NCBI GenBank assembly: GCA_020351995.1
Contig: CP070674.1
Location: forward strand, 319,261-383,260
DNA length: 64,000 bases
Origin: Candidatus Zixiibacteriota bacterium
Lineage (GTDB): Bacteria > Zixibacteria > MSB-5A5 > GN15 > FEB-12
Direction: 5' to 3'
The notes under the pieces: generated by a model
What the model was told of the DNA's origin: nothing
Databases searched by the model: none
The model's input: the letters and a program-made list of their open reading frames with translations, nothing else
Shown: positions 1 to 64,000 of the stretch, one piece after another
Layout of the letters: the number at the start of each line of letters is the position of its first letter
How positions within the stretch are numbered: position 1 is the stretch's first letter
Program-made: the position numbers and the translations under genes

Positions 1-657
1 GGAGAGCAGGCCTGTTTTGAGCTGGGTGTTCACGGCCTTCACCCGGATGTTGTGTATCAACTGGGCAAACTCAACTTCCGTACCTCCTACGGACAGAACG
101 TCCTTTCGCACGCGAAAGAAGTCGCCGTGCTGGCCGGATTGATGGCGGCTGAGCTGGAGCTCGACGATGTTTTGGCCAAGAGATGTGGTTTACTGCACGA
201 TATTGGAAAGGCCATTGACCGGGAGACGGAAGGTACCCATACCGCTATCGGTGCGGACTTCGTTCGCCGTTACAAGGAAAACGAAATCCTGGTGAATGCG
301 ATCGAGTCTCATCATGGTGACGTGCCCATGAACAGTCCTTACCCGATCCTGGTCCAGGCGGCTGACGCCATTTCCGGGGCGCGCCCGGGTGCCCGCAGGG
401 AACCGCTCGAGGCGTATATTAAACGACTGCAACAGCTGGAAGAGCTTGCCGACAGCTTCAAGGGCGTATCCAAGGCTTACGCTATTCAGGCCGGCCGGGA
501 GGTCCGCGTAATTGTGGAGAATGAATCCCTTGACGATCTGGCCTGTTCGATTCTCGCCGGCGATCTGGCTGAGAAGATCGAGAAGGAAATGCAGTATCCG
601 GGACAAATCAAAGTTACGGTTATAAGAGAGACGCGCGCCACCGAGTTCGCCAAATAA
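1..657 (+). CDS. rny: Ribonuclease Y, 3' part
   Basis: This is the C-terminal part of RNase Y, the membrane-anchored endoribonuclease that starts mRNA decay. The reading frame is open from base 1, so the gene begins upstream of the window; the N-terminal membrane segment, coiled coil and KH domain are outside. The HD phosphohydrolase domain is visible: [16 protein letters not shown], the metal-binding [10 protein letters not shown], the ESHHGD pair and the distal [18 protein letters not shown]. The protein ends in [20 protein letters not shown], which is diagnostic of the family. The GTG at 52 is an internal codon, not a start. The next gene is ymdB, the same order as in Bacillus, which supports the call. 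Identification is firm; only completeness is lacking. Confidence 0.96.
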
Positions 658-761
658 TTGCTTGTATCGGGTGTCCGCCACCCGTTATATACATAATGCC
701 GGCTGATTGCGGCGGAGACAGCCGGCTCTTGCCCTCGCTCCGCCTTAGAAAGATTTACTTA

Positions 762-1595
762 ATGACGCCGTTTACGATTCTCTTTATCGCTGACATCTGC
801 GGTAAAGCCGGACGTCAGGCTGCCGCGCATCTGACCAAACCGCTGCGCGAGAGATTCCAGGCCGACTATGTAATTGCCAATGTGGAAAACGCCGCCGGGG
901 GATTCGGCATAACGACGGAAATGTCGCGCAAGATTTTCAGTTACGGGGTGGACGTACAAACCTCCGGAAACCATATCTGGGACAGGATGGATATCGTTAA
1001 GTACCTTGACACCCGGCCCCGTTTGCTGCGCCCGGCCAACTATCCACCCACAGCGCCGGGTATGGGCTCGTTTATCGACAGCGTCGATGATGTGAAAATC
1101 GGTATCCTCAACCTGATGGGCAGAACCTACATGAAAGATATCGACTGCCCCTTCAAGGTCGCTGATCGTGAACTGACTGCTATGCGTAAACATACCAACG
1201 TCATCTTCGTAGATTTCCATGCCGAGGCAACCTCCGAAAAGCAGGCCCTGACTTATTACCTCGATGGTTTGGTCTCGGCCATCATAGGCACTCACACTCA
1301 CGTTCAGACCGCCGATGAAAAGATAACGCGGCGGGGGACAGCCTATATCACAGACGCGGGTATGACTGGTCCTCACGAGTCGGTTATAGGTATGGAAGTC
1401 AAGCCGTCGGTGGAACGGTTTCTGACCGGAATGCCCATTCGCTTTTCTACGGCCAGTGAAGACGTCAAGATTTCCGGGGTAGTTGTCAAGATAGACCGCC
1501 AGACCGGGGAGGCGCTGTCGATCGAGAGATTCAAAGAGGACTTCGACCTCGAAGCCTTCCAGAATAAGAACCATAACGACGAACCAGAAGATTAA
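762..1595 (+). CDS. ymdB: YmdB-family metallophosphoesterase
   Basis: A 277-residue calcineurin-like metallophosphoesterase of the YmdB (TIGR00282) family, known as a cyclic-nucleotide phosphodiesterase that affects biofilm and motility decisions in Bacillus. Visible metal-site motifs, in order, are FIADICGKAGR near the N-terminus, VENAAGGFGIT, TSGNHIWD, VDFHAEATSEK and IGTHTHVQTAD, followed by the family signature ITDAGMTGPHESVIG. I start it at ATG 762 rather than the upstream in-frame ATG 696, because family members begin directly with the beta strand leading to the first Asp, and the 22 extra residues have no family look. It follows rny by about 100 bases and is probably cotranscribed with it. 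The cellular role here is inferred from the family. Confidence 0.93.
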   Translation: MTPFTILFIADICGKAGRQAAAHLTKPLRERFQADYVIANVENAAGGFGITTEMSRKIFSYGVDVQTSGNHIWDRMDIVKYLDTRPRLLRPANYPPTAPGMGSFIDSVDDVKIGILNLMGRTYMKDIDCPFKVADRELTAMRKHTNVIFVDFHAEATSEKQALTYYLDGLVSAIIGTHTHVQTADEKITRRGTAYITDAGMTGPHESVIGMEVKPSVERFLTGMPIRFSTASEDVKISGVVVKIDRQTGEALSIERFKEDFDLEAFQNKNHNDEPED

Positions 1596-1613
1596 AGTAT
1601 AACATTAGATGTG

Positions 1614-2498
1614 ATGGCACAAATAATTGAAGGCAGGGAAGTTGCGAAAAAGATTAAGCGGGAACTAAAACCCCGTATCGCGGCTCTTAAAGATGCCGGC
1701 ACAACGCCGGGGTTGGCTACGGTGCTGGTCGGAGATGACCCGGCGTCAGAAACGTATGTCAATAGCAAGGCCCGTACGTGCGAGAAACTGGGCATGTACT
1801 CTCAGGTCATTCGCAGGGAAGCGGGTATCAGACAGGATGAACTGGAGGATATTGTTCGCTCGCTTAACGAGAACCCTGATATACACGGCATACTGGTTCA
1901 GTCCCCACTGCCGTCGCATATGGACGAATTAGCGGTCACACTGACGATCATTCCGGAGAAAGACGTTGATGGATTTCATCCTTACAACGTGGGTATGATG
2001 CTGATCGGCCGCGGTGACTTGTTACCCTGTACTCCCTACGGGATAATCAAACTTCTCGAGTACTATGGGATCGACCCGTCCGGGAAGGAAGTGGTGGTCG
2101 TGGGCCGATCCAATATAGTCGGGAAGCCGGTCGCGGCATTGCTTATGCAGAAGGCTAAGATGGCCAACGCGACGGTTACAGTGGCACATTCACGGAGTCA
2201 CAATCTTCCCGAGATAACGCGTCGGGCAGACATACTCATTGCCGCGATTGGAAAGCCTGAGTTCATTTCCGGCGACATGGTGAAGGACGGTGTTGTCATC
2301 ATCGATGTTGGGGTTAATCGAGTCGACGATCCCGGTTCCGAGAAAGGCTACCGCCTGGTGGGAGATGTGCAGTTCGACCAGTGTAGCCAGCGGGCATCCT
2401 ATATAACTCCTGTTCCGGGGGGAATTGGGCCTATGACAATCGCCATGTTAATGTCTAATACAGTCACGGCGGCTGAGAGGCTAAGCCGAAGGGGGTAA
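1614..2498 (+). CDS. folD: Bifunctional methylenetetrahydrofolate dehydrogenase/cyclohydrolase
   Basis: FolD interconverts 5,10-methylene-THF and 10-formyl-THF in the cytosol (NADP-dependent dehydrogenase plus cyclohydrolase). The 294-residue length is normal. Visible signatures are ETYVNSKARTCEKLGM with the catalytic Tyr/Lys, the substrate loop VQSPLP, DVDGFHPYNVG with the conserved Asp, the nucleotide-binding VVVGRSNIVGKPVAALL, and PGGIGPMTIAMLMSNTV at the C-terminus. A GTG at 1611 directly precedes ATG 1614; either could be the start. The gap to ymdB is 18 bases, so rny-ymdB-folD looks like one operon. Supply of formyl-THF links it loosely to the purine genes purD/purE at 36-38 kb, but they are not adjacent. 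Confidence 0.96.
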   Translation: MAQIIEGREVAKKIKRELKPRIAALKDAGTTPGLATVLVGDDPASETYVNSKARTCEKLGMYSQVIRREAGIRQDELEDIVRSLNENPDIHGILVQSPLPSHMDELAVTLTIIPEKDVDGFHPYNVGMMLIGRGDLLPCTPYGIIKLLEYYGIDPSGKEVVVVGRSNIVGKPVAALLMQKAKMANATVTVAHSRSHNLPEITRRADILIAAIGKPEFISGDMVKDGVVIIDVGVNRVDDPGSEKGYRLVGDVQFDQCSQRASYITPVPGGIGPMTIAMLMSNTVTAAERLSRRG

Positions 2499-2696
2499 AA
2501 TCTGGCACTCCTGCAAAGCCGGTGAATAATAGTGCAACCTATTACATACTCATAGATTACTTCTGGCAGCAGGTAGCCCGTGGAGCCGGGCACCAAAGAT
2601 TTTTCGGTTCTTTTTCGGTTTTGTAAGTTATATTTTAGTAGAAGATTAGCTATTACTACATGCCTTCTGGAGGGGGAACAATTTTCCCTTCCCATT

Positions 2697-2725
2697 TTGA
2701 CATATGGCCCGGCCTGAGGCATAAG
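2697..2725 (+). promoter_or_regulatory. Probable sigma-70-type promoter
   Basis: In the 290-base gap after folD, a perfect TTGACA (2697-2702) is followed after 17 bases by CATAAG (2720-2725; four of six match TATAAT). It is followed by a T-rich stretch and the start codon at 2789, which has an AAGGAA ribosome site. It would drive the 2789-11262 unit. The rest of the gap holds AT-rich sequence and a GC hairpin (2576-2591) without a good T-run. Confidence 0.45.
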
Positions 2726-2788
2726 GTTTGCTTTTTTTAGGTCGGGTTACTATAGCGCTTTCAGTCTGATAAGGAATACCGTTACCCG

Positions 2789-5700
2789 ATGAGACGTTTT
2801 CAGTTGGTTTTTCTCATATTCTTTGCTCTTGTAGCATTATTGCCCACTCAGACCCGCGCCCAGGCAGGTGATCTTTCCCTGATTTCCGACCTTGATTCTT
2901 TGCTCGCCACTCTCGGGGTGGCGGAAACGGGGGCCGATGAGAATCTCATTGATCTCGTTGTTACCCCCGATGTTTCCGTAGCCGGTGTTGCAACCGCCTA
3001 CCGGATTGACTTCAAAATAGAGCAGTTCACATACGACTTGATAAAAAACGGAGGCCTGAAATTCGCCTTTCCGGAGGGGTTCGATCTCAGCTTGATTCAG
3101 GTGATAGAGATATCTGATAATTATGAGCCGCTCGAATTGGAGGTGGAACGCTTTAGCATCGACGGACAGCTTCTGACAATCCATCTTCAGCAGATCCATC
3201 AGGATGATATAATCTTCTCTGATGACCTCACCTATATTGATGTTGTTCTGAATATCTCGAATATCGGTAACCCGGTAGTAGCTGGTGACTATCAGATCGC
3301 GGCCGTTGCGTTCAAACAGAGTAACGCTATTATTGCCGGTCCGACTTTTTCTGAGCCGTTTAGTATAGAGTCGAGCAACCTCCAGTCAATAGTTGTCAGC
3401 CCGTCGGCTGATACGACTCTGATCGCAGGCGACGATCTTACCTTTGCTGCTGAGGGTTTCGACGCCTTCGGTAACGAGATTGTTGATCTGGTTTTCTCCT
3501 GGTCGCTCGATTGCGGCGACTGTATAGGAACCCTTAATGGTTCCACACTCCTTGCGACCACCCCCGGACAAGCTCGCGTTCAGGCGACAGTGGGGGACAT
3601 TACCGGAACATCCGGCTTAATCACGGTTCTGACGGGCGCTCTTGACCGCATGGATCTGGTTATTGACCCGACTCAGTTTGTGGGACATCCCTTTCGCGGC
3701 TCGGGCTCGATTGCCCTGTATGACGCCTTTGACAACCCCGTAATCGACTATTCGCTTTCACAGGAACCGATTTCGCTAGTGTCTTCGATCGGATCGTTGT
3801 CTCCCGATGTGCTGGCAGATGACGCCCTGTTAAGCGATAACATAGTCCAGTTGCTACCGGCCGGGATTGTCTATAACGGTCTGTCGGGCGCGGTGAATAT
3901 TCGCGCGGAGAATGCCCAGATATTGTCAAACCCGGTTTTGGTCTCGTTTAACGGCTATGATATCCTTGACGCGCTTGATAACACCGGTGAAACAATCAGC
4001 TCCGTGTACGCCGACGGGTGGTCGATCACGAATCTTGTCAATGTGGTAATACACCGGCAGGGTGATGTGGCACCTTCGGGATTCGTCCGGGTGCGCACAC
4101 GCTTTCTGTCGCACCCGCAGTCAGTGGAACTGGGATTCGAGGCCAACCAGCTGAATTACGGAGTTGATACCGTTGAATCAACATTGCCCGCTATTGAACA
4201 TCCCTCCAGTACGGATACAATTCTCGTGGTAGTTGAGGCCGAGTTCGAGTTCGACGGCACCACTTATGGCACGGTCGACTCATCGTTGTTCCCGGTGACC
4301 GTAGTGTCGCTTGACGCGTTCAGTTTTGTTCCGGGCTCGTTCAAGCCCGATTCGATCATTGAAGAAATCCCGTTCCCGATTTCTTTCGATGTGTTCTCCC
4401 AAGGATTCGCACTCCCCATCGATAGCGCTTCTGTGACGGTCCGGTTACTGGATGCCCCGGCTCCATACGGAACCACACTGGCGACGCTCTACAACGGACC
4501 GGCAGCACCGACCCTGGTTGGAGTTGGTACGGTGAGGTTTGAAGACCTTATTGGGGTACTGCCGCAATCAGTAGTCGAAATCAATGACTACTATTTCGTG
4601 GACGCCACGCCAACCATGTTCTCAGGCGCCACGGTGCTTACGGTTGAGGAGTTTCTGGTTGACTCGCTGTATGTACTGCGGCGGCCGCAACTTTCGGTTG
4701 ATCCGGCGACACTGATTCCCACCACGGTTTCGGCGGGGTCGATAGTCTCGTTCAGGTTTTCCCTCTTCGCCGATAGCGAAATACCGCTGGATTTCGTTTC
4801 CGAAGGCTCATCATTCACGGTCATAGGCGCAGGCTTTTCCACCAGCACCAGCCTGAATCTGCCAGGTAGTCGAATCAACCCCGGCATAAATGAATTCACC
4901 ACCGAAGGAGTCTTCATACCACAATCCCAGTTGGGTAGCGCTCTGAATACGGCGGCCGAAATTCGATACAGCATACCCGGAGTTTCGGGAGAATTTTCTT
5001 TAGAAACCGATTTTGATCAGATATCGATAACAGTTACAGCGCTTCCAGCCATTAAAGTCATTGCCGTTGAGGCTATTGCTCCGAATGCGCCAAAGGTAAA
5101 TACCGGGCAGCAATTCCAGATATCGGCAGTAGTGGGTAATGTCAGTCCGACCCCGGTTTCCGCTCTGGGGGTGCTGGCTGCCAGTGACGGGTCATCGGAA
5201 TTCGACCCGGCTCCCATCTTTGTAAACCTCGGGGCTTTTGAAACCACGGAAGTCGTATGGGATGTGACCGCGGCTGATCTGCCCAACCCGGCCGAGATCT
5301 TCGTGATTAGTGTCGAACATAGCGGTATAATTCTTCTGCCACCTGACGATAACGTCGCTTTAGTCACTATTCAGACTCCAGCCGACCTGGACCTCACTTA
5401 CAGTGTCTTTGGGGCCGAGAATGGTCTTATCGATTACGGTAACGACCTGTCCCTGACAGTAGAGTTGGTCAATTACGGATCCGCCGAGGTCGCCAGCACG
5501 GAGTACATACTCGCTGCAGAAGGTTTTGATCTCGACGGACCCGATACCCTTCGCGGGGGAGTTAGTGTTGACAAGCATATTGACTTCTCGTTCGTGGCTC
5601 CGCAGCGAGACACAACACTTACCCTGTCTTTCACCCTGACTGCGGTACCGGTCGATCAAAATTCGGGGGCCAGAGCACTCATCGGAGACACTTCATTTTC

Positions 5701-6544
5701 GGTATCGGTCACAGTGATATCGGCGGAGGCAAGTCTCTTTATCGAGGTTTCGCAACTCGGGACGAGCCTGATTCTGCCCGGCACACAAAAAGATATATTC
5801 CAGCTCGATCTTATGAATACCGGAATATCCTCAGCGACGACGTTCCAGATAAACGGACTAACGCTGGTTGTGAAGGACTCGCAAGGGAGACCACTTCAGG
5901 CCGCGGAGGTATTCGAGATCGGCAACACGGCTTTCTATGAGGGGGGGTTGCGAATTTCCACGGAGGAGGTCCTGGATAGCGCTCTCGTTTTTACGTTTGA
6001 CAATTTCATTGTTGAGCCACAGGCGGAACGGACAATTGTCCTGAAAGCTGAATTCCGAACAAGCACCGTCCCCGCCATTATTCTGGAGATGCCCCGGGAC
6101 GGACTGGATGCGAAGTTTATTTATCCGCCCAATTCCGGGATGTCCCCGGAGGTCGCCTCCAACGTCGAGGAAGGTGAGTCCCTGCTCACTGAGGCGCTGA
6201 CAGTTACCAGCGCCAACTTCGAGGGCTCGTTCATGATTCAAAATAATCCCTACAATCCAGAGGATCTCGACAGTGAGCGGGCTACGGCACGCTTCGCCTA
6301 TGTGTTAATGGAAGACGCCAATATTGAATTCCGAATCTTCACTCTGACGGGTGAGGAAGTGTACTCGGCCGATTACGCCGCCGGTAGCGAGGAAGGTATG
6401 GGAAATCCGGACGATCCCAACGAGATAGAGTGGAACGGTCGGAACAATGATGGCCGGATAGTTATGAACGGAGTCTATATTGCCCTGATAAAGAACGTGG
6501 ATAGTGGTGAGACGGCAACCGTAAAGATAGCGGTGGTGAAGTGA
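2789..6544 (+). CDS. Large secreted protein with Ig-like region and FlgD-type C-terminal domain
   Basis: A 1251-residue exported protein of unknown specific function. A signal peptide is clear: MRR, a hydrophobic stretch, then a cut near TRAQ-AG at residue 25. Around residues 200-285 there is a bacterial Ig-like stretch (IVVSPSADTTLIAGDDLTF and following). The middle is beta-rich, Thr/Val/Asp-rich repeats reminiscent of CARDB/Ig modules (for example QLDLMNTGISSATTFQINGL). The last ~100 residues, from about FMIQNNPYNPE, contain FRIFTLTGEEVYS and IEWNGRNNDGRIVMNGVYIA, typical of the FlgD-like/type IX C-terminal domain. There are few Lys and almost no Cys, as usual for surface proteins. Its stop codon overlaps the start of the PorV-like gene, so the two are translationally coupled; I infer export or surface attachment together with that protein. 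Confidence 0.85.
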   Translation: MRRFQLVFLIFFALVALLPTQTRAQAGDLSLISDLDSLLATLGVAETGADENLIDLVVTPDVSVAGVATAYRIDFKIEQFTYDLIKNGGLKFAFPEGFDLSLIQVIEISDNYEPLELEVERFSIDGQLLTIHLQQIHQDDIIFSDDLTYIDVVLNISNIGNPVVAGDYQIAAVAFKQSNAIIAGPTFSEPFSIESSNLQSIVVSPSADTTLIAGDDLTFAAEGFDAFGNEIVDLVFSWSLDCGDCIGTLNGSTLLATTPGQARVQATVGDITGTSGLITVLTGALDRMDLVIDPTQFVGHPFRGSGSIALYDAFDNPVIDYSLSQEPISLVSSIGSLSPDVLADDALLSDNIVQLLPAGIVYNGLSGAVNIRAENAQILSNPVLVSFNGYDILDALDNTGETISSVYADGWSITNLVNVVIHRQGDVAPSGFVRVRTRFLSHPQSVELGFEANQLNYGVDTVESTLPAIEHPSSTDTILVVVEAEFEFDGTTYGTVDSSLFPVTVVSLDAFSFVPGSFKPDSIIEEIPFPISFDVFSQGFALPIDSASVTVRLLDAPAPYGTTLATLYNGPAAPTLVGVGTVRFEDLIGVLPQSVVEINDYYFVDATPTMFSGATVLTVEEFLVDSLYVLRRPQLSVDPATLIPTTVSAGSIVSFRFSLFADSEIPLDFVSEGSSFTVIGAGFSTSTSLNLPGSRINPGINEFTTEGVFIPQSQLGSALNTAAEIRYSIPGVSGEFSLETDFDQISITVTALPAIKVIAVEAIAPNAPKVNTGQQFQISAVVGNVSPTPVSALGVLAASDGSSEFDPAPIFVNLGAFETTEVVWDVTAADLPNPAEIFVISVEHSGIILLPPDDNVALVTIQTPADLDLTYSVFGAENGLIDYGNDLSLTVELVNYGSAEVASTEYILAAEGFDLDGPDTLRGGVSVDKHIDFSFVAPQRDTTLTLSFTLTAVPVDQNSGARALIGDTSFSVSVTVISAEASLFIEVSQLGTSLILPGTQKDIFQLDLMNTGISSATTFQINGLTLVVKDSQGRPLQAAEVFEIGNTAFYEGGLRISTEEVLDSALVFTFDNFIVEPQAERTIVLKAEFRTSTVPAIILEMPRDGLDAKFIYPPNSGMSPEVASNVEEGESLLTEALTVTSANFEGSFMIQNNPYNPEDLDSERATARFAYVLMEDANIEFRIFTLTGEEVYSADYAAGSEEGMGNPDDPNEIEWNGRNNDGRIVMNGVYIALIKNVDSGETATVKIAVVK

Positions 6545-8373
6545 TGCGCTGGATCGGATATGCCATATTGCCGTGTTTGGTCATTCTGGCCACTTCGCCC
6601 CTGTATGCCAGCGACGCCGGCCAGGAGTCCCCGTTTTCAGTCGGTATCGGAGCCCGTGCTCTGGCTCTGGGCGGAGGCTTCACGTCACTGGCCGACGATG
6701 CGACCACGATATATTACAATCCCGCCGGACTGCCCCTTCTTGAATTCCAGGAAATTTCGCTGATGCACATGGACCTGGTCGAAGGTACCATTTACGATTA
6801 CGCCGGATGGGTGTATCCGGATATGAAGCTGGGTGGTTTCGGTATTGCTTATATGCGTATCGGGACCGGCGACATTATTCGCCGGGATAATTATGCCCCC
6901 CAAGGGACGTTTGACTACGCTCACTGGCAGCTTCTAATTGGATACGGTCAGCGACTGCAGGGTGGTCTGGCCGTTGGGCTGAACTTCAAACTGGTAAATC
7001 AGACACTTGATGACCTGTCAGACTACGGCTTTGGCTTTGATGTGGGCATGCTGGCCCGCTTCAGCAAGCATATTTCGGCGGGGGTGACTGTTCGCGACAT
7101 GGTTCCTCCGGAGTTGGAACTTAGTCAAACCTCGGAGATAACACCTATCACGGTGGCCGGCGGCTTGTCAGTCAGGGATATAACTGTCGGAGGTCCTGTA
7201 CACGTTACTGGGAACCTTGAGATGGAAAAAATAGAGAATCGTGATATGCGCATTCACGGGGGAACAGAGCTGGTAATAAGCGGTAACTACGCTCTGCGGG
7301 CCGGCTATGACAGGGACAATTTCTCGGCGGGAGCGGGCCTCAAGGTGGGGCGCCTGAAGGTGGACTACGCTTACAAGATTCTGGATTACCTCGGTGACAG
7401 CCAACGGTTTTCACTGTCATTCCTTCTGGGAGCTTCCATTACGGAGCAGCGTGAAAGAGCAGCTCTTGAGCAGCAGCAACAGGGCACGGTACTCCTGGAG
7501 GACGAGCGGCAACGCCAATTCGAATTCTATAGGGAGAAGGCCGAAGATTTCTATTCCCGCTTCCGCCTGGATTCGGCCCTGGCCTACTACCAGAGAGCCC
7601 TGGCATTCGATGAGGATAATGAGGAAATTATCGGTCTGATCGCGGCCATCGAGAATTCCATGACGGTTCAGCTCGAGCAGCAGCGTAGAATCCGGCAGAC
7701 GAGGATGGAACTGCAGAAATCCATTGAGAACTACTATGCTCAGGCGCAGACTTTCTTCTCGAAGAAATACTACCAGGCGGCTCTGGATATGCTGGAGCTG
7801 ATATTCGATATCAACCCGGACCATGTTGATGCCGTTGACCTGAAACGATCAATCGAGCAGGCTATCACAAAGGATATCGCCGAGATGTTCGAAAGCGCCG
7901 AACGGGCGGAAAGAGACGGGAATACCGTGCGGGCGCTGGAAGCCTATGGTCGGATTCTCGAATTAGAACCGGCGAACGCCGAGGCGATTGCTGCCCGCGA
8001 CAGGCTGGCCGAGAGCCTGGACATTGCCCAGCAACTCAACAAGGGCATCGAATATTACAACGCTAACGATTTCCACAGAGCCAGGACGGCCTTCTCCGCT
8101 GTGCTGATTAGTGACCGACAGAATCCGGTGGCACTTGAATATCTAAAGAAGATGGCGGTTGACAGCGAGCAGGCTACCACCCTTGAGGATCTGCAGAAGG
8201 ATAAAGAAATCTGGCAGGTGTATCTGGATGGACTCCGGTTTATGCGGAATAACGAGTATCAGAAAGCCATAGATGCCTGGAACCGGGTTCTGGAGGTCTA
8301 CCCGAACAACGTCAACACACTGGAGAATATCGAGCAGGCGCAACTTCGTATGCAATCCGAGGAGTCCCGATAA
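6544..8373 (+). CDS. PorV/PorQ-like outer-membrane protein fused to TPR domain
   Basis: A 609-residue protein in two halves. After a signal peptide (…SPLYASDAG), residues 25-300 match the PorV/PorQ (UPF0164) style: FSVGIGARALALGGGFTSLA, ATTIYYNPAGLPLL, and a run of amphipathic barrel strands up to FSLSFLLGASI. Such proteins are 14-stranded FadL-like barrels; PorV works in type IX secretion. From about 320, Gln/Glu/Arg-rich helices follow, with several tetratricopeptide-like repeats (SALAYYQRALAFDEDNEE, ALEAYGRILELEPANAEA, KAIDAWNRVLEVYPNNVN). The start is ATG 6544, overlapping the upstream TGA (GTG 6541 is the alternative). The barrel-plus-TPR fusion is the odd feature; the TPR part would lie in the periplasm. 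No ribosome site of its own is obvious, which fits coupled translation. Confidence 0.85.
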   Translation: MRWIGYAILPCLVILATSPLYASDAGQESPFSVGIGARALALGGGFTSLADDATTIYYNPAGLPLLEFQEISLMHMDLVEGTIYDYAGWVYPDMKLGGFGIAYMRIGTGDIIRRDNYAPQGTFDYAHWQLLIGYGQRLQGGLAVGLNFKLVNQTLDDLSDYGFGFDVGMLARFSKHISAGVTVRDMVPPELELSQTSEITPITVAGGLSVRDITVGGPVHVTGNLEMEKIENRDMRIHGGTELVISGNYALRAGYDRDNFSAGAGLKVGRLKVDYAYKILDYLGDSQRFSLSFLLGASITEQRERAALEQQQQGTVLLEDERQRQFEFYREKAEDFYSRFRLDSALAYYQRALAFDEDNEEIIGLIAAIENSMTVQLEQQRRIRQTRMELQKSIENYYAQAQTFFSKKYYQAALDMLELIFDINPDHVDAVDLKRSIEQAITKDIAEMFESAERAERDGNTVRALEAYGRILELEPANAEAIAARDRLAESLDIAQQLNKGIEYYNANDFHRARTAFSAVLISDRQNPVALEYLKKMAVDSEQATTLEDLQKDKEIWQVYLDGLRFMRNNEYQKAIDAWNRVLEVYPNNVNTLENIEQAQLRMQSEESR

Positions 8374-8431
8374 GCGGTGGCTTTCCGTTTTTAAATGGAC
8401 GGCTCGGCGCTTCCCGATTACTTTCTTTATT

Positions 8432-10480
8432 ATGTTCCGTCGTCCTATCAAAGAAATAAACGCGGAGTTCATAGCCGAGGAAAAATACCTCGATAGTATC
8501 CAGAAGACCGTCAGGGAAAGCTGTGTCGCCGCCTCTATGTCGCGCAAAGATATCGCGTCAGTATTGCTGGCCATAGAGGAAGGGGCCACCAACGTAATAC
8601 GACACGCTTATCTGTATGAGAAGGGTATCATAAGGCTACGCGTTGTCATCTACCCGAAACTGGTAGTCTTTTCTCTTATCGATTACGGGCGCTCCTTCCA
8701 GCCCGAGGGGTCCGGAACGCTCGACCTGGAGCGTCTGGTGGAATCGGGGCGCAAGGGTGGGCTGGGATTCTACATGATCCAGAAGATCATGGACTCTGTG
8801 GAATACATTTCCACCGCCGGCTTCAACGAACTGAGGATGATAAAGCACATTAGCGAGCCCTCCCCGGTGGGGCGCACATTCCTCAGGCGGCTGTTCACCC
8901 TGCGGGTAAAGTTCTCGATCTGGACATTCTTCATCATGCTCATTATCATCGGGGTGTCCATCTACTACTTCGATTACCGAACGTCGGAGCAGATGTATAA
9001 GCACAAGCATGAGACTGTTCGTGCCCTGGCCGAAACTATCGCCGACCAGGCAGCCGGTTACTTCATCAATCGCCGGTCCGATGTTGAGTTTGACGAGCTT
9101 ATTGTCAGCTATCGGCGCGCCAATCCGGAATTGCAGCTGGTGGTCCTGACCGATGGCGACGGGATAATACGGGCCCATTCGGACGATATCCTCAATATAC
9201 GGAAGCCGTATGTTGCGCCCGACCAGGTGAGCGACTCGATAATCGGTGTACCACAAACGTTCAGAAGCGAACATCGTGTCTGGAGTTATCTGGTCACGCC
9301 GATTATGACCGGGGAGAGGCTGCTTGGCAATGTTCATGTGACATATTCAACCGCGGGGATATATCTGCAGCTGACCGAATCCCGGAAGAAGATCTTTTTT
9401 CTGACGGTGATCCTCGTCCTTTTCGGCATCCTTGGAATATATCTTTTGTCGAACTACTTTGTCAGTCCCATCCTCAATATTACCAGGCGTGTGCGAAGGT
9501 TTACCTCGGGTGACCTCGAAGCTGAACTGCCCCTGACCGGTGCCGAGGAATTTTTCGAGATATCTCGAGCCTTCAATCAGATGATGACTCGGCTCAGCCA
9601 GGATCGCAGGAATATTGTCGAGCGCGAGAAGATGGCCAAGGAAATTGAAGTGGCCTCTCAAATCCAGCAAACCCTGCTACCCCGGCAGCTTCCATCTTTG
9701 CCGCATCTGGAGATTGAGGCTTTCTACCGAGCGGCCTCGATGATCGGAGGCGATCTGTACAATGTCTTCAGGATCGGCGACCACCGGTACTGCCTCGCGG
9801 TGGCCGACGTATCGGGGAAAGGGGTACCGGCCTCGATGATGATGTCGATTTTGCGAACGGTCATTCAGATTCAGGCCTCGGAGCAGGTGTCGGCCAAGAA
9901 GGTTCTCTCAAAAGTCAATGACTACCTTGTGGATAACATGCCTCGGGGGATGTTTATAACTGTCTTTCTGGTGATTTATAACGCTCGCTCACACAAGATC
10001 AACTTTGTATCCGCGGGCCATAACCCGATGCTGTTTTTCAGGGCTGATAAACAGGAGATAATGAAGTTCAACCCCAAAGGCATGCCACTGGGAATTCCTA
10101 GCACGAATAATGTGTCGTTTGATGACAGTCTTGAAGAAATAGCCTTGACGCTGCGTCAGGACGATCTATTCTTTCTTTTTACGGACGGTGTTACGGAGGC
10201 TCGCGATCGTGACAATAATCAGTACGGGTTGGACCGGCTGACCAACTTCCTGCAGAACTACCTGCTCGAGAAAAGCAAGGTAGAAGTTTCCGAATTGTCG
10301 AAAGCGATTGTGAGCGAGCTCGATGATTTTACCGGTTTTCTCAAGACAGCCGACGACGTTACGTTCATTCTGGCCCGCTGCGATCTGTCGGAGAAACAAC
10401 CTTCCCAAGAAGCCAATACGGGAGTCGAGGTGAAGCACATGCAGGATGAACACCCGGCTGACTCCCCTGATAGAACCTGA
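8432..10480 (+). CDS. Membrane partner-switching protein: RsbW-like ATPase, sensor, HAMP, SpoIIE phosphatase
   Basis: A 682-residue protein with an unusual order. Residues 1-140 form an anti-sigma-type GHKL kinase domain: N-box EEGATNVIRHAY, G1 IDYGRSFQP, G2 GGLGFYMIQKIMD. A membrane segment (about 165-185) leads to an extracytoplasmic sensor region, then a second membrane segment (about 315-340), a HAMP linker (FTSGDLEAELPLTGAEEF) and a PP2C-like SpoIIE phosphatase domain with EVASQIQQTLLP, IGGDLYNVF, ADVSGKGVPASMMMS, SAGHNPMLFF and LFTDGVTEARD. The start is ATG 8432; the longer open frame upstream merely overlaps the preceding gene out of frame. It should phosphorylate and/or dephosphorylate a STAS antagonist, most likely the one encoded next. 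That both activities sit in one chain is seen; the target is inference. Confidence 0.9.
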   Translation: MFRRPIKEINAEFIAEEKYLDSIQKTVRESCVAASMSRKDIASVLLAIEEGATNVIRHAYLYEKGIIRLRVVIYPKLVVFSLIDYGRSFQPEGSGTLDLERLVESGRKGGLGFYMIQKIMDSVEYISTAGFNELRMIKHISEPSPVGRTFLRRLFTLRVKFSIWTFFIMLIIIGVSIYYFDYRTSEQMYKHKHETVRALAETIADQAAGYFINRRSDVEFDELIVSYRRANPELQLVVLTDGDGIIRAHSDDILNIRKPYVAPDQVSDSIIGVPQTFRSEHRVWSYLVTPIMTGERLLGNVHVTYSTAGIYLQLTESRKKIFFLTVILVLFGILGIYLLSNYFVSPILNITRRVRRFTSGDLEAELPLTGAEEFFEISRAFNQMMTRLSQDRRNIVEREKMAKEIEVASQIQQTLLPRQLPSLPHLEIEAFYRAASMIGGDLYNVFRIGDHRYCLAVADVSGKGVPASMMMSILRTVIQIQASEQVSAKKVLSKVNDYLVDNMPRGMFITVFLVIYNARSHKINFVSAGHNPMLFFRADKQEIMKFNPKGMPLGIPSTNNVSFDDSLEEIALTLRQDDLFFLFTDGVTEARDRDNNQYGLDRLTNFLQNYLLEKSKVEVSELSKAIVSELDDFTGFLKTADDVTFILARCDLSEKQPSQEANTGVEVKHMQDEHPADSPDRT

Positions 10481-10597
10481 CCCGCTGCGGTCAGACCCTT
10501 GGCAAACGGACCCGGAAGTTTTTGCTTGCCTCCCCCGATTTTAATCACTTAAATTTCGTATTGTTTACCGGAGTACCGGCTAAAAAGATTGTGCACA

Positions 10598-10987
10598 ATG
10601 GATAATATCTCGATATCACTTCAGGAAGGCAGCCGCAAAGAGGTTTCGGAAGTAAGAGTTGACGGAGTCATCGATACCCTTACCGCTGGCGAGCTGGAAG
10701 AAGTTCTGGACTCGCTTCTCAAGCGTGATCGCTTCAACATAGTCGTGGACCTGGCCGGGGTGGACTATATTTCTTCGGCCGGTTGGGGCATTTTCATCTC
10801 CCATATCAAAGAAGTCCGGGCTAATGGGGGCGACATCAAGCTGGCGAATATGATATCGAATGTGTACGAAATTTATGAACTGTTAGAGTTCGACAATGTT
10901 CTCACCGCCTACCCGTCATTAGACGAGGCCCGTGACGCTTTCGAGGGGCAACTACCCCCGGGCGAAAAAAAAAAGCGCCGAAGCTGA
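10598..10987 (+). CDS. STAS-domain anti-sigma-factor antagonist
   Basis: A 129-residue STAS protein of the SpoIIAA/RsbV type. The core reads FNIVVDLAGVDYISSAGWG, with the phosphorylatable Ser in YISSAGW, followed by KLANMISNVYEIYELLEF and the C-terminal helix up to LPPGEKKKRRS. It is the natural partner of the kinase/phosphatase protein encoded just upstream: unphosphorylated STAS would bind and neutralise an anti-sigma factor or other target. The start is ATG 10598; an in-frame TTG at 10589 is the alternative, and no strong ribosome site precedes either. The gene ends inside an A10 run, and about 95 coding-like codons continue in the -1 frame (separate entries), so the product may also exist in a longer form. 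Confidence 0.92.
   Translation: MDNISISLQEGSRKEVSEVRVDGVIDTLTAGELEEVLDSLLKRDRFNIVVDLAGVDYISSAGWGIFISHIKEVRANGGDIKLANMISNVYEIYELLEFDNVLTAYPSLDEARDAFEGQLPPGEKKKRRS
10969..10975 (+). promoter_or_regulatory. A-AAA-AAG slippery heptamer in an A10 run
   Basis: Bases 10965-10974 are ten consecutive A followed by G. Read in the STAS frame, the last part is A AAA AAG, the same heptamer and phase that drive -1 frameshifting in E. coli dnaX. A slip of -1 continues as GCG CCG AAG CTG… without a stop until 11260. A purine-rich gagggg lies about 20 bases upstream. A hairpin (11014-11039, arms GCTGAG/CTCAGC plus ACAAG/CTTGT) lies about 40 bases downstream, farther than usual for a stimulator. Transcript slippage, or a missing A in the assembly, would give the same fusion. 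Confidence 0.55.
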
Positions 10988-11262
10988 CACGGGTAACCGT
11001 TCTTGACACCGGGGCTGAGCCACAAGGGCTTGTCTCAGCTGCGTCTCGACCAACTCACACCAGTCTTCCGCCAGATCTCGAAGCAGCCGTAATCCGAATA
11101 GTCGAACAGGATCCTTTCGCTTCGATAAGTGAGATCAGGACCGAAATCAACAACCGGCCCGGAACTCTAACCACCACCTGGTGGCAGGTTTTCTCTATTC
11201 TCAGACAACGCAAACTGTTGACCAAGCGATCGCGGTTCAAGTACATACTGGGTCGCAGATAG
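10975..11262 (+). CDS. -1 frame extension of the STAS protein, winged-helix-like
   Basis: This frame is open from 10936 to the TAG at 11260-11262 and contains no ATG, GTG or TTG, so it cannot readily be an independent gene; CTG 10984 is the only near-start. Its 95 codons look coding. A linker rich in Pro, Ser and Thr leads to PPDLEAAVIRIVEQDP, then ISEIRTEIN, WWQVFSILRQRKLL and finally FKYILGRR. The pattern of helices followed by a basic, aromatic hairpin resembles a small winged-helix domain. I infer that it is translated as a C-terminal extension of the STAS protein through the A10 slippery run, or that the assembly lacks one A. It fills most of the 349-base space before the diguanylate cyclase gene. 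Confidence 0.55.
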   Translation, partial: APKLTRVTVLDTGAEPQGLVSAASRPTHTSLPPDLEAAVIRIVEQDPFASISEIRTEINNRPGTLTTTWWQVFSILRQRKLLTKRSRFKYILGRR

Positions 11263-11272
11263 CCGTTTTTGG

Positions 11273-11300
11273 TTGACTCTTAAAGATTTAAATCTATATT
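11273..11300 (+). promoter_or_regulatory. Probable promoter of the diguanylate cyclase gene
   Basis: TTGACT (11273-11278), a 16-base spacer, then TATATT (11295-11300; five of six). A second, perfect TATAAT lies at 11309-11314. Either gives a start of transcription 15-35 bases before ATG 11337. It begins directly after the stop of the STAS extension. Confidence 0.55.
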
Positions 11301-11336
11301 AAAATAGGTATAATTTTCCCTGATTGGGTATCGGTT

Positions 11337-12971
11337 ATGGTTATCCAGAACATTTTAGTGCTCTTGCTGGCTGCCCTTTGCGCCTTGCTGATGTTTTTGT
11401 TGATTTCCCGAATCCGCAGGGAAAAGATGCAGACGGCCGCCATCAGAAAGATGCGTCTGGAGGACTTCTCTGACTTCCTTCTCTCCAACACCATTGGCGG
11501 AGGGATTGTGGATGTCGCCCGCAAGGTATCCAATCTGCTGATTACCGCCTTTGGCTGCGACCGCATCGTGTTTTTGAGAAAGAAGCGGGGAGGACTGGAA
11601 CTCAATTATTACCACGGCATTCGCGGTTTCAGCAGGGCTGATTTCCATCTCAAATACAGCGAGGAACTGGCGGAGCTTTTAAAAGGAGACTTCTTGCCGC
11701 GGAACACCGATAGTCTCAGACACCTCCTTCCGGACCGTTTTGTGTCCCGCCTCGACCAGTACGGCGTGGATATGTTCTTCCCCATTTTCTGGCGAGAGAA
11801 CCTTTACGGAATCTATTTCATAAGGAGTAATATTGAGACGCGATCGCCATCATTTGTACTCCTTGTGGCCAGCCTGGCCCAGTCACTATCGGCGGCCTAC
11901 CACATTAAATGGCACGAGTCGAGAATAGAAGCACTCCAGAAACAGCTGGACAGTTCGCAGAAACCAAATGTGGCTGATAACCAGGAGCCCCCGCAGGAAA
12001 CCCGCTTTCTAAAACTGGTCCGTCACCGCAACACCGAAGTGATTGTGTCAAGACTGATGGAGTCCTTCAGAGAAGCCGCCAACGTCGATCGGTTCGCCTT
12101 CGTCTACGCGTCCAGGACTGAAGGCGGCGAACCGCGGAACCTCAGACATGGTGTTGATGGGCTGGTGGAGATTGTCGACAACGCCTCACTCAGCGAAATA
12201 ATTCAAACCATCAGTGACCGACCCTATGTGCCCGTGGGTCAACTGAAGACAACCACTGCCGAGACACGCCGCTGGCTCGAGGACCTGAAGGGTAAGGGGC
12301 TTCACTACGTGGCTTCTTTTCCGCTTACCCCCCAGCGCGGCGGGGTACTTGCGTGGGCCGGGGCCGGGAATGCCGGGGCGGTGGAAAAACAGCTCCAGCT
12401 TTTCAAGGCCCACACCTTCCATCTCGTCGACAATGCCGAGTCATTTGAGAGGATCGAAGAGATGTCTTATACCGATAACCTCACCGGTCTGGCTAACCAG
12501 CGGTATTTTTTCCGCCGTTTGTATGAGGAAATCAACCGGGCCAAACGGTACAACCGTAGCCTGGCCCTGATTATTTTCGACCTGGATGACCTTAAATACA
12601 CCAATGACACCTATGGTCATCTAGCCGGTGATTCGGTGTTGAAGCAGATGGGGGATATCTTACGGGGGTCGATTCGTGCTATCGACGTGGTGGCTCGTTA
12701 CGGGGGTGACGAGTTCTGCATCATTATGCCGGAGGCTGACGGCAGTATGTGCCTGAAGTTTATGGAGCGACTTCAGAACGAGATCATCAACGCTCGGTTC
12801 ATGGTGGAGGGCATTAGTGAACCGCTGCTGTGCACCGTGTCCATGGGGGGCGCGGTTTATCCTGACCATGCCGATGACTCGAAAAAGCTCATTTTTGCGG
12901 CCGACATGGCTCTGCTAAAGGCCAAGGAAATGGGGCGGAACCGGTCACTTCTATTTGCCCCGAGCATCTAA
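11337..12971 (+). CDS. Membrane-anchored diguanylate cyclase (GAF-like regions, GGDEF)
   Basis: A 544-residue enzyme predicted to make cyclic di-GMP from two GTP. Residues 5-25 form one membrane segment (ILVLLLAALCALLMFLLIS); residues 40-200 and 225-370 look like two GAF-type sensory regions. The GGDEF domain starts at DNLTGLANQRYFFRRL (about 380) and has the substrate-binding FDLDDLKYTNDTYGHLAGD and an intact YGGDEF active-site loop near 455. RAID five residues before it is the RxxD inhibitory site, so product feedback is expected. There is no EAL domain. It lies between a partner-switching module and an exopolysaccharide locus, both frequent c-di-GMP clients; a functional link is inference. 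Confidence 0.93.
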   Translation: MVIQNILVLLLAALCALLMFLLISRIRREKMQTAAIRKMRLEDFSDFLLSNTIGGGIVDVARKVSNLLITAFGCDRIVFLRKKRGGLELNYYHGIRGFSRADFHLKYSEELAELLKGDFLPRNTDSLRHLLPDRFVSRLDQYGVDMFFPIFWRENLYGIYFIRSNIETRSPSFVLLVASLAQSLSAAYHIKWHESRIEALQKQLDSSQKPNVADNQEPPQETRFLKLVRHRNTEVIVSRLMESFREAANVDRFAFVYASRTEGGEPRNLRHGVDGLVEIVDNASLSEIIQTISDRPYVPVGQLKTTTAETRRWLEDLKGKGLHYVASFPLTPQRGGVLAWAGAGNAGAVEKQLQLFKAHTFHLVDNAESFERIEEMSYTDNLTGLANQRYFFRRLYEEINRAKRYNRSLALIIFDLDDLKYTNDTYGHLAGDSVLKQMGDILRGSIRAIDVVARYGGDEFCIIMPEADGSMCLKFMERLQNEIINARFMVEGISEPLLCTVSMGGAVYPDHADDSKKLIFAADMALLKAKEMGRNRSLLFAPSI

Positions 12972-13133
12972 AGGCGGGCTAATCGGGGGCCTTGCGGGGC
13001 CAAAATCTTAAATAAGACCAAAAGATTTGTCGTAAAACGTGCAGGCTCACTGAAAGTTGAAACTATTGGGCTTTTTAGTTGTTTTAGGAACATTGTCGGA
13101 TAATTCTTACCGTAAAAGGAGAGACAGAGAACT

Positions 13134-14120
13134 ATGGGGAAATTAACATACTACATGGTCTTCGCGATAGTCTTCATTGGCTGCGCAGCCGCAGGATACG
13201 CGGCCGAGGGGTATCGGATCGGGGCCGGAGACATGTTGGAAGTGCGTTTCTGGCAGGACGCCAGCCTGAATGTCGATGTGCGAGTGGGACAGGACGGTAT
13301 GATCAATATCGACATTATTGGGCAGGTTATGGCAGCCGGCAAGACCGCTTCCGAGCTGCAGGACGATATCGTGCGCCAGATGTCGAGACTGAATACCCGT
13401 ATCTCGCAGGCTGTTGTCAGGGTAATCGAGTATCAATACCAGTACGTGTTCGTTAAAGGGCAGGTACTGACACCCGGTAAGCTAACCTTCGAGGAAATAC
13501 CCGACCTGTGGACGGTTATCAACGAGGCCGGGGGTATAACCGAGATCGGGGATCTTACCCGGGTGACCATCATTCGTGGCGGCAAGGATGCCGGGAAAGT
13601 AGAGGTGGTGAACGTTATCGAGGCCATAGAATCCGGCAATTTGGACAAACTGCCTCAAGTCCGCCGACAGGACACCATAGAAATCCCGCGCACTCCGGCC
13701 GGAATCCCTTCCGCGGACATAAGTCAGCGGGTGACACGCAAAAACGTTATCTATGTGATCGGCGCCGTTACCACACCGGGTCCGATAACCTTTCAGGAAG
13801 ATGTCGATGTACTGGAAGCGCTGGCCCTTGCCGGCGGGCCGGTCTTTGAGGCCGACTTAAAGAAAGCGAGGGTTATCACCAAAGACGGCTTCTATGCGCA
13901 GGCAATCGAGGTTGATCTGGAGGAATACACGAAAACCGGCACACCTGCGCGCTATATAATGAAGAAAGAGGACACCTTTGTCCTGCCGTATCGGCGCGAT
14001 GGCTTCCTCGGGGTGGGTCTTGGAACGGCGGCGACTTTTCTCGGTATTATCACTTCCGCTGTCATAATCTACGACATTATTTCAACTCCGGACGGCGGTA
14101 TCGGAGGCGGTGGAGGCTAA
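13134..14120 (+). CDS. Polysaccharide export protein, Wza/OPX family
   Basis: A 328-residue outer-membrane polysaccharide exporter. A signal peptide runs to about AAGYAAE; no lipobox Cys is placed as in classical Wza. The poly_export domain follows (YRIGAGDMLEVRFWQD … VGQDGMINIDIIGQVMAAGKT). Two SLBB-type beta-grasp regions begin near QYVFVKGQVLTPGKLTFEE and NVIYVIGAVTTPGPITFQE. A hydrophobic stretch near the C-terminus (FLGVGLGTAATFLGIITSAVIIY) precedes a Gly-rich end, suggesting a membrane-spanning tail. A strong AAAGGAG site precedes ATG 13134. It is the first gene of the polysaccharide cluster. Confidence 0.92.
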   Translation: MGKLTYYMVFAIVFIGCAAAGYAAEGYRIGAGDMLEVRFWQDASLNVDVRVGQDGMINIDIIGQVMAAGKTASELQDDIVRQMSRLNTRISQAVVRVIEYQYQYVFVKGQVLTPGKLTFEEIPDLWTVINEAGGITEIGDLTRVTIIRGGKDAGKVEVVNVIEAIESGNLDKLPQVRRQDTIEIPRTPAGIPSADISQRVTRKNVIYVIGAVTTPGPITFQEDVDVLEALALAGGPVFEADLKKARVITKDGFYAQAIEVDLEEYTKTGTPARYIMKKEDTFVLPYRRDGFLGVGLGTAATFLGIITSAVIIYDIISTPDGGIGGGGG

Positions 14121-14134
14121 AGGGGATGTCGACC

Positions 14135-15628
14135 ATGACCAAGCCTAAATCTACCAAGCAGATAGACCTTCGAGAGGTTTTGGCCATTGTGCGGAGGCGT
14201 AAATGGCTGGTGATATTGCCGCTGGTGATCATCACCGCCGTGTCCTTTGCCAGCACTTATTTTCTCGAGCCCAAATACCAGTCGTTCACGGTTATCTGGA
14301 TTGACAAGCCATCGAGTGTCTCGCGGGAACTGCTGAGTATTGTGGGAGAACGCCGGGAAACACATGACGAAATGCAAAGCCGCACGCTGGCCCTTCAGAC
14401 TGAAATAACCTCGAAGAATTTTCTGGAGCAGTTGATCCGGGATTTGAAGCTTGACGACGACCCTGAGATAACGCGCCAGGCCTATAAAATGCGGGAATCC
14501 ACGCCGGAATACAGCCTGGAACAGATCCGCAACAGTATTCTCGTTGAAAAACTACGCGGGCAGATCTCTGTAGCCTTTCATGGCTGGGATCAGATCCGGA
14601 TTACGGTGGAGTCGAATGACCCGGTCAAGGCAAGGGATATGGCCGATCGGTTGGCCGAGATCCTTGAGCGAGAGAAGGCCAAATACGAGATGGAGAAGAT
14701 TCTGGACAATCAGTCTTTCACTGACCAGCAGCTTGAGAAAACCGAGTACTATTATCAGTTGGCCCTTGACTCCTTGAATTCCGCCAGGGCCCGTCTATCT
14801 CGCCTCCAGTTGCCGGACAATATCGCGGCTGAAGGAAATCAGGCGGCTATCTCGGCCAGTCTGGATAGGACGAGGTTGGACAGGGAAGATGCCGAACGTG
14901 ATCTGGCGTCTCTCAGAGCCCGGCTCGACGAATTCAGCCTGGGCGGGGCGAGGCTGCGGTATACCGATACCATCGTGGAACTTCGCACGACTATCGACGG
15001 TCTGATTTCCACTTACGGAAGTATGACGGAACAATATGGTTGGAACGAGCAGAATGTAATCGATGTCAATATTAGAATAAACAACAATGTCAGGCAGCTG
15101 GAACAGATAATTGGCGCCGCTGTGGCCAGACAGTATGCGTCCTACCCCACCAACCAGCAGGAACTGCTCACGCGTTACTTTGTCGTCCAAGAGAATGTTG
15201 ACATCCTGACCTCCAAGGAGAAACGTCTCAGGCAGCCGCTGGTCGAGTTGGAGCAGAGAATTGTTATTATTCCAAGGCTGGAATCGGAGATTCTGGAGCT
15301 GGAGAACAGGGTTGAGAATGCCCGGCGATACCGCGATGCCTTTCGTTCGGAGGAACGCACCGCCGGCATTTTATCCGAGCAGGTTAAAGACAGAGTCAAG
15401 TACAAGGTCATCGAACCGGCCCAGCTTCCTCTGTCGCCTTTCTGGCCGGACAAGAAGAAAATCATTGTGATTGGATTCGTACTCGGTCTGGCCCTTGGAG
15501 CTGTTTTCGTCTTTTTGACGGAACTGTTCGACAACTCCTTCCGGAAGGTTGAGGATGTTGAGGAGGTGCTGGGAGTGAAAGTCCTGGCCACGATACCGAG
15601 AATTGACAAACTGAGGGTGATGCGATAA
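14135..15628 (+). CDS. Wzz/GumC-type polysaccharide copolymerase
   Basis: A chain-length determinant/copolymerase of about 497 residues without a fused kinase. The N-terminus has the Wzz motif IDLREVLAIVRRRKW and membrane segment 1 (LVILPLVIITAVSFASTYF). A long periplasmic coiled-coil region fills about residues 170-420. The C-terminus has the Pro-rich QLPLSPFWPDKKK, membrane segment 2 (VIGFVLGLALGAVFVFL) and the cytoplasmic tail VEEVLGVKVLATIPR. An AGGGG site (14121-14125) lies directly against ATG 14126 but nine bases before ATG 14135, so I prefer 14135. The cognate tyrosine kinase is encoded two genes downstream. Confidence 0.9.
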   Translation: MTKPKSTKQIDLREVLAIVRRRKWLVILPLVIITAVSFASTYFLEPKYQSFTVIWIDKPSSVSRELLSIVGERRETHDEMQSRTLALQTEITSKNFLEQLIRDLKLDDDPEITRQAYKMRESTPEYSLEQIRNSILVEKLRGQISVAFHGWDQIRITVESNDPVKARDMADRLAEILEREKAKYEMEKILDNQSFTDQQLEKTEYYYQLALDSLNSARARLSRLQLPDNIAAEGNQAAISASLDRTRLDREDAERDLASLRARLDEFSLGGARLRYTDTIVELRTTIDGLISTYGSMTEQYGWNEQNVIDVNIRINNNVRQLEQIIGAAVARQYASYPTNQQELLTRYFVVQENVDILTSKEKRLRQPLVELEQRIVIIPRLESEILELENRVENARRYRDAFRSEERTAGILSEQVKDRVKYKVIEPAQLPLSPFWPDKKKIIVIGFVLGLALGAVFVFLTELFDNSFRKVEDVEEVLGVKVLATIPRIDKLRVMR

Positions 15629-15630
15629 GT

Positions 15631-16752
15631 ATGGAAACATATCGCCTTAGCAGCCGATTGGTGGAGAATGACCGCGAGTATCTGATTCAGACGAGTAATG
15701 ATGTTGCTCTTGGCAGTGTATCGTCTGAGGTTTTTATCAACGGCGCCCTGGCCGATTCCGTCAAGGTGCCGCATCCTGAGCAGATGCGTGCGGAGGAGGT
15801 GTTAACTTTTGTCGAGAGTGCTCACGACGAAACCAAGAAAGAAATTGAGTCCCTTCTTAAGGCTTATCGTGAGGCAATTGAAAGCGCCAATGGCGACATG
15901 ATGTATCATCTGGCTCTGTCGTTCTTCTACAAACGATTTTACGCCGAAGCCAGAACTTTGCTCAACACAGCGGTTGGCATCAACCCGGATTATCATGAGG
16001 CTTACAATGTTCTCGGGCAGGCGGAACTATCGCTGGGGCACCCGAAGGAGGCCGTGGCAGCCGCCCAGACCGCAGTGAACAAAAGGCCGGAGTATGCGGA
16101 TTATCGCAACAACCTTGGCGAGGCCCTGTTGGCGTCCCGCGCACTTAAGCTGGCCGCGAAAGAGTTCGATAAGGCGATAGAAATCAATCTGTATTACAGT
16201 GATGCCTATTTCAACTATGGCCTGGCCATGATTCTGGAAGCTCTTAAAGAAGATAGTGGTCCGGTCAAGCCCAATCTTGTGTCCAAGGCTCAGGAGTACT
16301 TCACCAAAGCGGTACTGACTTATCCGGACTATAAGACAGCGGGCTATGCCCGTGGCCTGGAATCGCTCCAGTCAGGTGACCTGAGGCCAGCCTTTAGCAC
16401 GCTTGCAAAAGTAAGGGAAGAGAAGAAATTCCAGCACGGCCGCAGGTATTCCCAGTATCATATGAGGTTTGCCCTGTACCCGCAGTGGGTCACCGAAAAA
16501 GCACTCGTCGACCGGATATCGTTTCTTCAGGAAGAGATTGCGAAAAATCCGGGTTATGTCGATTTGCACATAGAGTTGTCGCGCTGCTACTTGGAACAGG
16601 CGCAGGTGATCTGGAGGAAAGCGATAGACAGCTACAGGAAGACGCTGGATATAAACCCTTCTCTAGGTGAGCTGGCGGCGAACGTCGATAGAGCTGAAGA
16701 CGCCTATGAAGTTATCGTGCAGACAATTCAAAAAGTATCGGAACGAGGATAG
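15631..16752 (+). CDS. TPR protein of the exopolysaccharide locus
   Basis: A 373-residue protein without a signal peptide, placed 2 bases after the Wzz-like gene and 6 bases before the BY-kinase gene, so almost certainly cotranscribed. The first ~90 residues (METYRLSSRLVENDREYLIQ…) have no recognised domain and resemble a small beta region that could bind a partner. From about 90 onward there are TPR-like helix pairs: MMYHLALSFFYKRFYAEAR, AYNVLGQAELSLGHPKEA, NLGEALLASRALKLAAKEF and, late, AIDSYRKTLDINPSLGEL. It is presumably a cytoplasmic scaffold for polysaccharide synthesis; its exact role is unknown. Confidence 0.8.
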   Translation: METYRLSSRLVENDREYLIQTSNDVALGSVSSEVFINGALADSVKVPHPEQMRAEEVLTFVESAHDETKKEIESLLKAYREAIESANGDMMYHLALSFFYKRFYAEARTLLNTAVGINPDYHEAYNVLGQAELSLGHPKEAVAAAQTAVNKRPEYADYRNNLGEALLASRALKLAAKEFDKAIEINLYYSDAYFNYGLAMILEALKEDSGPVKPNLVSKAQEYFTKAVLTYPDYKTAGYARGLESLQSGDLRPAFSTLAKVREEKKFQHGRRYSQYHMRFALYPQWVTEKALVDRISFLQEEIAKNPGYVDLHIELSRCYLEQAQVIWRKAIDSYRKTLDINPSLGELAANVDRAEDAYEVIVQTIQKVSERG

Positions 16753-16758
16753 AACCTT

Positions 16759-17559
16759 ATGGCAGCCGCCCCATTTTCGATTGTAAACGTTTTTGATCTC
16801 GAAGCACCGTATGTGACCGAGTATCGCCGCCTACTGCACAAAATACTAGCCGCCGGCTCGCATAGTGATATAAAATCCATTATGGTTACGTCGGCCATGA
16901 TAGCCGAAGGTAAATCGACTATCTGTTCTTTCATGGCCCTGACCGCGGCTGTCAAGAGGGGACTCAAGACGCTGATAATTGATGCCGACCTGCGTCTTCC
17001 CTCGATTCACAAATTGTTCGGTTTGCCTGAAGCCCCGGGACTGGTTGAAGTGTTGACGGACGGGGTTAGTCCGAAAGATGCTATGAGAAAGACCTCCGTA
17101 GAGAACCTGGATATCCTGCCTTCGGGTCGGCAGAGTGACAACCCAACCGAGATTTTCGACGCCGAGGCCGTCGGTAATATCGTTGAAGAATTGAAGTTTT
17201 ATTATGATTTGATATTGATTGACTGTGCTCCGTTGTTGCCGGTGTCAGACCCGATGCTTCTGGCGTCGCGGGTTGACGGTACGATTCTCGTGATCAAAGC
17301 AGGAACGACACAGAGGGAACTGGTCGAGCGCGCGGTGGGTATTCTGAATCCTCCTCAGAACAATGTTCTGGGTGTGGTGCTTAATAATATGAATCATATC
17401 CTGCCATACTACTACGATTATGATTACTATTCTTATGATTACCGCCAATCTCCACAAGGCCCGACGAAGATCATCAAGAAACCCGCACCAGCGCGCCGTC
17501 CCAAGAATAAGCCTGCAGAGAAGGATCCGACGCTCAAAGACAATATAGGGCACAGTTAG
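16759..17559 (+). CDS. BY-kinase (CpsD/Wzc-type tyrosine autokinase)
   Basis: A 266-residue stand-alone cytoplasmic bacterial tyrosine kinase. Walker A is AMIAEGKST (about 46-54, after VTS), Walker A' is LIIDADLRLPS (about 72-82) and Walker B is LILIDCAPLLPVSD (about 151-164). The C-terminal tail has a dense tyrosine cluster, YYYDYDYYSYDYRQ (about 216-230), the expected autophosphorylation site, followed by a Lys/Pro-rich end. It would act with the Wzz-like protein encoded upstream, whose cytoplasmic tail activates such kinases. The kinase and copolymerase are separate polypeptides, as in Firmicutes, not fused as in proteobacterial Wzc. Confidence 0.92.
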   Translation: MAAAPFSIVNVFDLEAPYVTEYRRLLHKILAAGSHSDIKSIMVTSAMIAEGKSTICSFMALTAAVKRGLKTLIIDADLRLPSIHKLFGLPEAPGLVEVLTDGVSPKDAMRKTSVENLDILPSGRQSDNPTEIFDAEAVGNIVEELKFYYDLILIDCAPLLPVSDPMLLASRVDGTILVIKAGTTQRELVERAVGILNPPQNNVLGVVLNNMNHILPYYYDYDYYSYDYRQSPQGPTKIIKKPAPARRPKNKPAEKDPTLKDNIGHS

Positions 17560-17749
17560 CAGTGGAGCGGGCTGTAAAGGGGGCAAAAATTACGGTTCTG
17601 ATCCCGTCGAATGTTCACCCAGGATTACCTGTTTGAGCAGTTTCCAGGTCTGGGCGCAAGTTGCTCCGGTCGGATAGGAGTCCGAGTCGCCGGCCCGGTC
17701 GTTGATGACAATCGGCGGTGTTACCGGCCAAGATTTGGGAAGATTAACC

Positions 17750-18616
17750 TTGAATTCAGTTAAGAACATTTTCAGTGTTGACCTCGAAGAATGGTACGTG
17801 GTCGAGGCTCTGGCCAGCCGTTACGCCAGGGACGATTGGGCCTCGCTACCATCAGCCGTTGTCAGGAACAGCCTTAAGTTGCTTGAATTGCTGAACCGTC
17901 ACAATGTCAAGGCGACCTGGTTTGTATTAGGCTGGTGCGCTGACCGTTTCCCGGACCTGATTCAGGAAATCTTTGCCTCCGGCCATGAGATCGGTTGTCA
18001 CAGTTTTTACCATCGCCGGGTGGATTTGATGGGTCCGAACCTGTTTAAGAAGGACACCGAGCAGTCAATCAATGCCATTCTCAAGGCTACCGGCGTCCTG
18101 CCGTACGGCTACCGGGCCCCCAGTTGGTCAATCAATGCTTCGACGCCGTGGGCTTTTGAAATACTTGCCGAGATGGGTTTCCTTTACGACAGTTCCGTCT
18201 TTCCGATCAAGCACGATATATACGGGTGGCCGGACGGCCCCCGCCACCTGTTCAAGATGGAGTTTGGTAACGGTCGGACCCTTTATGAACTTCCTGCCAC
18301 AACTTATCGCGCCCTCGGCAGAAATATTCCCGTCGCAGGGGGAGGATACTTCAGACACTCTCCCTACTGGTATTCACGCAAAGTTATCAGGGCGCTCAAC
18401 GACGCAGGGCATCCGGTGGTTTTCTATATTCATCCCTGGGAGATTGATCCTCAACTGCCGCGCGTGGACGGTCTCTCGGCCATCCAGAAGTTCCGCACTT
18501 ATGGTTCCACTGATATTCTTCGCATCAAAATTGAGCGACTATTAGAGGATTTCTCTTTCACTACCGCCAGTAATCACATGCAACTTTTCAAGAAGAGAAG
18601 AATCGGCTTCGAATAA
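17750..18616 (+). CDS. XrtA/PEP-CTERM-type polysaccharide deacetylase
   Basis: A NodB-fold carbohydrate deacetylase of the DUF3473-containing type found in exosortase/EPS loci. Motif 1 is FSVDLEEWY; the metal His pair is in CHSFYHRRV; GYRAPSWSI carries the catalytic Arg; and the C-terminal DUF3473 part has VAGGGYFRHSPYW and VFYIHPWEIDPQLPRV. It should remove N-acetyl groups from the exported polysaccharide. The start is uncertain. TTG 17750 puts FSVD at residue 8, as in relatives, and has a weak GGGAAG nine bases before; ATG 17705 would add 15 residues. A 190-base stretch after the kinase gene holds no convincing gene. No exosortase or glycosyltransferase is encoded here. Confidence 0.88.
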   Translation: MNSVKNIFSVDLEEWYVVEALASRYARDDWASLPSAVVRNSLKLLELLNRHNVKATWFVLGWCADRFPDLIQEIFASGHEIGCHSFYHRRVDLMGPNLFKKDTEQSINAILKATGVLPYGYRAPSWSINASTPWAFEILAEMGFLYDSSVFPIKHDIYGWPDGPRHLFKMEFGNGRTLYELPATTYRALGRNIPVAGGGYFRHSPYWYSRKVIRALNDAGHPVVFYIHPWEIDPQLPRVDGLSAIQKFRTYGSTDILRIKIERLLEDFSFTTASNHMQLFKKRRIGFE

Positions 18617-18794
18617 AACAGCCGTTCTATTCTAACACTCTGGATGCGGGGCGTGGTGTGACTACTGGTCCGTGCTCTTTCTCATATCAATCTCGTTATC
18701 AGAATGGATTTCTGAAATTTATGCTTGACTAGGCACGCTGGAGTGTAAAACATTAAGAATGTGCTTACGTGCTAAGACGAGAGAGGAGAAGGTC

Positions 18795-19478
18795 ATGCGA
18801 AGAGTCTTAATTATGACACTGATGGGGGTGCTAGTTTGCGCCGCTGTAGATGCCAGACGTCCCAGAGATCGAGCCGGGAAGATCAAAGACGGTGTCTATG
18901 AGGACAAGACGCACGGATTTCAGTTGAAACTCAATCCGGACTGGAAGACCAAGATCGGCGACAACGACAAGCACTACAGGTTGACTTTGTCGCAGAATTC
19001 CTGGGAACCCCCTCCACACTACGCAGATGCCAAGGATTACACCAAAATTCCGCGCACAGTGGTATACGCGGATACAACATCCTTGAGTGTTTCCGACTTC
19101 ATTGACTCACTCATGAGCGAAACCTATGAGTCGAAGCAGAAGAAGGAGATTTTTAAGGAATTCGAAATCCTTAACAAGCAGTCCGGGGGAAGCGGTATGA
19201 CCAGGGAAGATCTGGTGCCCCGCCAGCGTAAACCAATGGATTTGGCCGGTGAAAGGGGATACTTCTGGTCGGGTAAGGTCAAGTACCGCAATGAGATAGC
19301 AACAACAATGACTTCGGCGGGGGGGAGACGGGTGTATGGCGGATACTATGGCTGTATAATAGGCGTCAAGAAGGATAAGACGATCATTTTGTTACACACT
19401 ATCTGTGAGGAAGAGTTCGCGGAGGTGGTTACTCAAGAAGCTCTTCGGCTGGCCTCCAGCCTTGAGTGGGCCAAGTAA
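18795..19478 (+). CDS. Secreted protein of unknown function
   Basis: A 227-residue protein not assigned to a family. ATG 18795 has a GAGGAGAAGG site; the upstream in-frame ATG 18759 is unlikely. The signal peptide is MRRVLIMTLMGVLVCAAVDA. The mature part begins basic (RRPRDRAGK) and contains a GVYEDKTHGFQLKLNPDWK stretch, similar in style to the small domain that opens PsbP-like and other lipid-anchored or periplasmic proteins, then ERGYFWSGKVKYRNE and IIGVKKDKTIILLHTICEEEF. It is flanked by the deacetylase and the LapA-like gene but is separated from both by more than 100 bases, so it is probably its own unit. Confidence 0.7.
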   Translation: MRRVLIMTLMGVLVCAAVDARRPRDRAGKIKDGVYEDKTHGFQLKLNPDWKTKIGDNDKHYRLTLSQNSWEPPPHYADAKDYTKIPRTVVYADTTSLSVSDFIDSLMSETYESKQKKEIFKEFEILNKQSGGSGMTREDLVPRQRKPMDLAGERGYFWSGKVKYRNEIATTMTSAGGRRVYGGYYGCIIGVKKDKTIILLHTICEEEFAEVVTQEALRLASSLEWAK

Positions 19479-19592
19479 AATTACATAAAAAGTTATTGTT
19501 TTGCCGGGGGAGTTGTGCCATTTTAAGTGGCTTTCGTTAGAGACATTACCTTAACCGGCGGTTAGACTTCTGGCCGCAGACCGGGAGGTCTT

Positions 19593-19958
19593 ATGTGGGC
19601 GCTTAGGGCGATTCTGATTGCCCTGTTACTCATTCTTGTGGTGGGCTTTGCGTACTACAACCTGTATCCATCCCAGACGGTCGATATTAACCTCATATTC
19701 GCCGAGCGTTTTGACGTTCCGCTTCTAACGGTGGTTTTCTGGTCGTTTGTAGCGGGAGTCCTGGTTTCTCTGGTACTGTTTGTTTCCGTGTATATCAGGA
19801 TGTCGGTTCAAATGCGGGCGGCGACCAAACGTATAGCCGCTCTGGAAGGTGAAGTGGCCGTCCTCCGTAACAGACCGATTGAGGAATCGGCGGATCTGCT
19901 TAAGGGCGCCGACGAACAACTGAAAACGGAATCCCCATTCCCGTCCGAAGGTGAATGA
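19593..19958 (+). CDS. LapA-domain inner-membrane protein
   Basis: A 121-residue protein with two membrane segments (LRAILIALLLILVVGFAYY and LTVVFWSFVAGVLVSLVLFVSVY) joined by a short loop with SQTVDINLIF, then a coiled coil (MRAATKRIAALEGEVAVLRNR). This matches the LapA/DUF1049 pattern. In enterobacteria LapA pairs with LapB to control LpxC turnover and lipopolysaccharide assembly. Its stop overlaps the start of the next TPR gene (ATGA at 19955-19958), the usual lapA-lapB arrangement. GGGAGGT precedes the start. Function by family only. Confidence 0.82.
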   Translation: MWALRAILIALLLILVVGFAYYNLYPSQTVDINLIFAERFDVPLLTVVFWSFVAGVLVSLVLFVSVYIRMSVQMRAATKRIAALEGEVAVLRNRPIEESADLLKGADEQLKTESPFPSEGE

Positions 19959-21064
19959 ACATGCCTGAATATTTCTTCGCCTTTGTAATACTGCTGATTA
20001 TCGCAGCCATATTCTACATGTTGTATGACAGGTATCTCAACAAGCCGGTCAAGAGCGAGTCCGAACTCTATGTCGAGGCCCTGCGGGATTTGCTTGACGG
20101 TCGGCAGGAGAGCGCCTTTACCAAGCTCAGGCAAGTTGTGATTGACGATTCGAACAACATTGACGCCTATATTCGTCTGGGCCAGATCTTGCGGGAGAAC
20201 CGTAAGCCCGACCGCGCCCTGCAGGTTCACAAGGATCTTACCCTTCGCTCGGGGCTAAACCAGGACGAGAAGGCGGAGATACTCAGGCAATTGTACGCGG
20301 ATTATCTCGCCCTGAACGATCTTGATATGGCCCAGGCCGCCCTGAAGGAACTCGTTACTGTCAAATCGAGAGACCGCTGGGCATATACCAGGCTTCTGGA
20401 GATCCAGAAGAAGGCCGAGACCTGGGATGAAGCTTATGATACGGCTGTGATGCTGCTCAAGATCGAAAGCAACAAGTCCAAAAAACCTCTGGCGGCTTTC
20501 AAATACCATATGGGGGAGACACTCTACAAGAAGCGCGAGTACCATAAGGCCCGGGTTCTGTTTAAGGAGGCCCTTGGATTCGACCCGACGTACGTACCCG
20601 CTTATCTGTCGATTGGCGATTCCTATCACGAAGAGAAAAGGTACGAAGACGCCGTGAATTTCTGGAGCAAGCTGATATCCGCCGTGCCCGACGAGGGACA
20701 CCTTGTCATTGAGCGTCTCAAAAGGACGCTTTTCGACCTGGGCAGGTATGGTGAGATTCATGGAATCTGCGAGGATATTTTAAAAGACTCCCCAGGAAAC
20801 CTCGAAGCGCGCATGTGTCTGGCTGAGTTCCACGAGAAAAAAGGTGACAGCGATCTGGCCCAACAGATACTTGAGGGCGTGGTGGACGACTACCCGAACG
20901 AGCTCAAGGCCGTCGCCGAACTGATTCGTATCTATCTCAACAAGAGTGAGCGAGACAAGATTCAGAAACTCGTGCGCAATCTGGAGCAAAAGAGACAGAA
21001 ACTGCAGTTTCACGTATCCAGCCCGGTCGCTGATACGTCTCTAATCGGAATTTCGAAGAAATAA
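19955..21064 (+). CDS. LapB/YciM-like TPR membrane protein, without rubredoxin end
   Basis: A 369-residue protein with an N-terminal membrane anchor (FFAFVILLIIAAIFYMLYDRYL) and at least six TPR-like repeats, for example AYIRLGQILRENRKPDRALQ, YHMGETLYKKREYHKARVLF and YLSIGDSYHEEKRYEDAVNF. Position after LapA, anchor, length and a repeat pattern beginning ALRDLLDGRQESAF all match LapB. LapB normally ends in a CxxC…CxxC rubredoxin-like metal domain; here the protein ends KLQFHVSSPVADTSLIGISKK with no Cys pairs, so that domain is absent. It may still tether an envelope-lipid regulator. ATG 19955 and ATG 19961 are both possible starts. Confidence 0.78.
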   Translation: MNMPEYFFAFVILLIIAAIFYMLYDRYLNKPVKSESELYVEALRDLLDGRQESAFTKLRQVVIDDSNNIDAYIRLGQILRENRKPDRALQVHKDLTLRSGLNQDEKAEILRQLYADYLALNDLDMAQAALKELVTVKSRDRWAYTRLLEIQKKAETWDEAYDTAVMLLKIESNKSKKPLAAFKYHMGETLYKKREYHKARVLFKEALGFDPTYVPAYLSIGDSYHEEKRYEDAVNFWSKLISAVPDEGHLVIERLKRTLFDLGRYGEIHGICEDILKDSPGNLEARMCLAEFHEKKGDSDLAQQILEGVVDDYPNELKAVAELIRIYLNKSERDKIQKLVRNLEQKRQKLQFHVSSPVADTSLIGISKK

Positions 21065-21088
21065 GATTTGGCCGTGGTAGACCGGTTT

Positions 21089-22087
21089 ATGAAGAAGGTC
21101 ATTGTATTATTATCTGTACTGATTTCTGTCTTCGTTCAGGATGCCTGCGCCGACAGGATATATTCCTTGATAAGGCAAGGGCGTCTTCGTGAAGCAGCCG
21201 ATTCACTGTCGGGCGTCTCAACGGCATCTACCCGTGACGGTAACAAGCTTTTCTTCTCAAGTTTGCTTGAGCAGGACGCGGTCAAATCAGCCCGCCTGAT
21301 GGAAGCTGCTCTGGAGGCCTCGGTGTCCGCGGTTTACAGGCAGGAAATCTATTATCGCCTGGCCCAATACCATTTTCTGCGCGGCGATTATGTTCGGCTG
21401 GGACAGCTCGTTAGTGAGTATCTGGCTTTTTGGGAGACGGGCAAATACCGGCCGGAGATGATGCGTTTTTCGATAATACTTGATGAGGCTAACGGCGCTT
21501 ATGACTCGGCCGTACGGCAGAGCGATAGATATCTCCTGGAGTATAACTCGGGCTCGGCCAGCCACTGGGGGCTTATTGACAAATCGCGAGTGCTGAGCCG
21601 GTACAACAAAACGGTCGGCGCGCAAAATATCCTCAAGAGACTGTCTCGCGAGAAATCGGGTCCCGGCGTACCGCAGGCCCTTTACATGCTCGGTCAGGAG
21701 GCCATCCGGGACAAGCACACTGACGATGCGGTGTTCTATTACAATCTTCTTCGGGAAGCGTACCCGCGCGCTGTCGGCTTGGACGCGTTGCTGGAGCACA
21801 TGGGCGGTCTGGCCTCGAACTACGCCGGCGACGGCCGTGCCGAGAAGATCACCGGTACATATTATTCGGTTCAGGTAGGGGTGTTTTCAGTCAAAGGCAA
21901 CGCCCGCCGTCAAGCCGACACCTTCAAAGCATATGACCGGGAAGTTGAGATAGGCAAAAAAGATATCTCCGGTGTGCTATACCATGTCGTATACGTGGGT
22001 CGTTTCTCCGATTACGAATCGGCTCGCGAGTTCAAAGAGACACTTCAGGCCAACCACGGGGAAGTCTACCAGGTCGTTGCCCGATGA
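21089..22087 (+). CDS. Exported TPR-like protein with SPOR domain
   Basis: A 332-residue periplasmic protein. ATG 21089 places a signal peptide at the N-terminus (MKKVIVLLSVLISVFVQDACA); the in-frame TTG 21068 would add seven residues before it. The middle is helical with loose TPR spacing (YYRLAQYHFLRGDYVRLGQL, AVFYYNLLREAYPRAVG). The last ~80 residues form a SPOR domain: TYYSVQVGVFSVKGNARRQADTF … YHVVYVGRFSDYESAREF. SPOR domains bind denuded glycan at the division site, so a role in cell-envelope turnover or septation is likely. Its stop overlaps mutS (ATGA), an arrangement seen here but without obvious functional meaning. Confidence 0.85.
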   Translation: MKKVIVLLSVLISVFVQDACADRIYSLIRQGRLREAADSLSGVSTASTRDGNKLFFSSLLEQDAVKSARLMEAALEASVSAVYRQEIYYRLAQYHFLRGDYVRLGQLVSEYLAFWETGKYRPEMMRFSIILDEANGAYDSAVRQSDRYLLEYNSGSASHWGLIDKSRVLSRYNKTVGAQNILKRLSREKSGPGVPQALYMLGQEAIRDKHTDDAVFYYNLLREAYPRAVGLDALLEHMGGLASNYAGDGRAEKITGTYYSVQVGVFSVKGNARRQADTFKAYDREVEIGKKDISGVLYHVVYVGRFSDYESAREFKETLQANHGEVYQVVAR

Positions 22088-24693
22088 AGCGGACTTCGGA
22101 TAAATCCTCGGCACTTACTCCCTTGATGCGGCAATACTATGCCGTAAAAGAGAAACATCCCGACAAAATCCTCTTTTTTCGCATGGGTGATTTTTACGAA
22201 ATGTTCGGCGATGACGCTGTCCGGGCTGCCCCGATACTGGGTATAGCCCTGACTTCCCGCTCTCATGGGACGGGTGAGTCCGTGCCTCTGGCCGGTGTAC
22301 CGCATCACTCGGCGGATAAGTATCTGGCGAGGCTGCTCGCCTCAGGGGAAAAGGTGGTGGTGGTCGAGCAGGTCGAGGACCCGAAAACCGCGAAAGGAAT
22401 CGTTAAACGAGAAATCGTGGAGATACTCACCCCTGGTACGGCTACCGTGGAAGCCGGCTTGTACGAGGCTAAGTCGCTGTGTCTGGCATCCATTTTTGAG
22501 AGCGGCAGAAACAGGATGGGCATGGCATCACTGGATCTTTCAACCGGGGCGTTCATTGTTTATGAAGGTATGACCAATGAAGTCCTGGAACGCCTGAGGG
22601 TAATGGAACCGTCTGAGGTACTTTATCCGGCCGACAGGGAAAGGGATGAAATAGCACAGATGGTCGGTCTGGGCAATGGCACTCAGCGATTAACATCCTT
22701 CGGTGAGTGGAATTTCGATTTTGGGGCCGCCGAAAGGGACCTTAATCAGCACTTCGGAACCGCCACCCTCGAGGGTTTTGGTGTCAGGGACCAGCGTCTT
22801 GCGGTGTCCGCCGCCGGGGCGATCTTGCGATACTTGAAAGAAAATCACCGCGACCGCCTCACCCATGTCGATAAGCTCTCGACGTTCGATGATAGTGAGT
22901 ACATGGTTCTGGATTTCAGTACAGTGCGTAACCTGGAACTTCTGAGGAATCTTTCGTCGTCATCCGAGGAAAACAGCCTTTTTTCAGTCGTGAACCGGTG
23001 TCAGACGGCAGCCGGAGCCCGCCGACTCAAGAACGCTCTTATTAGACCTTTTCGGGGCGTCTCCAAAATCGAACTGCGCCTTTCGGGCGTGACGGAGTTG
23101 GTGAAAAACCGCGAACTCGCCTATCAACTGCGTCGTCATACCAGGATTCTTCCCGATCTCGAGAGACTTTCCGGGCGACTTGGCATAGGCAAGCTCAATC
23201 CGCGACAGATGAAAAGTATAGCTGACGCCCTGATTATCGCGCTGGAGATAAAGTCGTTGCTTCGTGCGGCGGTCAGCCCGCTTTTGAAAACATTATCCGA
23301 CCAGCTGCCCGAATTGACGGTCGTGATTGAAAAACTGTCTACGGCTCTCACAGACGAACCTCCGCTCGCCGTAAATAAAGGTGATATTTTCAAGCGCGGA
23401 TATTCAACGCAACTTGATGAGTTGAATGATTCTATTCGCGATGCCCGGCAGTACATTGGAAACCTGCAGAAGGTTGAACGCGAGCGAACGGGCATCAACA
23501 ATTTGAAAGTTGGCTTCAACAAAGTTTTTGGCTACTACATTGAAGTCACCAAGGCCAATCTGTCCTCGGTTCCCGAAGATTACATCCGTAAGCAAACGCT
23601 GGTTAGCGCCGAGCGCTACATTACACCGGCTCTGAAGGAGAAAGAAGAGCTGATTCTAAATGCCGAGGAGAAGATCTTCAAGCTGGAATCCGAGCTCTAT
23701 CTCGAATTGATGGAATTTGTCGGCAATTACATAGGTGACCTCAAGCTGTGTGCCGACTTGCTGGCCGAGATCGACCTTGTATCCGGTCTGTCTGAAGTCG
23801 CTGTTGAGAAAGGGTATTGTCGGCCGGATATCGTCGAGGATACCGGTTTGCATGTTTTGAATGGACGTCATCCGGTAATTGAGTCGGTCCTGCCGCCGGG
23901 CTCATTTGTGGCTAATGACCTGCATTTGACGGCCGACGATGACCTGATTCACATTCTCACCGGCCCCAATATGTCGGGCAAGTCGACCTATCTACGGCAG
24001 ATCGGCCTGATCGTGATATTGGCCCAGGCTGGCTCTTACGTTCCGGCGGATAAAGCCGAGATAGGTCTGATCGATCGAGTGTTTACCCGGGTCGGTGCTC
24101 TGGACAATCTGGCCCGTGGTCAGTCTACCTTTCTGGTGGAAATGATCGAGACGGCGAACATTCTCAACAACGCCACCTCACGGTCACTGGTGCTGCTTGA
24201 TGAGGTGGGACGGGGAACATCGACTTTCGACGGTCTCTCGGTAGCCTGGGCGGTTGTGGAACATATCAACGAGAAATCCAAATCGCTCACGATATTCGCT
24301 ACTCACTATCATGAGCTGACCGGGCTGGCGGAGATTTATGATAAAGTCCATAATTTTCAGGTGGCCGTCAAAAAGTGGGAAAACAAGGTAATCTTCCTCC
24401 ACCAGATTATTCCGGGGGGCTGCGACGACTCCTATGGCATTGAAGTAGCGAAACTGGCCGGGCTGCCCCGATCGGCCCTTACCCGTGCCCGTCAAATTCT
24501 TCGTCTTCTCGAGTCGGGCAAGTTCACCCAGAGTGAATTGGGCAAAAGCATTTATCGTGACAAAGTTCAACCCAACCTTTTTGATGCTCCGCGCTCGGAA
24601 GTGGAAAAGAGAGTCAGGGAGATGGATCTCGATCAGTTGACTCCGATTGAAGCGCTCAACCTGCTGCGCGACCTGAAGGAAAGCCTGGAGTAA
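22084..24693 (+). CDS. mutS: DNA mismatch repair protein MutS
   Basis: An 869-residue MutS, the usual length. The N-terminal mismatch-binding domain has MRQYYAVKEKHPDKILFFRMGDFYEMF; the Phe-x-Glu that contacts the mispair is in DFYEMF. The connector, lever and clamp regions follow, with GYYIEVTKANLSSVPEDYIRKQTL. The ATPase has Walker A GPNMSGKSTYLRQ (about 627-639), QSTFLVEMIETANILNNAT, Walker B LVLLDEVGRGTSTFDG and ATHYHELTGL. The C-terminus retains a short LFDAPRSE stretch as in other full-length proteins. It starts in the stop of the SPOR gene and is followed by mutL after 6 bases: a mutS-mutL-miaA operon. Confidence 0.97.
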   Translation: MKRTSDKSSALTPLMRQYYAVKEKHPDKILFFRMGDFYEMFGDDAVRAAPILGIALTSRSHGTGESVPLAGVPHHSADKYLARLLASGEKVVVVEQVEDPKTAKGIVKREIVEILTPGTATVEAGLYEAKSLCLASIFESGRNRMGMASLDLSTGAFIVYEGMTNEVLERLRVMEPSEVLYPADRERDEIAQMVGLGNGTQRLTSFGEWNFDFGAAERDLNQHFGTATLEGFGVRDQRLAVSAAGAILRYLKENHRDRLTHVDKLSTFDDSEYMVLDFSTVRNLELLRNLSSSSEENSLFSVVNRCQTAAGARRLKNALIRPFRGVSKIELRLSGVTELVKNRELAYQLRRHTRILPDLERLSGRLGIGKLNPRQMKSIADALIIALEIKSLLRAAVSPLLKTLSDQLPELTVVIEKLSTALTDEPPLAVNKGDIFKRGYSTQLDELNDSIRDARQYIGNLQKVERERTGINNLKVGFNKVFGYYIEVTKANLSSVPEDYIRKQTLVSAERYITPALKEKEELILNAEEKIFKLESELYLELMEFVGNYIGDLKLCADLLAEIDLVSGLSEVAVEKGYCRPDIVEDTGLHVLNGRHPVIESVLPPGSFVANDLHLTADDDLIHILTGPNMSGKSTYLRQIGLIVILAQAGSYVPADKAEIGLIDRVFTRVGALDNLARGQSTFLVEMIETANILNNATSRSLVLLDEVGRGTSTFDGLSVAWAVVEHINEKSKSLTIFATHYHELTGLAEIYDKVHNFQVAVKKWENKVIFLHQIIPGGCDDSYGIEVAKLAGLPRSALTRARQILRLLESGKFTQSELGKSIYRDKVQPNLFDAPRSEVEKRVREMDLDQLTPIEALNLLRDLKESLE

Positions 24694-24699
24694 TCGGAC

Positions 24700-26538
24700 T
24701 TGGCAAAACCCCGGGGAAATTTCATACGACCTTTACCGGAACGCGTCATCAATAAGATAGCCGCCGGAGAGGTCATCGAGCGGCCGGCCGCCGTGGTGAA
24801 GGAACTTGTCGAAAACTCCATTGATGCCGGGGCGACCAAGATCGACATAGTGATTGAAAAATCCGGGAGCAAGCTCATAAAGGTGATTGACAACGGGTGT
24901 GGGATTGCTGAAGATCAGGTCGAGATAGCTTTCTCTCGCCACGCGACATCGAAAATCGCGAGTTTCGATGATCTGAACGCTCTGTATTCATATGGATTCA
25001 GGGGAGAGGCCCTGCCCTCTATCGCGTCGATTTCACGGCTGCGAATGGTCACGCGTACCCGCGATTCCCGTATCGGAACCGAGATTATCTACGAGGGAGG
25101 GGTTCTTCAATCGAGACAGCCGGTAGCGGCCTCGCCGGGTACCACTATTGAGGTTGAAAATCTCTTCTACAACACACCCGCCCGGCGCAAGTTTCTCAAG
25201 GCGGAATCTACCGAGGCCAGGCATATTTCCCGGACAGCAATGGCACTGGCAATTGGCCGGCCCGATGTCGGAGTTTCGTACTCTCTCAATGACCGCAGGA
25301 TTTTCACGGTTCCGCCGGACTCGGTACTGAAAGACCGGGTGACGGAGATGATCGGCGCGGGAAAAACACTGGTGCGAATCAAGGGAGATGCGGGACCGGT
25401 GAAGGTAACGGGGTATATCGGGACTCCCGATATGGTTCAGAACAACCGCTATGGACAATTCCTGTTCATCAACAGTCGTTACATATATTCACCTTCACTG
25501 GCGCACGCTCTGGCGGCGGGATATGGGGACCTGATACCAAGGGGCACGTACCCGGTGGGGGCGTTGCTCCTGACCGTCGACGCGGCCGAAGTGGATGTTA
25601 ATGTTCATCCAACCAAAGCGGAGGTGCGGTTGTCGGGCGAACGAGATGTTCACGATGCTGTATATCGAATCGTGAAAGAGTCGCTTCAGCAAGACGGGAT
25701 TGTCCCGAGCCTCAAGAGTTCGTCCCTGAAACCTTCGGCACATAATCTCGGAGGCAGCACTCTTCGGGGAAGAGCGTCTCCCTCCGGACAGGGCTATATC
25801 CCGGGAATAACCCGTGGCTCCGGCCTGGATATGGATGCTCTGGCCGACATTCACAACGTGCCCCGCGTGCCACAGCCATCCGAGTCGAAGGATATTATTC
25901 GGGTTGACCGTAACACCGGCGAAATTATGGAAACGGCGGAAGCTCAGGATGGGGCGGCTTCAGTATCTTCTGGTTTCAGTCTGATCGGGAGATTCTCGGA
26001 CCTTTACCTTTTGCTGCGGTCGGGTGATGATCTCTACATCGTTGACCAGCACACGGCCCATGAGCGAGTGCTCTACGAGGAGACCCTGGTCAAACTGGAA
26101 AATAGCGCCGTCGAGGCGCAAACTCTTCTCTTCCCGAACCAGGTCGAACTGAACCCGGAGCAGATGACCCTGTTCGATGAAATCAAGGATATGCTCAACG
26201 GTTCTGGTTTTGGAGTGTCCCATTTTGGCGGCCGGACGGTCAATATTGAAGCCATACCTTCGGTCTTATCCCACAAGTCTTCCGAGAAGGTTTTTCTGAA
26301 AGTTCTTGATGACCTTGCTTCAGAGAAAAGAGCAGGAGGTGACTTGAAGAAGGCGATGGCGCAGTCGATCGCATGCCGGTCGGCGGTGATGGCCGGCGAC
26401 AGCATGACCGATCGGGAAGCAGTACATCTTGTCACGCGACTTCTGCGGTGTGACAATAAATACTCCTGTCCCCACGGCCGCCCAACGTTTGTGAAGATTA
26501 CCCGCGAAGATCTGGATAAACAGTTTGGCCGAACCTGA
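24700..26538 (+). CDS. mutL: DNA mismatch repair protein MutL, endonuclease type
   Basis: A 612-residue MutL. The N-terminal GHKL ATPase has VINKIAAGEVIERPAAVVKE, the Asn in LVENSIDAGAT, IDNGCGI and YGFRGEALPSIA. The C-terminal dimerisation domain has the metal site DQHTAHERVLYE near 448 (DQHAxxE in most relatives; Thr replaces Ala), ACRSAVMAGD and CPHGRP near the end. These mark the nicking form of MutL used by organisms without MutH. The start codon is TTG 24700, supported by GGAG nine bases before it and by homology; the first codons encode MAKPRGNFIRPLPE. The 3' end overlaps miaA by 14 bases. Confidence 0.96.
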   Translation: MAKPRGNFIRPLPERVINKIAAGEVIERPAAVVKELVENSIDAGATKIDIVIEKSGSKLIKVIDNGCGIAEDQVEIAFSRHATSKIASFDDLNALYSYGFRGEALPSIASISRLRMVTRTRDSRIGTEIIYEGGVLQSRQPVAASPGTTIEVENLFYNTPARRKFLKAESTEARHISRTAMALAIGRPDVGVSYSLNDRRIFTVPPDSVLKDRVTEMIGAGKTLVRIKGDAGPVKVTGYIGTPDMVQNNRYGQFLFINSRYIYSPSLAHALAAGYGDLIPRGTYPVGALLLTVDAAEVDVNVHPTKAEVRLSGERDVHDAVYRIVKESLQQDGIVPSLKSSSLKPSAHNLGGSTLRGRASPSGQGYIPGITRGSGLDMDALADIHNVPRVPQPSESKDIIRVDRNTGEIMETAEAQDGAASVSSGFSLIGRFSDLYLLLRSGDDLYIVDQHTAHERVLYEETLVKLENSAVEAQTLLFPNQVELNPEQMTLFDEIKDMLNGSGFGVSHFGGRTVNIEAIPSVLSHKSSEKVFLKVLDDLASEKRAGGDLKKAMAQSIACRSAVMAGDSMTDREAVHLVTRLLRCDNKYSCPHGRPTFVKITREDLDKQFGRT

Positions 26539-27466
26539 TAGAATAATCATACCTATAATTTGTGGCCCGACCGGTTCGGGCAAAACCAGTGCCGCCGTAA
26601 AGCTGTCCAGTCTGTTTGCTGTCGACATCATATCGGCCGACTCGCGGCAGATAATACGGCATCTTGATATCGGTACTGCGAAGCCCGGTGCGGATGAACA
26701 GAAGGCTGTCAACTTCCGTCTCATTGATATTATTGAACCCGGCGAGAGGTACTCGGCTTATCGCTTCATAGAAGACGCCAACCGGGCCATAGATTTGACC
26801 TTGACGGCCGGTCGTACTCCTGTTGTCGTCGGAGGGACCGGTTTGTATTTGCGGGCACTGAGCGAAGGAGTGGTGGAAATCGAAAACGAGGATCCGTCAA
26901 TTAGAAAGCGTCTTGAGGACGAACTGGATGCGATCGGTCCCACGAAAATGCATGAAAGACTCAGAAGCGTAGATCCGTTCGAGGCCGATCGTATTCACCC
27001 CCACAACAAGGCGCGCCTGATAAGGGCGCTGGAGATCTATCACTTGACAGGGAAGCCGAAGTCTGAGCTTGTGGCCGAGGGCAAATACCGGAAGGGGGAT
27101 CATACTTACAATTATTTCTGCCTGATACCTCCTAGGGAAGTGCTTTACCGGCAAATAGATGACCGGGTAGACGAGATGATTTCTGCCGGCCTGGTGCGGG
27201 AAGTGGAGACACTGGTGGGTCAGGGCCTCAAGGACAAAATCCGAAAATCGAATGTGATCGGCTACAACGAAATTCTTGACTATCTTGATGGAAACCTTTC
27301 ACTGGTTACCGTTGTAGATACTATTAAAATGAACAGTCGCCGGTACGCGAAAAGGCAATTGACCTGGTTTAGAAGACAAACCGAAGCCAGGTATTTCGAA
27401 TCCGAAGAGCCACTGATTGAAGCGGTTGGGGAGCTCTGTTCACACTGGCCGGAAAGGCCCATATAA
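26525..27466 (+). CDS. miaA: tRNA dimethylallyltransferase
   Basis: MiaA transfers a dimethylallyl group to N6 of A37 in tRNAs that read UNN codons. The 313-residue length is normal. Motifs are the P-loop CGPTGSGKTSAAVKLS, ISADSRQIIRHLDIGTAKP with the catalytic Asp, VVVGGTGLYLRAL, and the C-terminal KMNSRRYAKRQLTWFRRQ. The start is TTG 26525, inside the end of mutL. The mutL-miaA order is classical, as in E. coli. The protein has no additional domains. Confidence 0.96.
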   Translation: MAEPDRIIIPIICGPTGSGKTSAAVKLSSLFAVDIISADSRQIIRHLDIGTAKPGADEQKAVNFRLIDIIEPGERYSAYRFIEDANRAIDLTLTAGRTPVVVGGTGLYLRALSEGVVEIENEDPSIRKRLEDELDAIGPTKMHERLRSVDPFEADRIHPHNKARLIRALEIYHLTGKPKSELVAEGKYRKGDHTYNYFCLIPPREVLYRQIDDRVDEMISAGLVREVETLVGQGLKDKIRKSNVIGYNEILDYLDGNLSLVTVVDTIKMNSRRYAKRQLTWFRRQTEARYFESEEPLIEAVGELCSHWPERPI

Positions 27467-27469
27467 AAC

Positions 27470-27498
27470 TTGACACTATCTGAGCCGGGTCGTTAAAT
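27470..27498 (+). promoter_or_regulatory. Probable sigma-70-type promoter
   Basis: TTGACA (27470-27475), exactly 17 bases, then TTAAAT (27493-27498; four of six). It begins 3 bases after the miaA stop and lies about 80 bases before the lytic transglycosylase gene. It gives that gene a separate start of transcription. Confidence 0.55.
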
Positions 27499-27576
27499 GT
27501 CAACGGGTTAGGGTATTTTGAGGTAAACTGCAGGAAATTTTCTCCGATAATACAGAGAAAGGATAGGAAATCCATC

Positions 27577-29835
27577 ATGGACGAAATAAGCTTGCGGATA
27601 ACAAGACTCACACTCCTTACCGCCTTCTTATGTTTTATCGGAATGCTTGTAGTAGGCTGTTCCGGGAAAAGCTCTATGAGTTCGCCTCAGCTCTACGGCA
27701 GCAAATCCGTATCCCCCTCCGACACCAGTCAAAATACAGATGAAACCGCGACTGATACCGTTTCTCAATCGACGGACAGGACACTTTATGATGCTCTGTT
27801 AAACGGCAAAGACTCGTCGCTGTACGGAGGCTTGGAGGATGACTCCGACACGGGTACATCCGCTCTGGAAAGCGATCCGGACGACTATGAGCTGATCGAG
27901 GATGTCTTTTATGGCACTGTTGATGTTCAAGACTCCGCTTCGGCGGTCGATGACGACCTGTGGCGCCAATTCGATCTGGCCGAGGAATACCACGCCATGG
28001 GCGTAATCGCCAACCGCGAGGCCAGCTGGGAAGAAGCTCAATATTACTTCGAAAAATCACTCAAAATTCTGGCCAACATCGATGTGGAGGCTGACTCCAG
28101 CTTAACACCCGAGGCCACCAAATACACGTTGTTGCTGGAGGACGTGATAGCGGACTACCGGGTTACGCTCAGGTCACTGGGGAATCTTGATGCCGATGTT
28201 TCGCCTTCCGTGCTTATCGAGCGATTCGGCGATCTTGCGGATCGACTTGGCGCTGATACGATGCGGGTGTACCGCAGCGAAGAAGTACCTGTCACCTATG
28301 ACATACCGATCGTGGTGAACGACCGGGTGAAAAGCTCGATTGTGTACTATCAGACGGTGGGTCGGGACGTTTTCAATAAGTTCCTTCGCCGCTCCAAAAG
28401 ATACGCTCCCATGATGACGAAGATTTTGGCCGAATACAGTCTTCCCCGGGACCTCGTATACCTGTCTATGGTAGAGTCGGGATACAATCCGCACGCCTAT
28501 TCCTGGGCTCGCGCTATGGGCCTGTGGCAGTTCATATCGTCCACGGGACGACGGTATAAGCTCTACCGCAACTGGTGGGTTGATGAACGGAAGGACCCCG
28601 TGAAGTCTACTCACGCGGCCTGTCAGTTTCTCCGAGACCTGTATAACCAGTTCGGTTCCTGGGAACTGGCCATGGCTGCTTACAATGGAGGTCCGGGTCG
28701 CGTCAGCCGCCAGATAAAACGACAGAATACCATTGATTTCTGGAAACTCAAACTCAAGCGGCAAACGATGGACTATGTGCCTCTTATCATGGCTGCGACG
28801 ATCATCGCCAAGAATCCCGAAAAATATGGTTTCTACAATATCGAGTTTGAAGACGAAATTCTGTGGGAAGAAGTCGAGATAAATAAGTGTCTTGAGTTGT
28901 CGGTCGTGGCCAAGAAGATCGGGTGTTCGCTGAAGGAACTGAGGGATCTGAATCCGGAACTTTTACGCAAATATACACCACCTAACGAAAAGAAGTACAA
29001 ACTCAAAATACCACCGGGCACGACGCAGAGATTCTGGGCGGCCTACGAGGACATGCCGTCACCGAAAGAGACGAGCTGGGTCAAGCATAAGATCCGCAGA
29101 GGTGAGACTGTCAGCACTATCGCCGCCAGGTATGGCGTATCGCAGTATGCGATTTTTGAGGCCAATGATCTGAGCCGTCGGTCAAAAATATACGCGGGTA
29201 AGACACTGATCGTGCCGGTTCCTCTAGATAGCGACTATTCGGGTGGTTCGCGCCGGTCGCGGAACAGAGAATATACCGCGAAGAACTCGATTTACGTGGT
29301 GCGTTCGGGAGACACGATGTGGGACATCGCCCGTGCTTTTGGAACTTCCGTCGATGCTCTCAGGCGGCTGAACTACATAGGTCGCAGTTCGCGCATATAT
29401 GTCGGGCAGAAACTAAAGATTCCTTCGAACGCCACCTTTTTAGGAGAAAAGAATACCGTCGACCGGTCTTCCGGATATGTATCTACTGGCAGTTCCGGTG
29501 GGAGCTCCAGAAGCGGATCGAGCGGCCAGATTAGCAAGCACACCGTAAAATCCGGTGATACCGTCTGGGATATCGCCCGCAGATACGGGACCACCACCGG
29601 AAAGATTCGCAGTTTCAACGGCCTGGGAAGGTCTAGCCGGATATATCCGGGTCAGATTCTCCAAATTCCCACGGGAGACGTTCAGTACATTGTTCATAAA
29701 GTCAGACGCGGGGAGACCCTGGAGTCTATCGCGAGGAAATACCGGACTACGATCGCCAGGATACGCGCCAACAACAACATCGACGATCCGGATATGCTGA
29801 TGATCGGGGAACGGCTAAAAATTTACTTGAATTGA
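27577..29835 (+). CDS. MltD-like lytic transglycosylase lipoprotein with four LysM domains
   Basis: A 752-residue cell-wall hydrolase. The lipobox LVVGC puts the lipidated Cys at residue 28. A Ser/Asp/Thr-rich linker and a helical stretch lead to the SLT catalytic domain: LPRDLVYLSMVESGYNPHAY with the general-acid Glu near residue 300, then RAMGLWQFISSTGRRY and LAMAAYNGGPGRVSRQI. Four LysM peptidoglycan-binding repeats follow from about 485: IRRGETVSTIAARYGVS, VRSGDTMWDIARAFGTS, VKSGDTVWDIARRYGTT and VRRGETLESIARKYRTT, with Ser/Gly linkers between them. It cleaves the glycan strand to give 1,6-anhydro ends and should be anchored in a membrane facing the periplasm. E. coli MltD has two LysM; four is more than typical. 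Confidence 0.94.
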   Translation: MDEISLRITRLTLLTAFLCFIGMLVVGCSGKSSMSSPQLYGSKSVSPSDTSQNTDETATDTVSQSTDRTLYDALLNGKDSSLYGGLEDDSDTGTSALESDPDDYELIEDVFYGTVDVQDSASAVDDDLWRQFDLAEEYHAMGVIANREASWEEAQYYFEKSLKILANIDVEADSSLTPEATKYTLLLEDVIADYRVTLRSLGNLDADVSPSVLIERFGDLADRLGADTMRVYRSEEVPVTYDIPIVVNDRVKSSIVYYQTVGRDVFNKFLRRSKRYAPMMTKILAEYSLPRDLVYLSMVESGYNPHAYSWARAMGLWQFISSTGRRYKLYRNWWVDERKDPVKSTHAACQFLRDLYNQFGSWELAMAAYNGGPGRVSRQIKRQNTIDFWKLKLKRQTMDYVPLIMAATIIAKNPEKYGFYNIEFEDEILWEEVEINKCLELSVVAKKIGCSLKELRDLNPELLRKYTPPNEKKYKLKIPPGTTQRFWAAYEDMPSPKETSWVKHKIRRGETVSTIAARYGVSQYAIFEANDLSRRSKIYAGKTLIVPVPLDSDYSGGSRRSRNREYTAKNSIYVVRSGDTMWDIARAFGTSVDALRRLNYIGRSSRIYVGQKLKIPSNATFLGEKNTVDRSSGYVSTGSSGGSSRSGSSGQISKHTVKSGDTVWDIARRYGTTTGKIRSFNGLGRSSRIYPGQILQIPTGDVQYIVHKVRRGETLESIARKYRTTIARIRANNNIDDPDMLMIGERLKIYLN

Positions 29836-29845
29836 CAGGGAAGTT

Positions 29846-30748
29846 ATGGCAAAGAAAAGAGACGTAATCATAGGTGTCATCATTGTTGTCGCCGTCATCG
29901 GGGCTCTCGGCTTTTTTAGTCTCACCTTCGTGGGCCTGGTGACACAGGATGGTGACATTGAATTCAGCGGCCTGGGGGGAAACGTCGGGGTCGTGGAAGT
30001 CTTCGGCGTCATTGACGAAGCAATGGGGCGCAGTGCTATCAGACAGATTGACAAATGGTCCGAGAGCGGCTCCATCAAGGCCATAGTCATTCACGTGAAC
30101 TCTCCGGGTGGCGGCGCGGCCATTTCACAGGAAATCTACGACGCCATTGGCCGTGCCCGTGAGGAGAAACCGGTGGTCGCATCGATGGCCTCGGTAGCCG
30201 CTTCCGGAGGTTATTATATCGCCTGTGCCTCGGATCGAATCGTGGCGAACCCGAGTACACTCACCGGTTCAATCGGAGTCATTTTCCAGTTTCACACCTT
30301 CGAAGGACTGATGGATAAGGTGGGTATCGGGACGGAGACAGTGAAGTCAGGCGAACTTAAGGATGTCGGGGCTTATAACCGAGAAATGACCGAGGAAGAG
30401 GAGTTGATGCTCAAATCGGTCGTTATGGACACCTACGAGCAGTTTGTCAGGGCGGTGGCGGAAGGAAGGGGAAAAGACGTAGAAGATATTTACCCGTTTG
30501 CCGATGGCTCCATCTACACTGGTTTGCAGGCCTATAATCTGGGTCTGGTGGACACTCTGGGAGGTCTTAACGAGGCCCTTGAAATCGCCGCCGAGTTAGC
30601 CGGACTGGAGGAGGAGCCGGAACCAGTCCGCCGTTACGAACGGAAGAAAATCAGTATTTTTGACCTCTTGGGCAGCGTGGGGGATGTACTCAGCCGGCCG
30701 ATCGAAGGCACCGTTTATGGTCCGGAACTGATGTTTTTGTACAAATAA
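29846..30748 (+). CDS. sppA: Signal peptide peptidase SppA (short form)
   Basis: A 300-residue S49 protease that degrades remnant signal peptides at the membrane. One N-terminal membrane segment (VIIGVIIVVAVIGALGFFSL) is followed by a single protease domain: VIHVNSPGGGAAISQEIYD, the catalytic Ser120 in SVAASGGYYIACAS, and the general-base Lys172 in GELKDVGAYNREMTEEE. This is the short, Bacillus-like form with one repeat, not the 67-kDa E. coli form. It follows the lytic transglycosylase gene by 10 bases and is likely cotranscribed. Confidence 0.94.
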   Translation: MAKKRDVIIGVIIVVAVIGALGFFSLTFVGLVTQDGDIEFSGLGGNVGVVEVFGVIDEAMGRSAIRQIDKWSESGSIKAIVIHVNSPGGGAAISQEIYDAIGRAREEKPVVASMASVAASGGYYIACASDRIVANPSTLTGSIGVIFQFHTFEGLMDKVGIGTETVKSGELKDVGAYNREMTEEEELMLKSVVMDTYEQFVRAVAEGRGKDVEDIYPFADGSIYTGLQAYNLGLVDTLGGLNEALEIAAELAGLEEEPEPVRRYERKKISIFDLLGSVGDVLSRPIEGTVYGPELMFLYK

Positions 30749-30888
30749 GCTCGGATTTTTTATCCAAAAGCTCAAAAAAAGTGTTGATAATCAAATAATT
30801 TTCCTTTTCTTTTGGCCGGGTATTAGGTATCTTTTCCTGTCCCAAAGAGTTATATCCTTCGCTTGTCGGCGTGAGGTTGTCTCGGGGC

Positions 30889-30918
30889 TTGAAAGGGAAA
30901 TTAACAGTAATCTGTAAA
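30889..30918 (+). promoter_or_regulatory. Possible promoter of the HU gene
   Basis: TTGAAA (30889-30894), an 18-base spacer and TGTAAA (30913-30918; four of six). It sits in the 196-base AT-rich gap between sppA and the HU gene, about 27 bases before the start codon. Weak consensus, but well placed. Confidence 0.35.
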
Positions 30919-30944
30919 TATACGATTTGTCATGGGAGGACGCC

Positions 30945-31229
30945 GTGACCAAAGCTGATTTAGTCGAAAAAGTTGCCGAGAAAACAGGCCTTACTAGGAC
31001 CGATGTGGCCGTAGTTGTCGACTCTTTCCTCGATACGGTGAAGAAGTCACTAGAAAACGGGCACAATATCGAAATTCGTGGCTTCGGTACCTTTAAGGTC
31101 AAACTCCGTAAGGCCCGCAAGGCCCGTAACCCTCGCACCGGTGAAGTCGTACCAGTGCCAGATCGTAAGGTACCCGTTTTTAAACCGTCCAACGAGTTTA
31201 AAAACATGATCACTAAGCTGGCCATTTAG
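30945..31229 (+). CDS. HU/IHF-family DNA-binding protein
   Basis: A 94-residue histone-like protein that bends and compacts DNA. The start is GTG 30945, with GGGAGGA five bases upstream (30934-30940). The TTG at 30927 that gives a longer frame is unlikely. The sequence follows the family: TKADLVEKVAEKTGL, then VDSFLDTVKKSL, the signature IEIRGFGTFKVK, the minor-groove arm RKARNPRTGEVVPVPDRKVP, and FKPSNEFKNMI. Whether it is HU or an IHF subunit cannot be told. A tiny basic-protein gene follows after 34 bases. Confidence 0.94.
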   Translation: MTKADLVEKVAEKTGLTRTDVAVVVDSFLDTVKKSLENGHNIEIRGFGTFKVKLRKARKARNPRTGEVVPVPDRKVPVFKPSNEFKNMITKLAI

Positions 31230-31263
31230 TTCGGCTTGTTTCATGACCTAAGATGGAGGATTG

Positions 31264-31359
31264 ATGCCCAGCGGGAAAAAGCGGAAACGCCACAAAATCA
31301 AGACTCACAAACGGAAAAAACGCAGACGCGCCAACCGCCATAAAAAGAAACTGAGATAG
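31264..31359 (+). CDS. 31-residue basic AURKAIP1/COX24-type protein
   Basis: A very short gene with a strong GGAGG ribosome site (31256-31260) and ATG 31264. The product opens with MPSGKKRKRHKIKTHKRKK and ends in NRHKKKLR; more than half the residues are Lys or Arg. This matches the AURKAIP1/COX24 domain (DUF1713) proteins annotated in Bacteroidetes and relatives; the mitochondrial homologues are ribosome-associated. I infer a small ribosomal or rRNA-binding protein. Its place behind an HU gene suggests a short operon for abundant basic proteins. Pseudogene status is unlikely, given the clean ribosome site and family match. Confidence 0.85.
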   Translation: MPSGKKRKRHKIKTHKRKKRRRANRHKKKLR

Positions 31360-31434
31360 CTTTCTGAAATTGGGAACTATTGTTTCTGCTATTTCGGAAT
31401 AAATTTCCGGACTTACGAGCATAGTATATTTTGA

Positions 31435-31461
31435 CGCCGCGCACGGCTTTGGTGCGCGGCG
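31435..31461 (+). terminator. Strong GC hairpin after the small basic-protein gene
   Basis: A ten-base-pair stem, CGCCGCGCAC / GTGCGCGGCG, with loop GGCTTTG. It is followed by CCTAATTTGTTATCTT, so the T-run is broken. It probably ends the HU/basic-protein unit, or may be part of the leader of the gene at 31555. Confidence 0.5.
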
Positions 31462-31510
31462 CCTAATTTGTTATCTTGTAGCGGCTTACGGCCCACCTGA
31501 AATTATCGGG

Positions 31511-31535
31511 GCCCGCCTGGTTGGCGGGCATTTTT
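31511..31535 (+). terminator. Intrinsic terminator just before a gene start
   Basis: GCCCGCC (31511-31517), loop TGGTT, GGCGGGC (31523-31529), then ATTTTT. This is a textbook terminator shape, yet the next start codon (GTG 31555) lies only about 20 bases on. An upstream GGCCC (31490-31494) could pair with GGGCC (31509-31513) and disrupt the left arm, so an attenuator is possible. Confidence 0.7.
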
Positions 31536-31554
31536 ATTGCCATGGCCCCCGGTA

Positions 31555-33819
31555 GTGATTGGTCGTAATCCTACAATTGCCATACTGGTTTTTCTTTTAC
31601 TGATCGTCTGGTCGACCTCCGCCGCCGTGGAAAGGACCGACTTCCTGGTAAACGATGATGGTGGCCTTACGGCCCAAAACGACCCTCGGATAGCTGTAGC
31701 GGGTGGTAAGGGTTTCGCTATCGTATGGGTGGACCGTCGCAACGGCAACAGTGACATTTACCTCCAGCGCTTTGATGTCGATGGTTACCCGATCGGGTCC
31801 AACACCAGAGTGAATGATGACGTCAACCACTCCTATCAGTTTGAACCCGCGGTGTCCGCCAGTCTCACCGGAGAATATGCGCTGGTCTGGAAAGACTATC
31901 GCAACAGTATATACCCGTTTAAGCCGGACATTTATCTTCAAAATCTGGACAGTTCGGTTGCCCCATCCGGCGTAAATGTCAACCTGACCTTAGATGCGCC
32001 TGATTCTACCAAGGAATCTCCCGACGTGGCCCTGGCTGAGTGGGGTGGCGGCGTTGTTGTCTGGGCTGATTATCGTAACCGGAATTGGGACATATATGGA
32101 CAACTGATCGATACTGACGGCACTCTGATCGGACCTAATTTCCGGGTAAACACCGACGTTGAACTAGCTCAACAACACGCGCCGAGAGTTGCGGTATCGC
32201 CGCTGGGATGGTTTGTCGTGGCGTGGTATGACAATCGACTGGGAAATGACGACATCTTTGTCCAACGATTCGATTCTGCGGGCAACCCCATCGGGACTAA
32301 CATCCGAATTAACTCTGATAGCCAGGGCGCCCGCCAGGCCTTTCCTGATGTTGCCACAGACGGCGCGGGATGCTTTACGGTTGTCTGGGTCGACTGGCGA
32401 AACGGTACCTACCCGGCCAATTCCGACATCTACTCAAGAAAATACGATACCTTGATGACCCCGCTAACCGATGAGATCCGGGTTAACACTGACGCCACTA
32501 TTCACACTCAAAAGGAACCCGCCATTCACGCCGACCGCATGGGTAATATCGCGATTGTCTGGGCCGATTCAACCTCGACTTCATGGGACGTGTGCGGGCA
32601 AATGATCGATGTAGACGGTGTCGTCAGAGAAGCCAACTTCGTAGCCAACGCTGAAGCTTCTGGTAATCAGTTAACACCCGACGTATCCCTCGATGGAGTT
32701 TATCGCTATATTGCCTGGGTCGACAACCGCAATGGCAACTGGGACATTTACGCTTCGATACAGAAGTATAACAGTGTTTCCCTGACGGTAGAACCAACGA
32801 CTTTGAGTTTTGATCTGGTCTCGGGACAGGGACTGCCACAGGCGCAGACGGTTATCGTAAGCCATCTCGGTTACAATCCCCAGGACTTCGAGGCGTCCAC
32901 TGGGGCGGATTGGCTGACAGTGAGTCCGGCGTCTGGAACCACACCCGAGAATGTGAATGTCAGTGTTAATAGCAGTCTTCCGGGGCCGGGCGCGTATAGT
33001 GCGTCTGTCACGTTCGCTGGCGCCGCCGGGGATTCTCCGGTTGTGGTCCCGGTACATCTTGATGTTCTCGGTGATCTTGGCGACACGGACGACACTCTGT
33101 TTATCAATTCAGCATTGGTGGAACCTTGGCAGTCGGCGCAAACGTCGATTGTTGCCCGTATGGTCAGCGACGTTAACCGGATTTCGTATCCGGTCGGGTA
33201 TGATGTATCGGCCCTGTCGATTGACTCGGTCGTCATCAACCCCGCCCTGTCATCAATGGTGAATTTTCAAAGTGTAATCGACGGTGTAGGAGGATTGATC
33301 CGGATGGAGTGGACCCTTGCTGACCCCGGCGAGTGTTTCCTTCGCGGGGAAACCTATCTGGGTGAGATATTCTTCACGGCCGCCGGCATAGTCACAACCA
33401 CGTACTTAGAAGCGGTCAACAATGATACTCTTGAACTACTGGTGGCCACGACTGACAGTCGCGGGACACCGGTAGCGGTCGCGGGTGAGATCACAATTTC
33501 GCCCAGCACATCCGTTCCCCAGGAAGACAGCGGAGTTCAGACTCTTTTTGAGCTCGAACAAAACCGTCCGAATCCATTTAACTCCAGCACATTGATTTCT
33601 TATAACTTACCGCAAGCTGCTAAAGTAACACTTGAGATTTACAATGTAATCGGAGAGAGGGTTATTTCACTCGTCACGGCTCACCAGCCGGCGGGAACCT
33701 ATTCTATTGCCTGGGATGGGCGACTTCATAATGGTAAGTCAGCCGCCTCGGGTATTTACTTCTACAGGCTTCAGGCTGGTTCCGTTGCCATCGTACGAAG
33801 AATGATCTTATTGAAGTAA
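31555..33819 (+). CDS. Secreted repeat protein with BACON-like, cohesin-like and C-terminal sorting domains
   Basis: About 754 residues. A signal peptide (NPTIAILVFLLLIVWSTSAA) is followed by six or so repeats of ~60 residues, each with a VVWVDRRNGNSDIYLQRFD-like core and then G-x-I-x-N-x-R-V-N. These suggest a beta-propeller built from the same unit (FAIVWVDRR, FVVAWYDNR, FTVVWVDWR, YIAWVDNRN). Next comes a BACON-like module (DWLTVSPASGTTPENVNVSV), then a stretch that could be a cohesin-like sandwich (IVARMVSDVNRISYPVGYDV), and finally a FlgD/type-IX-like end: LEQNRPNPFNSSTLISYNLP … KVTLEIYNVIGERV … GIYFYRLQAG. The start is uncertain: GTG 31555 is chosen because it puts the signal peptide first; TTG 31537 is possible. 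No function is known. Confidence 0.82.
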   Translation: MIGRNPTIAILVFLLLIVWSTSAAVERTDFLVNDDGGLTAQNDPRIAVAGGKGFAIVWVDRRNGNSDIYLQRFDVDGYPIGSNTRVNDDVNHSYQFEPAVSASLTGEYALVWKDYRNSIYPFKPDIYLQNLDSSVAPSGVNVNLTLDAPDSTKESPDVALAEWGGGVVVWADYRNRNWDIYGQLIDTDGTLIGPNFRVNTDVELAQQHAPRVAVSPLGWFVVAWYDNRLGNDDIFVQRFDSAGNPIGTNIRINSDSQGARQAFPDVATDGAGCFTVVWVDWRNGTYPANSDIYSRKYDTLMTPLTDEIRVNTDATIHTQKEPAIHADRMGNIAIVWADSTSTSWDVCGQMIDVDGVVREANFVANAEASGNQLTPDVSLDGVYRYIAWVDNRNGNWDIYASIQKYNSVSLTVEPTTLSFDLVSGQGLPQAQTVIVSHLGYNPQDFEASTGADWLTVSPASGTTPENVNVSVNSSLPGPGAYSASVTFAGAAGDSPVVVPVHLDVLGDLGDTDDTLFINSALVEPWQSAQTSIVARMVSDVNRISYPVGYDVSALSIDSVVINPALSSMVNFQSVIDGVGGLIRMEWTLADPGECFLRGETYLGEIFFTAAGIVTTTYLEAVNNDTLELLVATTDSRGTPVAVAGEITISPSTSVPQEDSGVQTLFELEQNRPNPFNSSTLISYNLPQAAKVTLEIYNVIGERVISLVTAHQPAGTYSIAWDGRLHNGKSAASGIYFYRLQAGSVAIVRRMILLK

Positions 33820-33933
33820 CGCCTTCAAACCACACCTTTTGCGCTCCCACTGCCGCACACTTTGGAAAGCAACTTCTCGGGTCCGGCTACGTAAAAGAAC
33901 TCTAAAGGAAGCAAATTAGTGATTGGAGGTTCC

Positions 33934-35175
33934 ATGAGCAGGGTGGGAGCATTTTTACTGACTTTGGTCTTCACGTTGGGCCTTGCCTTGACGGCTCAGG
34001 CTTCTGACCGTATCTACGGGGTGATAACCACTGTAGACGGCGATCAGTTTGAAGGGTTGATTCGCTGGGACAAGAACGAGGGAAGTTGGGTGGATGTTCT
34101 GGACGGGGAAAAGGAGTTACCCCGCAAGAACTTGCGAAAATCCTCACGCCAGAGATATCGCGATCGGTCTAAAACTTCTATCAAGATTTTCGGAATCGAC
34201 ATCGGTGGCGGCGATAAATACTGGTATGATATTGGGTCAGCTCAATCCGGGATCCGTTTCGGGCACCTCAGATCCATGGAAATCATTGATGACGATGCGG
34301 TATTGCTTGTGACAAAGTCGGGTCTCGAATTCGAGATGGAGAACGGCTCGACTGACATCGGCGATGAAATCAGGGAAATCGTCATTGAGGACGAGGAGGA
34401 AGGTGAAATAGAGTTGGTATGGGATGATATCGAGAGGATCGATTTCAAGGATACGCCGGGGAGGGTTGAATCCGACTTCGGCAAGCGACTGTACGGTACG
34501 CTCACGACTCGTCGCGGAGAGGAATACACCGGGTATGTTTGTTGGGACATAGACGAGTTGTTCGAGGAAGATATTCTCGACGGTAACGAGAGGCGTCGGA
34601 AACGCAAAGTGCCGTTCGGAGACATCGCATCGATAGAACGGTACAGCTCAAACGGAGCCACTGTGGTATTGAAATCAGGCGAAGATCTTCTCCTGCGCGA
34701 AACCAACGATGTTAATGACGGAAACCGCGGGATCATCATCTCCGATCTCGGTTTCGGTCAGGTCAGGGTGAGTTGGGACGAATTTGAGAAACTCGAATTC
34801 AAAGAAGTTTCCAGGGCCGTAAGCTTTGATGATTTTGATGGCGGACGCCGGCTGTACGGTACCGTGACGACCGAGGACGGCGATACCTATACCGGCGAAG
34901 TCAGATGGGATAATGATGAAGAGTACTCCTGGGAGATCCTCGATGGTGAGCATCAGGACGTCCAGTTTGACGTTGAGTTCGGTCTGATCAAGCAGATAGA
35001 AAGGAAAGGCTACCGTGCCTGTATCGTGACGGTGTTGGACGGCCGGGAATTTCGTCTGAGGGGTTCTAATGATGTTGATGAAGATAACAAAGGAGTTTTC
35101 GTGACGCTGGATGATGGTGAAGAAGTCGAAGTTGAGTGGGATGACTTTGAGCTAGTAACCTTCGAAAAGCGATGA
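33934..35175 (+). CDS. Secreted three-repeat protein of unknown family
   Basis: A 413-residue exported protein I do not recognise. GGAGG precedes ATG 33934 and a signal peptide ends at about TAQASD. The mature part is three tandem copies of a ~120-residue module, each opening R-x-Y-G-x-(I/L/V)-T-T with a Gly and Tyr/Phe-x-Gly pattern: RIYGVITTVDGDQFEGLIRWD, RLYGTLTTRRGEEYTGYVCWD and RLYGTVTTEDGDTYTGEVRWD. Each ends in a V-x-W-D-(D/E)-(I/F)-E-x-(I/L)-x-F motif. The modules look like small beta barrels, acidic at the end. The length of the third copy shows it is complete. The terminator at 35231 follows. Confidence 0.78.
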   Translation: MSRVGAFLLTLVFTLGLALTAQASDRIYGVITTVDGDQFEGLIRWDKNEGSWVDVLDGEKELPRKNLRKSSRQRYRDRSKTSIKIFGIDIGGGDKYWYDIGSAQSGIRFGHLRSMEIIDDDAVLLVTKSGLEFEMENGSTDIGDEIREIVIEDEEEGEIELVWDDIERIDFKDTPGRVESDFGKRLYGTLTTRRGEEYTGYVCWDIDELFEEDILDGNERRRKRKVPFGDIASIERYSSNGATVVLKSGEDLLLRETNDVNDGNRGIIISDLGFGQVRVSWDEFEKLEFKEVSRAVSFDDFDGGRRLYGTVTTEDGDTYTGEVRWDNDEEYSWEILDGEHQDVQFDVEFGLIKQIERKGYRACIVTVLDGREFRLRGSNDVDEDNKGVFVTLDDGEEVEVEWDDFELVTFEKR

Positions 35176-35230
35176 TAGAGATGATAGATTAGTAAGACTT
35201 GCTCTTTAGTTGCCATACTTATTTCCGCAT

Positions 35231-35264
35231 TGCCGCCAGGCCCCCCTCCCCCTGGCGGCATTTT
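35231..35264 (+). terminator. Intrinsic terminator, plus strand
   Basis: A perfect ten-base-pair stem TGCCGCCAGG (35231-35240) / CCTGGCGGCA (35251-35260) with a C-rich loop, followed by TTTTCTTGCTTTTT. It ends the three-repeat gene. Confidence 0.85.
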
Positions 35265-35292
35265 CTTGCTTTTTGACCAGATATCTTTTATG

Positions 35293-35330
35293 GCAAAAGA
35301 AATGCCCCGGGCATCTGACTGCGCGGGGCA
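35293..35330 (-). terminator. Intrinsic terminator, minus strand
   Basis: TGCCCCG (35303-35309) and CGGGGCA (35324-35330) form the stem. Read on the minus strand it is followed by TTTCTTTT. It ends the minus-strand TPR gene, so two convergent units are separated by two terminators. Confidence 0.65.
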
Positions 35331-35355
35331 ACTGGTTACTTACTTGTTAAGGGAG

Positions 35356-36261
35356 CTACTGAAGGTTCGCTTTCTCCTTTGCCTCCTGCAGGTCCTTTAC
35401 GTGGTTTTCGGCAACACCCACATCTTTCTTTGCCCGGGGATACTTCTTGCCGACCTTAATGAAATTCTGCCAGTTGGCTATATTCGTATCATAGTCTTCC
35501 GGGTTCAGTGTTTCCACGGCAACGGCATAATTGTAGAAGGCTTTGTACTTGCTGGCATCGGCCCGCATGGCCGCCCTGAAAGCGCTGGCTGCAGAACGAT
35601 ACTTCTCTTGCCCCAGGTAAATGGTGCCCAGAGCGGAATGGGCGTTGTAGTTATCTTCCTTAAGCCCCACCGACTTATCGAGAGCGGCAATGGCCTGGTC
35701 GGTAGCGTTGGTTTTGTCATAAGCTTTGCCGAGCATGTAGTAGGTGGTGTGGTCACCCGCTCCCAACTCGTGACACTTCGAAAGTGCTGTCACCACTTCC
35801 GGGTAGTTTTTCTTCTTATAGTAGACTTTACCAAGTTCCCGGTAGTAATCCGCCGCGTTTGGATTGAGATCGGTTGCCTTCTTGAGAGAAATTTCGGCCT
35901 CAGCATATTTTCTCAGGGCGTACTGAACCCGACCCAGATTGGCGAAGGCGTCGGCGTTCTGGGCGTCCTTCTCGGTGGCGGTTTTAAGTGCCTGAAGAGC
36001 CTGGTCAAAATTCTTCTGGCGGAAATGAACTGCCCCCAGGTTGATATAGGCGTCTACGAAATTGGCGTCCTCGGAGATCGCCGCCTCATATGACTGAACT
36101 GCGGACGTGAGATCACCGGACTGTTCCGACGTTAGGCCGGCGTTTAAATGTTCTTTGGCCTTTTCCGAATCGGCCGTTGCGCTGGAAAAGCTCAACAACG
36201 CCAGCACAACAAAAATAACCAGTGAGTACAGGGGGGTGGTTGAGTTTTTTCGTAAAATCAT
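35356..36261 (-). CDS. Exported TPR protein
   Basis: A 301-residue protein with an N-terminal signal peptide or anchor (PLYSLVIFVVLALLSFSSATA) and six to seven canonical TPR repeats, for example HLNAGLTSEQSGDLTSAVQ, AYINLGAVHFRQKNFDQALQ, AFANLGRVQYALRKYAEAEI, YYRELGKVYYKKKNYPEVV and AHSALGTIYLGQEKYRSAAS. It ends in a Lys-rich helix. It is likely a periplasmic scaffold; there is no partner to name. It stands downstream of purD-purE on the same strand, separated by 62 bases with a good AAGGAG site, so it may be read from its own promoter. Confidence 0.85.
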   Translation of the reverse strand: MILRKNSTTPLYSLVIFVVLALLSFSSATADSEKAKEHLNAGLTSEQSGDLTSAVQSYEAAISEDANFVDAYINLGAVHFRQKNFDQALQALKTATEKDAQNADAFANLGRVQYALRKYAEAEISLKKATDLNPNAADYYRELGKVYYKKKNYPEVVTALSKCHELGAGDHTTYYMLGKAYDKTNATDQAIAALDKSVGLKEDNYNAHSALGTIYLGQEKYRSAASAFRAAMRADASKYKAFYNYAVAVETLNPEDYDTNIANWQNFIKVGKKYPRAKKDVGVAENHVKDLQEAKEKANLQ

Positions 36262-36323
36262 ACACGCTCCTTAACTTCTCTTTTTATGTTTTACAATATC
36301 AGTTTCAATTTGATCCAGTCTTG

Positions 36324-36770
36324 TTACAGCGATTTCCTGTGCCTCTCAACAGCCTCTCTGACTTTGTCATGTTTGAGTGCCAGGATTCTTGCCGCCAGCA
36401 CCGCAGCGTTTTTCGCTCCGGGCGAGCCGATTGCCACTGCCGCCACCGGGATTCCAGGGGGCATTTGCGTCACGGACAAGAGCGAGTCAAGTCCCCCTAC
36501 GGCCGCTGGCAGAGGGACACCGATCACGGGCAAATTGCTATGGGCGGCCACTGCGCCGGGCAGTGCTGCGGACAGTCCGGCCATTGCTATTATAACCTCG
36601 TAACCTTTGGACCCCGCCTCTGAGGCCAGGTTGGCGGTGCGCTCGGGATGACGATGCGCGGATGAAACTTCAATAGAGCTGTCTATCCCCAACTCCGCCA
36701 GTTGCCTCTGACATGTCTCAGCGAATTCCATGTCTGACTTAGAGCCAATCATTATCAGGACTCTGCCCAT
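36324..36770 (-). CDS. purE: N5-carboxyaminoimidazole ribonucleotide mutase
   Basis: PurE converts N5-CAIR to CAIR (class I) in de novo purine synthesis. About 148 residues: MGRVLIMIGSKSDMEF at the N-terminus, the catalytic-His loop SSAHRHPERT, then EVIIAMAGLSAALPGAVAAHSNLPVIGVP and GIPVAAVAIGSPGAKNAAVLA. SAHR rather than SAHKGP favours class I, which needs PurK upstream in the pathway; no purK gene is seen. I take ATG at 36770 as the start because family proteins begin there; ATG 36779 adds three residues. It follows purD by 11 bases, so the two form an operon. Confidence 0.95.
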   Translation of the reverse strand: MGRVLIMIGSKSDMEFAETCQRQLAELGIDSSIEVSSAHRHPERTANLASEAGSKGYEVIIAMAGLSAALPGAVAAHSNLPVIGVPLPAAVGGLDSLLSVTQMPPGIPVAAVAIGSPGAKNAAVLAARILALKHDKVREAVERHRKSL

Positions 36771-36781
36771 ATTAAACAATC

Positions 36782-38062
36782 CTACTTATTAATAGGTTTC
36801 ACCGGGCGGGAGCCTATATCTCGCCTGAACATGGCCCCCTCAAACTTGATACGAGAGATATGGCGATAGGCCCGATTTATTGCCAGTTTCAGGTCCGAAT
36901 CCAAACCGGTAATTCCCAGCACTCGTCCCCCGGAGGTTACCAGTCGATCCCCCTTTCGTTCGGTTCCGGCATGGAATACGAATACGTTGTCATCTTTGAT
37001 ATTCTCCAGGCCCCCGATCTTCACTCCCGTGGTATACTTTCCGGGATATCCGCGTGAGGCCATCACGACGCACGCCGCTGCGCCATTGCGCCAATCCAGT
37101 TTACTGAAGGAACTTAGTTTCTGGTTAACCACGGCGGTCATGAGTTCGTAGAGATCAGTCTTGAGGAGCGGCAACACAGCCTGAGTCTCGGGGTCGCCAA
37201 AACGACAATTGAACTCTAACACCTTCGGGCCGGTTTCAGTCAACATCAGTCCCGCGTACAATACTCCCTTGTAGGTGATGTTTTCCTTGATCAGCCCATT
37301 AATGGTTGGGATTAGGATGTGTTCCTCGATCTGGCGCATGACTTCCGGTGAGAGAAAAGGAACCGGACAGTATGCGCCCATTCCGCCCGTGTTGGGACCG
37401 CGGTCGCCATCGTAGGCCTGCTTGTGGTCCTGGCTCGGCAGCAGGGGAACGATGGTTTTGCCGTCGGCCAGAGCCATGATGGAAACCTCCTGACCGACAA
37501 GAAAGGACTCGATGACGATACGGTCGCCGGCGTCGCCGAAGATTTTCTTCAGCATAATGTCTTCAATGATGGACGAGGCCTGCTCGAGGTCTCTGACAAT
37601 GACTGCTCCCTTTCCGGCGGCAAGTCCATCAGCCTTGATGACGGCTGGAAATTGAACCGACTTGCAAAAACCGATGGCTTCGGCTGCCGAGGAGAAAACG
37701 CGGAACGAAGCCGTGGGTATATGATGTCTCCTCATGAATTCCTTGGAGAAGACCTTGCTGCTCTCGAGTTGCGCGCCTTTCTTGTCCGGTCCGAATATCT
37801 TAAGTTTTCTCCGCTGGAATTCATCCACTATCCCCCTGGCGAGGGGCGCCTCGGGGCCAACTACAGAAAGGTTTATCTTGTTTCGAAAAGCGAAATCGGC
37901 CAGTCCTTTGATGTTGTCCGCCTTGATGTTAACACATTTCGCCTGGCGGTAGATTCCTCCGTTTCCCGGAGCGCAAAATATCTTGGCGACCTTCTTGGAG
38001 CCCTTCAATTTCCAAACCAGGGTATGCTCTCTACCGCCGGAACCAACTACTAAGACTTTCAT
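36782..38062 (-). CDS. purD: Phosphoribosylamine-glycine ligase
   Basis: PurD (GAR synthetase) makes glycinamide ribonucleotide from PRA, Gly and ATP, the second step of purine synthesis. 426 residues, normal for the family. It starts MKVLVVGSGGREHTLVWKL and contains VVGPEAPLARGIVD, the ATP-grasp KADGLAAGKGAVIV, the signature QDHKQAYDGDRGPNTGGMGAYC, and LEFNCRFGDPETQAVLPLL near residue 290. It is the first gene of the minus-strand purD-purE unit. A TATAAT on the minus strand at 38075-38080 lies just before the start codon, without a convincing -35 element. Confidence 0.97.
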   Translation of the reverse strand: MKVLVVGSGGREHTLVWKLKGSKKVAKIFCAPGNGGIYRQAKCVNIKADNIKGLADFAFRNKINLSVVGPEAPLARGIVDEFQRRKLKIFGPDKKGAQLESSKVFSKEFMRRHHIPTASFRVFSSAAEAIGFCKSVQFPAVIKADGLAAGKGAVIVRDLEQASSIIEDIMLKKIFGDAGDRIVIESFLVGQEVSIMALADGKTIVPLLPSQDHKQAYDGDRGPNTGGMGAYCPVPFLSPEVMRQIEEHILIPTINGLIKENITYKGVLYAGLMLTETGPKVLEFNCRFGDPETQAVLPLLKTDLYELMTAVVNQKLSSFSKLDWRNGAAACVVMASRGYPGKYTTGVKIGGLENIKDDNVFVFHAGTERKGDRLVTSGGRVLGITGLDSDLKLAINRAYRHISRIKFEGAMFRRDIGSRPVKPINK

Positions 38063-38380
38063 ACGTTTCCCTGGATTATATGCTTATCCATCGGCTTAAA
38101 GCCGAAATTATAAGGTATACAACTCCAAAATCAAACCTTTTTTTAGGTCGAGAAGATGCGCCGACTATTTGCTGGTTATGAGACGTTTGCCCGAGTAATT
38201 TTGGCCTACACTTTTATACAGAAGCGTGACAAATGTCGGTCACCACAACTACAAACAACTTCTCGAAGCTACTGGGAGAAAGATGTTTACTAATCAGAAA
38301 ATTAATGTATCTTATGGCAGGCTGTACATACCGATTGCTGTTTACGTCGAAACTACTTCCTATAGGTTCAAGGAGGCTCT
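38063..38380. other. 318-base divergent gap, mostly featureless
   Basis: This gap separates the divergent purD and carboxypeptidase genes, so it must hold promoters for both. I see a small palindrome TCGGCT-TAA-AGCCGA (38091-38105) near the purD side, AT-rich sequence in the middle, and AGGAGG before the plus-strand start at 38381. No small gene or RNA is convincing; the 61-91 codon frames inside lack ribosome sites and family features. Confidence 0.5.
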
Positions 38381-40570
38381 ATGTTCCGCATATTTGTTCT
38401 TGTCTCATTAGTAATAATACTGGCTTTCTTCTCAATCAACGCTCAACCGACGCAGGAGATTATATCTCAGATCAAGCTGAACCCTATGACGAAAGAGCAG
38501 TATCTTGAAGTTCGCAAAGCCGGTTTTGACATATTGGAGACTCCCGCCCCGGACCTTACCATTTTTGCCACGCAGGCAGACATGGACCGGCTGTCTGAGA
38601 TGGGCGTTGGGTATATGATTATTCACCGAAACCTGGCCGGATACTATACGGCGCGAAATACCGACGCTGTGCCGTTCGGAGGTTTTGAGACATTTATAGA
38701 AATCGTGGCTCATATTGATATGCTCGCCTCCACATATCCGGATATTATGACCGAGAAGTTCTCAATTGGTCAGACAGTCGAGAACAATGAGATGTGGGTA
38801 TTCAAGATATCGGATAACCCGGACGTCGACGAGGACGAACCAGAGATCTTCTTCAATTCTCTTATACACGCGCGAGAGCCCGCGGCGGCGGCCTCTCTAA
38901 TTTATTTTGTTGAGTATCTTCTTACCAATTACGGTACGGACCCGGAAGTGACCGATATCATTGACAACCGCGAACTGTACTTTTTGCCGGTCTACAACCC
39001 TGATGGCTACCTCTTCAATGAGTACATTGCTCCGGATGGCGGCGGTATGTGGAGAAAGAATCGTCGCTACAATGGTGATGGGACATACGGCATTGACCTG
39101 AATCGAAACCACTCTTTCGAGTGGGGGTTTGACGATATCGGTTCCAGTCCGCAAACCTGGTCCGAAACTTACCGCGGCCTGGGGCCGTTCTCCGAGGTCG
39201 AGACGCAGAATGTTCGGGATTTTATCTTATCGCGCGATTTTACAATCATCCATAATTTTCACTGTTATTCCAACTTGGAGATATGGGCCCCGAGTTACAA
39301 CAGGATCTACGGAAATGAGGAAGATTTCTACTGCAACCTTGGTGACTCTCTTACGCAGTACAACAACTATACGCCTTATGTCGGCTGGACCCTCTATCCA
39401 TCTAACGGTGGTGCCAATGATTGGGCCTGGTGTGACTCTATTTCCAAGCCCAAAATCATTTCGCTGACAGTGGAGATCGGTAGCAGCACCGATGGGTTCT
39501 GGCCCAACCCCGCCCGGATTCCAATCCTATGCGAGGAAAACGTTTTCCCGAATCTGTTCCTGGCCAAGATCGCGGACAACCCTTATTCAATCGCACCGCC
39601 GAAGACACCCACGATCACGAGTCCGGTATCGGCCGAGGACGAGTTCCAGGTGCAGTGGGACCTTGAGGATGATATCAATCCCGCCGCCACATACCGCCTG
39701 ATGGAGTATACCGGTAAGCAGCTGGTTACAGACGACGCCGAAGCCGATTATGATTACTGGGAGACGTTCAACATGAGTCTTTCGACGGCCCGTGCTTACT
39801 CCGGCGTTTCCAGCTGGCACACTCAGAGCCAGTACAGGGAACGACACTGGCTGGTGTCGAAGACGCCTTATGAAGTGAAACCGAACGACAAGTTGAGATT
39901 CAAAGCTTGGTATGATATCGAAGAGCATTATGATTACTTTTACGCTCAGATATCCACCGATGGTGGTTTCGATTTCCAGAATATGCCCTGTGAATGGACG
40001 ACCAACGACGACCCCAACAACATAAATCTCGGCAACGGCATGACCGGCACTTCCGGCGGATGGCTACCGTTGGAATTCGATCTGTCGGCATACGATGGGG
40101 AGCAGGTCATTTTCCGATTGGCTTATTTCACCGATGATTACACCTTGCTCGAAGGCGTTTATATCGACGATGTTGAGAATGTTGATTTTTTCCAGACATC
40201 GACGGAGATATCTTCTTCGATAACGGATACTTTCTATACATTTACATCCAAACCCGACGGCGACTACTGGTACCGGGTAGCCGCCACCGACGCTCAGGGT
40301 CAGGAAGGCCGTCTGTCGAATATCACATATACCGAGGTCCTGAATCCACTCTGCTGTGAAGTTGGAGGCGACGTCAATCTGAATGGTATAGTCGAACTGC
40401 TGGACTGCGATTATATGGTGACCTGGCTATGGCGTGATGGACCGGCGCCGGTGTGTATGGAAGAGGCCGATGCCAATGGCGACCTTTCTATCGATATTCT
40501 TGATATCGACTATACCATCACCTACCTGTTCAGAGGCGGCCCCCACCCGGTTGCCTGTCATCCCCTGTAA
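38381..40570 (+). CDS. Secreted M14 zinc carboxypeptidase with dockerin
   Basis: A 729-residue exported metallopeptidase. A signal peptide is followed by a short prodomain and the M14 catalytic domain: zinc ligands in LIHAREPAAAAS (His, Glu) and IIHNFHCYSN (His), substrate Arg in GIDLNRNHSFEWG, and the catalytic Glu in SLTVEIGSSTDGFWP. The middle (about 430-620) resembles an immune-inhibitor-A/MAM-like sandwich (LRFKAWYDIEEHYDYFYAQIS). The last 70 residues form a two-repeat dockerin, GDVNLNGIVELLDCDYMVTW and DANGDLSIDILDIDYTITYL, ending FRGGPHPVACHPL. AGGAGG precedes ATG 38381. Dockerin plus protease suggests attachment to a surface or complex, but no scaffoldin is encoded here. Confidence 0.9.
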   Translation: MFRIFVLVSLVIILAFFSINAQPTQEIISQIKLNPMTKEQYLEVRKAGFDILETPAPDLTIFATQADMDRLSEMGVGYMIIHRNLAGYYTARNTDAVPFGGFETFIEIVAHIDMLASTYPDIMTEKFSIGQTVENNEMWVFKISDNPDVDEDEPEIFFNSLIHAREPAAAASLIYFVEYLLTNYGTDPEVTDIIDNRELYFLPVYNPDGYLFNEYIAPDGGGMWRKNRRYNGDGTYGIDLNRNHSFEWGFDDIGSSPQTWSETYRGLGPFSEVETQNVRDFILSRDFTIIHNFHCYSNLEIWAPSYNRIYGNEEDFYCNLGDSLTQYNNYTPYVGWTLYPSNGGANDWAWCDSISKPKIISLTVEIGSSTDGFWPNPARIPILCEENVFPNLFLAKIADNPYSIAPPKTPTITSPVSAEDEFQVQWDLEDDINPAATYRLMEYTGKQLVTDDAEADYDYWETFNMSLSTARAYSGVSSWHTQSQYRERHWLVSKTPYEVKPNDKLRFKAWYDIEEHYDYFYAQISTDGGFDFQNMPCEWTTNDDPNNINLGNGMTGTSGGWLPLEFDLSAYDGEQVIFRLAYFTDDYTLLEGVYIDDVENVDFFQTSTEISSSITDTFYTFTSKPDGDYWYRVAATDAQGQEGRLSNITYTEVLNPLCCEVGGDVNLNGIVELLDCDYMVTWLWRDGPAPVCMEEADANGDLSIDILDIDYTITYLFRGGPHPVACHPL

Positions 40571-40592
40571 GTGTATGAGCCACGGAATGCTG

Positions 40593-40628
40593 GCGCCCCG
40601 GATCGACAATCACCGGGGCGCTCTTTCA
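40593..40628 (+). terminator. Intrinsic terminator-like hairpin
   Basis: A nine-base-pair stem GCGCCCCGG (40593-40601) / CCGGGGCGC (40613-40621) with an eleven-base loop, followed by TCTTTCAT. It ends the carboxypeptidase gene; the T-run is imperfect. Confidence 0.65.
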
Positions 40629-40747
40629 TGTGCACCTGCGTCGGACACTGGCTCCAATCGTGTCATGCGAGGAAAAGAAGCGGTTAAGGCCACTCGGAGG
40701 AAAACGGCCAAGGCCCTTTTTTCGGGTTATTGATTAGATATATTCGG

Positions 40748-40777
40748 TTGACAAAGCGTCCTATAATTGTTTATTTC
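40748..40777 (+). promoter_or_regulatory. Possible promoter of the beta-barrel gene
   Basis: A perfect TTGACA at 40748-40753. About 17-18 bases on, the -10 region reads TTATTTC, a weak match. Transcription would begin just before the structured leader at 40785. Confidence 0.4.
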
Positions 40778-40784
40778 TGTTTTT

Positions 40785-40820
40785 CGCCGCCGCTCTGTGG
40801 GTAACAGCGGCGAAGCCGCT
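40785..40820 (+). promoter_or_regulatory. Leader with two mutually exclusive hairpins
   Basis: CGCCGCT (40788-40794) can pair with AGCGGCG (40806-40812). The same AGCGGC (40806-40811) can instead pair with GCCGCT (40815-40820) around a GAA loop. The two structures compete for one arm, about 40 bases before the start codon at 40858. This is a geometry used by attenuators and thermosensors; no known riboswitch class is recognised. Confidence 0.45.
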
Positions 40821-40857
40821 ATCTTGAGTACAAAGAAAGGCTTTTGAGGATATCAAC

Positions 40858-41535
40858 ATGAAAAAATCATTAATCCTGCTCTCGGCATTGTTGTTGTTGG
40901 TCTTAAACCTGACCGCGGTGGCTCAGGAAGATATTGAGGAAATTGAGGAAGTTGAACGTGATGTCCTGGAAATAGTTCTGTTCGGCGGTGTTGATTCGCC
41001 GGTCGGCAAGATGCTGGAATGGAAAGACACTTTGGGGGCAAAAGTCGGCTACGACTTCGGGTTCGATCTGGGCTATTTCATTACCGAGTCATTGGTCGGC
41101 GGGCTTGGCTTTCGGTTTTCTGAGTATTCAATTGATGCTTCTGAAGACGATAACGCAGCGGGCAATCTCAAACACCGGTCTTACAGTCCGAATCTCTATC
41201 TGAAGTACTATCTCCTGCCGGTGTCCAACTTTTCACCATACGCCAAGGCCAATGTTGGTCTTACCTTTCTTAAGTTCACTACCTGGGTAGAGAATGAAAA
41301 CGGGGACCGCTACCGTCAAATATCCTATGACCCGGCCACCACTTTCGGCTTCGGCGGCGGCTTCTTTCTCTATACGGCCAACTATGGCGGCTTCTTCGTT
41401 GAGAGCAACTACTACTTGATCAACTCCAAGAACATTGAGGCCGTATACGAAGGAGATACTTACCTTTTCGGCGACAATGTATCAGCCTGGGATGTCCGGG
41501 GAGGCATTCGCATTCTGATAGGATCGGGCGAATAA
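40858..41535 (+). CDS. Small outer-membrane beta-barrel protein
   Basis: A 225-residue exported protein. A signal peptide (LILLSALLLLVLNLTAVAQ) is followed by an acidic stretch (EDIEEIEEVERD) and alternating amphipathic strands with aromatic girdles, for example VGYDFGFDLGYFITESLVGGLGF, SPNLYLKYYLLPV, TTFGFGGGFFLYTANYGGFF and a last strand AWDVRGGIRILIG. The pattern fits an eight-stranded OmpA/OmpW-like barrel. No family can be named with certainty. It has its own promoter region, structured leader and terminator, so it is a single-gene unit. Confidence 0.75.
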   Translation: MKKSLILLSALLLLVLNLTAVAQEDIEEIEEVERDVLEIVLFGGVDSPVGKMLEWKDTLGAKVGYDFGFDLGYFITESLVGGLGFRFSEYSIDASEDDNAAGNLKHRSYSPNLYLKYYLLPVSNFSPYAKANVGLTFLKFTTWVENENGDRYRQISYDPATTFGFGGGFFLYTANYGGFFVESNYYLINSKNIEAVYEGDTYLFGDNVSAWDVRGGIRILIGSGE

Positions 41536-41557
41536 ATAAGACTTCAGGCCACAAGAG

Positions 41558-41580
41558 CCCGTCGCAAGACGGGTTTTTTT
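41558..41580 (+). terminator. Intrinsic terminator
   Basis: Stem CCCGTC / GACGGG with tetraloop GCAA, followed by seven T (41574-41580). It separates the beta-barrel gene from the NtrC-type regulator. Confidence 0.9.
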
Positions 41581-41618
41581 GTTTGCGAAATTAGCCGCGC
41601 AAATCTAAGTTTCTATTA

Positions 41619-42977
41619 ATGAGAGAGTTGAAGCTACTCATAGTCGACGACGAGCAGAGTCAGCGGGACCTTCTCTCCGGCTTTCTGAAAAAGAACGGTT
41701 TCGAGGTGTTTGTGGCCAAAAGTGGCGAAGAAGCACTCGAGAATTACCACAAGATGTTCACTCCGCTGGCCCTGGTGGATATGAAGATGCCCGGCATTGA
41801 TGGCATTGAACTACTCAGGCGACTTAAAGACATCAATCCCTTCATACAGGTTATCGTCCTGACGGCTTTTGGCTCGGTCGAGACGGCTGTGAAGGCTATG
41901 AAAGCCGGCGCCTTCGATTATCTAACCAAGCCGGTCGAGGATCTGGACGAACTGATCTTGAAGCTCAACCGGGCGGCTGAACAAAACCGCCTGGTAGTCG
42001 AACATGCGGTCATGAGCGAAAGACTCGCTGAGATATTTCCCGCGTCCGAAATAATCGGTGAGTCAGAGGCGATCAAAGAAGTGAAGCGGATGATTTCACT
42101 GGTGGCCCCCAAGGAAGCGACTGTCCTCATCACCGGTCCATCCGGTACCGGGAAGGAGCTGGTGGCCAGAGCCATACACGCGCTTTCGCCCCGGGCAGAA
42201 AAGAAACTGGCCGCTATCAATTGCGCGGCGTTTCCGGAGAACCTATTAGAGTCCGAGCTATTCGGTTATGAAAAAGGAGCCTTTACCGGCGCCGACAAAG
42301 CCAAGCAGGGACGATTCGAACTTGCTGATGGCGGGACCCTCTTTCTCGATGAAATAGGTGAGATGCCCGTTACCATGCAAGTCAAACTGTTGCGCGTTCT
42401 CGAAGAGAGGAAGATTGAGCGCCTCGGGTCGGTGAAAGAGATCCCTCTCGATATCAGGATCATTGCCGCGACTAATCGAGACCTGGATCGCCTGGTCAAG
42501 GAGCAGAAGTTTCGGGAAGATCTTTTTTATCGATTGAATGTTATCCGCATACATCTGCCGCCGCTGAAGGAACGGTCAGGAGACATACTGCTGTTAGCCG
42601 ACCAGTTCATTCACAAATACGCTCGCAAGATCGGTAAAGAAATCAAGGGAATCGACCCGGATGGTGCCGAACTACTGGTTACCTACCCCTGGCCGGGTAA
42701 CGTCCGGGAGTTAGAGAATATTATCGAACGTGCGGTAGTTCTCACTAACTCCGATTACATTACCAAGGGGGATCTCACCGGCTTGTCGGCAAGAGATACC
42801 ACCGTCGCCGGCACTTCCCACCTTACTAGCCTGGCGGAACTGGAGAAGCGTCATATCAAGGCCGCTCTGGACCGTCTGGGGTGGAACATGACGCTTACGG
42901 CTGAAAAGCTTGGTATCCATCGAAATACGCTTCGAGCAAAAATCAAAGAATATCATCTCTCCCCAAAAGACCAATAA
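41619..42977 (+). CDS. NtrC-family sigma-54 response regulator
   Basis: A 452-residue enhancer-binding regulator. The receiver domain has the acidic pair LLIVDDE, phosphoacceptor Asp54 in ALVDMKMPG, and Lys104 in DYLTKP. The AAA+ domain has Walker A GPSGTGKE (173-180), the sigma-54 contact loop GAFTGA (220-225), Walker B GGTLFLDEIGEM and the arginine-bearing sensor NVRELENIIERA. A Fis-type helix-turn-helix (LTAEKLGIHRNTLRAKIKEY) ends the protein. No cognate kinase gene is adjacent; the NtrB-like kinase at 59859 is a candidate. A sigma-54-like promoter lies directly downstream. The short leader has no good ribosome site. Confidence 0.95.
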   Translation: MRELKLLIVDDEQSQRDLLSGFLKKNGFEVFVAKSGEEALENYHKMFTPLALVDMKMPGIDGIELLRRLKDINPFIQVIVLTAFGSVETAVKAMKAGAFDYLTKPVEDLDELILKLNRAAEQNRLVVEHAVMSERLAEIFPASEIIGESEAIKEVKRMISLVAPKEATVLITGPSGTGKELVARAIHALSPRAEKKLAAINCAAFPENLLESELFGYEKGAFTGADKAKQGRFELADGGTLFLDEIGEMPVTMQVKLLRVLEERKIERLGSVKEIPLDIRIIAATNRDLDRLVKEQKFREDLFYRLNVIRIHLPPLKERSGDILLLADQFIHKYARKIGKEIKGIDPDGAELLVTYPWPGNVRELENIIERAVVLTNSDYITKGDLTGLSARDTTVAGTSHLTSLAELEKRHIKAALDRLGWNMTLTAEKLGIHRNTLRAKIKEYHLSPKDQ

Positions 42978-42996
42978 TCGTGCGCCTGGATCTGGA

Positions 42997-43048
42997 TTGT
43001 GCACAAAAAATGTGCACTATGACCACTGGCGTGGCTGGGGTTGTGCAT
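42997..43048 (+). promoter_or_regulatory. Repeated TGTGCA motifs, possible enhancer sites
   Basis: TTGTGCAC (42997-43004), ATGTGCAC (43010-43017) and TTGTGCAT (43041-43048) lie 35-85 bases before a sigma-54-like promoter and directly after the NtrC-type gene. The first two form GTGCAC-N7-GTGCAC. This is the spacing expected of upstream activator sites. Confidence 0.4.
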
Positions 43049-43081
43049 TTAAAATGTTTTGAGGCAGGCACTTACGAATTC

Positions 43082-43097
43082 AGGCACGCTCTTTGAT
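43082..43097 (+). promoter_or_regulatory. Sigma-54-like promoter
   Basis: AGGCACGCTCTTTGAT matches the -24/-12 consensus TGGCACG-N4-TTGCA at most positions, with GG at 43083-43084 and exactly ten bases to GA (43095-43096; normally GC). Transcription would begin near 43109 and read the lipoprotein gene at 43141. Confidence 0.5.
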
Positions 43098-43140
43098 TAA
43101 GTATTAGTCGAACTTGATGAAAGAGGTTAGGAGAAAAGCC

Positions 43141-43977
43141 ATGATTAAGAAGTTTCTCACCATAATGATTGCCCTGTCAGCAGCCTTTTTTGTGGGGTGC
43201 GAGGATGATGACCCAATTCTTATTGATATGGCTCCTGCGGCCCCCCAGGGAGTTTATTCCGTAACCGGGGACCATGAGGTTTACATCTATTGGTACGGAC
43301 CTTACGAAAGTGATATCGAAGGTTACATAATCTGGCGTTCATTCGAGCCTATTCACAATTACCAGCAGGTTGGATATGTTGATGCGGTTTCGAATCCAAA
43401 CCTGGACCTTCTCATTTACGAATACATTGATCGGGCTGTGGTTAATGGAGCTACGTATTATTACGCTGTTTCTTCGGTGGATAAGGCCGGTCAGGTTTCC
43501 GAGCTCTCGGCGGAGAACGTTTTTGATACTCCCCGGCCCGACGGCGCTGTAACGCTGGCCGATTCCGGTTCGATAATGAATCAATCCGGTTATAATTTCG
43601 CGGCACAGGCTGTTGTGAGCGCGACCAGCGAGGTCGCTGACGTATTTATCGACATGTTTGACGGTATATTTTATCTGAATGCCCGCGACATTTTCACGGA
43701 CATTCAGGACATGGGTTATACGGAGAGTTTTGACGACATCGGCTGGGCTCCTCCGGATGGCTGGTCAGAGGTCGGCTGGATGGAGATTATTCAAGATCAT
43801 ACCTATGTGATCTGGACCCGCGATAATCACTTCGCTAAACTGCGGGTGGAATCGATCAATTCAATTACGGTTGATTTTCTCTGGGCCTATCAGACGGTTG
43901 ACGGCCTTCAGGAATTGAAGCCGGTCGTGATGGAGAAACCGGTTCACGGCCCGGAGTATTTGATAAAGAGCTTTTAA
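43141..43977 (+). CDS. Lipoprotein with fibronectin-III-like domain
   Basis: A 278-residue lipoprotein. AGGAG precedes ATG 43141 and the lipobox is AAFFVGC (Cys20), followed by EDDDP, so it is probably carried to the outer membrane. Residues 35-120 look like a fibronectin type III fold: APAAPQGVYSVTGDHEVYIYWYGPYESD, IEGYIIWRSF and YYYAVSSVDKAGQVSELS. The C-terminal half (FIDMFDGIFYLNARDIFTDIQ … HTYVIWTRDNHFAKLRVESIN) is a beta-rich domain without an assignment. It is the first gene behind the sigma-54-like promoter and 37 bases before the next gene, so the two are likely cotranscribed. Confidence 0.8.
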   Translation: MIKKFLTIMIALSAAFFVGCEDDDPILIDMAPAAPQGVYSVTGDHEVYIYWYGPYESDIEGYIIWRSFEPIHNYQQVGYVDAVSNPNLDLLIYEYIDRAVVNGATYYYAVSSVDKAGQVSELSAENVFDTPRPDGAVTLADSGSIMNQSGYNFAAQAVVSATSEVADVFIDMFDGIFYLNARDIFTDIQDMGYTESFDDIGWAPPDGWSEVGWMEIIQDHTYVIWTRDNHFAKLRVESINSITVDFLWAYQTVDGLQELKPVVMEKPVHGPEYLIKSF

Positions 43978-44014
43978 TAACTTGTCTGGAAGATTTGAAA
44001 GGAAGGTGAATAAA

Positions 44015-45541
44015 ATGACGCGCTCAATCAAAAAGATACTTGGCCTGACGGCTCTTATGGCTGTCATACTTCCGCCAGTGTCGATGGCGCTGGATACGGA
44101 GGAATTCGATCAGAACTTCTATGATAGGATCAAAATCGACCGTTACCTTGACGTCGAAATCTGGACGAACCACTCCGACAACGAGTTTTACGAGGGTGAT
44201 AACATTGTCCTGAATTTCAGGGCCAACCAGGACGCCTTCGTGGCCATCTATTCAATCGATAGTCGCGGACGGGTAAATCTCTTGTTCCCGATGGTCGAGG
44301 ATGGTGATAATTTCGTACAGGGCGGCGTTAATTATCGGCTGCCCGATGGGGGCGATGATTTCGATCTGGTGGTAACCGGCCCCGAGGGCGTGGAGAATAT
44401 CCAGATTATCGCTTCTCGTGACAGATTCCCGATTCCCGATTGGTACCCTACCTCCGGTTTGGAGTGCGATTGGGACGACCGGCTCGATTTTATGGACTAT
44501 CTTAACAACCACTATTTTGTTCGCTATGACGGTCAGCGTTTTGCTTTCGATCGGACGTCCATCTATATCAACGAGTGGGAACCCAGCTACTTCCGGCCGA
44601 TTTATTATCCGTACTATCCGTCCTGGACGGTCTGCGGTAATGCCTACATCGACTATCCGTGGGGTGCTACCGTGTATATTAACGGTATCTATTGGGGTAT
44701 TACTCCTCTATATATCCCGCACATATATGTTGGTTGGCACACCTTCACGATCTATGACGAGTTTGGCTACTGCTGGGAGCACCCGGTTCATATCACCAGG
44801 TACAATACGGTCGTACTCGACAGGACAATTGTCGTGACGTCATCGACGGTGGTTTCGAAGTACAAGGATGTGCGGGTTATTGGTTATCGTGACCCGGTCC
44901 TCCACGGTTACCCGAGCTTCAAGACCAAGAAGGTTCTTACGACGACGAAACCGGGGGTTGCTTCCAAGAAATCCACAAAGGTCGCAGTGGATACTGATAA
45001 GTTGGCCAAGAAGTACGTTCGTGGTTCCGGAAAGCTTGTCAAAGGCGATCGCGGCTTTGAAACCGTCGGCCTGCCGTCTAAGACGATGGTCAAAGGCAAG
45101 GCCGACAATGTCTCCGGATCGTCGAAAGGGCGGTCATCGACTATCACCAAGTCGGGAAGCTCAGGCAAGTCGGATTCGGGTGGGTCTTCTTCTGCTCGCT
45201 ATAAATCTTCGGGTCGCAGCTCGACTTCCGGTAAGTCGAGCAGCGGCTCGAAGGCTACCAAGCAGGGTAGCTCAGGTAAATCTTCCGGTTATTACCAGAA
45301 GAAGTCCGGTTCCAGTGGCTGGGATAAAGCGAGCAAGTCAGGTAAGTCGAGCTCTTCGAAAAGCAGCAAGAGCACGATAAAGAAGCGGAGCTCGGCCCCG
45401 AAAGCCCAACCGTCAAGTCGTGGTAAGTCTTCGTCATCGGGGAAGTCCAGCAAGGGAAGCAGCTCTTCAAGCAAGAAGTCTTCTTCGTCCGACAAGGGGA
45501 AGTCTTCCAGCAGTAAGAGTAAGACCAAGACAAAACCGTAG
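44015..45541 (+). CDS. Exported protein with DUF4384-like and PEGA-like domains and a Ser/Gly/Lys tail
   Basis: A 508-residue protein. ATG 44015 has GGAAGGTGA upstream; the ATG at 43982 gives a weak N-terminus. After a signal peptide (…LPPVSMALD) comes a DUF4384-like region (YEGDNIVLNFRANQDAFVAIYSID, RGRVNLLFP). Residues 207-270 match the PEGA pattern (DYPWGATVYINGIYWGITPL, GWHTFTIYDEFGY). From about 340 the sequence turns into a low-complexity tail rich in Ser, Gly and Lys (SSGKSS, SGKSSSGSK and similar) running to KTKTKP. The tail is highly basic and probably disordered; it may bind polysaccharide, peptidoglycan or nucleic acid. No catalytic motif is seen. Confidence 0.78.
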   Translation: MTRSIKKILGLTALMAVILPPVSMALDTEEFDQNFYDRIKIDRYLDVEIWTNHSDNEFYEGDNIVLNFRANQDAFVAIYSIDSRGRVNLLFPMVEDGDNFVQGGVNYRLPDGGDDFDLVVTGPEGVENIQIIASRDRFPIPDWYPTSGLECDWDDRLDFMDYLNNHYFVRYDGQRFAFDRTSIYINEWEPSYFRPIYYPYYPSWTVCGNAYIDYPWGATVYINGIYWGITPLYIPHIYVGWHTFTIYDEFGYCWEHPVHITRYNTVVLDRTIVVTSSTVVSKYKDVRVIGYRDPVLHGYPSFKTKKVLTTTKPGVASKKSTKVAVDTDKLAKKYVRGSGKLVKGDRGFETVGLPSKTMVKGKADNVSGSSKGRSSTITKSGSSGKSDSGGSSSARYKSSGRSSTSGKSSSGSKATKQGSSGKSSGYYQKKSGSSGWDKASKSGKSSSSKSSKSTIKKRSSAPKAQPSSRGKSSSSGKSSKGSSSSSKKSSSSDKGKSSSSKSKTKTKP

Positions 45542-45607
45542 CTATGGCAGAATTTTAATTGCCACGAGAGGCTTATGCCCTTAGATTAAAAGAGAGGTTA
45601 TGAAATA

Positions 45608-45916
45608 ATGAAGAAACTGGTGACATATACGGTAGCATTGCTGTTTCTGCTCTCCGCCGGTGATAATCTCTGGGCTGTGAACAAGAAGAACAAGACCACT
45701 CCTGCGGCGACTATAATCAAGAAGAAAGAGAAGCAACAGGAAGAAACAAAGAAAGACCCGGAGCCGAAAAAGGACCAACAGCAACCAAAGTCCGACGAAA
45801 AGAAGTACGATGACTTTGTGGACGCGAATAACAACGGCATCGATGATCGAAGAGAGAACCTGAAACAGAAATCGACCGACGACGACAAGCCGAAAGACAA
45901 GAAGACCAAACCGTAA
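45608..45916 (+). CDS. Small Lys-rich exported protein
   Basis: A 102-residue protein with a signal peptide (MKKLVTYTVALLFLLSAGDNLWA) and a mature part made mostly of Lys, Glu, Gln, Asp and Pro. The only ordered motif is YDDFVDANNNGIDDRREN, a D-x-N-x-N-G-I-D calcium-loop-like sequence. It lies 66 bases after the Ser/Gly/Lys-tailed protein and shares its basic, low-complexity character, ending again in KTKP. It is followed by a strong terminator. The function is unknown; I infer a joint role with the preceding gene. Confidence 0.75.
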   Translation: MKKLVTYTVALLFLLSAGDNLWAVNKKNKTTPAATIIKKKEKQQEETKKDPEPKKDQQQPKSDEKKYDDFVDANNNGIDDRRENLKQKSTDDDKPKDKKTKP

Positions 45917-45950
45917 GGTTAGACATCCGGTCTTCACCAAGATAATTGGA

Positions 45951-45979
45951 AAGCCCGCCTGGAAAGGCGGGCTTTTTTT
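45951..45979 (+). terminator. Intrinsic terminator
   Basis: AAGCCCGCC (45951-45959), loop TGGAAA, GGCGGGCTT (45966-45974), running into seven T (45973-45979). It ends the 43-46 kb cluster. The following ~180 bases hold no gene I can support, then the TetR control region. Confidence 0.92.
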
Positions 45980-46146
45980 CGTGTGTATTCCGGGGGGCCG
46001 GCCATCAGACAACGAGAACTTAGCTGCTTCTGGCTCTGCGGTGTTTTCGCTGCCCTTTATGTTCTGTGGTACAATAGCTTACGCCTGTTAAAAGGTCGTT
46101 TAAGACCCCCGCCGACCACAAAAAAAGAAATATAGCTCAAAATAAC

Positions 46147-46200
46147 TTGACTTCATCGTGAAACATATGTTAGCTAACATGCGTAAGGTAACATATGTTA
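46147..46200 (+). promoter_or_regulatory. TetR operator/promoter with nested palindromes
   Basis: TTGACT (46147-46152) could be a -35 element. It is followed by perfect palindromes AACATATGTT (46162-46171), ATGTTAGCTAACAT (46167-46180) and TAACATATGTTA (46189-46200), just before the TetR gene. Two copies of ACATATGTTA suggest two operator sites that overlap the promoter, the usual autorepression layout. Confidence 0.7.
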
Positions 46201-46228
46201 TGTAACTTTTGGTCAGGAGTAAGAAAAT

Positions 46229-46816
46229 ATGCCCCCTAAAACGAAGTATGACAGAGAAGACGTGATAAGAGCAGCGCTGGAGGTTGTGGAAGAAGAGGGA
46301 TTCAGCAGACTAACGGCTCGCCGGGTAGCCGCCAGACTGGGGTCATCAACTGCCCCCATTTATCAGCATTTTGCGACCATAGATGAGCTGGCGATGACGA
46401 TGATCGGCGAGACCAAAAAGATGATTCTAGACTATACCTCGCGGCCCTATACCGACAGGATTTTTCTCAATATGGGAACGGGCCTGGCTATGTTCGCTTG
46501 CCAGCACCGGGAACTCTACCGGGCGCTCCTTCTTGAAGGAGACAGCTATGGCGGCGTCGTAGGCGAGGTCCTCGAGGCGCTGGAGAAGAAGCTCCCGGAA
46601 GATAAGAGATTCACGTCGCTCTCACAAAACGAAAGGCGCGTGTTGCTCAACAAGATGTGGATGTTCACACACGGGTTCGCGTCGCTGATATGCGTTGGGT
46701 TAATCAAGGATTGTGGACAGAAACAGATCATTGACACGTTGCTGGATGTTGGCTCCGATGTCATCGGTGCGACATTGGCAAAACGCGTGAATGACAACAA
46801 CACTCGAAAACGATAG
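46229..46816 (+). CDS. TetR-family transcriptional regulator
   Basis: A 195-residue repressor. The N-terminal helix-turn-helix is typical: REDVIRAALEVVEEEGFSRLTARRVAARL, then STAPIYQHFATIDEL. The rest is an all-helical ligand-binding domain (GLAMFACQHRELYRALLLE, LLNKMWMFTHGFASLICVGL), resembling the WHG/TetR_C class. AGGAG precedes ATG 46229. Nested palindromes immediately upstream are its likely operator, so it should repress itself and the efflux genes that follow; its stop lies 11 bases before the next gene. The inducer is unknown. Confidence 0.92.
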   Translation: MPPKTKYDREDVIRAALEVVEEEGFSRLTARRVAARLGSSTAPIYQHFATIDELAMTMIGETKKMILDYTSRPYTDRIFLNMGTGLAMFACQHRELYRALLLEGDSYGGVVGEVLEALEKKLPEDKRFTSLSQNERRVLLNKMWMFTHGFASLICVGLIKDCGQKQIIDTLLDVGSDVIGATLAKRVNDNNTRKR

Positions 46817-46827
46817 AGGTGAATACA

Positions 46828-47745
46828 ATGAGACAGATGAGCTTATTAAAAAGGTTACTTCCGCCAATAATCCTGGTATTAACTTCGATCCTGGCAAGCC
46901 CTTTGACCTGCCAGGCCCAGACCGGACCGTCGGCATCAATTACCTATGACTTCTTACCGCACCAGGATATTGATGAACCAATTAGACTTGAGGATGGCAG
47001 CATCATCGACAATGCCGGGGTACGGTTGGCCCGATTTCGCGCCACTCTTACTTACACCATTGTCTTCTCCGAAGGGCGGACGGTTCTGGTTAATGATCTT
47101 TCGTATCAGTTGATCGATTTCGAATACAGGAACTGGGATTATCCATTGAAGCGGCTCCACGCCGCCAGCTATACCCTGATGCTACAACACCGTTTTTCCC
47201 GGAAATGGTCGGTCTGGGCTCTCGGCACACCCTCCATGGCTACCGATCTCAAGGCTGAAGTTTCCGAGAACGATTTCAATTTTCAGGCAGCAACCGTAAT
47301 CATCAGGCATTTTAGCGAACGGTTTTCGATTGGGGTTGGTGCCGTTTTCGCAACCCGGTTCGGCAGCGGCAAAGCACTGCCCATATTGGCTGTCGACTGG
47401 AACAATGGCAAAAACCTAATGGCAAAGGCGATTCTCCCGGCCAGCGTTGAGTTCTGGTATCGCACCTGTCCGAGGCTCGATCTGGGATTGCTGGTAAGCG
47501 GTGATGGGAACAACTTCCGTGGTGATCCCGCTATTTACCGGGTCATCGAACCCGGGTTGAGGTATACCATGTTGACCGTGGGGCCGGCCTTAAGGATAAA
47601 TCTCAGCGGAGATATGCGTATTAATGTCGAGGGAGGATTAATTGGGCTGCATCGTTTTGAGTTTTTTGATGGCGACCGGGAAACCGCTTCTTATGATCTC
47701 AAACCCAGCCAGTACCTCCGGGTCAGCGCCCAATACGGCGGGTGA
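46828..47745 (+). CDS. Predicted outer-membrane beta-barrel protein of the efflux operon
   Basis: About 305 residues. A signal peptide (LLPPIILVLTSILASPLTCQA) precedes a series of amphipathic strands such as ARFRATLTYTIVFSEGRTVLVN, ERFSIGVGAVFATRFGSG and LRYTMLTVGPALRINLSGDM, ending in YLRVSAQYGG, so a barrel of 10-12 strands is likely. The style resembles DUF6268-type proteins, but I cannot assign it safely. ATG 46828 has AGAGGTGA upstream; GTG 46819 is an alternative. It lies between the TetR and TolC genes and is therefore probably exported with, or accessory to, the pump. Confidence 0.72.
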   Translation: MRQMSLLKRLLPPIILVLTSILASPLTCQAQTGPSASITYDFLPHQDIDEPIRLEDGSIIDNAGVRLARFRATLTYTIVFSEGRTVLVNDLSYQLIDFEYRNWDYPLKRLHAASYTLMLQHRFSRKWSVWALGTPSMATDLKAEVSENDFNFQAATVIIRHFSERFSIGVGAVFATRFGSGKALPILAVDWNNGKNLMAKAILPASVEFWYRTCPRLDLGLLVSGDGNNFRGDPAIYRVIEPGLRYTMLTVGPALRINLSGDMRINVEGGLIGLHRFEFFDGDRETASYDLKPSQYLRVSAQYGG

Positions 47746-47778
47746 CCAACCACAATCACTGATTTAGAGGAGTTAAAA

Positions 47779-49200
47779 GTGCGCCTTTCACACACAATCA
47801 TCCTTCTGCTGGTGATCGGTCTTTTTTGGAGCATCGACTCTCTGGCGAACCCAATAACCCAGGAGCAGTTTCTTAAACAACTGAAAGACAGCCACCCCCT
47901 GTTCGAAAAGGAAAAGCTGACACCTCAGATTGAGAATGCCGAGCGTAACAGTCTGCAGGGCGATCAGGATTGGCGGGTGCGGTCGTCGATGTTCTTCTCT
48001 CATGAAGAGCCGGCTATCGCAATCTCTGGGCCTGAGAAAAGCGATGCTCTTGTGTTTTTTGGGGGCGTAGAGCGCCGTTTCTGGAGTACGGGCGGAAGTC
48101 TTTCTGCCTCGTTTACGTCGACATATGCCAGCCTTGAGGCCGAACCTTTCTTGGGCCTCCCCGAATCGTACTTCCAGAACGGGTTTACCGTAACCTACAC
48201 CCACCCGTTACTGCGTAACAATAAGGGTAAACTCGACCGGCTCGCCTACGAGTTGAAGCAATTTGACATTGATATATCGGAAATTATTGCGCTTGAAAAC
48301 GAGGAACAGTTTTTGGCACGAGCCGCATCAAGATTCCTCGATTGGGTCTTGTTGACGGCTCAACATGAGATCATAACCGAGCGTTTGCGGCTGAGTGAGG
48401 AGGAGCTGTCCCGAGCCAGGGAAAAGCGGGAGGCTAACCTCATTGATGAGGTCGATGTTATTCGAGCCGAGGACGCGGTCCGTGTCGCCCGGCAGAATCT
48501 TCTGCTGGTCGAGTCTCAATGGAACGCTGTGCAGTCGGAGCTCGCGGTTCTGCTTCAGGACACAAGTCTGCACCACGCGGCTCCGGTTTACGACCTGTAT
48601 AAGACCGAAGGTCCCTTTCAACTGAATCAGGCCTTGAGTCAGCTGAACTCTGAATCGCGGTTATTGCAAACCCTTAGCGTCCGCATTGACCAGCTAAAGA
48701 AAATACGTTCCGGCTTTCGGGAACAGGGGAAGGCGGATTTATCCCTGGTGGGCCAGGTAGGCCTGAAGAATGCCGAGATAGCCTTTGGCAATTCTCTAAC
48801 CATGGATAAGCCGGATGCGCGCATCGGCCTGCAGTTGAGCTTTCCAGTCGGCAAGAGAACGGCAAAGGGCAAAGTCGCGCAAACCGACCTTCAAATCATG
48901 CAGGTTGAAAAACAACTGGACGAGTTGAGTCTCGAATTGTCGTCCGCGGTCGCCAACGTGCTCACCCAGGCCAGTGAACTCGAATCGGTTTTGAAATTGA
49001 ACCAGGAGCAGATAGAGTCGGCCAGGAGAAAAACTCAGGAGGAGTTGAAATTGTATGACCGGGGTAGGGGCGAATTGACATTTGTGATTCAAAGCCGCGA
49101 TAGCGAACAGACAGCTAAACTCACTTATGCTTTAAACGCCCTGACTTACCAGAAACTTTTGTTAGAGTATCGTGCTCTGATGGATCAACTCCATCGGTAA
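47779..49200 (+). CDS. TolC-family outer-membrane efflux protein
   Basis: A 473-residue protein with a signal peptide (TIILLLVIGLFWSIDSLA) and the long helical repeats of the TolC family: FLARAASRFLDWVLLTAQHEIITERLRLSEEELSR split by short linkers, RAEDAVRVARQNLLLVESQWN, and a mirrored second half (QMEKQLDELSLELSSAVANVLTQASELES-like pattern, ending RALMDQLHR). Strand segments of the barrel are visible at FWSTGGSLSASFTSTYASLE and PDARIGLQLSFPVG. The start is GTG 47779 with GAGGAG upstream. It should form the exit duct for the RND pump encoded 20 bases downstream. Confidence 0.88.
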   Translation: MRLSHTIILLLVIGLFWSIDSLANPITQEQFLKQLKDSHPLFEKEKLTPQIENAERNSLQGDQDWRVRSSMFFSHEEPAIAISGPEKSDALVFFGGVERRFWSTGGSLSASFTSTYASLEAEPFLGLPESYFQNGFTVTYTHPLLRNNKGKLDRLAYELKQFDIDISEIIALENEEQFLARAASRFLDWVLLTAQHEIITERLRLSEEELSRAREKREANLIDEVDVIRAEDAVRVARQNLLLVESQWNAVQSELAVLLQDTSLHHAAPVYDLYKTEGPFQLNQALSQLNSESRLLQTLSVRIDQLKKIRSGFREQGKADLSLVGQVGLKNAEIAFGNSLTMDKPDARIGLQLSFPVGKRTAKGKVAQTDLQIMQVEKQLDELSLELSSAVANVLTQASELESVLKLNQEQIESARRKTQEELKLYDRGRGELTFVIQSRDSEQTAKLTYALNALTYQKLLLEYRALMDQLHR

Positions 49201-49220
49201 GCCGGCCCGGGAGAAACGTG

Positions 49221-52200
49221 ATGAAATCATTTTTCCGATTTTTTGCCGAGCGCCATAAACTGGCAACACTCATTACTATCATGACCATAATGCTTGGTCT
49301 GAGCACTCTTGTGAGTATCAAGCGTGACATTTACCCCCGGGTCGACTTCGGTATGATGACCATTATAACCCGGTACCCCGGCGCCTCGCCGGAGGACGTC
49401 GAACTCAACGTGACCAACAAGATTGAGGAAGAGCTGAAGTCAGTAACTGACATAGATAAGACAACTTCCGTATCGGTTGAGAACGTCTCGGTTATCATAG
49501 TGACTATCGATATTGATGCCAGCGATCAGGATGACGTCAAAAACAAGATTCGTGAGGCAGTTGGCCGCGTAACGGATTTTCCGCCGGAAGTTACCGAGTC
49601 GCCGCGTGTGACTGAACTGAACAGCGGCATAATGGATGTAATCGAAGTTGGTCTGTCGGGAGACGTTCCGTACCGCCAATTGCGAGAAGAGGCCCGGATT
49701 CTGGAAAAGAAACTCAGAAACGTTCCGGGCGTGTCGCGCTTGGAAAAATTCGGCTACCGGGCCAGAGAAATCAAAATCGAAGTATCGCCGGAAGCAGCCA
49801 GAAACTACCAGATACCCCTTCGTGAGATCATCGGGGCTATCCGAGGCCGTAACATTCGAGGGACAACCGGCTCCTTCGAATCCTATACCAGTGAAAAGAA
49901 CCTCGTTACATTGGCCCAATTTCAGGACCCCCTGGAAGTGAGCAACGTGATCGTTCGCTCTACCTTCGATGGACCGGTGATAAAGGTCAGTGACCTGGCC
50001 GCGGTGAGCGATGACTTCGAGGATGAAAGAGTCACCTCCCGGATGAACGGTAAGGAAGCTATTTCGTTTCTCGTCTTCATAAGTGAAACGGCAGATGCTA
50101 TCCGGACTTGCGACGCTGTGAAGGAACTTGTTGCCCGGGAACGTGAGACCCTCGGTGAAGGAATCGAGATCCTGCACGTCAATGACGAGTCTCGATATGT
50201 TCGCGACAGCTTTGATGTCGTCCTTTCCAATGGTTGGATCGGCCTTCTGCTGGTGCTGATTCTGTTGACCATCTTCCTCAACTTTCGAACGGCTTTCTGG
50301 GTGGCACTGGGCATCCCCGTTGCATTGCTCGGGACAATCTTCTTTCTGCCGGTTTTTGGAATGTATCTCGACACCATTACTCTGTCCGGTATGATTCTGG
50401 TCATAGGCATTATTGTGGACGATGCCATTATCATCGCGGAGAACATCGCCCGGCGTCGAGAAAAAGGAGATTCTCCTATGGATGCCGCCGTGGAAGGAAT
50501 CCGCGAGGTGTTCCGTCCGGTCGTCACTACTGTCCTGACCACCTTCCTGGTCTTTGCCCCGATGTTCTTCATGCCCGGTCTCTTCGGCAAATATATCATT
50601 CCTATCCCCCTGGCTATCAGTGTGGCTTTGTTCATTTCCCTCGGAGAGGCCATGGTCGCCCTGCCGGCCCACCTGGTACCGGGACTCAGGCGGCAGGGGT
50701 TAAAATCCGCCGGCAACGGCTGGTTCAAAACCGTGCGAATGAACTTTCAATCGGCGATGACAAAGGTGCTGAGATTCCGTTACCTCCTGGTACCGGTATT
50801 TGTCATAGCCCTGGCGGGCTCTGTGTGGTACGCCGGGAATTATATCAAGTTTGTCCTGTTCCCCTCGGACCAGGCTGATACATTCTACATGTTGATCGAG
50901 CTTCCTACCGGCACGACGCTGGAAGCTACTTCCGACAAAGTTCGAGAGATAGAGGCCATCGTTGCCGATCTGCCTCCGGAAGAACTGGCCTCATTCAACA
51001 CGCGTATCGGCACCAATTACTCCGAGATTTTCGTTATGGCCGAAAGTGAGAACTATGCCGCCCTGCGAGTCCGCCTCACGCCATACTCCGAGCGCTCCCG
51101 AAACGCGAACCAGATAGTCGAGGATCTTCGCCGTAAAACCGACCAGGTGGAGGGCATTGACGAAATTGTCTATGGAACCGAATCCGGAGGTCCACCGGTG
51201 GGCAAACCGGTGAACATACGCCTCGTCGGTTCGGATGACGCTCTGCGCCAAAAACTGACCGACTCAGTCGAGGCTTTCCTGGCGTCGATGTCGGGCGTTA
51301 AAGATATCAGCCGCGACGACAAGCCCGGCAAAGACCAGGTTGAAATCCAGATCAACTATGACAGGCTATCCCGGCTGGGATTGACTGTGGCCGACGTCGC
51401 CCAGAACGTTCGCATCGCTTATGACGGCGAGGTCGTTACCAGCGTTCGTTATGGTGACGAGGAGGTCGATTTCCGAATAATGATGGAGGAAAGGGCCCGC
51501 AGGCGTCTTGACTATCTCACCGAGCTGACCATCCCTAACCGGCAGGGAAGATTGATACCGTTGAGTGAAATAGCCCGGCTGGATCTCGGACCCGGACCAT
51601 CTGATTATCGTCACTATGATGGTGAACGTACGGTTACTATTGAGGCCGATGTCGACGTTGATGTCATAACTCCATTGGAAGTTACGGATGCCGTTTTTGA
51701 ACAGTTCGATGTAGATCGTGATTGGCCCGGCATGCAAATTGGTATTGGCGGCGAAGCCTTCGAGACCGAGGAATCCATGGCCGGCCTTTTCAGAACTTTC
51801 CTTATCGCAGTCATTGCCATCTACTTCCTTCTGGTGATTCTGTTCAACTCGTTCACACAGCCGTTCTTGGTCATGGTAGCGATTCCTTTCGGGATAACGG
51901 GAGTGATCGTTGCTTTCGGATTACACGGAGAGCCGTTCAGCTTCCTGGCTATCCTGGGGATAATCGGTTTGTCCGGCGTTGTGGTGAACGATTCGCTGGT
52001 AATGGTCAGTCATATCAACGATCTGAAACAGCAGCGAAAAGATGTCAGTATCCGCGACATAGTGGCCGAGGGAACCGCCGATCGATTGCGGGCGGTAATA
52101 TTGACCACGCTCACCACCGTCGTCGCTCTTTTACCTCTGGCTTACGGAATTGGCGGCACGGCGGTGTTCATGGCTCCCATGGCCCTTTCACTTGGTTGGG

Positions 52201-52301
52201 GATTGTTTTTTGCCACACCTCTAACGCTGATACTGGTCCCTTGTCTTTATGTAATCGGGCAAGATGTGGGCGGGTTATTCAAAAGAGGAGATAAATGCTG
52301 A
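49221..52301 (+). CDS. RND-family efflux transporter
   Basis: A 1026-residue inner-membrane pump with the AcrB/HAE1 plan: membrane segment 1 near residue 15-33 (LATLITIMTIMLGLSTLVSI), the large periplasmic porter region, a block of segments with the proton-relay Asp pair in GMILVIGIIVDDAIIIAENIARRREKG, a second porter region and a final block ending LFFATPLTLILVPCLYVIG. FDVVLSNGWIGLLLVLILLTIFLNFRTAFW marks the first block. It has the proper length and both repeats. ATG 49221 (GTG 49218 alternative) follows GAGAAACG. No periplasmic adaptor (HlyD/MFP) gene is present in the operon, which is unusual. Substrates are unknown. Confidence 0.93.
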   Translation: MKSFFRFFAERHKLATLITIMTIMLGLSTLVSIKRDIYPRVDFGMMTIITRYPGASPEDVELNVTNKIEEELKSVTDIDKTTSVSVENVSVIIVTIDIDASDQDDVKNKIREAVGRVTDFPPEVTESPRVTELNSGIMDVIEVGLSGDVPYRQLREEARILEKKLRNVPGVSRLEKFGYRAREIKIEVSPEAARNYQIPLREIIGAIRGRNIRGTTGSFESYTSEKNLVTLAQFQDPLEVSNVIVRSTFDGPVIKVSDLAAVSDDFEDERVTSRMNGKEAISFLVFISETADAIRTCDAVKELVARERETLGEGIEILHVNDESRYVRDSFDVVLSNGWIGLLLVLILLTIFLNFRTAFWVALGIPVALLGTIFFLPVFGMYLDTITLSGMILVIGIIVDDAIIIAENIARRREKGDSPMDAAVEGIREVFRPVVTTVLTTFLVFAPMFFMPGLFGKYIIPIPLAISVALFISLGEAMVALPAHLVPGLRRQGLKSAGNGWFKTVRMNFQSAMTKVLRFRYLLVPVFVIALAGSVWYAGNYIKFVLFPSDQADTFYMLIELPTGTTLEATSDKVREIEAIVADLPPEELASFNTRIGTNYSEIFVMAESENYAALRVRLTPYSERSRNANQIVEDLRRKTDQVEGIDEIVYGTESGGPPVGKPVNIRLVGSDDALRQKLTDSVEAFLASMSGVKDISRDDKPGKDQVEIQINYDRLSRLGLTVADVAQNVRIAYDGEVVTSVRYGDEEVDFRIMMEERARRRLDYLTELTIPNRQGRLIPLSEIARLDLGPGPSDYRHYDGERTVTIEADVDVDVITPLEVTDAVFEQFDVDRDWPGMQIGIGGEAFETEESMAGLFRTFLIAVIAIYFLLVILFNSFTQPFLVMVAIPFGITGVIVAFGLHGEPFSFLAILGIIGLSGVVVNDSLVMVSHINDLKQQRKDVSIRDIVAEGTADRLRAVILTTLTTVVALLPLAYGIGGTAVFMAPMALSLGWGLFFATPLTLILVPCLYVIGQDVGGLFKRGDKC

Positions 52302-52484
52302 ATTTACATAGTAGGGACGGTAATCGAGACTCTTCGTGGGTCCGGGTGCTTCGGCACGATTCATTGAAGTCACACGCCGACGAGTCATACGACCGATCAA
52401 ACGCACGCTGTTGATGGCTTTATAAATAATATAAAGCGGGCATGGATGGTACCGGGTAATCCGGCTGGCGTGAATCAATTATCC

Positions 52485-52512
52485 TTGACTTTTGTTATAA
52501 TATTTGTAATTT
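52485..52512 (+). promoter_or_regulatory. Possible heat-shock operon promoter
   Basis: TTGACT (52485-52490), a 16-base spacer and TAATTT (52507-52512); a perfect TATAAT at 52496-52501 has no good -35 at the usual spacing. Either start falls in or beside the CIRCE element, as expected for HrcA control. The gap upstream of this site (52302-52484) shows nothing else. Confidence 0.45.
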
Positions 52513-52513
52513 A

Positions 52514-52540
52514 TTAGCACTCTGCCAGTGGTGCTGCCAA
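52514..52540 (+). promoter_or_regulatory. CIRCE operator (HrcA binding site)
   Basis: The left arm TTAGCACTC (52514-52522) is perfect. After exactly nine bases the right arm TGCTGCCAA (52532-52540) matches GAGTGCTAA at five of nine, with TGC and the final AA aligned. It lies about 30 bases before hrcA ATG 52569. This is the known HrcA target, here with a degenerate right half, implying autoregulation of the operon. Confidence 0.75.
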
Positions 52541-52568
52541 AATGGCAGGTCATGTCAAGGGTGAAGCG

Positions 52569-53615
52569 ATGGCTTTTGAAAACCTGACAAAACGCGAAAG
52601 AGAAATTCTCGCCAACCTCATCGATTACTATGTGGCTACCGCCGATCCGGTGGGTTCACGGGTCATTGCCAACAAGTATCGTATGGGTATATCCTCAGCC
52701 ACTATCCGAAACACACTTCAGGACCTCGAGGAGTTGGGGCTGGTGAAACAGCCGCACACCTCAGCTGGACGCGTTCCGACCGATTTGGGTTATCGCGTGT
52801 ATGTTGATTTTCTGCTCAAGCCCGAAAATCTTACCGATGACGAAAAGCAGTTCATCAAAAACTCCATTATCAAAGAAGGTCGGGGTATCAATGAGATCCT
52901 CGGTCAGACCTGTCGGGTATTGGGCGACATTACCAACCAGTTGGGGGTATCAATAGCTCCCCGCTTTGAGCAGGGTGTTCTGAGGGCCATCAGCCTCATT
53001 CCGATAACCGGCGAGCGGCTTATGGTGATCGTTGTCGTTCAGTCCGGACTGGCTCGCAGTGTCATCATCGAGATTGAAGCGGACATACCTGATAAGGTGC
53101 GCAGGGAAGTCGAGGTTGTATTGAACGAACGGCTTGCCGGGCTGACGCTGGGCGAAATACGAGACACTATTTCAAAGCGGTTGGCCGACGTCTCAGGTCA
53201 CGGGAAACTGATTAAGCTTATCATTGACTCCAAGGACCGCATCTGGACCGAGGGACGCTCTGAGGATATCCATATTTCCGGCGCAGACCATCTGGTTCAA
53301 CAACCCGAATTTGCTGACCTGCGCAAGGTTTCCGACTTGATAAAGATCTTAGAGGATGGGAAAGTCCTTTCGGATTTCCTCACTCAGGCGGTCGAGGAAG
53401 GGCTGATTATTACGATTGGCAAAGAGAACAAGTTTAATCAGATAATGAACTGTTCTCTGGTGACATCGAGCTATCGTGTGGGAAAGGTCTCCGGCACCAT
53501 CGGCATTATCGGCCCTACCCGCATGGCATATAGCAAGCTCGTGTCGGTGGTGGAATATACTGCTCGAACGATCAGCGAGGTTCTTTCCGGAATAGATAAG
53601 CACAGGAAAAAGTAG
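52569..53615 (+). CDS. hrcA: Heat-inducible transcription repressor HrcA
   Basis: A 348-residue HrcA. The winged-helix N-terminus reads LTKREREILANLIDYYVATADPVGS, then the recognition part RMGISSATIRNTLQDLEELGLV and KQPHTSAGRVPTDLGYRVYVDFLL, all diagnostic; the C-terminal domain ends TMRMAYSK-like with VSVVEYTARTISEVLSGI. ATG 52569 is preferred (AAGGGTG upstream) over ATG 52542. HrcA binds the CIRCE element just upstream and represses grpE-dnaK-dnaJ; GroEL acts as its corepressor in other bacteria. Confidence 0.97.
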   Translation: MAFENLTKREREILANLIDYYVATADPVGSRVIANKYRMGISSATIRNTLQDLEELGLVKQPHTSAGRVPTDLGYRVYVDFLLKPENLTDDEKQFIKNSIIKEGRGINEILGQTCRVLGDITNQLGVSIAPRFEQGVLRAISLIPITGERLMVIVVVQSGLARSVIIEIEADIPDKVRREVEVVLNERLAGLTLGEIRDTISKRLADVSGHGKLIKLIIDSKDRIWTEGRSEDIHISGADHLVQQPEFADLRKVSDLIKILEDGKVLSDFLTQAVEEGLIITIGKENKFNQIMNCSLVTSSYRVGKVSGTIGIIGPTRMAYSKLVSVVEYTARTISEVLSGIDKHRKK

Positions 53616-53618
53616 GGT

Positions 53619-54212
53619 ATGAGAAAGAAGCACAAGAGCGAACCTGAAGCAGAAAAAGTCATACCGGTGGAAGACAAGGCCGGAGAGGATCAACCTGTTA
53701 CCGAACAGGTTCAGGATGGCGGGCCCACCGAAGAAACTAAGGAGCTCTGCGCGGAAGACAGGCTCAGAATAGAGATCAAAGAGCTGGAGGACAAACTACT
53801 TCGTACGGCAGCGGAGTTCGAGAATTATAAGAAGCGGGTAGCCCGTCAATATGAGGACGTTGTACGTTCCGCCAATGACTCAATTATAACTGAACTGTTG
53901 GATATAGTGGACAATTTCGAGCGGGCGCTCAATCACGATCACGAGAACACCGACCTGGAATCCTTCCGAAAAGGCACCGAGCTGATTTTTACTCAGATGA
54001 TGAATCTGCTCAAGAAGTATGATATTGAACCCATTGACGCGGTTGGGCAACCTTTTGACCCAAACATCCACGATGCCATGCTGCAAATAGACACCGATGA
54101 GTACGATGAGGGTATCGTTGCGCTGGAGATGGCAAAGGGATATCGTCAGGGACAGCGTGTCATCCGTCACAGCCGGGTTGGTGTCAGTACAGGAAAGAAA
54201 AAAGAAGATTGA
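53619..54212 (+). CDS. grpE: Nucleotide exchange factor GrpE
   Basis: GrpE, which swaps ADP for ATP on DnaK. 197 residues: an acidic, disordered N-terminus (about 1-45), a coiled coil (RLRIEIKELEDKLLRTAAEFENYKKR), the four-helix region around LDIVDNFERALNH, and the C-terminal beta domain QPFDPNIHDAMLQIDTDEYDEG with VIRHSRVGVS. The gene starts 3 bases after the hrcA stop. The standard order hrcA-grpE-dnaK-dnaJ is kept. Confidence 0.96.
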   Translation: MRKKHKSEPEAEKVIPVEDKAGEDQPVTEQVQDGGPTEETKELCAEDRLRIEIKELEDKLLRTAAEFENYKKRVARQYEDVVRSANDSIITELLDIVDNFERALNHDHENTDLESFRKGTELIFTQMMNLLKKYDIEPIDAVGQPFDPNIHDAMLQIDTDEYDEGIVALEMAKGYRQGQRVIRHSRVGVSTGKKKED

Positions 54213-54237
54213 TCTATAAAGAAGGAGTATAGAACAA

Positions 54238-56181
54238 ATGGGAAAAGTTATCGGAATTGACCTGGGGACCACGAACTCGTGCGTGGCGATTCTCGAGGGA
54301 AAGGACGCTGCTGTTATCCCAAACCAGGAAGGTTCTCGCACCACTCCATCGGTGGTGGCTTTTACCAAGGATGGCGAGCGACTGGTGGGGGCCGCGGCCA
54401 AACGTCAGGCCGTCACCAATCCGGAAAATACCGTTTTCTCAGTCAAGCGATTCATGGGGCGACTGCACAGCGAAGTAGGTAGCGAGGAAAAGTTGGTTCC
54501 ATATAAGGTTACGGAAAATGAGAAGGGCGCCGTTTTGATCGAAGCTGGTGGGAAAACCTATCCACCACCGGAAATCTCGGCTATGATTTTACAGGGCCTC
54601 AAAAAGGCGGCCGAAAGCTACCTGGGACAGGAGGTTACCCAGGCTGTCATAACTGTACCGGCCTACTTCAATGATTCTCAGCGTCAGGCTACCAAGGACG
54701 CCGGACGTATCGCCGGTCTTGAGGTACTGCGCATAATCAACGAGCCGACGGCTGCCTCGCTGGCCTATGGTCTTCAGAAAAAAGAAAATCAGAAGATCGC
54801 CGTTTTTGACCTCGGTGGCGGAACTTTCGATATCTCGATTCTGGAAATCGGCGACGGTGTGTTCGAGGTTCGCTCTACTAACGGTGACACTCACCTGGGC
54901 GGTGATGATTTCGATCAGACCGTGATTGACTGGATGGCTGAGGAGTTTCTTAAGAGTCAGGGTATCGACCTGCGAAAAGACCGGATGGCCCTTCAGCGTC
55001 TGAAGGAAGCGGCTGAAAAGGCCAAGATTGAGCTGTCGTCGACCCTTCAGACAAACATCAACCTGCCGTTCATAACTGCGGATCAGTCGGGTCCAAAGCA
55101 CCTCGACTTGACACTCAGCCGTTCGAAGTTCGAGCAGTTGACTGATCATCTCATTCAGCGTACCGTTCAGCCCTGCAAATCAGCGCTTTCCGATGCCAGG
55201 CTGTCCGCTTCGGAAATCGATGAGGTGGTTCTGGTAGGTGGTATGACGCGCATGCCGAAGGTAATCGAGGTTGTAAAAGAGATTTTTGGGCGCGATCCGC
55301 ATAAGGGCGTCAATCCGGATGAAGTTGTTGCTGTCGGGGCCGCCATCCAGGGCGGAGTGCTGGCGGGCGATATGAAGGATATCGTACTCCTTGATGTGAC
55401 GCCACTGTCGTTGGGGATTGAAACCCTCGGTGGCGTTATGACGACCCTAATTGAACGCAATACAACCATTCCAACCAAAAAGTCCCAGATCTTCTCCACT
55501 GCCGCCGACAACCAGCCGGCGGTTTCAATCCATGTTCTTCAGGGCGAGCGCAAGATGGCCATTGATAATCGGACGCTGGGGAAGTTCGACCTGGTGGGAA
55601 TCCCTCCGGCTCCGCGCGGCATTCCGCAGATCGAAGTGTCGTTTGACATTGATGCCAACGGCATCGTGCATGTCCATGCCAAAGATATGGCTACGGGTAA
55701 AGAGCAATCAATCCGCATAGAAGTATCATCGGGTCTGTCCGAACAGGAAATTGACCGGATGGTTCAGGACGCTGATAAATTCTCTGAAGAGGACAAGAAA
55801 AAAGCGGACTTGATTCAGGCGCGGAACGAAGCCGATCACCTTGTTTATACAACCGAGAAAACTCTCAAGGAGCTTGGTGATAAAGTGTCCGACGATGAGA
55901 AAAAGAAAGTCGAGGATGCTATCGCAAAGGTGAAAGAGGCAATCTCGAGTGACTCGGTAGAGACAATCAATAAAGCCAAGGAAGAATTGATGCAGTCGTC
56001 TCACAAGATAGCGGAAGAACTGTACAAGCAGGCTCAGGCTCAACAGGCTGCGGGCCAGGCTGCGGGAGACGCGGCCGGGGCGGGACCAACAGGCGGTGAC
56101 GAGCAGGCCGGTGACGATTCTGACAAAGGCGACGGAGCTGTAGACGCCGATTTTGAGGTTGTGGATGACGACAAGACCTGA
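54238..56181 (+). CDS. dnaK: Chaperone DnaK (Hsp70)
   Basis: The Hsp70 chaperone, 647 residues, full length. The ATPase starts [20 protein letters not shown] and has [54 protein letters not shown] and [13 protein letters not shown]. The linker and substrate domain have [20 protein letters not shown] and [24 protein letters not shown]. The end is a Gln/Ala/Gly-rich linker plus an acidic tail ([12 protein letters not shown]), close to the usual EEVD-less bacterial ending. GAAGGAG precedes ATG 54238. It works with GrpE and DnaJ encoded on both sides. Confidence 0.98.
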
Positions 56182-56192
56182 TAAAGGTAATC

Positions 56193-57350
56193 ATGGCTAA
56201 ACCAGATTACTACGAGATACTCGGTGTAGATCGTGGCGCCGGCGAGAGTGAGGTCAAATCCGCTTATCGCAAACTGGCCATGAAATATCATCCCGACCGT
56301 AACCCAGGGGACAAACAGGCCGAGGATAATTTCAAGGAGGCTACCGAGGCTTACGAAGTTCTAAAGGACCCGCAGAAGCGCCAAGCTTATGACCAGTTTG
56401 GCCATGCTGGCCTGGGCCAGGGGGCCGGCTTTGGCGGTGGTTTCGGCGGCTTTGAAGGGTTTGACCTCGGTGACGCGCTACGGGCCTTCATGCGTGACTT
56501 TGGCGGAGGCTCCATTTTCGATGATTTCTTCGGCATGGGCACCGGTGGCCGGCGTCGTCAGAACAAGGGGGAAGATCTTCGTATTCGAATTCCCTTGACT
56601 CTCGAAGAAATCGCGACCGGGGTGGATAAATCTGTAAAGGTCAAAAGGCTTGTTGGTTGCGAGACATGCGGTGGTTCCGGCGTTGCCGCAGGGTCTTCCA
56701 AGAAGACATGTCCCCAGTGCAAGGGAGCCGGCCAGGTTCGAACCATCTCAAGAACATTTCTTGGTACTGTACAGCAGGTAACAACGTGTAACATGTGTCG
56801 CGGGGCGGGCGAGATTATCGCCGATGCCTGCCAGACCTGCCGGGGGGAAGGCAGGATACGCGGAACCTCGACGGTCTCTATTCACATACCGGCCGGTGTC
56901 TCAAGCGGAAACTACATGACGGTTGAGAGTATGGGAAATGTTGCCCCCAACAACGGGCAGCCGGGCGATCTGTTTACTGTCTTTGAGGAAAAGGAGCACG
57001 AGCATTTTACCAGACATGGTGACAATATCGTGTGTGAACTGCCTGTGTCGTTTACTACCGCCACCCTGGGTGGCACTGTCTCGGTTCCCACTCTGAACGG
57101 CCACGCCAAAATCAAGATTCCATCGGGCACACAACCCGGTAAGGTCCTCAAAATGCGCGGTCAGGGGATACCTCACCTTCATTCGTCCGGTAAAGGTGAC
57201 CAGCTCGTTCGGGTTGTCGTGTGGGTACCGACCAAACTCAGCAGCGAGGACAAGCAGCTTCTGGAAAAACTGTCACAATCTGAGTCTCTAAAACCTCCGC
57301 CGGCCAACAAGTCTTTCTTTGAGAAGCTCAGAGAAACACTGGGGGTATAG
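56193..57350 (+). CDS. dnaJ: Chaperone DnaJ
   Basis: A type-I DnaJ, 385 residues. The J domain begins [23 protein letters not shown] and has the HPD that triggers DnaK ATPase in [10 protein letters not shown] Gly/Phe-rich linker follows, then four zinc CxxCxGxG repeats: [24 protein letters not shown] and CQTCRGEG. The substrate-binding domains come next and the protein ends [12 protein letters not shown]. Its start lies 11 bases after dnaK. The last base overlaps the GTG start of prmA. Confidence 0.97.
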
Positions 57351-58243
57351 TGGCCTCGCCGGGGAATCCCCACTCTTATATCGAGGTCAGGGTGGAGGTG
57401 CCTCGAAATCTTTCCGATGCTGTCTGCAATTTCATTATCGAGAATATCTGTTCCGGTCTGGTGCTTGATGAGGAAGATGGCAGCGATATTGTCGGAATAA
57501 AATTCTATCTCCCTGAAAATGCCCGCAACGACTACGACCAGAAACTGTCCACCTATCTGTCCAGCTTGATAAGTATGGGCGAGAGCCTGTCCACGATCCC
57601 GCCGATTGTCGAAAAAGCTGTCAGGAGTGTCGAGTGGGAACAGGAATACAGGGATTCAATCCAGGCTGTCGTTGTCGCCGGTGATGTGTCGGTCAGGCCG
57701 CCGTGGAAGGAAATGCCCGGCAGCACCCGCCATGACATAATTATCGAACCCAAAATGGCATTCGGAACCGGGAGCCACGAGTCAACGCGGGGGTGTATAG
57801 CGGCTGTCCGGAAATGGTTCAGGCCGGATATGCGTTTTTTGGATCTGGGCTGTGGATCAGGTATACTTTGCATACTGGCGGATAAAATGGGAGCCGGTTA
57901 CATAAAGGCTGTCGACTACGATCAGTTAGCCATTGAAAATTGCGGTGAAAATTTTATCGTCAACCAGATTGGAGCCGCTCATGATATCGTTCACGGCTCG
58001 ATCGACAGCTGTCAGAATGACCGCGCTTACGATTTTGTTTGCGCCAATATAATCAAGAGCACTATCCTGGACATGCTTGACGATCTCAAACGTCTTACAA
58101 AGCCTGGCGGGTATCTGGTTCTGGCCGGGCTGCTTGAACAGGACGAGATGGAGGTGTCGGAGAAATTGCTGAAGCTGGGTCTTGACAGCTTCGAGGTTTT
58201 TGAGGACAACGAATGGCGAACCTTCGTTGTTAGAGGGGTATGA
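57350..58243 (+). CDS. prmA: Ribosomal protein L11 methyltransferase
   Basis: A 297-residue PrmA, which trimethylates ribosomal protein L11. The N-terminal substrate-recognition region has SYIEVRVEVPRNLSD and VEWEQEYRDSIQAV; the SAM domain has EPKMAFGTGSHESTRGCIAAV, motif I FLDLGCGSGILCILADKMG (about 163), AVDYDQLAIENCGEN and YDFVCANIIKS. It starts at GTG 57350, overlapping the dnaJ stop by one base, and overlaps rsmE by four. The dnaJ-prmA-rsmE order is well known from Firmicutes and others. Confidence 0.95.
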   Translation: MASPGNPHSYIEVRVEVPRNLSDAVCNFIIENICSGLVLDEEDGSDIVGIKFYLPENARNDYDQKLSTYLSSLISMGESLSTIPPIVEKAVRSVEWEQEYRDSIQAVVVAGDVSVRPPWKEMPGSTRHDIIIEPKMAFGTGSHESTRGCIAAVRKWFRPDMRFLDLGCGSGILCILADKMGAGYIKAVDYDQLAIENCGENFIVNQIGAAHDIVHGSIDSCQNDRAYDFVCANIIKSTILDMLDDLKRLTKPGGYLVLAGLLEQDEMEVSEKLLKLGLDSFEVFEDNEWRTFVVRGV

Positions 58244-58995
58244 GTGTGAACGCACCGATCTTTTTTGCTGAAGCTTCAAGCATCAGCGATAACAGCATCA
58301 GATTATCGAAAACCGAGAGTCATCATGCCTCACGCGTCCTCAGGTTGAAAGTCGGTGATATAGCCGTTGTCGTGGACGGGCTGGGCAATGCCTACCGTGG
58401 AGAGATGACGAAGGTGCCTCGCAGCGGCCAGGTGGAGATGAGAATCCACAGCCACACCCGCAATTACGGAGAGCCCAACGTTATTCTGTCTCTGGCCAGC
58501 GGGCTCTCGGCGGGACATAAATTCGATCACGTTATCGAGAAAGGTACTGAGCTGGGCGTCAAGCGCTTTGTTCCGCTTATCACGGAGAAGGCGAAAGTGA
58601 AGATGGATGACCCCAAGCGTACCCGAAGCCGCCTTAACCGATATGAAAAGGTGGCTTTGGCCGCGATGAAGCAATGTCGGCGTTCCTACCGCCCGGATAT
58701 ATCAGCCCCGATACTTTTCACCGATTACCTGAACGAAATTGACCCGGACTCGGTGAATCTTCTCTTTCACCCCGGATCACAGTCAAAGCCTCTTGATGAG
58801 ATCACATTGCCGGCCGGACCGAAGCGGGTCAACCTCATGGTCGGTTCCGAATCAGGGTTCAGTGCCGATGAGGTCGATCTCGCTCGATCCAGGGGGATTA
58901 CCATTGCGTCACTGGGCAAACGAATCCTGCGCGCTGAGACGGCCGGTCCGGTGGTCTGCGCCCTAATCATGGGCAAACTGGGTGAATTGAGATAA
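58240..58995 (+). CDS. rsmE: 16S rRNA m3U1498 methyltransferase
   Basis: RsmE, a SPOUT-class methyltransferase that makes N3-methyl-U1498 in 16S rRNA. 251 residues. A PUA-like N-terminal part (ESHHASRVLRLKVGDIAVVVDG) is followed by the knot domain: LASGLSAGHKFDHVIEKGTELGVKRFVPLITEKAKVK, AAMKQCRRSYRPDISAP, LMVGSESGFSADEVDLAR and SLGKRILRAETAGPVVCALI. The start ATG 58240 overlaps prmA. It is the last gene of the heat-shock operon; no terminator is evident. Confidence 0.95.
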   Translation: MSVNAPIFFAEASSISDNSIRLSKTESHHASRVLRLKVGDIAVVVDGLGNAYRGEMTKVPRSGQVEMRIHSHTRNYGEPNVILSLASGLSAGHKFDHVIEKGTELGVKRFVPLITEKAKVKMDDPKRTRSRLNRYEKVALAAMKQCRRSYRPDISAPILFTDYLNEIDPDSVNLLFHPGSQSKPLDEITLPAGPKRVNLMVGSESGFSADEVDLARSRGITIASLGKRILRAETAGPVVCALIMGKLGELR

Positions 58996-59023
58996 TCCAG
59001 AATCTGCCGATAATAATCATGAT

Positions 59024-59803
59024 ATGGAGATTATTACCTTCACAACGGTAGGCCTGATCGGTCTGTCTATCGGCTCGTTTCTCAATGTTGTAATTTATCG
59101 CTTACCGCGTAAGATCAGGTTCTTTCTGGAAAGATCGGTCTGCCCGGCATGTTCGGCAAAGCTGAAATGGTATCACAACATCCCGGTGGTGAGCTACCTT
59201 GCGCTACGCGGAAAGTGTGCCTTTTGCGGCAGCCGCATATCGCTTCGGTATCCGCTTGTGGAGATAATCAACGCTATTCTGTATCTCTATTTTTACTGGC
59301 AGTCAGGGTTGTCCACCGAGTTTTTCATCTACGCTTTTCTGTCTTCCGCACTCATCGCAGTGTTTTTCATTGATCTCGATTTGATGATCATACCGCATTC
59401 CATTTCTCTGCCGGGAATCGTGATCGGTTTTGCGGTTTCGTTCGTCCCGGGAGGTATTGACTGGCTCAATTCGCTGATTGGTCTCCTGGTCGGGGGTGGT
59501 TCTCTCTGGCTGGTGGCTGAGCTGGGGGAATGGCTGTTTAAGAAAGAATCGATGGGTGGTGGTGATATTAAGCTGGCGGCTATGCTAGGGGCTTTTCTGG
59601 GATGGCAGAAAGTTCTGCTCATCTTCATCAGCTCGGCCTTTATTGGGCTGATCGTCTCGCTGGTCGTGATGAGCTTTTCCTCGAAACTGAGAAAAGAGCG
59701 CCTGATTCCTTTTGGTCCGTTCCTGGCCCTTGCGGCGGTTCTGTCAATCTGCTACGGTGACCAGATTATCCGGTACTACGTCAGTAATTTCCTTCGCGGT
59801 TAG
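59024..59803 (+). CDS. Type IV prepilin peptidase/N-methyltransferase
   Basis: A 259-residue A24 aspartic peptidase that cleaves and methylates prepilins or type II pseudopilins. The N-terminus has LIGLSIGSFLNVVIYRLPR and a zinc-binding CPACSAKLKWYHNIPVVSYLALRGKCAFC split motif (two CxxC pairs). Six to eight membrane segments follow; catalytic Asp residues are in FFIDLDLMIIPHSISLPG and MGGGDIKLAAMLGAFLGW. The start is ATG 59024. No pilin or pil operon lies in this window, so its substrate genes are elsewhere. Confidence 0.94.
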   Translation: MEIITFTTVGLIGLSIGSFLNVVIYRLPRKIRFFLERSVCPACSAKLKWYHNIPVVSYLALRGKCAFCGSRISLRYPLVEIINAILYLYFYWQSGLSTEFFIYAFLSSALIAVFFIDLDLMIIPHSISLPGIVIGFAVSFVPGGIDWLNSLIGLLVGGGSLWLVAELGEWLFKKESMGGGDIKLAAMLGAFLGWQKVLLIFISSAFIGLIVSLVVMSFSSKLRKERLIPFGPFLALAAVLSICYGDQIIRYYVSNFLRG

Positions 59804-59858
59804 CCTTTCCGGACTGTCTCAACTGTCATAATTTATTGCCGATATATGGCTTAGAGCC

Positions 59859-61703
59859 ATGAAGATCAACAAGAGTAAATTCCAGACCGGGGTTCACCTG
59901 GGCCTGCTGGTTATTATCTTCATTTTGTTACTGATGAACTTCCGGTCGAATTTGACTATCTACCACGCCGGTGTAGCCGAGAGAAGAACTGTCAGCGTCG
60001 AACTCAATAACGCTGCCCTTTCCATCAGTCGGACCATCCAAAAAGAGGACATTGGGAATTTGGCGAAGGATCAGAAGCAGGAGTTTCAGGAAAAGCACAA
60101 TCTGATCAATCTCATCTTTCTGTCGAGCCACTTACCGGGGGAATCCGGAGGGTCAACAGAATTCTTACTCAAACAGGCTACGGACTCTATGCGCTCGGCC
60201 ACCGGTAAGGCTGATATCGTTGCCCTGAAGCGTTCAGATCTGAAACAATTGATCAGGGCACACGACTCGGAGTATTATTATCTTTTCCCCCTTTCCGGTG
60301 GTAATCGTCTATTGATGCTTTCTCGCGCAGCTCCTGAGCTGGCCTATCTGGAGGAATCGAGCAGGACGCTGATTTTGGTGAATGTTGTGGTGGTGATCTT
60401 AATTGTGGTTTTGTATTTGCTGGTTTTTCGAATCATCTTATCCCCATTCAGGAAAATTAAGCATCAGGCCATGAAAGCCGGTCGCGAATTGGCCGGTGGC
60501 CCTGACGAGGTTGAGGCACTGGTTGATGACTACCGACAGATTGTTACGGAGTTGAAGGAAAAAGAAGCGCAGTTGCTTGAGCTTAACAGGAGCATACAGG
60601 ATAAAGCCGATCGATTGGAGTTGTTCAACGAGTACCTCCTGCGTTCGATGTCCTCCGGGATCATTATCTTTGATGCCAGCGGTCGTGTCCTGTCGGTAAA
60701 CCGGGCGGCCGGGCAAATAATTGGCGTCGACGCGGAAAGATGTATCGGCCAGCGCTATGATGAATTACCGGGATTTGACGCGGGGGTTTTCGAAACGGTG
60801 CGGATGATGCTTGATACCGACGCGAATCAGTCTTATCAGGAGCACAAGGTCAGGACAACCGATGGAAAGGAGCTGAACCTGGGTGTTACGGTTTCGTCCA
60901 TTCACGACTATACTTCCAATCGCGTTGGCGTTTCTATCCTGATCAATGATTTGACTGAAATAAGCAATTTGCGCAGTGAAATAGAGGGACGGAACCGCTT
61001 GGCCGCGCTGGGAGAGATGGCCAGCGGATTGGCGCATCAGCTTCGGAACTCCATCGGGGCGATGGCGGGATATGCTCATCTTGTGAAAAAACGGATGGTA
61101 AAAAGTGAACTCGAAACAGACTCCATAGTAGCCCTTGAAGATGAAACCCGAGAGGCGGAACGTCTGGTCGATCGCTTTTTAAGCTTCGCTCGCCCTTTCC
61201 AATTTCGCGCCGAGACAACCAACGTCCTCGAGCTAGTGAAGGATGTTCTCGAGACCTTCCGGGTCAGACCGGAGAACAAGCATATCCGGTTACAGGTTGA
61301 GAACAACCTCGGAGAGAACATGTCGGCCAAAATAGACGGCCTTCTGGTCAAGCAGGCTCTTGCCAATATTATAGAGAACGCTATCAACGCTTACGATGGG
61401 TCTCCCGGTCGCATCATAGTCCGGCTGTCCGTAGCTTCCGGCATGTTTGAGATACAAATTCAGGATTACGGATGCGGCATCGACGAAGAAGACCGCGGCA
61501 AAATATTCACGCCTTTTTTCTCTTCCCGTCCTTCAGGAACGGGGCTGGGCTTACCCCTGGCCAAGAAGATAATTGACCTTCACCAGGGCAGACTGACCGT
61601 TGATTCCAAGCTCGGTGAGGGGGCTATGTTTACTATTTACCTGCCCGGTGAGCGTATCTCTGAAAGTACACCCAGCCCGGAAACAAGTGCTCAGCGTCTG
61701 TAA
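59859..61703 (+). CDS. NtrB-like sensor histidine kinase with PAS domain
   Basis: A 614-residue membrane kinase. Membrane segments at 12-28 and about 170-190 enclose a ~140-residue extracytoplasmic sensor region. A HAMP-like helix (AMKAGRELAGGPDEVEALVDDY) leads into a PAS domain (255-365: LRSMSSGIIIFDASGRVLSVN), then HisKA with His393 in EMASGLAHQLRNSIG, and HATPase with N-box NIIENAINAYDG, DYGCGI and GTGLGLPLAKKII. There is no receiver domain or adjacent regulator. The domain order is that of NtrB/ZraS-type kinases that drive sigma-54 regulators, so it may pair with the NtrC-type protein at 41619; this is inference. Confidence 0.92.
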   Translation: MKINKSKFQTGVHLGLLVIIFILLLMNFRSNLTIYHAGVAERRTVSVELNNAALSISRTIQKEDIGNLAKDQKQEFQEKHNLINLIFLSSHLPGESGGSTEFLLKQATDSMRSATGKADIVALKRSDLKQLIRAHDSEYYYLFPLSGGNRLLMLSRAAPELAYLEESSRTLILVNVVVVILIVVLYLLVFRIILSPFRKIKHQAMKAGRELAGGPDEVEALVDDYRQIVTELKEKEAQLLELNRSIQDKADRLELFNEYLLRSMSSGIIIFDASGRVLSVNRAAGQIIGVDAERCIGQRYDELPGFDAGVFETVRMMLDTDANQSYQEHKVRTTDGKELNLGVTVSSIHDYTSNRVGVSILINDLTEISNLRSEIEGRNRLAALGEMASGLAHQLRNSIGAMAGYAHLVKKRMVKSELETDSIVALEDETREAERLVDRFLSFARPFQFRAETTNVLELVKDVLETFRVRPENKHIRLQVENNLGENMSAKIDGLLVKQALANIIENAINAYDGSPGRIIVRLSVASGMFEIQIQDYGCGIDEEDRGKIFTPFFSSRPSGTGLGLPLAKKIIDLHQGRLTVDSKLGEGAMFTIYLPGERISESTPSPETSAQRL

Positions 61704-61766
61704 AAAATCGCTTGGGTTACTTTGCCATTTTATTATATTTGGGGCGATTTTCTTACAGGAGGAGAT

Positions 61767-62327
61767 ATGTATTCGCCGTCTGACTTTCGAAAAGGATTGA
61801 GGATAATCGTTGATGATGAGCCCTACTATGTTGTAGAATATCAACATTTCAAGATGGGCCGCGGCAAAGCCAATATTCGCACCAAGCTCAAACATATTAA
61901 AACCGGTGCGGTCGTCGAGAAGGTCTTCTCGAGCAATGATTCTTTCAAGCCTCCTGACATGGAAGAGAAGAAGATGCAATATCTTTACGAGAATACCGGC
62001 GAGTTCACGTTTATGGACAGTAAGACTTTCGAGCAGATTGCCATACCTGTAGACAATCTTGGTGACGCCCGCTGGTACCTGCTTGAGAACGAAGAATACC
62101 GCGTGCTTTTTCTCGATAATCAGGCCATCTCAGTTGAGCTTCCGGCATCGGTAATTTTAGATGTTGTTGAAACCGAGCCATCAGCGCGGGGTGACACGGT
62201 CACGAATATAACCAAGCCGGCCAAGCTGGTCACCGGACTGGTCGTGAAGGTGCCTCCTTTTGTTAAAGAAGGGGATAAAGTTAAGGTAGATACTCGCACC
62301 GGTGAGTACCTGGAACGAGCCAACTGA
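61767..62327 (+). CDS. efp: Elongation factor P
   Basis: EF-P, which rescues ribosomes stalled on polyproline. 186 residues in three beta domains; the start ATG 61767 has AGGAGG at the right distance, and the upstream in-frame ATG 61722 is rejected. The acceptor loop reads FKMGRGKANIRTK, with Arg32 at the tip where E. coli has Lys34 and Bacillus has Lys32. Family ends are present: ELPASVILDVVETEPSARGDT, then PAKLVTGLVVKVPPFVKEGDKV and VDTRTGEYLERA. Arg32 is the residue rhamnosylated by EarP in Pseudomonas; no earP gene is present in this window. Confidence 0.95.
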   Translation: MYSPSDFRKGLRIIVDDEPYYVVEYQHFKMGRGKANIRTKLKHIKTGAVVEKVFSSNDSFKPPDMEEKKMQYLYENTGEFTFMDSKTFEQIAIPVDNLGDARWYLLENEEYRVLFLDNQAISVELPASVILDVVETEPSARGDTVTNITKPAKLVTGLVVKVPPFVKEGDKVKVDTRTGEYLERAN

Positions 62328-62330
62328 TCT

Positions 62331-62981
62331 ATGAAGAACCCCCATCGGGTGATTGGAGTTGATGAGTCGGGTAAGGGAGACTTCTTCGGTCCGCTGGTGA
62401 TAGCCTCGTTTCTCGCCGACGATTCCGACCTGGTACTGCTAAAAGCCCTGGGTGTCCGCGACGGCAAATCAATCTCCGATAAGAGAATTCTGGAAATAGA
62501 TGGCGACCTTCGTGCCGATTTTTCCCACTCAGTCATAGTAGTCCCGCCGAAGGAATATAACCGTCGGTATAAGAAGACAAAGAATCTCAATAAGCTGTTG
62601 GCCGACGGGCACGCCGAGGCGATCGACAGATTGCTGTCCATCCACCCCGCCGAGATGGCTATTTCAGACAAGTTTGGCAAGACGGAATTGGTGGAAAATG
62701 CCCTCAAGCATAAGCGGCGCAGCGTCAAACTCGAACAAATCGTCCGCGGTGAGAGCATCCCCCAGGTAGCTGCCGCCTCGATCCTGGCGCGGGCCCGCTT
62801 TATCCAGGAGATGGACGGTCTCTCCGCGAAATACGGCATGGCTCTGCCCCGGGGGGCGGCCGCGGTTGTGGATCAAGCTGGAAGGGAACTCGTCAGGTTA
62901 TTCGGCGCTGACGTTCTCATGGATGCTGCCAAGATCCATTTCAAGAACTATCATCGAATCGTCAATCCGACTCTCTTTTAG
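62331..62981 (+). CDS. Ribonuclease HIII-like enzyme
   Basis: A 216-residue RNase H type 2 protein that cleaves RNA in RNA-DNA hybrids. The active-site motif GVDESGKGDFFGPLVIA has the HIII form (GDxFGP), not the RGP(L/I)AGP of HII. Other acidic sites are VRDGKSISDKRI and EMAISDKFGK, and the end reads HFKNYHRIVNPTLF. Typical bacterial RNase HIII has an extra N-terminal TBP-like substrate-binding domain of ~80 residues; it is absent here. It starts 3 bases after efp and ends at a shared bidirectional terminator. HII versus HIII is the uncertain part. Confidence 0.88.
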   Translation: MKNPHRVIGVDESGKGDFFGPLVIASFLADDSDLVLLKALGVRDGKSISDKRILEIDGDLRADFSHSVIVVPPKEYNRRYKKTKNLNKLLADGHAEAIDRLLSIHPAEMAISDKFGKTELVENALKHKRRSVKLEQIVRGESIPQVAAASILARARFIQEMDGLSAKYGMALPRGAAAVVDQAGRELVRLFGADVLMDAAKIHFKNYHRIVNPTLF

Positions 62982-62990
62982 GAATAAAAA

Positions 62991-63017
62991 AAACCGGACT
63001 CAAAGTCCGGTTTCCTT
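62991..63017. terminator. Bidirectional terminator
   Basis: AAACCGGACT (62991-63000), loop CAA, AGTCCGGTTT (63004-63013), with A-run before and T-rich sequence after. It serves the RNase H gene and, on the other strand, the convergent lipoprotein gene. Confidence 0.88.
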
Positions 63018-63035
63018 ATCGTTTCAAGGGGATAC

Positions 63036-63773
63036 TCAACGGCCAAAATCTATCAGTTCGCCGACTACATCACCTCGCGGATAGCTGCCATCCGTGGTGC
63101 CGATGATGTACTTGACTAAACCGACGCCCGCGGCATACCAGTAATAGTTCTTTTTGCCGGGGGTGGAGCCTTCGTTGTAGATCTTGATCGTATTACTCAG
63201 ATACAGCCCGTTGCTGAGCTCGAGCTGTTCTTCCCCGATTACGGTCATGGTGTTCCCACCGGTCGTCGGAATTGTCTTGGCCGACGTATCATCAAAGATC
63301 GACGAGTCATCGTCATCAACTATTCCCGTGATGATGTCGGTGAAGCCTTCGTCATCATAAGTGTCGGAGAATCTTTCCCAACTGTTTCCGGCGATTAACG
63401 GAAAGCCGAGAATCTTTTCCGGATCGGCATCGACGCCATCGTAGAAGAACGCGGCATCCGTTGTCATTACGACATACCCCGTGTCATAAAAGGCGCCGTC
63501 GTCAGAAAACCATTCATAGGCCGTAACCGCGCCATTCTGGACCTGCCGACCTATGGTGAGGGTGATGGTCTGGTTGCCACCCGCGGCATGGCTGACCAGA
63601 TAGACAGTGCTGAAACCCTCGGCCACTGGCAGGAAGTAGCCTGTCTCTGTTGGCAGGTTGAAGTCGTCCTCCGATATAACGGTCTCTATGGAATTGTCGG
63701 AGCAACCCAACCAGCAGCAGGCCACGAGACAGAAAACTGCCAAGGTTGCGATACTTGCGAATCGGGATATCAT
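63036..63773 (-). CDS. Lipoprotein of unknown function
   Basis: A 245-residue lipoprotein on the minus strand. The lipobox is CCWLGC (Cys24), followed by SDNSIETVISEDD. The mature part opens with TETGYFLPVAEGFSTVYLV and is beta-rich with Asp/Thr/Gly loops, e.g. GGNQTITLTIGRQVQNG, PEKILGFPLIAGNSWERFS and, near the end, YYWYAAGVGLVKYIIGTTDG. The last motif is reminiscent of a common phrase in FCB lipoproteins of unknown role. It is transcribed toward the RNase H gene and shares the terminator. GAGGTG is seen just before the start. Confidence 0.78.
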   Translation of the reverse strand: MISRFASIATLAVFCLVACCWLGCSDNSIETVISEDDFNLPTETGYFLPVAEGFSTVYLVSHAAGGNQTITLTIGRQVQNGAVTAYEWFSDDGAFYDTGYVVMTTDAAFFYDGVDADPEKILGFPLIAGNSWERFSDTYDDEGFTDIITGIVDDDDSSIFDDTSAKTIPTTGGNTMTVIGEEQLELSNGLYLSNTIKIYNEGSTPGKKNYYWYAAGVGLVKYIIGTTDGSYPRGDVVGELIDFGR

Positions 63774-64000
63774 AGAGGCACCTCCCTTAAAGGTTCTGGG
63801 GATTGCAAATTGTTTCGTTCTTGGTAGAGCAATCGCAATGCCGGGAAGCGGAGGCGCTATAATTGATTGTAGTCCCGTCGGTTACGGATTACATATAATG
63901 TAACACATTAGGTTGAAAGTTAAGAAACTATTGGGCTCAACCAACATAGAAGCGGTGGCGGCCAATATGGCTGCGGCCTAACGAATACATACGCTTGTGC
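63774..64000. other. Window end: upstream region of the minus-strand lipoprotein
   Basis: Upstream of the minus-strand gene I see a TATAAT on the plus strand (63858-63863) and a small palindrome TTACAT-ATA-ATGTAA (63889-63903). The short open frames here lack ribosome sites or family features. It may contain a divergent promoter for a gene beyond the window. Confidence 0.4.

Follow-up and report, generated by a model that had tools for sequence, protein, structure and literature searches.

Few cellular genes are known in which transcriptional slippage is programmed. The classical one is dnaX of Thermus, which in T. thermophilus carries a run of 9-10 A's between domains, has near stops in the other frames and gives a short and a long product (PMC1088944, PMC5009743); in Shigella, the longer product of the transcription-regulator gene mxiE needs slippage (PMC1088944, PMC5009743). 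A published criterion for purposeful slippage is a run of nine A's whose length is conserved among homologues (PMC1088944). As for the architecture of the protein described below, CapS is reported to be a STAS-wHTH repressor phosphorylated by CapK, in which phosphorylation dissociates the CapS dimer (PMC13373217).

We analysed a stretch of 64,000 nucleotides, hereafter the window, from a Candidatus Zixiibacteriota genome of 3.6 Mb in a single contig, whose best named relatives are metagenome-assembled genomes of the same candidate phylum. The window holds a STAS-domain gene whose A10 tract is read here, with good confidence, as a programmed transcriptional-slippage site yielding both STAS and STAS-WH, the latter extended by a winged-helix-like (WH) segment. 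The features of this gene were as follows.

10598-10987, plus strand: STAS-domain ORF of 129 aa (Pfam PF01740, E 8e-17; PDB matches TM1442, RsbV and SpoIIAA)
10775-10777, plus strand: Ser codon aligned with the SpoIIAA phospho-acceptor Ser58, the second S of YISSAG (PDB alignments, conservation)
10965-10974, plus strand: A10 tract, putatively slippery, in the STAS-WH linker (A9-A11 in 60/60 f1 and f4 genes with both domains)
10969-10975, plus strand: A-AAA-AAG heptamer in the phase of the STAS frame (phase not conserved: 10/32 genes with WH in -1)
10985-10987, plus strand: TGA closing frame 0 behind the tract (sequence)
11004-11006, plus strand: TGA closing the +1 frame behind the tract, at a distance of 9 codons (sequence; product lengths)
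10975-11262, plus strand: WH extension, 95 codons long and closed by TAG, in the -1 frame (profile score, selection, helical HTH model)

At the tract the STAS frame reads GAA AAA AAA AAG CGC CGA AGC TGA, its stop beginning 10 nt past the A10, and the heptamer lies in the dnaX phase; both were read correctly in the original prediction, which had further described the -1 frame as open and devoid of start codons. Its openness was confirmed (10936-11259, closed by TAG at 11260-11262), and the absence of TTG was not, since one TTG occurs at 11218, too near the end of the WH for a useful start. The WH scored 82 bits against its profile, like fused homologues. According to the tract length in the mRNA, the predicted products are 129 aa (A10), 135-136 aa (A9 or A12) and, with A11 or A8, a STAS-WH protein of 220-221 aa; the short product is likely the STAS ORF translated from unslipped A10 mRNA.

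Orthologues were gathered over the whole class, which is the whole phylum in the genome set used, and the examined set comprised 108 genes. In the related families f1 and f4, every two-domain gene (60 genes, 59 genomes) carried a linker tract of nine to eleven A's, with A10 in 51, A9 in 8 and A11 in one, and both the tract and the WH were conserved across dozens of genera. This conservation, together with the presence of only four A10 tracts in the genome, makes the coincidence of an A10 tract and a WH in -1 more than chance. The flanks of the tract were variable, except for a G directly after it in 92%. The gene was fused in one frame in the remaining 13 families, where the longest A run was 7, and this provides the unbroken STAS-winged-helix homologues that the original prediction had proposed as support for coding; only one gene of these families (G086) had no WH match. 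Two f1/f4 genes lacked a detected WH. One (G079) was cut by a contig end; in the other (G009, L018, contig G009:C301) WH and tract had been lost together and a STAS-only gene was kept before the GGDEF gene, a case showing no more than that STAS is retained after loss of the WH. One genome (G013; L007, L062) carried two STAS-WH copies, an A10 with WH in -1 and an A9 with WH in +1, which are either paralogues or the product of a mixed bin.

That the tract has been conserved as a programmed source of two products is highly likely from these comparisons, which also support the proposal of two protein forms, STAS and STAS with an extension. Another matter is which machinery slips. The original prediction had pointed to the -1 signal of dnaX at A-AAA-AAG. 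If ribosomes slipped back one base on the A run, as they do in E. coli dnaX, they could do so at A-AAA-AAG or A-AAA-AAA, and an in-phase heptamer of one type or the other was indeed found within all 60 tracts; a ribosomal contribution is possible, because every A10 includes such a heptamer. The frame of the WH behind the tract was 0 in 24 genes, -1 in 32 and +1 in 4, so that a -1 shift would be usable in 56/60 genes, those in frames 0 and -1, whereas the remaining four need +1. The A-AAA-AAG form was in phase in only 10 of the 32 genes with WH in -1, and the run was kept at 9-11 although 7 bases would be enough. Among the 60 genes, no conserved stem-loop was found downstream (mean folding z -0.12, 4/60 below -2), and a Shine-Dalgarno-like site upstream was present in 9/60 and not conserved. 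On a tree of STAS and WH, the presence of the tract changed once and the frame at least 15 times, as counted on one tree in which many inner branches are weakly supported; a tract that outlasts so many frame changes speaks for RNA polymerase, and against the ribosome, as the source of the frames. A tRNA-Lys(CUU) was also found, as it is in Thermus, for which a 2016 review takes this tRNA as unfavourable to ribosomal slippage on AAG (PMC5009743). Frame-indifference and the lack of a conserved stem-loop or Shine-Dalgarno site thus favour slippage by RNA polymerase, which is very likely the slipping agent, over the dnaX-type ribosomal mechanism, which is unlikely.

The frames that miss the WH are closed soon behind the tract. 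Within 12 codons, 97% of such frames in the 60 genes had met a stop, against 50% for background positions in the same ORFs and 43% for control linkers from families without the tract; both WH-missing frames were closed in 56/60 genes, against 24% and 20%, respectively. These counts cover close relatives and hence are not independent of one another. In all 24 fused f1/f4 genes the +1 frame was closed within 8 codons, yet a -1 ribosomal shift never enters this frame, and its closure in fused genes would be needless under the ribosomal explanation. The tract length did not set the frame, A10 occurring with the WH in 0, -1 and +1 in 24, 25 and 2 genes. The same observations bear on phase variation at the DNA level, in which replication would alter the tract length and toggle the WH between cells, and which Baranov et al. 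describe as an alternative at such runs (PMC1088944). Homopolymers are readily mutated and the frame does differ between species, but A10 accompanies the WH in all three frames, nearly all lineages stay at A10, and the alternative frames are closed whichever frame holds the WH, which leaves phase variation very improbable. Against slippage by RNA polymerase itself counts that the choice of frame should shift the product ratio, unless slippage is very efficient.

That the -1 segment is coding, as originally proposed from its winged-helix-like translation, was borne out by its conservation over dozens of genera and by selection. In the closest split pairs, dN/dS of the WH was 0.11-0.29, which is purifying selection, and profile scores were alike in split and fused genes. 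One of these pairings set G060 against its congeners G057-G059: G060 lacks the G that lies behind the tract in the latter, and its WH is found in +1 instead of -1, while the tract is still A10 and the WH still conserved. The original prediction had also considered that the assembly had lost an A. Homopolymer errors are possible in a genome assembled as one long contig, like that of the window, so that a true run of A11, or else a decaying pseudogene with a relic WH, could be imagined; however, the identical state, A10 with WH in -1, recurs in many independent assemblies from different groups, including several whose contig names (k141) indicate short reads, and the split WH is under purifying selection. 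Assembly error and pseudogene were both rejected on conservation and selection, the chance of either being negligible.

A further alternative is that translation of the WH, as a protein of its own, begins within the -1 frame, in which case the A run would do no more than encode a lysine-rich linker. The WH is self-contained, and in another gene, coaBC, the coaB of one genome (G023) appears to own an ATG. On the other hand, the WH of the window offers no usable start besides the late TTG, its homologues are fused in other families, and the A10 is retained although AAG encodes the same residue; since 52% of the Lys codons outside the tract are AAA, three lysines alone do not require A10. A separately started WH is therefore hardly credible.

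Under the preferred reading, in which RNA polymerase slips, A's would be added or dropped at the tract, and mRNAs in all three frames would be present downstream of it. Those that join the frames (A11 or A8 in the window) would give STAS-WH of about 220 aa, and in all the others translation would end within about ten codons, leaving a product of 129-136 aa that consists of the STAS domain and a short tail. The tract appears to be kept for as long as the DNA-binding end is kept, and one gene thus probably makes a short and a long protein. The function of these products may be considered from the surrounding genes, whose order around the STAS gene was kept in distant relatives.

8432-10480, plus strand: protein with HATPase_c_2, sCache, HAMP and SpoIIE domains (Pfam; gene order kept in relatives)
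11337-12971, plus strand: diguanylate cyclase with a GGDEF domain, the next gene of the cluster (Pfam; conserved neighbour)
13134-14120, plus strand: polysaccharide export protein (Pfam; conserved as neighbour)
14126-15628, plus strand: Wzz-type chain-length protein (Pfam)

The STAS domain is of the SpoIIAA/RsbV type by Pfam and PDB alignments, with a conserved phospho-acceptor serine, and the HATPase/SpoIIE protein is likely both kinase and phosphatase of this serine, the HATPase phosphorylating it and the SpoIIE domain removing the phosphate. An alignment-based model of the WH showed a three-helix HTH core with a low-confidence wing and was better than the poor single-sequence fold. The structures that matched it best were HTH domains that bind DNA, although all at E values above 0.6; the WH sequence gave nothing significant against PDB and NCBIfam, and Pfam HTH_Tnp_Tc3_2 was found in 12/24 WH members, remaining below the cut-off for the window protein. 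STAS-WH is probably a CapS-like DNA-binding regulator, the function of its WH being read from these weak HTH matches. The STAS protein alone, a partner without the DNA-binding end, would share the kinase and the STAS dimer surface and would thereby set the dose of active STAS-WH. Whether the regulator controls the neighbouring c-di-GMP and polysaccharide genes is suggested here only tentatively, as somewhat less than an even chance.

A-rich tracts were also surveyed genome-wide by pattern searches. On both strands of the window genome there were twelve A-runs of at least 9, and all four A10 lay in the sense strand of a gene or at a gene start, namely in STAS-WH, coaBC, dnaX and at the start of mnmE. 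In ten f1/f4 genomes (the window genome and nine others) there were 2-5 A10 tracts each, and by a tally made by hand 30/39 of them coincided in position with one of these four genes; no such match was found in four genomes from other families. The tract of coaBC, A9-A10 between CoaC and CoaB, was present in 23 of the 26 f1/f4 loci that were complete. CoaB lay in frame 0 in 17 of these and in -1 in 6, and stops were close otherwise; slippage there would yield CoaC alone and CoaBC. That of dnaX (A9-A10) occurred in 17/22 f1 genomes, in both listed f3 genomes and in none of f4, and that of mnmE (A9-A10 near the start) in 10/22 f1 genomes and one f4 genome. In the relatives with the latter tract, printed sequences read by hand placed MnmE mostly in -1 to the nearest ATG, and slippage may gate MnmE itself. 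At least three more genes of these bacteria appear to use the same device. It is rather probable, at a lower confidence than for the STAS gene, that A10 slippage is throughout this lineage a standing two-product device for several unrelated chromosomal genes (the STAS-HTH regulator, coaBC, dnaX and, as a gate, mnmE), so efficient that the downstream genomic frame is nearly neutral.

Several single loci were noted during this survey. In the window genome, the coaBC A10 is at G000:C1:2574487 (L174, L179; relatives L179-L204), with CoaB in -1; the dnaX A10 is at G000:C1:2671041 (L177, L239), behind the clamp-loader domains, where the other two frames stop within 4 codons, as in Thermus; and the mnmE A10 is at G000:C1:768341 (L167, L209), just past the ATG and right after yidC. 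The coaBC of G023 (L197) has no tract, and its CoaB apparently starts at an ATG of its own in a separate frame, which would be another route to two proteins. Outside f1/f4, a gene with an ATPase-like half (L280, G114) ends soon past an A10 and a 356-codon -1 frame continues, a possible case of slippage in another family. Two further genes, PP2C-like (L288, G010) and QueG-like (L291, G027) as named by reading their translations, have an A10 near the 3' end of the ORF, where slippage would alter only the tail.

In the open-access literature, no relevant paper was found on slippage in Zixibacteria or on slippage with coaBC, and the papers found for slippage with anti-sigma factors do not, by their titles and abstract openings, concern it. 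By comparison alone, a slippery tract is seen to have persisted while the frame downstream of it changed 15 times or more. A partner-switching regulator would have the proportion of DNA-binding to non-binding forms built into its gene, and apparent pseudogenes, coaBC and mnmE included, would become working genes, which calls for caution from the annotators of such genomes. The reach of slippage as a general gene-expression device becomes a directly testable question.

We know of no HTH extension and no slippery tract described for the STAS proteins SypA and HsbA. Their systems resemble this locus in other respects: SypE-SypA likewise combines a kinase/phosphatase with a STAS protein, controlling biofilm (PMC10120452), and in HsbA-HsbD a STAS protein likewise works with a diguanylate cyclase (PMC5085249). 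Closer in architecture is CapS, which carries a wHTH behind its STAS domain and shares a conserved phospho-acceptor serine and an adjacent GHKL-type kinase gene, and for which the accessible part of its report mentions no use of slippage (PMC13373217). The CapS order, STAS and then a C-terminal HTH, is present here, with a low-confidence wing and weak HTH matches; however, CapK (HTH-STAS-GHKL) and the immune operons are absent, the neighbours being the HATPase-sCache-HAMP-SpoIIE gene and GGDEF/polysaccharide genes, and PADLOC gave no match for a fused homologue. By analogy, STAS-WH plausibly works like CapS, without being classed as CapS. With E. coli dnaX the window gene shares the A-AAA-AAG heptamer, but not a conserved phase, stem-loop or Shine-Dalgarno site, and its long form may lie in any of the three frames. 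The likeness to Thermus dnaX covers the run between domains, the near stops and, as predicted, the short and long products; here, in contrast, the gene encodes a STAS-HTH regulator, its long form lies in different genomic frames from one species to another, and slippage is deduced from sequences. Finally, the mxiE protein is unrelated and plasmid-borne, whereas STAS-WH is chromosomal and conserved over dozens of genera.
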